From an uncultured SAR86 cluster bacterium (GTDB taxonomy: Bacteria > Pseudomonadota > Gammaproteobacteria > Magnimaribacterales > D2472): a DNA stretch of 33,645 bases. The notes under the pieces were generated by a model, which was given only the letters and a program-made list of their open reading frames with translations, did no database searches and was not told where the DNA came from. Position 1 is the stretch's first letter. Every line of letters starts with the position of its first letter. The stretch covers positions 1 through 33,645 of the forward strand of contig CACDVW010000014.1 of the NCBI GenBank assembly GCA_902556355.1. Direction: 5' to 3'. A program made the position numbers and the translations under genes. Below, piece after piece: positions 1 through 33,645 of this stretch.

Positions 1-710
1 CTTGCGTAGTTAGAACATAGAAAAGCAGCAACATTACCGACTTCTTCAATAGTAACTGTTCTTCCAAGAGGTGCCCTTGAGGAATGTTGTCCTAGCATTT
101 TTCTAAAATTCTTTACCCCTGATGCTGCAAGAGTTTTAATTGGACCAGCTGAAATAGCATTCACTCTTATATTATTTGGTCCCAGCGATGCAGCAAGAAA
201 CCTGGTATTTGCTTCTAAACTAGCTTTAGCCAAACCCATAACATTGTAATTTGGCATTGTTTGCATTGCTCCTAAATAAGTTAATGTAAGCAAAGCAGAA
301 CTATCATTAAGCATGTCTTTAGATGCTTTGGCGAGTGCTGTGAAGCTATAGGAACTTATATCATGAGCTACTTGAAAACCCTCTCTGGTAGTAACATCTA
401 CAAAATTACCTGTTAATTGATCTGCAGGGGCAAACCCTATTGAATGAACAAGGCCATCAAAAGTTTCCCAATGTTTTTTTAATTCTTTAAAAGACTGTTC
501 AATGGATTCATCACTTGAGACATCGCACTCAATTAGTATATCTGAGCCGTATTCGTTAGCTAGAGGCTCTAAATTTTTGAGTAATCTTTCATTTTGATAG
601 GTAAAAGCTAAATCTGCACCTTCTCTATGCATTGCAGCAGCAATACCAGAGGCAATAGAGTACTTATTAGCTAAGCCAGTGATTAATATTTTTTTATCTT
701 TTAATAACAT
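1..710 (-). CDS. fabI: Enoyl-[acyl-carrier-protein] reductase (NADH), 3' end cut off by window
   Basis: It reduces trans-2-enoyl-ACP with NADH in the last step of each fatty-acid elongation cycle, in the cytoplasm. Reading the complement from the ATG at 708-710 gives 236 residues that follow E. coli FabI (262 aa) almost position by position. The Rossmann start is [17 protein letters not shown], followed by [18 protein letters not shown] and AHDISSYSF. The active-site stretch [19 protein letters not shown] contains Tyr145, Tyr155 and Lys162 (Tyr146/156 and Lys163 in E. coli), and [17 protein letters not shown] follows. Only about 25 C-terminal residues lie beyond base 1. The gene is divergent from the TonB-dependent receptor at 946, across a 235-bp very AT-rich gap. 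The family call is secure from the residues; no regulation is visible. Confidence 0.96.
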
Positions 711-886
711 TAGGACATAAATTATTTAAAAAGTGTATTGTAAAAGAAAAATCAAATTAATTCTTATTTTGATGAAATAACAAAAAACAAACATATTAAA
801 AATTTATAATTAATTATAAATATAAAAAAAAATAGAATATTTCTTTGCTTTTTAAAAAAAAAGCGTTCACAATGGTCCGTATTATG

Positions 887-904
887 TAAAACGTATATGT
901 TTTA
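887..904. promoter_or_regulatory. Inverted repeat in the fabI/TonB receptor intergenic region
   Basis: TAAAAC and GTTTTA form perfect 6-bp arms around a 6-bp centre (GTATAT), ending 41 bp before the receptor ATG. The rest of the 711-945 gap is poly-A/T-rich with no other clear signal that I can see. The repeat could be an operator. The regulator is unknown, and in such AT-rich DNA chance is a real alternative. Confidence 0.35.
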
Positions 905-945
905 TATATATTTAATTAAATAAAACATAACTACAGGGGAATTGT

Positions 946-3765
946 ATGTTAAATAAGAAAAACTATTTATATTCAGTCTTAGCACTGACATTTGTATTTT
1001 TTAATACTGATGTAGTAGCTCAAGATGAATCTGAAGATAATGTTGAAGAAGTTGTTACTACGGGTACAAGAATTACATCTCAAGAATTTGAGTTAAATTC
1101 ACCTGTTGCTTCTTTAGGGGCGGAAGAATTTACTTTAACAGGTACTGTTAATGCTGAATCACTTCTAAATCAACTACCACAAATCATTCCAGGAAATGAT
1201 AGAACTTCAAATAACCCAGGATCTGGTATAGCTACTGTTGATCTTAGAGGCTTAGGTTCTACTAGAACATTGGTTCTATTGAATGGAAAAAGAATGGTTC
1301 CATCAACACAGGGAGGGACTGTTGATATAAACAATATTCCTACCGCGATGATTGAAAGAGTTGACGTTTTAACTGGTGGTGCTTCGGCTGTTTACGGTGC
1401 TGATGCTGTTGCTGGTGTTGTTAACTTCATTCTTAAAGATGATTTCGAAGGTGTACAATTGAATGCTGGTTATGAAATGACTACTGAGTATTCAGATACA
1501 ACACTTTTCTCAGCTGATGCTACTTTCGGTGCAAATACTGCTGATGGAAAAGGTAATGTTGTGTTTAATGTATCTCACACTGATCGTGGAGAGGTTTTCC
1601 AAGCAGATAGAGATTACACATTCTTCTCTCAGTGGGATGACGGTGCTGGTGGACTCTATAATGGTGGTTCATCTGGTGGTCCAAACACAAACATTTTCAG
1701 TGGTGCGGTAGCAGCAGGCACAACTATGGGTTGTTCTAGTTCAGGTGTAACTTTTGAAAAAGATGGTTCAATTAGATGTTATAGCAGTGATCCTGCTACA
1801 ACAGATGCATTTAACTATGCACCATTTAACTATGCTCAACTACCACAAACAAGAAACCAAGTTTCTGTAAAAGGTCATTATGAAATTAGTGATACAAAAA
1901 GAGTTTATGGAAGTGCTTACTTTACATCAAGTAATGTACCTTCTCAGTTAGCTCCTACTCCTATATTCCAGTCTGGATCTAAATTCTCAATAGACGGTAA
2001 TCCATTCTTACCAGCAGCTACTCAGGCTATATTGTCTGAAGCTTTTGGTGATGGTGTGGATAGTGATGCTGATGGTATCGATGATACAGGTACAGCATTC
2101 TTAAGAAGACGTATGCTTGAAGTTGGACCTAGAATCACTGATGATCAAATTAATACTCATCAATTTACAATTGGTATGGACGGCACATTATCTAATGGAA
2201 TGGCTTTCGATGTCTTCTATTCAGATGGTTGGATGCAAGGTTCTGGTACTCAAGACGGTAATGTTAGTAGAACAGCTTTCTTAGATGCTCTACTTGTAAC
2301 AACTGATGCTAATGGTAATGCAGTATGTATTAGTGGTGGCTCTTGTGCTCCAATGAATCTATGGGGTAGAGAAAATATTTCACAAGCTGCAGCTGATTAT
2401 GTAGCAATTAAAGTTGCCTCAGCTTATGATTATCACCTTAAATCTATGGGTGCAACATTGTCTGGAGATACTGGATTTGATCTTCCTGGTGGTGATGTAT
2501 TATTCGTAGCTGGTTGGGAAAAGAGATCAGAAGATGCTGATTACAGACCTTCACAAGATCTTCATACTGGTAACATAGCTGGTTTTAATGGATCTCCTGC
2601 TTCAGGTGGCGGATTTGATGTTACTGAACTTTACGGTGAGTTAACATTGCCTGTTACAGATAAATTAGGTGGTTCAGTTGCTTACAGAGAATCAGATTAC
2701 GATACATTTGGAAGTAAAGGTACTTACAGGGTAGATGCTGGTTACGAATTAAATGACATGGTTAAGCTTAGAACTTCTTACAACTTTGCTGTAAGAGCTC
2801 CAAGTATTTCTGCTTTGTACTCTCCAGCAGGAGAAAACTTCCCATCAGCAAATGACCCTTGTTCATCAAAAGGAACGGTTCAAACTGACGCTGTTAGAGC
2901 AATTTGTGTTGCTACAGGTGTTCCAGCTGATCAAGTGTTTACTCAAGCAATTGACTTAGCTGCACAGCAGGTAAGATCACTCGTTGGTGGTAACCCAAAC
3001 CTTGAACCAGAAGAAGCTGATACTATGACTTATGGTGTTGTTCTAACTGATGTGATTCCTGGCTTAACAGTTTCTGTTGATGCATATGATATTGAAATCG
3101 AGAATGTTATTGCTGCTTTTGGTGGTAGTGCTTCTAATGTATTAAATACATGTTATGGAATCTCTGGTAATAATAGCGGAGCAAGTTCACCTTTCTGTGA
3201 AGTTATTAACAGAAGAGCTGATGGAACAATTGAGTATGTTTCTTTACTATCACAAAACAATGCTTCATATGAAGTATCTGGTGTTGATATTTTAGCTTCA
3301 TATGACACATCAATAATGGGTAAAGATGTTAGATTTAACTTTGTTGGTGGAATAGTAGAAGATAATACATTTGTTGCGTTTGCTGGTGATACTCCTGTTG
3401 AGTGTGCTGGTGAATTCGGTTCTGAGTGTGGTGAGCCAAACCCTGAGTGGTCTCACAGACTTACTGCTGTCACAGATATGTGGGGCGGTACTGTTCAAGT
3501 AACTTGGAGACACATTGGTGAATCTGATGATGATGAATCATTAGGTTACACATTAGCTGTTCCTACACTTGATTCAGAGGACTACATCGACATGACTTAT
3601 AGACGTCCTGTTGGTAACAATGGATCTTTCTTAATTGGATTTGATAACTTATTTGATGTGGATACACCTATCTTAGGTGATAACCAAGAACAATCAAATA
3701 CTTATCCAGCTACATATGATGTATTTGGAAGAACAGTATTTGTAAAATATACACTTCAATTCTAA
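946..3765 (+). CDS. TonB-dependent outer-membrane receptor 1
   Basis: This is an outer-membrane active transporter of 939 aa powered by TonB/ExbBD; its substrate is not identified. Residues 1-25 form a Sec signal peptide (hydrophobic VLALTFVFF, likely cleavage VVA25|Q26). An acidic stretch follows, with a TonB-box-like EEVVTTG at 34-40. A plug domain spans about residues 40-165 (VDLRGLGSTRTLVLLNGKR; IERVDVLTGGASAVYGADA; GVVNFILK). The remainder is a long beta-barrel ending in YTLQF, with the usual terminal aromatic residue. Several cysteine pairs occur in loop-like regions. The start is supported by an AGGGG Shine-Dalgarno about 8 nt upstream. The gene is monocistronic, with its own terminator at 3783-3811, and no SapC or hydrolase partner is next to it. 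Confidence 0.93.
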   Translation: MLNKKNYLYSVLALTFVFFNTDVVAQDESEDNVEEVVTTGTRITSQEFELNSPVASLGAEEFTLTGTVNAESLLNQLPQIIPGNDRTSNNPGSGIATVDLRGLGSTRTLVLLNGKRMVPSTQGGTVDINNIPTAMIERVDVLTGGASAVYGADAVAGVVNFILKDDFEGVQLNAGYEMTTEYSDTTLFSADATFGANTADGKGNVVFNVSHTDRGEVFQADRDYTFFSQWDDGAGGLYNGGSSGGPNTNIFSGAVAAGTTMGCSSSGVTFEKDGSIRCYSSDPATTDAFNYAPFNYAQLPQTRNQVSVKGHYEISDTKRVYGSAYFTSSNVPSQLAPTPIFQSGSKFSIDGNPFLPAATQAILSEAFGDGVDSDADGIDDTGTAFLRRRMLEVGPRITDDQINTHQFTIGMDGTLSNGMAFDVFYSDGWMQGSGTQDGNVSRTAFLDALLVTTDANGNAVCISGGSCAPMNLWGRENISQAAADYVAIKVASAYDYHLKSMGATLSGDTGFDLPGGDVLFVAGWEKRSEDADYRPSQDLHTGNIAGFNGSPASGGGFDVTELYGELTLPVTDKLGGSVAYRESDYDTFGSKGTYRVDAGYELNDMVKLRTSYNFAVRAPSISALYSPAGENFPSANDPCSSKGTVQTDAVRAICVATGVPADQVFTQAIDLAAQQVRSLVGGNPNLEPEEADTMTYGVVLTDVIPGLTVSVDAYDIEIENVIAAFGGSASNVLNTCYGISGNNSGASSPFCEVINRRADGTIEYVSLLSQNNASYEVSGVDILASYDTSIMGKDVRFNFVGGIVEDNTFVAFAGDTPVECAGEFGSECGEPNPEWSHRLTAVTDMWGGTVQVTWRHIGESDDDESLGYTLAVPTLDSEDYIDMTYRRPVGNNGSFLIGFDNLFDVDTPILGDNQEQSNTYPATYDVFGRTVFVKYTLQF

Positions 3766-3782
3766 TTAATATCTATTAATTA

Positions 3783-3811
3783 AAAAGAGGGCTTAGGCCC
3801 TCTTTTTTTTG
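3783..3811 (+). terminator. Rho-independent terminator of receptor 1
   Basis: The stem AAGAGGGC/GCCCTCTT (8 bp, extendable with A-T pairs) closes a TTAG loop and is followed by a run of T. It starts 18 bp after the receptor stop. The opposite strand carries a shorter U-run (five), so it may also stop transcripts from the convergent gene at 3930-5069. Confidence 0.9.
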
Positions 3812-3929
3812 CTTATGATTTAGTAAATGATGAACTATAAAATTTATATTTTAAATCTTTAGCTGCTGTTATTAATAAAGTCTATATTAGCGTGATAAAT
3901 GATTATGTAAAAATTAAAACAAAAATATA

Positions 3930-5069
3930 TTATTTAATTTTTTGTTTTTGAGTTTCGTCTCTATGTTTCTTTAGATACTTCATAAAAGGTGTGCCACCCG
4001 TACCTGTGATAGTTGAACCGCCTCTTCCAAAAGGATTCTTAATTTGAGATTGTTTATGAATATATGTAGCTGCAAATTCAAGATGCTGAGCTCGAAAAAT
4101 TCTAATCTCCTCTAAGCATTTGTTATATTCATTAGTTAGTTTTTTTGATTGATGAATATACTGCTTAGCATTTGACTTAGTTTCTACATCTTCTATTAGC
4201 TTTCTATGCTCAGGAGGCATATAGTCTCGCATTTCATTAAGATAATGTCTTAAATGATCATTGGTATGATAAATACCAAGGGCACCATCTAAAAAAGGAA
4301 TCATACTGCTTTGTGCGCCTGTCTCTCCTCTAAAAAACTGTGGCTTATTATTAAACTGATTTTGATATATTAAGCCTTTCTTTAAATCAGGATTATCTTT
4401 TGTACCAAAAATAAATGGCCTTACTCTGTGATAGTAAACATAAGGATCACATTTCTCAGGCATTCTTGAAAATATGGAATTTACATCTCTAAGAGAAGAA
4501 ATAATATCCTTTAAATGTTTTGAGTAAGTAGATATTGAATCATCTTTATTTAATCTTGATAGTTCATGAGCACCATTAAGAGCTTTTGATGCTGCATTTT
4601 CTATACAAACATGAATGGTAACAAACCAGTCTTCATCAACACCACCAAGAAAGTTCGTTAACAGGCCAACATTTTCAAGGCTTATTGGTTCTTTTGTATT
4701 TAATCTATACCAATTATCAAGACAGTAGCTAGCATAACTTAGAATAGGGGGCCTACCTAAATAATTTGATAATTGGACCCAGGGTCTCGATAAGGATTCA
4801 GGTAAAATATTAGCAGGACTATTTGAACCCCAAATATAAGCATGTGATATAAAGCTTATGTGAACCATGGCTAGCTTGATCTCTTTTTCGTTTTTACTTT
4901 TAATCAAATTATTTACTGATAGATCGTTTGGCTTTAACTTATTAATTGTGCTTTGAACTGTACCTGTGAGCAAAAGTTTTGGTATTTGAGATGCTATATC
5001 AGCAATTTTTTTTAATGATCTAGACGGTGATTTGTATTCAGAGATAGGATCTTTCTTTGGTAAAAACAT
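3930..5069 (-). CDS. Indoleamine 2,3-dioxygenase-family haem protein
   Basis: The family opens the indole ring of L-tryptophan with O2 to give N-formylkynurenine, in the cytoplasm with haem b. The 379-aa product shows the IDO landmarks in order: PPILSYASYCLDNW (108-120), YYHRVRPFIFG (212-222) with Arg217 at the place of human IDO1 Arg231, and FFRGETGAQSSMIPFLDGAL (246-264). Then come RDYMPPEHRKLIE (281-293), FRAQHLEFAATYI (325-337) with His329 as the expected proximal haem ligand, and GTGGTPFMKYLKKHRDET near the C-terminus. A tyrosine (Tyr212) appears where human IDO1 has Phe226. No kynureninase, kynurenine formamidase or other tryptophan gene is adjacent, so its pathway partner is unknown. 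It is convergent with receptor 1 and divergent from the RNA gene at 5197. No clear Shine-Dalgarno is seen before the ATG. Confidence 0.88.
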   Translation of the reverse strand: MFLPKKDPISEYKSPSRSLKKIADIASQIPKLLLTGTVQSTINKLKPNDLSVNNLIKSKNEKEIKLAMVHISFISHAYIWGSNSPANILPESLSRPWVQLSNYLGRPPILSYASYCLDNWYRLNTKEPISLENVGLLTNFLGGVDEDWFVTIHVCIENAASKALNGAHELSRLNKDDSISTYSKHLKDIISSLRDVNSIFSRMPEKCDPYVYYHRVRPFIFGTKDNPDLKKGLIYQNQFNNKPQFFRGETGAQSSMIPFLDGALGIYHTNDHLRHYLNEMRDYMPPEHRKLIEDVETKSNAKQYIHQSKKLTNEYNKCLEEIRIFRAQHLEFAATYIHKQSQIKNPFGRGGSTITGTGGTPFMKYLKKHRDETQKQKIK

Positions 5070-5162
5070 ATCTAAATTAATTATATTATTTATATATATT
5101 GTAGTATTTTTTTATCATCAAAAAATAATTTAAAAAAATATTATTTTTTTTTAAATAAAGTG

Positions 5163-5190
5163 TTGACATAAATTCTAAAAGGAGTATATT
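5163..5190 (+). promoter_or_regulatory. Sigma70-type promoter of the unassigned RNA
   Basis: A perfect -35 TTGACA (5163-5168), a 16-bp spacer and a -10 TATATT (5185-5190) predict a start near 5197. It is the best promoter by eye in the window. It faces a stretch with no reading frame that ends in a terminator, which is the arrangement expected of a stable RNA gene. Confidence 0.75.
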
Positions 5191-5196
5191 TAATAG

Positions 5197-5418
5197 ACCA
5201 ACTTGATTCCGACTAACAATCAACTGCAGACGGGAGTTAGAGAGGTCAAGGAGGAAGAGCCCATAGGGTGAAAGCGTTGCTAAGAGTCGACGATAAAAAA
5301 GAGCTTAGTAACCCACCAAGAGTTCAAGAGAAAGAACTCAAGGAGCCAGAGAAAATCTCACTTTGGACCCCTAAGGATCTCGAACTTAAAGAAACAGAGC
5401 TAGTCTCTGTTTTTTTTC
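5197..5418 (+). ncRNA. Unassigned structured non-coding RNA, about 220 nt
   Basis: A strong promoter and a clear terminator delimit this stretch, which has no convincing reading frame and is visibly richer in G+C than the flanking gaps. Helices can be drawn by hand. CTAAC 5213-5217 pairs with GTTAG 5236-5240. GTTGCTAAG 5276-5284 pairs with CTTAGTAAC 5304-5312 (one G-U). GAGTTC 5320-5325 pairs with GAACTC 5334-5339, with CC/GG outside a symmetric AA/AA loop. GAGA 5349-5352 pairs with TCTC 5356-5359 inside CCA/TGG. GGTCAAG 5244-5250 may pair with CTTTGGACC 5361-5369 to close the central part. Six GGA triplets occur, several between helices, which would be compatible with a CsrA-sequestering RNA, but the count is low. 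I do not recognise the family; it is not RNase P, tmRNA, SRP RNA or an obvious 6S RNA. It is convergent with oadB. Confidence 0.65.
5391..5418 (+). terminator. Rho-independent terminator of the RNA gene, possibly bidirectional
   Basis: The stem ACAGAG/CTCTGT, extendable by A-T pairs, closes a CTAGT loop and is followed by eight or more T. Read on the minus strand, the same hairpin is followed by TTTCTTT, so it could also end the oad transcript, whose stop lies only 10 bp away at 5428. Confidence 0.9.
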
Positions 5419-5427
5419 GCCTAGAAT

Positions 5428-6714
5428 TTAGCTTAAGAATTTAATCATTACACCTGCAGCAACTGCAGAACCTATAACACCGGCTATATTTGGGCCCATT
5501 GCATGCATCAGCAGATGATTTTGTGAGTTGTATTCAAGTCCAACTTTATTCACAACCCTAGCTGCCATTGGAACTGCGGAGACTCCAGCTGCTCCAATTA
5601 ATGGATTAATCTTAGTTTTACTAAATACATTTATAAGTTTTGCTACTAAAACTCCAGCTGCAGTCCCAATAGCAAATGCCACCATACCTAGAATTAAAAT
5701 ACCCAAGGTTTCAGGTGATAAAAATTTATCTGCTGCAAGTTTTGATCCGACAGATAAACCTAAAAATATTGTAACTATATTAATCAAAGAATTCTGAGCA
5801 ACATCACTTAATCTATCAACCACTAAAGATTCTTTCATTAGATTTCCAAGACATAGCATACCTAATAGTGGTGCCGCACTAGGCAGCAATAACCCAACAA
5901 GTAAAAAAAGCATGATTGGAAACACTATTTTTTCTTTTTGAGATACTTTCCTTAGTTGAACCATAGAAATAGTTCTCTCATCTTCTGTTGTTAAAGCTTT
6001 CATTATTGGTGGCTGAATTAATGGAACTAAAGCCATATATGAGTATGCAGCTACAGCAATTGGTCCTAACAATTCAGGCGCGAGGATTGATGAAACATAT
6101 ATAGCAGTTGGACCATCAGCACCGCCAATTATGCCAGTTGCAGCAGCTTGCTTTAAAGTGAATTCTATAAGTCCATAATAATCTAATAGAAGGGCGCCCA
6201 TAACTGTTGCAAAAATACCAAACTGCGCAGCAGCACCCAAAATTAATGTCTTTGGGTTTGCCAAAAGCGGACCAAAATCTGTCATGGCACCAACACCCAT
6301 AAAAATTAATAATGGAGCTATACCTGATCCAATGGCAGTTTCATAAAATATATATAAGATGCCAGGACTATAGCCTAAATTTTGTGCAGCAATATTTAAG
6401 TGTTGAAGTTCACTAAATGATGCGTTCTTTAAAAATTCTGAAAGATTAAATCCACTAATAGATAGTTCAGAAATAACAGTTCTTATTTCACCGGGATTAT
6501 TGGCATAAATAAGTTTTTCTATTGGACTCATAGATAAACCAATTTCAGGAATATTTGTTAATAAAGCACCAAATCCAATTGGCAGCAGCAGTAGTGGTTC
6601 AAATTTCTTGTTTATTGCCAGGTATATCAAAAGCAATCCAACAAGAATCATTATAGATTGCTCTATTGTTATACTAAATATTCCAAGAGTTGAAAAAAAT
6701 TCAATTAAGTTCAT
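5428..6714 (-). CDS. oadB: Oxaloacetate decarboxylase, beta subunit (Na+-translocating)
   Basis: This inner-membrane subunit of the biotin-dependent Na+ pump decarboxylates the carboxybiotin delivered by OadA and exports Na+. The product has 428 aa, close to the usual length of about 430, and is hydrophobic throughout with multiple membrane segments. Family signatures are [12 protein letters not shown] (about 46-57), [19 protein letters not shown] (138-157), [16 protein letters not shown] (around 194-209) with the conserved Asp, [16 protein letters not shown], and the C-terminal [22 protein letters not shown]. The ATG overlaps the oadA stop by one base (TAATG on the coding strand), so translation is probably coupled. 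Family alternatives are the beta subunits of methylmalonyl-CoA or glutaconyl-CoA decarboxylase; the adjacent OadA-type alpha subunit favours oxaloacetate. Confidence 0.93.
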
Positions 6715-8468
6715 TAAACTACCTCAAATAAAGGATCGCCTGATTGGACTTTGTCACCATTTTTGATGAAGATTTGTTTAATTTTTCCGCTAGTTGGTGT
6801 TTTAATTGTTGTCTCCATTTTCATTGCTTCTAAAACAATAATGGTTTCATCATCACTAACAGTATCTCCAACATTTTTTTCAATTCTAAAAATATTTCCA
6901 GCTAGTGGAGCATTTACAACCATACCAGTTTCATCTGATACAGGCTCATTATTTGATTGAAGTTCTAAATTTGAATTACTGTTTATTATTTCTGGTTCAT
7001 CAGTTTGTGAATACTTTACCAGATAATCTGTTTCATCTATTACAACCTTATAATATCCATTTTTTTCTTCACTTAACTGAGATGGAGATTTTTCGAAATA
7101 ATCTTTATTTTCTTTATTCTCTAAGAACTTTAATCCTATTTCAGGAAAGAGGGTATAGATAAGTATATTTTCTTCAGTATCATCAACGCTAATATTATTT
7201 TCTTCTAGTGATTTTAAATACTTTGCTTTCGTGAGTTTATACTCATTTTCATCTATGAGATCTGCAGGACGGCATGTTATTGGATCTTCATCACCAAGAA
7301 CTTTATCCTGTAATTTTTTATCAACATCTGCAGGAGTTTTACCATATTCACCTTTTAGAATGGCTTGAGTTTCCTTTGTTATAACCTTATATCTTTCATT
7401 ATTTAGCACATTTATTACTGCCTGCGTTCCTACAATTTGTGATGTTGGAGTTACAAGCGGTATGTATCCTAAATCAGAGCGAACATTTGGAATCTCATCT
7501 ATAACTTCATCAAATTTATCAACTGCATTTTGTTCTTTAAGTTGACTTTCAAGATTTGTAAGCATTCCTCCAGGAACTTGAGAAGTAATTATCCTTGCAT
7601 CAACACCTTTAAGAGATCCTTCAAAATCAGCATATTTTTTTCTAACCTCTCTAAAGTGCTTCGCAATTAGAGCTAAGTTATCTATCTTAATATCTGTTTC
7701 ATATTGTGTGTCTTTTAATATACCGACTATCGTCTCAGTTGCTGAATGCCCGTAGGTCATACTCATTGATGAAATTGACGTATCAACATTATCTAATCCT
7801 GCTTCGATACACTTAATTGCAGTTGTTGTAGACATTCCTGTAGTTGCATGACTATGAAGATGAATAGGAATCTCAATGCTTTCTTTAAGTTTAGAAACAA
7901 GCTCATATCCAACATATGGATCTAGTAGTCCAGCCATATCTTTTATAGCAAGTGTATGACATCCAAGATCTTGAAGCTTATTAGCTAAATCTAGCCATGT
8001 TTGCATATTATGAACTGGGCTTGTTGTATAGGACATAGTGCCCTGAGCATGACCATCTATATCAATGGTAGCTTTTATTGCAGTTTTCATATTTCTTGTG
8101 TCATTTAAGGCATCAAAAATTCTAAAAACATCAACACCATTCTCTTTAGATTTTTCAATAAATTTAAACACAATTTCATCAGAGTAATGCTTGTATCCAA
8201 GAAGATTTTGACCTCTTAAAAGCATCTGCTGAGGTGTGTTAGGCATTTTTGACTTTATATTTCTAATTCTTTCCCATGGGTCTTCGCCAAGATATCTTAT
8301 ACATGAATCAAAGATTGCTCCTCCCCATGACTCAACTGACCAAAACCCTATTGAATCCATATGAGACAGAATAGATTCCATATCTTCGTATCTAAGTCTT
8401 GTGGCCAACAATGATTGATGACCATCTCTCAGTACTACTTCTGTGACTCCTATTTTTTTCTTATCCAT
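6714..8468 (-). CDS. oadA: Oxaloacetate decarboxylase, alpha subunit with biotin carrier
   Basis: This carboxyltransferase moves the C4 carboxyl of oxaloacetate to biotin, giving pyruvate; it docks on OadB/OadG at the membrane. The 584 aa show a HMGL-like TIM barrel at about 1-270. It carries the entry motif [15 protein letters not shown] (Asp15), Lys176 in LAIKDMAG and the metal ligands His205/His207 in [10 protein letters not shown] conserved carboxylase domain spans about 280-475 ([27 protein letters not shown]). A biotinyl domain closes the protein with VLEAMKMET, biotin-accepting Lys550. The linker at about 476-510 is acidic and low in complexity, rather than the Ala/Pro-rich linker of enterobacterial OadA. 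The gene overlaps oadG by 8 bp and oadB by 1 bp. The decarboxylation yields pyruvate, which joins the pool used by aceE/aceF. Confidence 0.95.
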
Positions 8469-8694
8469 TAAAGATTCTCTTATTAATTAAATTTATTATT
8501 TTTAAATGCTCTTCAGGTACTTCATTAGATTTTTTACCAGAGGGCATATTTGTATTTACTTTTTCAGTTTTAATATCATCTTTAAGGAGAAGGGCTGATG
8601 TATTTATTAATGTTATTAATATTGTCAAGAAAATAAATACAGTAATCATGCCGGTAAGCATGAGATTTATTCCTGAAGAAATTAATTCGCTCAT
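8461..8694 (-). CDS. oadG: Oxaloacetate decarboxylase, gamma subunit
   Basis: This small membrane anchor assembles the alpha and beta subunits of the Na+ pump. The product has 77 aa (the family is typically about 80-90). One hydrophobic helix (about residues 8-37, LMLTGMITVFIFLTILITLIN) is followed by a charged cytosolic tail. The family is poorly conserved, so the call rests on size, topology and position as first gene of an oadG-oadA-oadB operon, the order seen in known oad operons. The tail lacks an obvious His-rich Zn-binding end. The start lies 142 bp from the divergent gapA, so both share the control region with the HexR-type box at 8797-8811. Confidence 0.82.
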   Translation of the reverse strand: MSELISSGINLMLTGMITVFIFLTILITLINTSALLLKDDIKTEKVNTNMPSGKKSNEVPEEHLKIINLINKRIFNG

Positions 8695-8796
8695 AAAGAT
8701 TATTAAGTATTATTTAAAAAAACCTACTTTTATAACTAGGTTAATTTTGTATATTAATGAAAATATTATACAATATATCATATTAATTTAAAATAT

Positions 8797-8811
8797 TGTA
8801 AATAATTTACA
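8797..8811. promoter_or_regulatory. HexR-type operator between oadG and gapA
   Basis: TGTAAATAATTTACA is a perfect 15-bp palindrome (7-bp arms about a central base), 25 bp before the gapA ATG. It matches the published gammaproteobacterial HexR consensus (TGTAAT-N3-ATTACA) closely, with A/T exchanged at the sixth base of each arm. HexR is encoded in this window and gapA is a classic HexR target. Its place in a divergent gap means it could also act on oadGAB. Binding is inferred. Confidence 0.75.
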
Positions 8812-8836
8812 TTTAGAAATAACCTTTTATTTAATT

Positions 8837-9874
8837 ATGAAAATTGCAATTAACGGATTTGGAAGAATAGGTAAAAATATTACTAGGCATCTAATTGAAG
8901 CTGGGTATCTTTCAAACCAAGGTGGTGAGTTAGAGTTAGTAGCCATCAATGATTTAGGAAAAATAGAATCAAATGCTCATTTGCTTAAATATGATTCTAT
9001 TCATGGATCGATTAACAATGAGATAAAAACTGAAAATAATGAAATAAAAATAGATCAATCATCTATTAAATATTTCTCAGAAAGAAATCCTGCAGATTTG
9101 CCATGGAAAGAGCTTGAAATAGATATAGTTTTTGAATGTACTGGAATATTTACATCTAAAGAAGCTGCTTCAGACCATATTGAGGCTGGAGCAAAGAAGG
9201 TATTAATTTCAGCTCCTGCACAAAGTCCTGATAAAACCATAGTATTTGGCGTTAACCATAATGAATTATCAGACGATGACTTAATTATTTCTAATGCTTC
9301 ATGTACAACAAACTGCTTAGCACCACTTGCTAAAATTATTCATGAAAATTACACAATAAAAAGTGGTCTTGTTAACACAGTTCATGCAAGTACAAATGAT
9401 CAGAGTTTATTAGATGTAGCCCATGTTGATTTGTATAGAGCAAGAGCAGCATCAGCATCAATCATTCCATCTAAAACAGGAGCTGCAAAAGCAATTGGCT
9501 TAGTAATCCCTGAGCTTGATGGAAAACTTAATGGTATGGCAACAAGAGTGCCTACATTAAATGTTTCTATGTTAGATTTCACCTTTGAAACGGAAAAATC
9601 ATTCAGTCTTGATGAATTAATTGAGATAATTAGAAATGCAGCTAATAGTGAATACAAAGGAATCTTATCGGTTTGCGATTTACCTCTTGTAAGTACTGAT
9701 TTCAATCATAACCCTTCATCATCTATTTTTGATAGCAACCATCTCTATCAAATAGGAAATCAAACTAAAATTCTTGCTTGGTATGATAATGAATGGGGTT
9801 TCTCAAAGAGAATGATAGAATTATCATTATATATTAAAGAAATTTCTGCTATTTCTCTTAAAGAAACAGCATAA
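8837..9874 (+). CDS. gapA: Glyceraldehyde-3-phosphate dehydrogenase
   Basis: It oxidises glyceraldehyde-3-phosphate to 1,3-bisphosphoglycerate with NAD and phosphate, in the cytoplasm. Here it follows KDPG aldolase in the Entner-Doudoroff route. The 345 aa begin with the Rossmann motif INGFGRIGKNITRH. AINDLG (36-41) places an Asp to read the NAD ribose, which favours NAD over NADP. The catalytic Cys156 lies in SNASCTTNC and the general base His183 in TVHASTNDQ (most family members have Tyr where Ser stands here). WYDNEWGFSKRM is near the C-terminus. It is the first gene of gapA-pyk-marC-pgl, 42 bp before pyk, and lies directly downstream of a HexR-type palindrome. Confidence 0.96.
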   Translation: MKIAINGFGRIGKNITRHLIEAGYLSNQGGELELVAINDLGKIESNAHLLKYDSIHGSINNEIKTENNEIKIDQSSIKYFSERNPADLPWKELEIDIVFECTGIFTSKEAASDHIEAGAKKVLISAPAQSPDKTIVFGVNHNELSDDDLIISNASCTTNCLAPLAKIIHENYTIKSGLVNTVHASTNDQSLLDVAHVDLYRARAASASIIPSKTGAAKAIGLVIPELDGKLNGMATRVPTLNVSMLDFTFETEKSFSLDELIEIIRNAANSEYKGILSVCDLPLVSTDFNHNPSSSIFDSNHLYQIGNQTKILAWYDNEWGFSKRMIELSLYIKEISAISLKETA

Positions 9875-9916
9875 AATTTCTCTAAAGGTATATACTTCCT
9901 GCTTTAGAGAGCTGTT

Positions 9917-11332
9917 ATGAAATTTACAAGAACAAAAATTATTTGCACTATTGGTCCTGTAACTGAAAGTCTAACTGCGCTTAGAAAACTTCATAATAAT
10001 GGCATGAATGTAGCAAGAATAAACATGTCTCATGCAACTCATAAATCCGCTCAATTAATAATTGACCGCATTAATAAAATAAATAAAGAATCAAAATTAA
10101 ATTCAGGAAAAATTGGTATTCTTCTTGATACTCAAGGCCCAGAGATTAGAACAGGTGATACAGAGCTTCCATTAGAGTTAAATGTTGGTGAGGAAGTTAC
10201 CTTAACAGTTCGTGATGAGGTTGATGTTGAGACATCATCAATAAAAATTAATTACAAAGACTTAATTCATAGTGTAAGTGAGGGTTCTAGAATCTCAGTT
10301 GATAATGGGCTGATTAATTTTATGGTTTTATCTAAAGATGAAGAGACACTTCGCTGTAAGGTTCTAGATGGTGGAAAGCTTGGATCAAAAAGACATGTGA
10401 ATTTACCAGGTGTTAGGGTCAACCTCCCATCATTAACATCTAAAGATCTTGATGATATTGCCTTTGGGATAAAAAACAAAGTTGATTTCATTGCATTATC
10501 TTTTGTAAGAAATACCGAAGATTTAGAAAAGCTTCAAGAAATACTTGATAAGAAAAAATCAAAAGCAAAAATTATAGCCAAGATTGAGAATCAAGAAGGC
10601 TTAGATAATATTCATGATATAAGTAGAGCTTCATGGGGTGTTATGGTAGCAAGAGGAGACTTAGGTATAGAAACTAGTCTAGTCGATTTACCTAATATAC
10701 AAAGAAGAATAATGTATGCATGTGCAAAGTGGGGAAGAAGATCAATTGTTGCTACTCATTTGCTTGAATCAATGATTGAAAACCCAACTCCAACTAGGGC
10801 TGAAGTTACAGATATTGCAAACGCTATATACGAGGGCGCAGATGCAATAATGCTTTCTGGTGAAACAAGCATTGGTAAATATCCATTCGAGTGTGTAAAT
10901 TTTCTTAAATCAATTGCTGAGAAAACTGAAAAATTTAGAACTTTGGGTTATGAAAGCAGCTTTATGCCGAACTCAGATTGGCAGCATATTGGAGTAGCGG
11001 CAAAAAATTTAGCCGAATCAATAGGTGCTGATGGAATCATTGCAATTACTAGAACAGGTAAGACAGCCAACTATATTTCTAATTCAAAACCTCATGGAAT
11101 TCCTATTTTCACATTTACAGGAAATAAGAAGACATTAAATCAACTTTCCTTAGTTGGCTCTACTATTCCATTTTATCTATCTAATTTATCAAATCATGAT
11201 AAAACATTAATAAATGTTTCTAAGATTCTTAGGAAGTATTACGGCACCAACAAAGAGAATTTAAAATTTATCATGGTTTCAAGTATTTTTTCTGAGGAAC
11301 ACTCTGAAGCTATACAAATAATTAATCTCTAA
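9917..11332 (+). CDS. pyk: Pyruvate kinase
   Basis: It transfers phosphate from phosphoenolpyruvate to ADP, giving pyruvate and ATP; the enzyme is cytoplasmic and usually tetrameric. The 471 aa match the bacterial family length. Motifs in order are RTKIICTIGP (5-14), NVARINMSHATH, ILLDTQGPEIRTG, the phosphate/Mg site IIAKIENQEGLDN with the catalytic Lys, VMVARGDLGIE, and ATHLLESMIENPTPTRAEVTDIANA followed by GADAIMLSGETSIGKYP. The C-terminal domain (about 350-471) is shorter and more divergent. The gene sits between gapA and marC (marC begins 2 bp after the stop). As HexR commonly controls pyk, the gapA promoter and box probably serve both genes. Confidence 0.96.
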   Translation: MKFTRTKIICTIGPVTESLTALRKLHNNGMNVARINMSHATHKSAQLIIDRINKINKESKLNSGKIGILLDTQGPEIRTGDTELPLELNVGEEVTLTVRDEVDVETSSIKINYKDLIHSVSEGSRISVDNGLINFMVLSKDEETLRCKVLDGGKLGSKRHVNLPGVRVNLPSLTSKDLDDIAFGIKNKVDFIALSFVRNTEDLEKLQEILDKKKSKAKIIAKIENQEGLDNIHDISRASWGVMVARGDLGIETSLVDLPNIQRRIMYACAKWGRRSIVATHLLESMIENPTPTRAEVTDIANAIYEGADAIMLSGETSIGKYPFECVNFLKSIAEKTEKFRTLGYESSFMPNSDWQHIGVAAKNLAESIGADGIIAITRTGKTANYISNSKPHGIPIFTFTGNKKTLNQLSLVGSTIPFYLSNLSNHDKTLINVSKILRKYYGTNKENLKFIMVSSIFSEEHSEAIQIINL

Positions 11333-11333
11333 A

Positions 11334-11966
11334 ATGTTTGATACATTCATTGAAAGCACAATTTTAATGTTTGTGGCCATTGATCCAATTTCATTAGTAC
11401 CAATTTTTGCTGGGCTAACCTCTGGGCTTACTCAACATCAAGTTAAGTCTATTTATATAAGAGCATCAATTGTTTCTTTGATAGTTTTATCTATTTTTTG
11501 GCTATTTGGAAATGCAATTCTTGTTGCTATGAACATAAGTATGGATTCTTTTAGGATTATTGGTGGATTATTTTTAATTGTCATTGCATTTCAAATGGTC
11601 TTTGATCAAAGGCAAACTAGAAGACAATCTACTGCAGATACTGCTATTGATGATGAAACTATTCAATCTATAGCAATATTTCCATTATCTATACCTCTAA
11701 TAGCTGGACCTGGAGCTATGGCAACTAGTCTTTTGATTTCAAAAGAAACATATATAAGTGTTCTCGATGGATTTATTTCATATCTACCAATATTGATAGC
11801 TGTTTTATTTGCAACAATTGCTATGTGGCTTTCTGCAAAACTATCATCTAAATTAGGCCCAACAGTCATAACTGTTGTTCAAAAGATTTTTGGTCTTTTA
11901 TTGGGAGCCCTAGCAATTGAATTTGTAATAGATGGCGTCATAAACTCATTTAATTTAAATCAATAA
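11334..11966 (+). CDS. MarC-family integral membrane protein
   Basis: The MarC/UPF0056 family consists of inner-membrane proteins of unknown function; despite the name, a role in multiple antibiotic resistance has not held up. The 210-aa product has about six hydrophobic segments. The family patterns are FVAIDPISLVPIFAGLTSG (14-32), DSFRIIGGLFLIVIAFQMV (71-89) and IFPLSIPLIAGPGAMATSL (114-132), with VVQKIFGLLLGALAIEFVIDG at the end. The ATG lies 2 bp after the pyk stop and the stop lies 7 bp before pgl, so it is embedded in the glycolytic operon. That position could hint at a metabolite or proton-linked transport role, but this is only association. Confidence 0.9.
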   Translation: MFDTFIESTILMFVAIDPISLVPIFAGLTSGLTQHQVKSIYIRASIVSLIVLSIFWLFGNAILVAMNISMDSFRIIGGLFLIVIAFQMVFDQRQTRRQSTADTAIDDETIQSIAIFPLSIPLIAGPGAMATSLLISKETYISVLDGFISYLPILIAVLFATIAMWLSAKLSSKLGPTVITVVQKIFGLLLGALAIEFVIDGVINSFNLNQ

Positions 11967-11973
11967 CATCATT

Positions 11974-12595
11974 ATGGAAAATATATCTCAAATTATTTTT
12001 GATGAATTGGAAAAAGATCTTTGTGAGAATGCACAGTCTGCTTTTATTGTCAGTGGTGGCTCTAGTCCTGTACAAATATTTAGAGAGTTATCAGCAATGC
12101 AAACTAGATGGTCTAATATAACTATATCTCTAGTTGATGATAGAGTTGTAGATATCAATCATGATGATTCAAATGAAAAATTAGTGAATGATTTATTAAT
12201 TCAAGATAAGGCAAAGGATGCTAATTTCATATCAATATGTAACCAATCCAAAGAATTGATAAATTTAAAAAGACCTTTTGGTGTCATGCTTTTAGGAATG
12301 GGGGAGGATGGACACTTCGCATCTTTATTTCCAAAACTAATTGAAACTAACTCAGAATATTTTGATCTAGAATCAGATGCAGAAATTTTTTTTACTGAAC
12401 CTATGGGCAATCCATGTCATAAAAGAGCAAGCATGAATCTTTCAATGATTCTTGAATCAAAAAATATTTTCTTACTTGTGTCTAGCAAAAAAAAAATTAG
12501 AAGTTTTAAATCAAGCAAAATATGATAAATCATTGCCACTGTATTATCTTTTAAATCAAAATAAGGTTGATATAAAAATTATCAAAGATTTCTAG
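11974..12595 (+). CDS. pgl: 6-phosphogluconolactonase with an apparent frameshift in an A10 run
   Basis: It hydrolyses 6-phosphogluconolactone to 6-phosphogluconate, between zwf and edd. The frame opened at 11974 runs to 12525 (183 aa). It shows the SugL/DevB motifs FIVSGGSSPVQIFREL, LVDDRVV followed by DDSNEKLV, and LGMGEDGHFASLFP with the active-site His. At 12487-12496 there are ten A. In frame they lead to a short odd tail and a stop at 12525. One A fewer gives LEVLNQAKYDKSLPLYYLL and a further stretch to a stop at 12595, the expected family C-terminus, for about 204 aa in total. The coordinates given cover that longer version. Explanations are a homopolymer sequencing error, slippage during transcription, or true truncation. 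The long tail beyond the stop is still well preserved, which argues against an old pseudogene. Confidence 0.82.
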
Positions 12596-12637
12596 TTTTA
12601 TATAAAAAAGCATTTTTTTATTAAGTAAATTTAATAC

Positions 12638-12655
12638 GTTTTACTACGTTAAAAC
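12638..12655. promoter_or_regulatory. Inverted repeat upstream of receptor 2
   Basis: GTTTTA and TAAAAC arms surround a 6-bp centre (CTACGT). The hexamers and spacer length are those of the repeat before receptor 1 (887-904), but the arms are in the opposite order. It lies 160 bp before the receptor 2 ATG, in the 219-bp gap 12596-12814. A regulatory role is a guess. Confidence 0.3.
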
Positions 12656-12685
12656 ACTATTTTTTTGTATCTATATCTACTAAAT

Positions 12686-12700
12686 TGTTAATTATTTACA
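12686..12700. promoter_or_regulatory. HexR-type operator upstream of receptor 2
   Basis: TGTTAATTATTTACA is a near-perfect 15-bp palindrome that differs from perfect symmetry at one base pair. It resembles the boxes at 8797 and 18369. A right half-site, AATTTACA, follows at 12733-12740. It lies 114 bp before the ATG of the TonB-dependent receptor, so the receptor-sapC-cupin cassette may respond to KDPG through HexR. Confidence 0.62.
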
Positions 12701-12725
12701 TTTTTCTAGATTTTTTATAAAAAAC

Positions 12726-12753
12726 TTGCATTAATTTACATTTCATGTATTTT
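12726..12753 (+). promoter_or_regulatory. Possible promoter of receptor 2
   Basis: A -35-like TTGCAT (12726-12731), a 16-bp spacer and a -10-like TATTTT (12748-12753) can be drawn. The -35 overlaps the HexR half-site. This is a weak assignment in AT-rich DNA. Confidence 0.3.
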
Positions 12754-12814
12754 TATTTTCAGACATTCAGAACCTCTGAGTGTATACAACATTAAATATA
12801 TATGGGGGAAACAT

Positions 12815-15715
12815 ATGTACACTAATAAAATAGGCTCAAGGAGAGATGTAGTCCTATCTGGATTAGCTCTTTCTTTAGCTTCTGTCCCTGCAATAGCCCA
12901 ATCAACGGACGATGAGTCTGTCGAAGAAGTTGTTGTTCTGGGTTCTTATGCGCAAAGTTTAAAATCTGCGCTAGATAGAAAAAGAAATGCTGATGGTGTC
13001 GTTGACGCTATTACAGCAGAAGATATTGGTAAATATCCTGATACTAACTTAGCTGAATCTTTAGCAAGAATATCTGGTGTATCTATCGATAGATTCAATG
13101 GAGAGGGTTCTCGAGTCACTGTTCGTGGTTTAGGGCCAGAATATAACCTTGTTACTTTAAATGGAAGAAGTATGCCAACAGTTGGCGGTAGATCTTTTGA
13201 TTTTGCTGATATTTCTCCTTTTGGAATTGCCGCTGTTGAAGTTTATAAAACAGGTAATGCTGCAATCCCAACAGGTGGTATTGGTTCTACTGTCAATATG
13301 GTAACTACAAGACCGCTTGATGCTCCTGGTTTTGTTGGTGTTCTTGATGCTTCACTTGTAGATGCTTATAGCGTCATGGGTGATGATACTACACCACAAA
13401 TTATGGGTATTTATAGTAATACTTTTGCTGATGATACTATCGGTGTATCTATATCTGCTTCTTCTCAAGAAAGACACAATAGGGAAGAGAAAGCTAGGGT
13501 TAACACTTGGTTGCCAAATTTTAATACTGGTGGAATTGATCCAGCAGTTTGGACAAATAATAGCACTAAGTCTACAACTTGGTATCCGCAGGATGCTGAC
13601 TATCAGTGGCTAGATAACCAAACAGAGAGAACTAATGCTCAGGTTACTATCCAGTGGCAAGCTAGTGATGATGTTAGAGCAACAGTTGACTACACACATT
13701 CAAAGAGAGACTTTTTCTCTGACAGAAGATCTATTGGTATATGGTTTGTTGGTGGCGGAAATGTCGTAAATGCTGTTACCAATGAAAATGGTACTTTTAC
13801 AACTGTTACAGAATCCGGTGGCGACTATGCAAGTAACATGTCTAAAGGCGGCCTTATTAATACTAATGATTCTTTAGGTTTTAACTTAGAGTGGAATGCT
13901 TCAGATAACTTAACTGTAACTTTTGATGCACATGATTCAACTGCCGAAGGAAAAGGTGCTCCAGAAGTAGGAAGTGATACATTTTTGATTACTGGTAACA
14001 CCTGTTTTGGTGGTACAGCATGTATTGGCACAAAAACTGCTACATATCCTAGCTCAGGAGTTCATGTTTTCAACTTTAACGTAGCTGGTAAAGATGAATT
14101 TGAAGCTAGTGATATCGGTACTTTATTTGGTGCATCAAGTGACTATTATTCTGAAAACGAAATGAGTCAAATGCATTTATCAGCTTTGTGGGAAAACTCA
14201 GATGATGATAGTGCTTTAAGATCTATAAAATTTGGATATGCAAGCGCTGAACAGGATTGGTTAAACCAAAATATGTATTCAGGTCAGCTTCCTGCTGGTT
14301 GGTGGTTGTCTTCTGCTGATTATGCTGAAGATGCAATGTGGACTAGAGAAAATGTTGGGAGTATTTTAAGTGATGCTTCTAATAGCGGACAAGGACCAAC
14401 ATATTACTATGGAACCACATGGAGTCAATTAATTGCTTTTTATGAAGGTTTTTATAATACAGGTGATTGGATTGATTGCTGTAATGCAAGCTCATGGGGA
14501 TCAGATTATAGAAATGCTGACGGTTCAGGAAATATAAACGCAGGACCTATTGACTCTGATGCAAGAGTAAAAGAGGAAACAAATTCTTATTATGTTCAGT
14601 TTAATTTTGAAACTGAATTTAATGGAATGCCTGTTGATATTGTTACTGGACTTAGATACGAATCTACTGATGTAACAGCTTCTGGTTTAGAAACTCCAGT
14701 GACAAATATTGCTTGGGTTGGAGGAAATGAATTTAGTTATGTAGAAGGTGAGAAAGGTTTCACTGAGGGAGCTGGTTCAAATAAATTCTTCTTACCAAGC
14801 TTTGATTCTAAAATTGGTATTTCTGACAATGAAGTCGTTAGATTTTCATATAGCAGAAGCATCTCTAGACCTGGTATTGGAAACCTAAGATCTACTACAG
14901 ATTTTGTTGGTAATCCTCAGGTTAATCAAAGAAATGCAGTAGTTGGTAATCCAAGTTTAATGCCATATGTTGCTGATAATTTAGATTTAACATATGAAAA
15001 TTATTATGCTGATGGAAGTTACTTTGCTATTGGGTATTGGAGAAAAATTGTTGACAATTTCCTTCAAACAAGAATTACACAAGAAAGTGTAAATGGTATT
15101 CGTGATATATATGTTGGACAAGCTGCTGAAGCTTGTAGAGCTGCAGGTGAAAATACTGATTTAAAAGTATACAACTGTCTTTCAGGTGGGGTTAGTGGTG
15201 TAGACCTTCTTCCTGATGGAGATGATCCTTTGGCTATCTTTAATATATCAAGAACTGTTAATGAAGAGTCTGGATTACTTTACGGTTTTGAATTTGCTGG
15301 ACAACATCTCTTTGGAGATGGTTTTGGTGTTACAGCAAACTACACAACTGTTAACGGTGATTTAGAAGCTGACAGAGAAGCTTTAGATTATCAGTTTGCA
15401 TTAACTGGTATGAATGACTCTGCAAACCTTTCAGGTTTTTATGAAACTGATAAATATTCAGTCAGACTTTCATGGAACTGGAGAGACGAATTCTTAGGTG
15501 GATTCGATCAGCATTCTTCACCTGTTTATACTGAAGAGTATGAGCAGTGGGATCTTAATGCTTCATATAATGTTAATGACAACTTTGAAGTATATGCCCA
15601 AGGCCTTAACCTAACCGGTGAAACAATTAGAACTTATATTAGATATAAAGAGCAATTATCATCACTAGGACAGTATGGAACTACATACATAGTAGGTGCT
15701 AGGTATAAATTTTAA
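12815..15715 (+). CDS. TonB-dependent receptor 2 (Caulobacter/Xanthomonas carbohydrate-receptor type)
   Basis: This is an outer-membrane transporter, likely for an oligosaccharide. The 966-aa product has a signal peptide (1-28, cleavage AIA28|Q29) and a TonB-box-like EEVVVLGSY. The plug matches the TIGR01782-type receptors: KRNADGVVDAITAEDIGKYP (56-75), TNLAESLARISGVSIDR, VTVRGLGPEYNLVTLNGR and GGIGSTVNMVTTRPLD. These receptors often serve glycan uptake in oligotrophic marine bacteria. The barrel ends in VGARYKF with the terminal Phe. The start is backed by a GGGGGAAA Shine-Dalgarno-like run 5-12 nt upstream. It precedes sapC and a cupin gene and follows a HexR-type box, linking it to the sugar genes downstream. 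The substrate is inferred as a glucan from the GH3/glk operon, not shown by the receptor itself. Confidence 0.93.
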   Translation: MYTNKIGSRRDVVLSGLALSLASVPAIAQSTDDESVEEVVVLGSYAQSLKSALDRKRNADGVVDAITAEDIGKYPDTNLAESLARISGVSIDRFNGEGSRVTVRGLGPEYNLVTLNGRSMPTVGGRSFDFADISPFGIAAVEVYKTGNAAIPTGGIGSTVNMVTTRPLDAPGFVGVLDASLVDAYSVMGDDTTPQIMGIYSNTFADDTIGVSISASSQERHNREEKARVNTWLPNFNTGGIDPAVWTNNSTKSTTWYPQDADYQWLDNQTERTNAQVTIQWQASDDVRATVDYTHSKRDFFSDRRSIGIWFVGGGNVVNAVTNENGTFTTVTESGGDYASNMSKGGLINTNDSLGFNLEWNASDNLTVTFDAHDSTAEGKGAPEVGSDTFLITGNTCFGGTACIGTKTATYPSSGVHVFNFNVAGKDEFEASDIGTLFGASSDYYSENEMSQMHLSALWENSDDDSALRSIKFGYASAEQDWLNQNMYSGQLPAGWWLSSADYAEDAMWTRENVGSILSDASNSGQGPTYYYGTTWSQLIAFYEGFYNTGDWIDCCNASSWGSDYRNADGSGNINAGPIDSDARVKEETNSYYVQFNFETEFNGMPVDIVTGLRYESTDVTASGLETPVTNIAWVGGNEFSYVEGEKGFTEGAGSNKFFLPSFDSKIGISDNEVVRFSYSRSISRPGIGNLRSTTDFVGNPQVNQRNAVVGNPSLMPYVADNLDLTYENYYADGSYFAIGYWRKIVDNFLQTRITQESVNGIRDIYVGQAAEACRAAGENTDLKVYNCLSGGVSGVDLLPDGDDPLAIFNISRTVNEESGLLYGFEFAGQHLFGDGFGVTANYTTVNGDLEADREALDYQFALTGMNDSANLSGFYETDKYSVRLSWNWRDEFLGGFDQHSSPVYTEEYEQWDLNASYNVNDNFEVYAQGLNLTGETIRTYIRYKEQLSSLGQYGTTYIVGARYKF

Positions 15716-15745
15716 TTAGAGTCTCCCCACTTTAATTAAATTTTT

Positions 15746-15781
15746 AAGGCTGCTTTTATTAATTAAAAGCAGCCTTTTTTT
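15746..15781 (+). terminator. Rho-independent terminator after receptor 2
   Basis: A 12-13-bp perfect stem (AGGCTGCTTTTA with TAAAAGCAGCCT), a TTAAT loop and seven T follow. It stands between the receptor and sapC, so sapC must be reached by read-through or have its own start signal. Confidence 0.93.
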
Positions 15782-15782
15782 G

Positions 15783-15788
15783 TATAAT
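15783..15788 (+). promoter_or_regulatory. Possible -10 element giving a leaderless sapC mRNA
   Basis: A perfect TATAAT lies just after the terminator U-run and only 5 bp before the sapC ATG (15794). A transcript would start at or next to the ATG. No matching -35 and no Shine-Dalgarno are visible, so it is a suggestion only. Confidence 0.3.
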
Positions 15789-15793
15789 AGGTT

Positions 15794-16510
15794 ATGAAAT
15801 TAGAAGCATTAAATAATAAACAGCATGCAAAATTAAGAGTAAATTCTGTTTATAAAATTGATAGTGGTTTTGATTATAATTTTTGTCCAGTATATCCGCT
15901 CGAGTACACTTCCTTGCAATCAGACTATCCAATTTTTTTTACTAAAGATAAAGATAACGATACTTGGCAAACGATAGCTCTTCTTGGTTTTAAAGAAAAT
16001 GAAAATTTATTTTTAGGCAAAGGAGTTTGGATCTCAAGATATGTTCCTTTAAGCATTCAAAGACTCCCTTTTTACATTGGCTCTCAAAAAGAAGTTGTGA
16101 ATGGTATACCGAGTGAAAATAAAATCTTGCATATTGATTTAGATCATCCTGGAATAAATGAATCTGAAGGAAATGAAATATTCCTTGAGCATGGAGGAAA
16201 TTCTGAATATTTAAATCATATTAATAATATTCTTTCAACAATTCATAAAGAAGCAAATGCTGTAGATATTTTTTGCAAAGAAATCTCAAATCTTGATTTA
16301 CTAAAGCTTGCTGACATAAAAATAGATTTTAATGAAGATGAATCTCATGAGCTAAAAGGTCTATATGTTATTGATGAAGAAAAACTTAAAAATCTAGACA
16401 AAGAAAACTTATACAAACTACATATTCATAAATACTTACAACATATTTATATGATTGGAGCCTCAATTGGAAATGTTAATAAATTAATATCTCTTAAAAG
16501 AAGTAAATAA
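15794..16510 (+). CDS. SapC-family protein
   Basis: The 238-aa protein resembles the SapC family, named after a Campylobacter S-layer-associated protein and common next to TonB-dependent receptors in Alpha- and Gammaproteobacteria. Its biochemical role is unknown. Typical features are the N-terminal CPVYPLEYTSLQSDYPIFFT, then TIALLGFKENENLFLG, WISRYVPLSIQRLPFYIG (about 76-93), an acidic mid-section (LHIDLDHPG; EGNEIFLEHGG) and ISNLDLLKLADIKI followed by LKGLYVIDEEKL. There is no signal peptide or membrane helix, so it is probably cytosolic. The stop is 4 bp before the cupin gene, so the two are co-transcribed. The receptor-SapC-cupin trio is a recurrent unit; here no flavin-dependent tryptophan halogenase, its frequent fourth member, is present. 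Confidence 0.82.
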   Translation: MKLEALNNKQHAKLRVNSVYKIDSGFDYNFCPVYPLEYTSLQSDYPIFFTKDKDNDTWQTIALLGFKENENLFLGKGVWISRYVPLSIQRLPFYIGSQKEVVNGIPSENKILHIDLDHPGINESEGNEIFLEHGGNSEYLNHINNILSTIHKEANAVDIFCKEISNLDLLKLADIKIDFNEDESHELKGLYVIDEEKLKNLDKENLYKLHIHKYLQHIYMIGASIGNVNKLISLKRSK

Positions 16511-16514
16511 CCTA

Positions 16515-17513
16515 ATGGAATATAAAAATTTAAATGAAATAAATGCTAGTGATTTTTCACTCGACATTCTTCAATCAGAAAATCCGGTTGTTATAAGAGG
16601 GATAGTATCTGATTGGCCAATCGTAAAGAAATCTACTGATACAATCGAAAAGATTTGTGAATATCTTTTATATTTTTATGAAAGTGACAGAATTATTGCC
16701 TTTGCCAGTAAACCAGAAAAGGGTAACAAGTTTACATACGGCAATAATCAAAATCAAATGAGTTTTGAACAACTAGAAAGCACACTAGATTTAGTTTTAG
16801 AAACAATATTGGAATCTCAAAAAATAAGTAATCCTGGAACTATATACATGGGTTCAACGACTTTGGACTATGTATTGCCTGGATTTGATCAAGATAATAA
16901 TTTTTTTATAGGAGACGTAAATCCACTTAAAAGTATTTGGGTTGGGAATAAAACTATTGTTCCTACTCATTTTGATGTGCCAGATAATATTGCTTTTGTA
17001 TGTTCAGGAAAAAGAAAATTTACACTTTTTCCTCCATCACAACTCAAAAATATGTATATAGGACCTTTAGAACTCACTCCAGCAGGACAGCCTATTAGTC
17101 TTGTAGATATTGAAAACCCTGACTATGAAAAATATCCAAAATTTAAAGAAGCCGAGTCTCATGGAATGCAGGCTATTCTTGAGCCTGGAGATGGTATTTT
17201 TATTCCAAGTTTATGGTGGCATCAAGTAGAAAGTTTTGGTGATTTAAATATTCTTGTTAATTATTGGTGGAGAGATATACCAAGTTACATGGGTAACCCA
17301 ATGGATGCACTAATGCATTCTATTATTTCATTGAGAGACTTGCCTGAACATCAAAAACAAAATTGGATAAATATGTTTAATCACTATGTCTTTAATTTTG
17401 ATAATAAAAATTTTGACCATATACCTGCTGAATTAAATGGTTCACATAAGGAAATAAATGATGATTTAGCAAAAGAGTTAAGAACACTTTTACTTAAAAA
17501 CTTAAATAGATAA
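16515..17513 (+). CDS. JmjC-like cupin (cupin_8) Fe(II)/2-oxoglutarate oxygenase-type protein
   Basis: The 332-aa product has the cupin_8/JmjC fold used by 2-oxoglutarate-dependent hydroxylases. The opening VVIRGIVSDWPIVKK (25-39) is the typical entry strand. A metal facial triad is visible: His152 and Asp154 in THFDVPDN, and His236 in LWWHQVES, with EPGDGIFIPSLWW before it. GKRKFTLFPPSQ (165-176) supplies the Lys/Phe strand common in this fold. No signal peptide is seen. It is co-transcribed with sapC (4-bp gap) and its stop is 5 bp from that of the convergent hexR, with no terminator between them that I can see. Its substrate is unknown; hydroxylation of a protein or of an imported molecule is possible but untested. 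Confidence 0.82.
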   Translation: MEYKNLNEINASDFSLDILQSENPVVIRGIVSDWPIVKKSTDTIEKICEYLLYFYESDRIIAFASKPEKGNKFTYGNNQNQMSFEQLESTLDLVLETILESQKISNPGTIYMGSTTLDYVLPGFDQDNNFFIGDVNPLKSIWVGNKTIVPTHFDVPDNIAFVCSGKRKFTLFPPSQLKNMYIGPLELTPAGQPISLVDIENPDYEKYPKFKEAESHGMQAILEPGDGIFIPSLWWHQVESFGDLNILVNYWWRDIPSYMGNPMDALMHSIISLRDLPEHQKQNWINMFNHYVFNFDNKNFDHIPAELNGSHKEINDDLAKELRTLLLKNLNR

Positions 17514-17518
17514 TTAAA

Positions 17519-18349
17519 TTAAACTCTAGTTTTTTCGATATTTTTAATAACTTCATCCTTTCTGCTATCAAAAACTTTACCAAACCTTGCTTGAACAGTA
17601 GCAGATAGAATGTCAATAATTGCTAAATGAGCTAATCTTGATGTCATAGGTATGTGAAGGTTATTTTCTAGGTGAGTATGAATGTGAAGCACTACATTAG
17701 AAAGTCTTGCAAGAGGGGAGTCATCAGAAGTTAATGCAATTGTTTTTACACCATTTTTCTTAGCTATTTTTGCAGTTTCAACAATTTCAGCAGTTCTCCC
17801 TGTAAATGAAATTAATACAAGAACGTCACCTTCTTTCATCATTGAGACTATCATTCTTTGATTTATATAGTCGGTATGAGCAACTACAGGTACTCCGAAT
17901 CTAAAAAATTTATGCTGAGCATCTAAAGCAACAGGACCGGATCCACCTAAACCGAAGAAGGTAATACTTTGAGCATTTGCTAATAAATCAGTGGCTTTAT
18001 CTATTGATTCAGCATTTAAATTTTGACCGACATTTACAATTGTTGACTGAATGTCGGTCATAACTCTTTTAACTACTTCCGGGGTATCTTTGTCCACATT
18101 AAATCTATCAAGGAGCTCATTTGTGTTAGTAATTTCTTGAGCTATTTGAATTTTAAAAGCAGGGTAGCCATCAAAACCCAGTTTCTTACAAAACCGATTA
18201 ACAGTAGGTAAACTTACTCCAGCCTCTTCCGCGAGTGATGTAATTGATTGATTCATTACTTTAGTTGGATTATTTAAAACAGATAAAGCTATCCATTTTT
18301 CAGATTTACTTAACTTAACTTCTCCATTTACTAATGTGTCTAGAATCAT
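17519..18349 (-). CDS. hexR: HexR, RpiR-family regulator of central sugar metabolism
   Basis: This DNA-binding regulator in other gammaproteobacteria senses 2-keto-3-deoxy-6-phosphogluconate. It controls zwf, edd-eda, gapA, pyk, glk and related genes. The chosen start (ATG at 18347-18349) gives 276 aa beginning with MILDTLVNGE, which matches the normal HexR N-terminus. The frame could open at 18445, but those 32 extra residues are Ile/Tyr/Asn-rich, unlike the family, and would cover the palindrome at 18369-18383. The HTH_6 domain (1-77) has SITSLAEEAGVSLPTVNRFC. The SIS domain (about 120-250) has FFGLGGSG (131-138), ISFTGRTAEIV (180-190) and SRLAHLAIIDIL. It is divergent from aceE, whose operon contains zwf-edd-eda, a position that supports HexR over RpiR. 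An 11-bp inverted repeat lies inside the coding region. Confidence 0.93.
   Translation of the reverse strand: MILDTLVNGEVKLSKSEKWIALSVLNNPTKVMNQSITSLAEEAGVSLPTVNRFCKKLGFDGYPAFKIQIAQEITNTNELLDRFNVDKDTPEVVKRVMTDIQSTIVNVGQNLNAESIDKATDLLANAQSITFFGLGGSGPVALDAQHKFFRFGVPVVAHTDYINQRMIVSMMKEGDVLVLISFTGRTAEIVETAKIAKKNGVKTIALTSDDSPLARLSNVVLHIHTHLENNLHIPMTSRLAHLAIIDILSATVQARFGKVFDSRKDEVIKNIEKTRV
18024..18060. repeat. Perfect 11-bp inverted repeat inside hexR
   Basis: TGACCGACATT and AATGTCGGTCA are exact reverse complements, separated by 15 bases. The stem has five G-C pairs, unusual for this AT-rich DNA. It covers the hexR codons for about residues 98-109, between the HTH and SIS domains. It could fold in the mRNA or be an accident of the codons. 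Confidence 0.6.
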
Positions 18350-18368
18350 TCTGATAATTATATAGATT

Positions 18369-18383
18369 TGTAATTTATTTACA
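18369..18383. promoter_or_regulatory. HexR-type operator between hexR and aceE
   Basis: TGTAATTTATTTACA has a left arm identical to the canonical HexR half-site (TGTAAT) and a right arm TTTACA; symmetry fails at one pair. It lies 20 bp before the hexR ATG chosen here and 80 bp before aceE. This fits autoregulation and control of the aceEF-zwf-edd-eda operon. Confidence 0.72.
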
Positions 18384-18463
18384 ATATTTAACATAAATGC
18401 AAGATATTGTATATTTTTAACATAATCTGTCGTAAAATTATGCATACATTTTAAAGTATTTAT

Positions 18464-21100
18464 ATGAATCCAGAAGATAAAGATCCGATAGAAACGAGCG
18501 AATGGTTAGAAGCAATTAATAGTGTAATTGATGAGGAGGGAGTAGATAGAGCATCCTTCCTAATGACAAAGCTAGCCAAAAGATTGAACGAAGAAGGCGC
18601 AATACCAACATATAATTTAACAACACCATTTAGAAACTCTATTCCTGTAAAAGATGAAGCTCAAATGCCTGGTGATTTGTTTATGGAAAGAAGAATTAGG
18701 TCTCTTATCAGGTGGAACGCATTAGCTCTTGTTTTGAGAGCAAATAAGAATGATGATGATTTAGGCGGCCACATTTCAACATTTTCGTCCGCTGCTACAT
18801 TATATGATGTAGGTTTTAATTATTTTTTTAGAGGATCTGAAGGTCAACTGGAAGATTTAATATATTACCAAGGACATTCTTCTCCCGGTATATATGCAAG
18901 ATCTTTTCTTGAAGGTTATTTGCATGAAGAGGATCTAGATAATTTCAGAAGAGAAGTTAAAAAACCAGGACTTTCTTCATATCCTCATCCATGGTTGATG
19001 CCAGAATATTGGCAATTCCCAACAGTATCAATGGGGTTGGGTCCAATTATGGGTATTTATCAAGCTCACATCATGAGATATATGTCAGCAAGAGGACTTG
19101 TTCCAAGAAATGATAGAAAAGTATGGGTCTTTTGCGGTGATGGTGAAATGGATGAACCGGAGTCAAAAGGTGCTATTGCGCTTGCAGGAAGAGAAAGTCT
19201 TGAGAATTTAATTTTTGTTATTAATTGTAATTTGCAAAGGCTTGATGGACCTGTAAGAGGAAATGGAAAAATTATTCAAGAATTAGAGGGGTCATTTAGG
19301 GGTGCTGGATGGAATGTGATTAAAGTTGTTTGGGGAAGAAAATGGGACCCAATAATGGCTAAAGATAAAGAAGGTAAGCTTCAAGATATTATGGATGCAG
19401 TTCTTGACGGAGAAATGCAAAACTTCAAAGCCAAAGGTGGTGCATACACTAGAGAAAATTTCTTTGCTAAAGATCCTGATGTCTTAAAAATTGTTGAAGA
19501 TTTGACTGATGAAGATATATATAGACTAAATAGAGGTGGCCATGATCCTTATAAAGTCTATGCTGCATATCATAAAGCTGTAAATTCATCAGGAGCTCCA
19601 ACAGTAATTTTAGCTCTTACAACAAAAGGTTATGGGGTTGGTTCAAGAGAGGCCGATAATACAACTCATCAAGTTAAAAAATTATCATTGGATAATATCA
19701 AAGCATTCAGAGATAAATTTAATATACCTGTTACAGATGAAGATATTGAACAAATACCATATGTAAGACCGCCTGAAGATTCACCTGAAATGCAGTATCT
19801 TAAGAAAACTAGAGCTAAGCTTGGCGGACCTATTCCTAGAAGAAGGAAAGAATCTAAAGTTTTAAAAATGCCAGATGATAAGTTATTTTCAAAACTTTAT
19901 CAGGGTTCAGAAGGAAGAACTATTTCAACCACAATGGCGACTGTCAGAGTTATAACAGATTTATTAAAAGATAAAGAATTAGGTAAAAGAATTGTCCCAA
20001 TTGTTCCTGATGAAGCTCGAACTTTTGGTATGGAGGCATTATTCAGACAAGTAGGTATTTATTCATCTGCTGGTCAAAATTATGAGCCTGAAGATGCGGA
20101 TAAGGTTATGTGGTATAAGGAATCTAAAGAAGGTGTGATGCTTGAGGAGGGTATTACTGAAGCTGGAGCCTTTTCTGCATGGACTGCTTTGGCAACAGCT
20201 TACACAAATTATGACTTTCCAATGATCCCATTTTATTTATTTTATTCAATGTTTGGATTTCAAAGAATTCATGATTTGGCATGGGCAGCTGGAGATTCCC
20301 AGGCAAAAGGTTTTTTAATTGGCGCAACATCTGGCAGAACAACACTTAATGGTGAAGGGCTTCAACATCAAGATGGACATAGTCATATCCTTTCATCAAC
20401 TATTCCTAATTGTTTATCTTATGATCCTACTTTTTCATACGAAATCGCAGTGATTATTAAAGATGGCATTCAAAAAATGTATGTTGAACAAAAAAATTAT
20501 TTTTATTACATCACAACAATGAATGAAAACTATGAGCATCCGCCAATGCCAAAGGGAGCTGAAGAAGGAATTATTAAAGGTATGTATAAATTATTACCTG
20601 CAAAAAAACCAGTTATAAGACTTCTTGGTTCAGGTTCTATCCTTAATGAATCTATTAAAGCTAAAGAGTTGCTAAGTACTTACGGCATTGAATCTGAAGT
20701 ATGGAGTGTTACAAGTTTTAATTTGCTTCGTAAAGATGGGATGGAGATTGAAAGAATCAATCAATTAAATCCAACTAAAAAAGAACAAAAAACATATGTT
20801 GAAGAGTGTTTTGAAAATAATTCAATTCCTATTGTTGCTTCAACTGACTATATGCGATCATATGCAGAACAAATTCGACCTTATATTAAGTCTGATTACA
20901 CAGTTTTAGGTACAGATGGTTTTGGTAGAAGTGATTCACGAGAAAGTCTAAGAGAGTTTTTTGAGATTGATGCTAATAGTATAGTTCGAGCAGCTGCATA
21001 TACTCTTCACAAAAATAAAATAATGGATAAAACACAGCTCAAGAAGATTTATGATGATATTGAGGTTGATCCATTAAAGCCAAATCCTTGGGAAGTTTAA
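18464..21100 (+). CDS. aceE: Pyruvate dehydrogenase E1 component, homodimeric type
   Basis: The thiamine-diphosphate enzyme decarboxylates pyruvate and reductively acetylates the lipoyl group of E2. The 878 aa match the gammaproteobacterial homodimeric E1 (887 in E. coli). The ThDP/Mg motif is GDGEMDEPES (225-234) followed by NCNLQRLDGPVRGN (254-267). Other landmarks are HISTFSSAATLYDVGFNYFF, GHSSPGIYARSFLEG, HPWLMPEYWQFPTVSMGLGP, KTRAKLGGPIPRRR, IVPIVPDEARTFGMEALFRQ and GLQHQDGHSHI. The C-terminal ALDGFGRSDSRE-like sequence appears as LGTDGFGRSDSRESLREFF. It begins the long operon, 114 bp from hexR, and shares the HexR box. Its stop overlaps the aceF ATG by one base. The usual pdhR neighbour is replaced by hexR. 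Confidence 0.97.
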   Translation: MNPEDKDPIETSEWLEAINSVIDEEGVDRASFLMTKLAKRLNEEGAIPTYNLTTPFRNSIPVKDEAQMPGDLFMERRIRSLIRWNALALVLRANKNDDDLGGHISTFSSAATLYDVGFNYFFRGSEGQLEDLIYYQGHSSPGIYARSFLEGYLHEEDLDNFRREVKKPGLSSYPHPWLMPEYWQFPTVSMGLGPIMGIYQAHIMRYMSARGLVPRNDRKVWVFCGDGEMDEPESKGAIALAGRESLENLIFVINCNLQRLDGPVRGNGKIIQELEGSFRGAGWNVIKVVWGRKWDPIMAKDKEGKLQDIMDAVLDGEMQNFKAKGGAYTRENFFAKDPDVLKIVEDLTDEDIYRLNRGGHDPYKVYAAYHKAVNSSGAPTVILALTTKGYGVGSREADNTTHQVKKLSLDNIKAFRDKFNIPVTDEDIEQIPYVRPPEDSPEMQYLKKTRAKLGGPIPRRRKESKVLKMPDDKLFSKLYQGSEGRTISTTMATVRVITDLLKDKELGKRIVPIVPDEARTFGMEALFRQVGIYSSAGQNYEPEDADKVMWYKESKEGVMLEEGITEAGAFSAWTALATAYTNYDFPMIPFYLFYSMFGFQRIHDLAWAAGDSQAKGFLIGATSGRTTLNGEGLQHQDGHSHILSSTIPNCLSYDPTFSYEIAVIIKDGIQKMYVEQKNYFYYITTMNENYEHPPMPKGAEEGIIKGMYKLLPAKKPVIRLLGSGSILNESIKAKELLSTYGIESEVWSVTSFNLLRKDGMEIERINQLNPTKKEQKTYVEECFENNSIPIVASTDYMRSYAEQIRPYIKSDYTVLGTDGFGRSDSRESLREFFEIDANSIVRAAAYTLHKNKIMDKTQLKKIYDDIEVDPLKPNPWEV

Positions 21101-22704
21101 TGTCCATTATTAACCAAATTAATATTCCTGATCTTGGTGATGTTGATGAGGTAGAGGTAATTGAAGTTTGTGTAGAGGTGGGTCAAAAAGTTGAGTCCGA
21201 AGATTCAATTATGATTCTTGAAACTGACAAAGCGGCAATGGAAATACCTGCTTCGGTTAACGGAGAGGTTAAAAATATCCTCATTAACGTTGGTGATATG
21301 GTCAAACAAGGAACGCCTTTTGTAGAGATAGAGGTTTTCGAAACATCAACAGAGGAAATAGATACGTCTGAAGATAAGGATGAAGATAATCTAACTGATT
21401 CAAATGAAGAAATAACAGATAATACTTCTGGTGATGAGATATCTTTAGCTAAACCTTTAATTCCTGATCTTGGTGATGTTGATGAGGTAGAGGTAATTGA
21501 AGTTTGTGTAGAGGTGGGTCAAAAAGTTGAGTCCGAAGATTCAATTATGATTCTTGAAACTGACAAAGCGGCAATGGAAATACCTGCTTCGGTTAACGGA
21601 GAGGTTAAAAATATCCTCATTAACGTTGGTGATATGGTCAAACAAGGAACGCCTTTTGTAGAGATTGAAACTATAAAAAAAGCCTATAAAAAAACTAATA
21701 AAATTGAAAATATCGTCACTAAAACTGATGAGACTAAAGCAGATAAAGTTGAAGAAGCGACTCAAAAAATAAACCAAAATATTCAACCAATAAACTATAA
21801 AAATTCATCAGTACATTCAGGACCAGCAACTAGAAAACTTGCTAGAGAGTTCGGAATAAACTTATTAGAGGTTAAGGGTTCTGGTCCAAAAGGCAGAATT
21901 TTAAAAGAAGATCTTCACGCATTTGTTTCACAAAGGTTAAATAGTGGTTCAACTCAGGTCGGGTTTCAACATTCTCAACCAGATGTAGATTTTTCAAAAT
22001 GGGGAAATGTTAGTTTTGAAAAACTTTCAAAATTTCAAAAAACAGCATCGAAAAACCTTCATACATCATGGATAAATATTCCTCACGTTACTCAACATGA
22101 CGATGCTGACATAACAGATTTATTAGCTTTGCGCGGAGATCTTAACAAGCAACATAAGACAAAAGTTTCTCCATTAGCATTCATTATCAAAGCTACAGTA
22201 GAAACCTTAAAACTGTATCCTTTGATGAACACGTCTTTAAATAAAAATTTAGATACAGTAGTTTTAAAGGATTATTTTAATATTGGTGTTGCTGTAGATA
22301 CTCCTGAAGGATTAATCGTCCCAAATATTAAAGATGCAGATAAAAAGACTATATTAGAAATTTCTGACAATGTAATGAGCTTAGCTAATCTAGCTAAAGA
22401 AAGAAAGCTTAAAGTAGATCAGCTTAAAGGCGCAACATTTACAATATCCTCATTAAGTGGAATTGGTGGAAAATACTTCACACCGATTATTAATCCACCT
22501 GAAGTTGCAATATTGGGCTTATCAAAACCATTTGATAACCTTTATTTAGATAATAAGAAAGTTGTTAATAAAAAGCTTTTACCAGTTTCACTCTCCTATG
22601 ATCATAGGGTGATCAATGGAGCATATGCAGCAAGATTTGTTTCAGAACTATCTAAACAATTAAATCAAATTCAATCTTTAAAGGAATCTTTCAATGGATC
22701 TTAA
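21100..22704 (+). CDS. aceF: Pyruvate dehydrogenase E2 (dihydrolipoamide acetyltransferase), two identical lipoyl domains
   Basis: This core subunit passes the acetyl group from lipoate to CoA. I start it at the ATG 21100-21102, which overlaps the aceE stop as TAATG, rather than at the TTG 12 bp upstream; this gives 534 aa. The domains are lipoyl 1 (about 1-79, Lys44 in ETDKAAME) and an acidic linker (80-116). Lipoyl 2 follows (about 117-190, Lys156), then a Lys-rich linker (191-235). The E1/E3-binding domain (about 238-275) has GPATRKLAREFGINLLEVKG and GPKGRILKEDL. The acetyltransferase domain (about 300-534) contains SYDHRVINGAYAARF with the catalytic His502. The lipoyl domains are identical over about 68 residues because 206 bp are duplicated exactly. 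lpdA (E3) does not follow as in E. coli; zwf does, overlapping by 11 bp. Confidence 0.95.
   Translation: MSIINQINIPDLGDVDEVEVIEVCVEVGQKVESEDSIMILETDKAAMEIPASVNGEVKNILINVGDMVKQGTPFVEIEVFETSTEEIDTSEDKDEDNLTDSNEEITDNTSGDEISLAKPLIPDLGDVDEVEVIEVCVEVGQKVESEDSIMILETDKAAMEIPASVNGEVKNILINVGDMVKQGTPFVEIETIKKAYKKTNKIENIVTKTDETKADKVEEATQKINQNIQPINYKNSSVHSGPATRKLAREFGINLLEVKGSGPKGRILKEDLHAFVSQRLNSGSTQVGFQHSQPDVDFSKWGNVSFEKLSKFQKTASKNLHTSWINIPHVTQHDDADITDLLALRGDLNKQHKTKVSPLAFIIKATVETLKLYPLMNTSLNKNLDTVVLKDYFNIGVAVDTPEGLIVPNIKDADKKTILEISDNVMSLANLAKERKLKVDQLKGATFTISSLSGIGGKYFTPIINPPEVAILGLSKPFDNLYLDNKKVVNKKLLPVSLSYDHRVINGAYAARFVSELSKQLNQIQSLKESFNGS
21124..21329 (+). repeat. 206-bp perfect direct repeat in aceF, copy 1
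   Basis: Every base from 21124 to 21329 recurs at 21460-21665, offset 336 bp (exactly 112 codons), with no difference by eye. It encodes lipoyl domain 1, residues about 9-76. Confidence 0.95.
21460..21665 (+). repeat. 206-bp perfect direct repeat in aceF, copy 2
   Basis: Second copy, encoding lipoyl domain 2 (residues about 121-188). Identity breaks at the flanking base on both sides (T versus A at the left, A versus T at the right), so the edges are sharp. Confidence 0.95.
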
Positions 22705-24154
22705 TACATTTAATTTATATCTTTTTGGTGGAACTGGAGATTTATCAAATAGAAAATTGATACCTGCTATGTTCAGACAAGAAACGCTTGGAAATATAAA
22801 TAACGATAGTGAAATTATAGGCCTTGGATCAAGAAATATATCAGTTGATGACTATACTTCGATGGTTCAAGAATCATTAACAAAGCACTTTCCAGGATTT
22901 AATGAAAATGACGAAGCTTGGAAAAGGTTTTCTAAAAGATTGAGTTATATAAAAATTGATATAAATTTAAAAGAAGATTGGAAAAATATTAATAATATTC
23001 CAACTAATAAAGCTGTTGTATATTATTTAGCTACTCCGCCAAATTTATATAAGCAAATAGCAACCTGCTTAAAAGAAAATAATTTAATTCAAGATAATTG
23101 CCGTGTTGTAGTTGAAAAACCTATTGGAACAGACCTCGAATCAGCAGAGGATATAAATAATTCATTATCAGCTGGTTTTGATGAAACCCAAATCTATAGA
23201 ATAGATCATTACTTAGGCAAAGAGGCAGTGCAAAATCTTTTAGCGCTAAGATTTGCAAATACTATTTTTGAGAAAAGCTGGTCAAATTCAGCTATAGACC
23301 ATATTCAAATTAGTGTCGCAGAAGATTTGGGTGTTGAAGATCGCGGTGGCTATTACGATGAAACTGGTGCCTTGAGGGATATGGTGCAAAACCATTTACT
23401 ACAGATTTTATGCTTAATTGCGATGGAGCCACCAGTATCGATTCAAAGTGAATCGGTAAGGGACGAGAAGCTAAAAGTTCTTAAGTCCTTAGCACCTTTT
23501 ACAGAAGAGACAATTGCTTTAAATTCAGTTAGAGCACAGTATCTTGATGGTATCTCAAAAGGAGAGCCAGCATGCGCCTATTTGGATGAAAATGGTGTTG
23601 ATGCAAAAAATAATACTGAAACCTTTGTTGCTCTTAAGCTTGAAATTAACAATTGGAGATGGTCAGGCGTTCCCTTTTATCTAAGAACAGGAAAAAGGAT
23701 GCACTCAAAATCATCTGAGATAGTTGTTAGGTACAAATCTGTACCTCATAATATTTTTTCAAAAGAAGCTGCATTAAAACCAGACCAGCTTGTTTTAAGA
23801 ATACACCCTGACGAAGGTATTGATTTAAAGTTAAATACTAAGCAACCTGGCGTGTCTGGATATGATTTAGAAGAACTTCCATTGGATTTAAATTTGCATG
23901 ACTATCATGAATTAGGTCATCAGGATTGTTATGAAAGATTGCTTTTAGATGTTATCAGAGGTAATCCATCATTATTTGTAAGACGTGATGAGATTGAAGC
24001 ATCATGGAAGTGGATAGATAACATTATTAATCTATGGAAATCTCAAGATGTCCCTATGGATGATTACATATCTGGTGGTTGGGGTCCATCGAATGCAGAT
24101 TTACTTTTAAAAAGAGATTTTAGATCTTGGAAAAATGGATCAACAAAAAAATAA
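22694..24154 (+). CDS. zwf: Glucose-6-phosphate 1-dehydrogenase
   Basis: It oxidises glucose-6-phosphate to 6-phosphogluconolactone with NAD(P)+, the entry step to the Entner-Doudoroff route, in the cytoplasm. The 486 aa match the family length (about 490). The nucleotide motif is FGGTGDLSNRKLIPAMF (11-27), and VVEKPIGTDLESA follows. The substrate-binding RIDHYLGKEAVQNLL is at 169-183 (His172, Lys176). The catalytic His lies in MVQNHLLQ, and YLRTGKRM and GNPSLFVRRDEIEASW are in the C-terminal part. The start overlaps aceF by 11 bp, and the stop is 2 bp before the edd ATG. Linkage to edd-eda is usual for HexR-controlled loci; linkage to aceEF is not. Confidence 0.97.
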   Translation: MDLNTFNLYLFGGTGDLSNRKLIPAMFRQETLGNINNDSEIIGLGSRNISVDDYTSMVQESLTKHFPGFNENDEAWKRFSKRLSYIKIDINLKEDWKNINNIPTNKAVVYYLATPPNLYKQIATCLKENNLIQDNCRVVVEKPIGTDLESAEDINNSLSAGFDETQIYRIDHYLGKEAVQNLLALRFANTIFEKSWSNSAIDHIQISVAEDLGVEDRGGYYDETGALRDMVQNHLLQILCLIAMEPPVSIQSESVRDEKLKVLKSLAPFTEETIALNSVRAQYLDGISKGEPACAYLDENGVDAKNNTETFVALKLEINNWRWSGVPFYLRTGKRMHSKSSEIVVRYKSVPHNIFSKEAALKPDQLVLRIHPDEGIDLKLNTKQPGVSGYDLEELPLDLNLHDYHELGHQDCYERLLLDVIRGNPSLFVRRDEIEASWKWIDNIINLWKSQDVPMDDYISGGWGPSNADLLLKRDFRSWKNGSTKK

Positions 24155-24156
24155 AC

Positions 24157-25944
24157 ATGAATAAGCAATTAATACATATTAAGGATCGAATCGAAGAAAG
24201 AAGTAAAGATTTAAGGTCTAATTATTTAGAAAAAATAAAATTCTCTTCAAAGCAATCAAAATCTGCAAGAGATAATATGGGATGCAGTAATATCGCTCAT
24301 GCCTTTGCTTCATGTGACAAAGCACAACAAGATCAAGGAGCTAATGGTGGGACAGTAATCGGTATAGTTACTGCATACAATGATATGCTTTCAGCTCATG
24401 CCCCCTTAAAGGACTATCCAGATGTTATTAAAAATTCATCAGAAAAGAGAAATGCTATAGCAAGAGTTGCTGGTGGTGTTCCTGCTATGTGCGATGGAAT
24501 TACTCAGGGTGAACCTGGGATGGAGCTTTCATTATTTAGCAGAGATGTGATTGCCTTATCTACTGCTGTAGCTTTTTCACATAATGTTTTTGATGCTGGT
24601 ATATGTCTAGGTGTGTGTGACAAAATTGTACCTGGATTAGTTATAGGCGCTCTTTCATTTGGACACTTTCCAATAGCCATGCTTCCTGCTGGACCTATGC
24701 CTACTGGAATTTCAAATGAAGAAAAATCAGCTAACAGAAAAAAGTATGCAAGTGGAGAAATAGATAGGACTACATTGATATCATCTGAACAATCTGCATA
24801 TCATAGTTCAGGCACTTGTACCTTCTATGGCACTGCTAATACCAATCAGTTAATAATGGAAGTGATGGGTCTTCAACTACCAAGTGCATCATTTTTTCAA
24901 CCTAACACAAAAGAGAGAGAGTTATTAATTGATAAAACTGTTGAATGCATTTTAAACCTCAAAGAAAAAGGTATAAAAATGGGTGAAATGCTCGATTCAA
25001 AGAGTTGGGTTAATGCTATTGTTGGTTTAATTGCTAGCGGCGGGTCTACAAATTTAGCAATTCACTTAATAGCGATGGCTGAGGCTGGTGGTTTTAAAAT
25101 TACCATAGAAGATATTGATGAGATAGCAGCTATCACACCTATAATTGCAAATGTATATCCCAATGGAACAGCTGATGTAAATGAATTCCATAACTCAGGA
25201 GGTGTTGCAGCATTTATAGGGTCTCTGCTTGATGGGGGTTATTTATTTAATGATGTTCAAACCCTTATAGGTTATGGGTTAGATGTATATAGAAATAAAT
25301 TAGAGATTCAAGATGAAAGTCTAATATGGAAAAATAAATCATTAATTCTAGATCAAAGTATTATTAGAGATATTAACAATCCTTTCAGACAAACTGGTGG
25401 ATTGAAATTATTAAATGGAAACCTTGGAAAGGGAGTCATTAAAACCTCTGCACTCAAAAATCCTAATAAAGTTGTTAAAGCTCCTGCAGTTGTATTTGAT
25501 GATCAGGAAGATGTTTTAAAAGCCTTTAATGAAGGCGAATTAAATAAAGATTTAATAATTGTAGTAAGAGGCCAAGGTCCATCAGCAAATGGTATGCCAG
25601 AGCTTCACAAACTGACTTCGCCATTAAATGTTCTTCAATCAAAGGGCTTTGATATAGCGATTATTACTGATGGAAGAATGTCAGGTGCTTCTGGAAGTGT
25701 CCCGGCTGTTATTCACATTACCCCAGAAGCAAAAAATTTAGGCCCAATAGGGCTAATAAATAATGGTGATTTAATTGAATTAGATATTAAAGGAGGAACC
25801 TTTAAGCTATTAGTTGAGAATAATATTCTTGAGAAAAGAACTCATGCAAAAATCAATCATAGTCATCAAGGAATTGGTAGAGAACTATTTGAATCATTTA
25901 GAGACAAAGTTGGTTCTGTAGAAACTGGAGCATCTATTTTCTAA
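24157..25944 (+). CDS. edd: 6-phosphogluconate dehydratase
   Basis: It dehydrates 6-phosphogluconate to KDPG, the HexR effector, with a [4Fe-4S] cluster. I start at the ATG 24157, which aligns with the E. coli Edd N-terminus (ERS...RS.YL), rather than 30 bp upstream inside zwf; this gives 595 aa (603 in E. coli). Cys112 (GVPAMCDGITQGEPGMELS), Cys154 (LGVCDKIVPG) and Cys221 (SSGTCTFYGTANTNQ) are in the places expected for the IlvD/Edd cluster. GGSTNLAIHLIAMA, GQGPSANGMPELHKL and TDGRMSGASGSVPAVIH follow. The GTCTFYGTANTNQ form and the length favour Edd over dihydroxy-acid dehydratase. The stop overlaps the eda ATG by one base. Confidence 0.96.
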   Translation: MNKQLIHIKDRIEERSKDLRSNYLEKIKFSSKQSKSARDNMGCSNIAHAFASCDKAQQDQGANGGTVIGIVTAYNDMLSAHAPLKDYPDVIKNSSEKRNAIARVAGGVPAMCDGITQGEPGMELSLFSRDVIALSTAVAFSHNVFDAGICLGVCDKIVPGLVIGALSFGHFPIAMLPAGPMPTGISNEEKSANRKKYASGEIDRTTLISSEQSAYHSSGTCTFYGTANTNQLIMEVMGLQLPSASFFQPNTKERELLIDKTVECILNLKEKGIKMGEMLDSKSWVNAIVGLIASGGSTNLAIHLIAMAEAGGFKITIEDIDEIAAITPIIANVYPNGTADVNEFHNSGGVAAFIGSLLDGGYLFNDVQTLIGYGLDVYRNKLEIQDESLIWKNKSLILDQSIIRDINNPFRQTGGLKLLNGNLGKGVIKTSALKNPNKVVKAPAVVFDDQEDVLKAFNEGELNKDLIIVVRGQGPSANGMPELHKLTSPLNVLQSKGFDIAIITDGRMSGASGSVPAVIHITPEAKNLGPIGLINNGDLIELDIKGGTFKLLVENNILEKRTHAKINHSHQGIGRELFESFRDKVGSVETGASIF

Positions 25945-26570
25945 TGAATATATTCAATGTTATTGATGAAACTAAGTTAATTCCTTTAACAACTATAACT
26001 TCAAGAGAGGATGTGGAACCCTTATGCGAGGTTCTGGTTGAAGCTTCAATTCCGCTCATAGAAATTACATTAAGAGACGAGAGAACTCTAGATATAATTG
26101 ATGAATTTAATAAATTTCCTGAAGTTCATTTAGGAGTAGGCACCATAAGATCTAAATCACATATTGATCTTGCTATTAATGCAAGCGCTTCATTCCTAAT
26201 TACTCCTGGCTATTCTAAAAATCTTTTAAATTACGCAAAACAAAAGAATATCCCTTTAATACCTGGTGTTCAGACACCATCAGAAATTATGAAAGCCAAT
26301 GAAGCTGGTCTGAGTACTCTTAAATTTTTTCCAGCCGAGCTCTCAGGAGGTGTAGATAGACTTAAAGCCTATAAATCAGTATTTTCTGATATAAAATTTA
26401 TTCCAACTGGTGGAATTACAAATGGAAATGCATTAAGTTATTTGGCTTTAGATAATGTAATAGCTGTTGGAGCATCAGCTTTAATATCAACTGATTTAGT
26501 TAATTCAAAATCATGGTCTGAGATTAAAAATAATTTAAAAGAATCAAAAGAATTAATTAATAAAAGTTAA
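25944..26570 (+). CDS. eda: KDPG aldolase (2-keto-3-deoxy-6-phosphogluconate aldolase)
   Basis: It splits KDPG into pyruvate and glyceraldehyde-3-phosphate through a Schiff base. The 208 aa are of the class I Eda type. LIEITLRDERTLD (38-50) carries Glu40 and Arg44 (Glu45 and Arg49 in E. coli). GVGTIRS (64-70), FLITPGY (84-90) and LIPGVQTPSE (105-114) are standard. Lys127 in STLKFFPAE is the Schiff-base lysine, and FIPTGGI closes the phosphate site. The ATG overlaps the edd stop (TAATG), so the two are translationally coupled. The products feed aceE (pyruvate) and gapA (triose phosphate), both encoded in the window. Confidence 0.96.
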   Translation: MNIFNVIDETKLIPLTTITSREDVEPLCEVLVEASIPLIEITLRDERTLDIIDEFNKFPEVHLGVGTIRSKSHIDLAINASASFLITPGYSKNLLNYAKQKNIPLIPGVQTPSEIMKANEAGLSTLKFFPAELSGGVDRLKAYKSVFSDIKFIPTGGITNGNALSYLALDNVIAVGASALISTDLVNSKSWSEIKNNLKESKELINKS

Positions 26571-26572
26571 CC

Positions 26573-26579
26573 TAAGGAG
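26573..26579 (+). promoter_or_regulatory. Strong Shine-Dalgarno of the sugar symporter gene
   Basis: TAAGGAG ends 6 nt before the ATG at 26586. It is the clearest ribosome-binding site in an operon where most genes rely on overlapping starts, and may raise symporter synthesis relative to eda. Confidence 0.7.
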
Positions 26580-26585
26580 AGGGTA

Positions 26586-28151
26586 ATGTTTAACACATTA
26601 GATTGGATTATTGTAGGTCTTTATTGTATCGGTATTATCTCTCTAGCAACATATGTTTCAAGAACATCATCAGGTAAAGAAAGGACTGCAGAAGATTATT
26701 TTTTAGCAGGTCGCTCTCTTCCTTGGTGGGCAATTGGCGCGTCATTAATAGCAGCAAATATCTCAGCAGAGCAAATTATTGGTATGTCTGGACAGGGCTT
26801 TGTAGTTGGGATGGCAATTGCAGTTTGGGAATTAACAGCAGCAATAGCTTTAATTGTGATGGCAAAATTTTTTCTTCCTTTATTTCTTGAAAAAAAGATT
26901 TATACGATGCCTCAATTTTTAGAGGAAAGATTTGATAGAAGGGTAAGTTTAGTTCTTTCTTTCTTTTGGCTTACTGTATATATCTTTATAAATCTAACAA
27001 CAGTACTTTGGCTTGGCTCAATTGCTATTAACACCTTAACAGGTTTATCTTTAGTTAATGGTCTAATTTTATTAGCATTATTATCTCTAGCTTACTCTCT
27101 GTCTGGAGGCCTTAAAGCTGTTGCAATGACAGACATTGTTCAGGTTGTTCTCTTGATATTTGGAGGCCTAGCTGTTTCTTACATAGCATTGAATACAATC
27201 TCTGATGACTCTGGTGTTCTCAGTGGTTTAAATATTGTTTACCAAGAACTCCCAGAAAAATTTGATATGATTCTTTCGCCAGATAATCCATCGTATGAAA
27301 ATCTTCCAGGCATATGGATATTGCTTGGCGCAGGGGTATGGATTGGTCATTTTGCCTATTGGGGTTTCAATCAATATATTACTCAAAGAGCACTTGGAGC
27401 TAAATCAATCAAAGAAGCTCAAAAGGGTGTGATGTTTGCTGCATACTTAAAGTTATTAATGCCTTTGGTAATTGTGTTGCCAGGTATATGCGCAGCAATT
27501 TTATTTCCAGTTCTCGAAAAATCTGATCAAGCTTACCCAACCATGATGTCGTTATTACCTAATGGATTATTGGGTTTAACTTTTGCAGCTCTTATTGCTG
27601 CAATTGTGTCATCACTTGCCTCTATGACAAATAGCATAAGTACTATTTTTACTATGGATATTTATAGAAAGTTTTCTAAGAATCATGTCTCTGAATCAAA
27701 ATTAATCAGTATTGGACGAAACACTGTTATTGTTTCTCTATTAATTGCTGTAATAGTTGCAAAGCCACTTTTAGGTAGCTTTGATTCTATATTTCAATAT
27801 ATCCAAAACTTTACTGGTCTTTTTACACCAGGAATATTAGTTATATTTTTAGTTGCCTTATTTTGGAATAAAGCTACAACTCTATCTACATTGGTAGCAG
27901 CAATATCTTCATTAGTTTTATCTATTTTAATAAGTTTCACTTTTCCAGAATTACCATACATACATAGAATGGGAATAGTTTTCTTTATCTCTGGATTTGC
28001 ATGTTACATGACAGCCTTAATTCAAGGATATCAAGTACAGGCTAAGGCTATTGATTTAAATGGAATAGATTTTACAACTTCTAGATCTTTCAATATAAAC
28101 ACAATAATCGTAGTAAGTGTTTTGGCATTTATCTATATAACTTTTGCATAA
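26586..28151 (+). CDS. Na+/sugar symporter, SGLT (SLC5/SSS) family
   Basis: This inner-membrane transporter uses the Na+ gradient to import a sugar. The 521-aa product has about 13-14 hydrophobic helices. The signature ASLIAANISAEQIIGMSGQG (52-71) is that of the vSGLT-like sugar branch; LAGRSLPWWAIG precedes it, and LAYSLSGGLKAVAMTDIVQ and ALIAAIVSSLASMTNSISTI follow. The last contains the paired serines typical of the Na2 site region in helix 8. Its place between eda and a GH3/glk pair argues for glucose or a short glucoside as substrate. The Na+ gradient could be maintained by the oadGAB pump encoded upstream. The exact sugar is not given by the sequence. Confidence 0.92.
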   Translation: MFNTLDWIIVGLYCIGIISLATYVSRTSSGKERTAEDYFLAGRSLPWWAIGASLIAANISAEQIIGMSGQGFVVGMAIAVWELTAAIALIVMAKFFLPLFLEKKIYTMPQFLEERFDRRVSLVLSFFWLTVYIFINLTTVLWLGSIAINTLTGLSLVNGLILLALLSLAYSLSGGLKAVAMTDIVQVVLLIFGGLAVSYIALNTISDDSGVLSGLNIVYQELPEKFDMILSPDNPSYENLPGIWILLGAGVWIGHFAYWGFNQYITQRALGAKSIKEAQKGVMFAAYLKLLMPLVIVLPGICAAILFPVLEKSDQAYPTMMSLLPNGLLGLTFAALIAAIVSSLASMTNSISTIFTMDIYRKFSKNHVSESKLISIGRNTVIVSLLIAVIVAKPLLGSFDSIFQYIQNFTGLFTPGILVIFLVALFWNKATTLSTLVAAISSLVLSILISFTFPELPYIHRMGIVFFISGFACYMTALIQGYQVQAKAIDLNGIDFTTSRSFNINTIIVVSVLAFIYITFA

Positions 28152-28160
28152 ATAAGAAGT

Positions 28161-30701
28161 ATGAAGAAAAATATTTATCTACTTACATACATTTTGCTAA
28201 TTGCATCATGCGACAGTCATGACTCTTCATCAATAGCTAGTAAAGAAAACGTTGATTGGTCCAATGATAAATATTGCTCTGTTTCAGTTGATACTAAATT
28301 TATAGACAACTTAATTCAAAATATGAGTTTAGAACAGAAGGTTGGGCAAATTATCATGCCTGATATTGATGAAGTTACGCCTGAGGACGCAAAAAAATAT
28401 CAATTAGGAACCTTTTTAAATGGTGGTGGTAAATTTCCCAATAAAAATAAAAATAGTTCTGTTGAGGATTGGAAAAAGTTAAGTGAAGATTTTTATAACG
28501 CATCTCCAGTTGTTAACGGTATTCTTATACCAATTCTATGGGGGACTGATGCTGTTCATGGACATAATAATGTAATTGGAGCAACGATCTTTCCCCACAA
28601 TATTGGTCTTGGATCAACTATGAATCCAGATTTAATTGAGAGGATTGGTGAGGCTGTTGCAAAAGAAGTGCTTTCAACAGGTATACCATGGACTTTTGCA
28701 CCAACCATTGCTGTTCCACAAAATGATTTATGGGGAAGAACGTATGAGGGTTATTCTGAAAATCCCGAATTAGTTTCTTTGCTTGGAGAGGCAATGATTC
28801 TTGGTCTTCAGGGTGAGGGTGATAGCTTCTTGGATGACAACCATGTCTTAGCCACTGCAAAACATTTTCTTGGAGATGGCGGCACCAAAGACGGTATCGA
28901 TCAAGGAAATACAATCATAAGCGAACAAGAACTGAGAGATATTCATGGAGAACCTTACTTTGCTGCAATAGGTTCATGTATTCAAACTGTAATGGCAAGT
29001 TTTAATTCATGGAATGGAGAGAAAGCTCACGGTAGTAATTATCTTTTACAGAATATTTTAAGAGAACAAATGGGTTTTGATGGATTGGTTGTTGGTGACT
29101 GGAACGGTCATGGACAAGTTCCAGGTTGTTCAAAAGAAAACTGCCCTCAATCATTTAATGCAGGTGTTGATATTTTTATGGCACCAGATGAATGGAAACC
29201 TTTATATGAAAATACTCTAGATCAGGCAAGAAATGGAGAAATATCCATCAAGAGGCTTGATGAGGCTGTAAAAAATATATTGTCAGTTAAATATTTATTA
29301 GGCATGTTTGATGGAAGAAAGCCTCACCTGTATCCACACAACCATATCGGAGATAACAAACACAGAGCAATTGCAAGACAAGCTGTAAGAGAATCAATAG
29401 TCCTTCTTAAAAATAATAACAACACACTTCCTATTAAATCTGAAAAACATATTCTTGTTATTGGGGATTCCGCTAATAAAATTACAAAACATATGGGTGG
29501 GTGGACCATTACTTGGCAGGGAAGAGAAAATCAAAATAGTGAATTTCCAAATTCTAAAAGTATTTATGAGGCTATCAAATTAAAGGCAGAAAATAATGGT
29601 GGCAGTGCTGAATTCTCAAACTCTTCTGACTATGAAAAAAAACCTGACGTAGTTATTTTTGTTTATGGTGAAGACCCTTATGCTGAAGGTGATGGGGATA
29701 GAAAGCATATATTTTATGAAAATCAGGATAAAAGATTCTTAAAATATATGAGAGAAATTGCAGATAAAAAAATTCCATCTGTTTCTTTATTTATCTCAGG
29801 AAGACCGCTGATTGTAAATGAAGAAATTAACTTATCAGATTCTTTTGTTCAGTTATGGCTACCTGGAACAGCTATTGAAGGAATTACAGATGTTATTTTT
29901 ACTAATAAAAATAATGAAATAAATTATGATTTCAAAGGAAAATTATCTTATTCGTGGCCTAAGTTTTCATATCAGACAAAACTGAATTATGGAGATGAAG
30001 AATACGATCCACTTTTTCCTTATGGCTTTGGATTAACTTATGCTGATGAAAATTACCGCGATTCTATAAATATTAAAGAGACTATCCCTCAAAGAGATGA
30101 GATTACTCTTTTCTTAGGTTCTGCATATCCATCCTATAAAGAGATAATTTCATATTATGATTCTGATAAAAATGAGCAGATATACGAGGGCATAAGTGCA
30201 GACATTTATAAAAATGAAAAAGCTGGAATTTTAATATCAAAGTTTGATTATAAAAAACAAGATGATGCAAAAAGAATAGACTTTGGTAAAAAGAACACCA
30301 TGAAATTTTGGGAAATATCTAGCGGGTCGAGTGAAGATTTATCGTATATGAAAAATGGATCCTTGGAACTAATTTTAAAACCTCAATCATCATCAGATAA
30401 AAAAATTGAGCTAGTTATACAATGCTCTAAAAATGTAAATCAAATAAATATATCAGGAACAAAAGAATGCTATAAAGCATTTGATTTATCTAACTTATTA
30501 AAAGATGAGTCACTTGGTGCATGGAAAAAAATTACAATGCCTTTTAGTTGTTTAAACAATGATAGCTTTGAAATATCATCTATAACTTCAAGAGCAAAAC
30601 TAGCAACTAGTGGTGACTGGGTGGTCGATATTCACTCAATCAAATACTTAAATAATATGGAAATTAAGACCTGCAAATTATTATCTGAAGATCATGAGTA
30701 A
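28161..30701 (+). CDS. GH3 beta-glucosidase / exo-glucanase lipoprotein (ExoP-like)
   Basis: This exo-acting beta-glucosidase releases glucose from beta-glucans. The 846-aa protein starts with a lipoprotein signal (ILLIASC, lipid-carrying Cys17), so it is anchored in the periplasm or outer membrane. The catalytic barrel has GTDAVHGHNNVIGATIFPHN (128-147), APTIAVPQNDLWGRTYEGYS, the substrate lysine-histidine pair Lys234-His235 in AKHFLGDGG, and the nucleophile Asp313 in GLVVGDWNGHG. The second domain (about 390-640) includes ESIVLLKNNNNTLPI and VYGEDPYAEGDGDR, and ends with LFPYGFGLTY. A further C-terminal domain of about 190 aa is beta-rich, as in Pseudoalteromonas ExoP (about 840 aa), which cleaves beta-1,3 and beta-1,4 bonds. 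It is 9 bp after the symporter gene and overlaps glk by 8 bp. Substrate preference (laminarin- versus cello-type) is inferred. Confidence 0.92.
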   Translation: MKKNIYLLTYILLIASCDSHDSSSIASKENVDWSNDKYCSVSVDTKFIDNLIQNMSLEQKVGQIIMPDIDEVTPEDAKKYQLGTFLNGGGKFPNKNKNSSVEDWKKLSEDFYNASPVVNGILIPILWGTDAVHGHNNVIGATIFPHNIGLGSTMNPDLIERIGEAVAKEVLSTGIPWTFAPTIAVPQNDLWGRTYEGYSENPELVSLLGEAMILGLQGEGDSFLDDNHVLATAKHFLGDGGTKDGIDQGNTIISEQELRDIHGEPYFAAIGSCIQTVMASFNSWNGEKAHGSNYLLQNILREQMGFDGLVVGDWNGHGQVPGCSKENCPQSFNAGVDIFMAPDEWKPLYENTLDQARNGEISIKRLDEAVKNILSVKYLLGMFDGRKPHLYPHNHIGDNKHRAIARQAVRESIVLLKNNNNTLPIKSEKHILVIGDSANKITKHMGGWTITWQGRENQNSEFPNSKSIYEAIKLKAENNGGSAEFSNSSDYEKKPDVVIFVYGEDPYAEGDGDRKHIFYENQDKRFLKYMREIADKKIPSVSLFISGRPLIVNEEINLSDSFVQLWLPGTAIEGITDVIFTNKNNEINYDFKGKLSYSWPKFSYQTKLNYGDEEYDPLFPYGFGLTYADENYRDSINIKETIPQRDEITLFLGSAYPSYKEIISYYDSDKNEQIYEGISADIYKNEKAGILISKFDYKKQDDAKRIDFGKKNTMKFWEISSGSSEDLSYMKNGSLELILKPQSSSDKKIELVIQCSKNVNQINISGTKECYKAFDLSNLLKDESLGAWKKITMPFSCLNNDSFEISSITSRAKLATSGDWVVDIHSIKYLNNMEIKTCKLLSEDHE

Positions 30702-31611
30702 AGTTTTATTAATAGATATTGGTGGCACAAATTTAAGATACGCATATTCCGATGGCGATTTTTCATCTCTAAATGAAACAAACAAAATTCAATTGTCTTG
30801 TATTAAAGGCTTTGATGAAATTCTAACCAACTTAACAAAAGAGAAGGATGTAGACTCTTTGGTTATTTCAGTGGCTGGTCCAAAGATTAATGGCTCAATT
30901 ACTATGACTAATAGAGATTTTTCTATCAACGAACAAGATATTAAAAATACTTTTAAGTTCAAATCATGTCATTTATTAAATGATTGGGAATCAATTGGTC
31001 ATAGCTTAGCTGCCTATGAAAGCTCAGATATTGCGATTATTAAAGATGGAACAAAGTTTAATGAGAATAGCTTTTTTATTGGTCCAGGTACTGGCCTTGG
31101 AGCTGCGTTATTGATAGGTGATGATAATGTTATTCCTACAGAAATAGGCAATACAACAGGATTAACTAAGGCTTTATTGAAAAATTATGCAATTGATAAT
31201 GCAGATCATTTTAGGACCCTAGAAGACGTTTTATCAGGCAAAGCAATATCTGACATCTATGAATATAAAACTGGTCAAAGATTGAGCTCTGAAGACATTG
31301 TTCAAAGATATGGATCTGATGATGAAATGGCTAATTATATTATTGATGGATTTATAAAATCTTTAGCTGAAACTATTTCAGACATGGCTCTTACATTTAT
31401 TGCAGGAAGAGGTATCTACATTGCAGGCGGACTAATAAGATCAATATTTCAAATTATGGATAAAGAAAAATTTATTGAGTACTTTTATGGTGATAAAAAA
31501 TTAGTTCATTTACAAATTTTAGAAATGATAAAGATTGGTATTGTTGAAAAAGAACATGCCTGTCTACACGGTAATTTAAACTTTTATAAAAAACATATAA
31601 ATAAGGCTTAA
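30694..31611 (+). CDS. glk: Glucokinase (Glk family) with a substituted sugar-site motif
   Basis: It phosphorylates glucose with ATP to glucose-6-phosphate for zwf. The 305-aa protein is of the proteobacterial Glk type, not ROK. It has phosphate-1 DIGGTNLRYAYSDG (8-21), Asp97 in HLLNDWESIG as catalytic base (Asp100 in E. coli), GPGTGLGAALL (130-140) and the adenosine motif YIAGGLI near the end. In E. coli the glucose contacts include Glu157, His160 and Glu187. Here the corresponding stretch reads PTEIGNTTG, so Glu150 is kept but the His is Asn153; Glu177 (EDVLSG) matches Glu187. Glucose is still the likely substrate from context, but specificity could be shifted. The start overlaps the GH3 gene by 8 bp. 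Confidence 0.9.
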   Translation: MSKVLLIDIGGTNLRYAYSDGDFSSLNETNKIQLSCIKGFDEILTNLTKEKDVDSLVISVAGPKINGSITMTNRDFSINEQDIKNTFKFKSCHLLNDWESIGHSLAAYESSDIAIIKDGTKFNENSFFIGPGTGLGAALLIGDDNVIPTEIGNTTGLTKALLKNYAIDNADHFRTLEDVLSGKAISDIYEYKTGQRLSSEDIVQRYGSDDEMANYIIDGFIKSLAETISDMALTFIAGRGIYIAGGLIRSIFQIMDKEKFIEYFYGDKKLVHLQILEMIKIGIVEKEHACLHGNLNFYKKHINKA

Positions 31612-31618
31612 TTAAATC

Positions 31619-33645
31619 ATGAGCAAAATAAAAGAGTTATATCTTGGCGATAATCTTATTAATTCCTCAGACATAGAAATATCTGGAAAAGAAGTTGTTA
31701 TAAATAATGAAAACTTTTATAAGATTTCAAATGTGAACAAAATGAGACCTTTTTTCATGAGCATTGTGAGTGCTTATGATCATTGGTTATTTATTTCATC
31801 CTCTGGCGCCTTAAGTGCTGGAAGAAAGAACAGTAATAATTCACTATTCCCTTATTATACTGATGACAAGATATCAGAATCTTATGAGGTAACAGGCGGT
31901 AAATCTATATTCCATATTAATAAAGGTGGTAAAAATTTCTTGTGGGAACCTTTTACAAAGTCAGCAGATCTTATCTATAAAACTGAAAGAAATCTTTATA
32001 AAAATTTAAGAGGAAATAAGGTTATTTTTGAGGAGATTAATAATACGCTAGGTATTAAATTTTCTTATCAGTGGACAACATGTGACAGGTACGGTTTTGT
32101 AAAAACCTCTTCTTTAAAAAATCTTAATAAAGAAAACATTTCTGTATCTATATTAGATGGGTTTCAAAACATCTTACCTTGGGGTCTTAATGAGGGAATT
32201 CAGGCAAATACTAGTAATTTAGCAGATGCTTATAAAAGAAATGAACTGGATTCAGAATCAAAAATAGGTATTTTTGCATTGAGTGCAACTATCGTAGATC
32301 GTGCAGAGCCAAGTGAGGCCTTAAAAGCTAATATAGTTTTCCATCTTGGTCTTGATAATGCCAAGGTTTTACTTTCATCAGGCCAACTTGATCAATTTAG
32401 AAAAGGTCATGAAATAAAAGAAGAATTTGATATAAAAGCTGAAAGAGGAGCTTATTTTATAAATTCTGAAATTTCTTTAGCATGCGACGAAAAAAAAGAA
32501 TGGTTGTTTGCTGCAGATATTAATAAGTCTTCTTCAGATGTAGCGGCTCTTAAAAAAGAATTAATCACAAATAATGAATTAACAGAAAAAGTAAATAATG
32601 AAATTCTTAATTCATCCAATGAATTATATAAATTAGTAGGGTCATCTGATGGTATTCAGCTTTCAACCGATAGAAGAAGAAATATAAGACACTTTGCAAA
32701 TACTCTTTTTAACATTATGAGAGGAGGAATCTTCGATAAAGATTATCAAATTGAAAAAGATGATTTTATAAAATATATAACCAATGCAAATGTTAAATGT
32801 GGCAATAAAATGAGCTCAACATTTATCTCATGGCCTGATATTTTTGATTTAACTTTTTTAAGAGATTCTATTAACAAGAGCAATTCAAATACTTTTAAAA
32901 GGCTTGCTACTGAATATTTACCAATTAAATTTAGTAGAAGACACGGTGATCCAAGTAGACCCTGGAATAAATTTTCAATAAATACTCGTGATGATATGAC
33001 AGGTGAGAAGGTTCTTGATTATCAAGGTAACTGGAGAGATATTTTTCAAAATTGGGAGGCTTTAGCTTATTCATATCCTCAATTCATTGATGGAATGATT
33101 TATAGATTCCTTAACGCTTCAACCTTTGATGGCTATAATCCATACAGACTCACTAAAGATGGATTTGACTGGGAGACTATAGAACCTGATAACCCATGGT
33201 CATATATTGGCTACTGGGGAGACCATCAAATTATCTACTTATTAAAATTTTTAGAAATCTCTGAAAATTATTTTCCTCAAAGACTTAACTCATTTCTTAA
33301 TAAAGATGACTTTGTATATGCCAACGTTCCCTATGAGATCAAGGACTATAAATCTATTTATAAAGACCCTAAAAACACCATAGATTTTAATTTTGAGTTA
33401 GCAGAAGAAATTGAAAATAACAGACTAAAAGAAGGTGCTGATGGAGCTATTCTAAAAAACTATCAGGGTTTTATACACGAAGTAAATTTTTTAGAAAAAA
33501 TTCTTTCAACTGTCTTAGCAAAGCTATCAAATTTTGTTCCTGGAGCTGGTATTTGGATGAATACTCAAAGACCTGAGTGGAATGATGCTAATAATGCACT
33601 TGTTGGAAATGGCGTTTCAATGGTAACTCTTTATTATCTAAGACG
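31619..33645 (+). CDS. Large GH94/GH149-like glycosidase or phosphorylase (clan GH-Q type), 3' end cut off
   Basis: The frame opens 7 bp after glk and runs 675 codons to the window edge without a stop. There is no signal peptide, so the protein is cytoplasmic. The N-terminal part (about 45-115) has the pattern of a GH94-like beta-supersandwich: ISSSGALSAGRKNSNNSLFP, then YYTDDKISESYEVTGGKS and FLWEPF. After a helical linker, the part from about 440 looks like an (alpha/alpha)6 barrel: DYQGNWRDIFQNWEALAYSY, DGYNPYRLTKDG, PWSYIGYWGDHQIIYLLKFL and NTQRPEWNDANNALVG. Asp656 in EWNDANNAL resembles the WND motif that carries the acid of cellobiose phosphorylases. In this operon a phosphorylase acting on imported beta-glucan oligosaccharides (GH149 or GH161 style) would fit well. 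Identity is uncertain without the full sequence. Confidence 0.6.
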   Translation, partial: MSKIKELYLGDNLINSSDIEISGKEVVINNENFYKISNVNKMRPFFMSIVSAYDHWLFISSSGALSAGRKNSNNSLFPYYTDDKISESYEVTGGKSIFHINKGGKNFLWEPFTKSADLIYKTERNLYKNLRGNKVIFEEINNTLGIKFSYQWTTCDRYGFVKTSSLKNLNKENISVSILDGFQNILPWGLNEGIQANTSNLADAYKRNELDSESKIGIFALSATIVDRAEPSEALKANIVFHLGLDNAKVLLSSGQLDQFRKGHEIKEEFDIKAERGAYFINSEISLACDEKKEWLFAADINKSSSDVAALKKELITNNELTEKVNNEILNSSNELYKLVGSSDGIQLSTDRRRNIRHFANTLFNIMRGGIFDKDYQIEKDDFIKYITNANVKCGNKMSSTFISWPDIFDLTFLRDSINKSNSNTFKRLATEYLPIKFSRRHGDPSRPWNKFSINTRDDMTGEKVLDYQGNWRDIFQNWEALAYSYPQFIDGMIYRFLNASTFDGYNPYRLTKDGFDWETIEPDNPWSYIGYWGDHQIIYLLKFLEISENYFPQRLNSFLNKDDFVYANVPYEIKDYKSIYKDPKNTIDFNFELAEEIENNRLKEGADGAILKNYQGFIHEVNFLEKILSTVLAKLSNFVPGAGIWMNTQRPEWNDANNALVGNGVSMVTLYYLR

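Follow-up and report, generated by a model that had tools for sequence, protein, structure and literature searches.

The DNA at positions 5163-5418 of the window (the whole stretch of 33,645 nucleotides that was analysed) is the gene of IMES-1, an RNA family already catalogued in Rfam (RF02034). The window matches the RF02034 model at full length with 200 bits, against a gathering score of 81 bits, and IMES-1 is the sole Rfam family over threshold in the window. Thus, the sequence-only reading, which called this RNA unassigned, is not correct on this point, and the Rfam covariance-model search that it proposed gave the strong match to a known family that, in its own words, would make the element ordinary. 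IMES-1 RNA is described as highly abundant in marine metatranscriptomes and, to our knowledge, no function has been given for it for over a decade since it was catalogued. We propose, with a probability of roughly three in four, that IMES-1 is a stand-alone, trans-acting RNA of about 220 nt, copies of which associate through two kissing loops, A and B, while a contact between the loops of hairpins P4 and P5 holds its second domain. This length is estimated from the positions of the promoter and the terminator. To the catalogued features of IMES-1, the present analysis adds the proposed self-pairing of loops A and B, the contact between P4 and P5, and the distribution across the order; the description of IMES-1 by Weinberg et al. 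in 2009 is not known to contain any of these. A literature search found no paper on IMES-1, with the 2009 originals lying outside that search, so that the palindromes may have been noted earlier, and a search on RNA assembly and SAR86 small RNAs gave no SAR86 small-RNA report among the matches listed. The features of the gene are summarized in Table 1.

Table 1. Positions of the IMES-1 gene and of its structural elements in the window.
Feature	Positions	Strand	Evidence
Sigma-70 type promoter, TTGACA-16-TATATT	5163..5190	+	11/12 consensus bases
IMES-1 RNA core (RF02034, model positions 1-191)	5202..5394	+	cmscan 200 bits, E 9.9e-46
Domain 1: P1 (5202-5206 with 5246-5250), P2 (5213-5217 with 5236-5240)	5202..5250	+	Pairing; P2 covaries
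Loop A palindrome CTGCAG (flanks AA..A), proposed symmetric kissing loop	5224..5229	+	Conserved self-complementarity
Domain 2, closing stem Pc: GAG 5257-5259/CTC 5379-5381; CC/GG; AGGG 5265-5268/CCCT 5369-5372	5257..5381	+	Covariation
Stem P3 (5276-5284 with 5304-5312), bears loop B	5276..5312	+	Covariation
Loop B palindrome GTCGAC on P3, proposed symmetric kissing loop	5286..5291	+	Self-complementary in 121/121 copies
Hairpin P4 (5320-5325 with 5334-5339), loop GAGA 5328-5331	5320..5339	+	Covariation; complementary to P5 loop
Hairpin P5 (5346-5351 with 5361-5366), loop TCTC 5356-5359	5346..5366	+	Covariation; complementary to P4 loop
Intrinsic terminator: 5393-5399 pairs with 5405-5411, T run 5410-5417	5393..5417	+	Conserved helix

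The sequence-only reading described a structured RNA with its own promoter and terminator between oadB and a dioxygenase gene. All three elements are present at 5163-5417, and the placement is as claimed. The promoter is near-consensus, as had been stated, and of the 79 copies from the same family as the window (f1) that have letters at that place, 78 retain TTGAC of its -35 element. The terminator was described as clean, and it does consist of a hairpin and a T run; its helix (helix 8) is paired in 99.3% of the cells of the 81 f1 copies and is kept in nearly all of them. A simple terminator scan reports the 5393-5417 terminator on the minus strand only, not on the plus strand, probably because the A-rich side of the hairpin pairs with the T run and thereby consumes it. 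The minimum free energy of the region 5196-5417 is -62.6 kcal/mol (z -3.39), and none of 200 shuffles is as low. The stretch is overlapped by three reading frames (22, 45 and 58 codons), none of which is conserved; in 28 of 80 same-family copies, the 58-codon frame has a TAG at the corresponding alignment position. A coding role is therefore rejected, in agreement with the earlier statement that the stretch holds no reading frame. GGA triplets occur seven times in 5163-5418, once in the promoter spacer and six times in the RNA, the latter being the number that had been counted. The neighbours in the window, the indoleamine 2,3-dioxygenase gene and oadB, are both located on the strand opposite to IMES-1. 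The genes flanking IMES-1 differ between families, so that IMES-1 looks like a stand-alone gene. A role as a cis-regulator of a neighbouring gene is rejected, because the flanking genes are not constant between families.

The fold of IMES-1 is branched and consists of two domains, of which one contains P1 and P2 with loop A, and the other contains the closing stem Pc around P3 (with loop B), P4 and P5. It was analysed with an alignment of 81 f1 copies, which are the distinct cores among the fetched loci rather than all f1 matches, with copies cut by contig ends excluded. When the Rfam structure is placed on these copies, 423 cells are changed on both sides, compared with 165 in shuffles. In an alignment of 35 sequences from f1 and two other families of the same order (f2 and f4), the common structure is paired in 90.1% of the cells and double-sided changes are found in 219 cells, compared with 68.4 in shuffles; the paired cells fall to 50% or less when the partner is slid by one base. 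These results indicate that the consensus structure of IMES-1 is kept by covariation; for the outer stem P1, this applies only if the register is shifted. P1 as drawn is paired in just 32.7% of the cells of the 81 f1 copies because its register shifts between subgroups, and it was left out of the model. Pc is also present in the per-family consensus folds, and all nine of the nine pairs of P3 show changes on both sides across the three families. The alignment of relatives that had been called for gives helices that covary across three families, and the claim of a conserved, stand-alone structured RNA gene is supported. An RNAalifold fold of an alignment including the terminator, in which domain 2 is paired with the terminator region, is distrusted, and the Rfam structure is used.

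The genome that contains the window has a size of 1.07 Mb and is 75% complete. In f1, IMES-1 is matched in 84 of 107 genomes (81 above the cut-off), which cover all 10 genera and often contain two copies, and in 17 of the 19 near-complete genomes; no match is obtained at E 0.001 in 23 of the 107, including two of the 19. Order-wide, it is matched in 128 of 203 genomes (121 above the cut-off) and in 26 of the 40 near-complete ones. Strong matches are found in the three families f1, f2 and f4. In a further family of the order (f3), weak matches of 31-35 bits are found in four genomes of one genus (G108, G123, G124 and G128; L261-L264). These relatives are shorter and keep loop A, the promoter and the terminator, and their second half is different; in the sequences shown, a gene beginning like trpS, as judged by eye, comes next. 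When applied to 369 genomes sampled from the class, a wider covariance model (R1), built from 35 sequences of f1, f2 and f4, matches four, all of which belong to the order. A pattern search of named public genomes for IMES-1 gave 100 stretches, most of which are from SAR86 cluster bacteria. From its named members, we infer that the entire order corresponds to SAR86.

Good IMES-1 copies with promoter and terminator are also located on two contigs of 43% G+C, which are labelled Pseudohongiella (L116:539) and Woeseiaceae (L199:6238). The former copy is upstream of a gene of the IMP dehydrogenase/GMP reductase family, and the latter is downstream of pnp. Occurrence of IMES-1 outside the order is therefore possible, and transfer out of SAR86 or a mixed assembly may be responsible for these copies. 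An IMES-1 fragment (L213:1-121) abruptly ends a viral contig of 2.4 kb, with the junction near the loop A palindrome; the longest frame of this contig resembles a portal protein by eye, and the contig looks like a chimeric assembly. Two identical copies of IMES-1 per genome, as under concerted evolution, are present in G025, G026, G027, G046, G050, G051, G089, G094 and G101, and the copies are 1-8 kb apart on one contig in the first six of these genomes.

Loops A and B were found by sliding a six-base window along the RNA of each family and looking for places where self-complementarity is maintained; a total of 121 copies was scanned (81 from f1, 24 from f2 and 16 from f4). The f2 and f4 copies were not made distinct, and 14 of the 16 f4 copies differ in the folded part. 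When GU pairs are allowed, loop B is self-complementary in 81/81 f1, 24/24 f2 and 16/16 f4 copies. It is represented by eight hexamers in f1, four in f2 and four in f4, 12 of which are distinct overall, and its middle bases (p3-p4) are CG in 71 copies, TA in 30, AT in 15, TG in three and GC in two. Loop A is represented by two hexamers in total, CTGCAG in 97 of the 121 copies (all of f1 and f4) and CTCGAG in 24 (all of f2), so that its middle switches from GC to CG between families. The CTCGAG loop A is also found in the four f3 relatives, in which loop B is absent as judged by eye. In 121/121 copies, each of the two palindromes is flanked by purines on both sides, and a review describes flanking purines that stack on kissing helices of this type (PMC7357161). 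The middle bases of a palindrome are adjacent and cannot pair with each other within one strand, and therefore a palindrome that changes its sequence, yet stays self-complementary, points to pairing between two copies of the molecule. Other fully self-complementary windows carry one unchanging hexamer (TTCGAA in f2 and AGATCT in f4), and such single unchanging palindromes have no weight either way.

The lenient measure alone is unspecific, because three windows of RNase P RNA are also fully self-complementary, with three to four hexamers, when GU pairs are allowed. A stricter test was therefore adopted, in which a fully self-complementary window must contain at least two different Watson-Crick palindromes. 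This test is passed by loop B alone, which is one of 229 windows in f1, one of 218 in f2 and one of 293 in f4, and by none of the 297 windows of the RNase P RNA of 20 relatives. The palindrome scan of the pooled alignment of all families gives no such window, probably because loop B is misaligned between families. On a tree of the RNA from which the hexamer was removed, loop B needs 25 hexamer changes and 41 substitutions, with the ancestors restricted to the 12 observed hexamers. When the same substitutions were placed on the same branches and columns in 5000 simulations, the fraction of self-complementary tips was 0.32 on average and 0.876 at maximum, compared with 1.00 observed. Loop B is also self-complementary in 11 of 11 extra copies outside the set of 121, including the viral-contig fragment L213, which were obtained with a search pattern that fixed the first two bases of the hexamer. 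The loop B hexamers are mutually compatible in all 24 of the 24 genomes with two fetched copies, a count that leaves out G159 because its second copy was not fetched; nine of these genomes add little, because their two RNAs are identical. Some of the predicted loop B duplexes are weak (-2.6, -3.4 and -4.0 kcal/mol).

The loop of P4 (GAGA) is complementary to the loop of P5 (TCTC) by at least four bases in 110 of the 118 copies that could be parsed, and by only three bases in eight; the other three of the 121 were omitted because the parser could not handle them. Shuffled P5 loops reach a four-base match in 7% (f1), 4% (f2) and 20% (f4) of the cases. The match stops at four bases in 64 of the 118 copies (at GAGA in 63), so that a fifth pair is not general. 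This fifth pair varies on both sides, being GAGAA/TTCTC in 21 copies and GAGAT/ATCTC in 24, and one copy has the match GAAGA/TCTTC. These results give some covariation support to a loop-loop contact between P4 and P5. The contact is read as an intramolecular one because the two hairpins adjoin, and it could be formed between molecules instead.

Kretsch et al. (2025) take covariation between directly neighbouring loop bases of OLE and GOLLD as support for pairing between molecules, and cryo-EM of these two RNAs shows symmetric kissing loops at those loops (PMC12286853). The combination that marks such loops, self-complementarity with covariation of adjacent bases, is found in IMES-1, and by the same argument IMES-1 should self-associate through its two palindromic loops. 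Loop A (CTGCAG or CTCGAG) would pair with its counterpart in another copy, and so would loop B, the variable palindrome on the P3 hairpin; the loops of P4 and P5 would stabilize the fold of domain 2. Such pairing between molecules probably takes place in the cell. Because each molecule has two self-pairing loops, two copies may close on each other through both contacts, or a larger number may join into a chain or ring; sequence alone does not distinguish the closed dimer from these longer assemblies. A protein-independent assembly of more than two copies, in which A-A and B-B contacts build rings, chains or cages, is a tentative extension of this model that we do not expect to be the case, but consider worth stating. 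As a guess, the role of the assembly may be structural or sequestering, in the form of an RNA complex that needs neither Hfq nor CsrA.

Instead of a second IMES-1 molecule, the palindromic loops might recognize different RNAs or dimeric proteins in trans. Any RNA with the same palindrome is able to pair with such a loop, and a partner RNA of this type is the main rival to self-pairing. However, the hexamer shifts among 12 sequences and is always self-complementary, and paralogues within one genome are compatible with each other. A protein-binding site should keep its sequence, and an RNA partner would need to track each change. We consider binding to such partners unlikely for these reasons, and prefer self-association of IMES-1. 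Dependence on Hfq, either as an Hfq-dependent small RNA or as an Hfq sponge, is rejected, because Hfq (PF17209) is found in none of 14 genomes of the order, compared with 5 of 14 control genomes. The six GGA triplets of the RNA, and a median of six per copy in f1, suggest the CsrB/RsmY-like RNA that the sequence-only reading offered as one idea, which would sequester CsrA via GGA motifs. However, CsrA (PF02599) is found in none of 25 f1 genomes (nine of which are at least 90% complete, and one of which is the 75%-complete genome of the window) and in none of five f4 genomes, and these two families carry IMES-1. It is found in 11 of 11 genomes of the sister families f2 and f3, so that IMES-1 occurs both with and without CsrA. 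Moreover, copies with only one or two GGA triplets exist, and only one GGA site is retained across the three families (77/81 in f1, 20/24 in f2 and 16/16 in f4), with its GG predicted to pair with CC; f4 alone has three GGA sites in 14-16 of its 16 copies. Sequestration of CsrA by IMES-1 is thus scarcely credible.

The other idea of that reading, a divergent 6S RNA, which would bind RNA polymerase, is in accordance with the similar length of IMES-1 and with its free-standing gene and near-consensus promoter, but is very improbable. A separate 6S RNA is present in 97 of 107 f1 genomes, including that of the window itself (G000:C12), which argues that IMES-1 is not a divergent 6S RNA. 6S RNA has the shape of one long bulged hairpin, unlike the branched, two-domain fold of IMES-1, and a permissive covariance scan at the place of IMES-1 gives no match to 6S RNA (RF00013), RNase P RNA (RF00010) or signal recognition particle RNA. 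The statement that the hallmarks of RNase P RNA, tmRNA and signal recognition particle RNA are absent agrees with the lack of covariance-model matches to these RNAs in IMES-1. Identity with RNase P RNA is rejected, because RF00010 gives no match at the locus and a separate gene is found in 92 of 107 f1 genomes; RNase P RNA is not found in the incomplete (75%) genome of the window. A likeness to RNase P RNA noticed by eye is unsupported by covariance models. Identity with tmRNA is rejected as well, because tmRNA has a separate gene in 14 of 14 genomes of the order. At a threshold of E 0.001, the 4.5S model (RF00169) gives no match in any of 14 genomes from the order, compared with matches in 11 of 14 controls (nine over the cut-off), and 4.5S RNA may be lost from the order, very divergent or missed by the search. 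This result would permit IMES-1 to replace a missing housekeeping RNA, such as the 4.5S signal recognition particle RNA, but IMES-1 does not match signal recognition particle RNA in the permissive scan, and no hairpin resembling domain IV is seen by eye. Such a replacement is therefore hardly to be expected, and association of IMES-1 copies through loops A and B is the reading retained.

If the loops pair between molecules, they provide a testable route into the function of IMES-1, an RNA of only about 220 nt. A small, order-wide and probably housekeeping RNA of SAR86 would then join the few natural self-assembling RNAs, and would do so in bacteria in which Hfq is not found (0/14 genomes). If more than two copies assemble, few natural RNAs that form such complexes would be smaller than IMES-1, and it would be a core component of a common bacterial group of the surface ocean.

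The RNA of the window belongs to the same family as IMES-1 of Rfam (RF02034), with a full-length match, the same consensus structure and no difference in sequence. 6S RNA, CsrB/RsmY, RNase P RNA and tmRNA are encoded by stand-alone RNA genes, like IMES-1, and give no covariance-model match to it. Among the homo-oligomeric ornate RNAs OLE, ROOL and GOLLD, palindromic loops with covariation of adjacent bases are described for OLE and GOLLD, as in IMES-1 (PMC12286853). IMES-1 differs from these three RNAs in its length of about 220 nt, and its assembly is predicted from sequence, whereas theirs has been seen. We know of no sequence relation of IMES-1 to OLE, ROOL or GOLLD. The dimer initiation loop of HIV-1 and the loop of oskar mRNA, as described in the review text (PMC7357161), resemble those of IMES-1 in having a six-base palindrome with flanking purines. 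These loops are located in long viral or messenger RNAs, whereas the two loops of IMES-1 belong to a small, free RNA.
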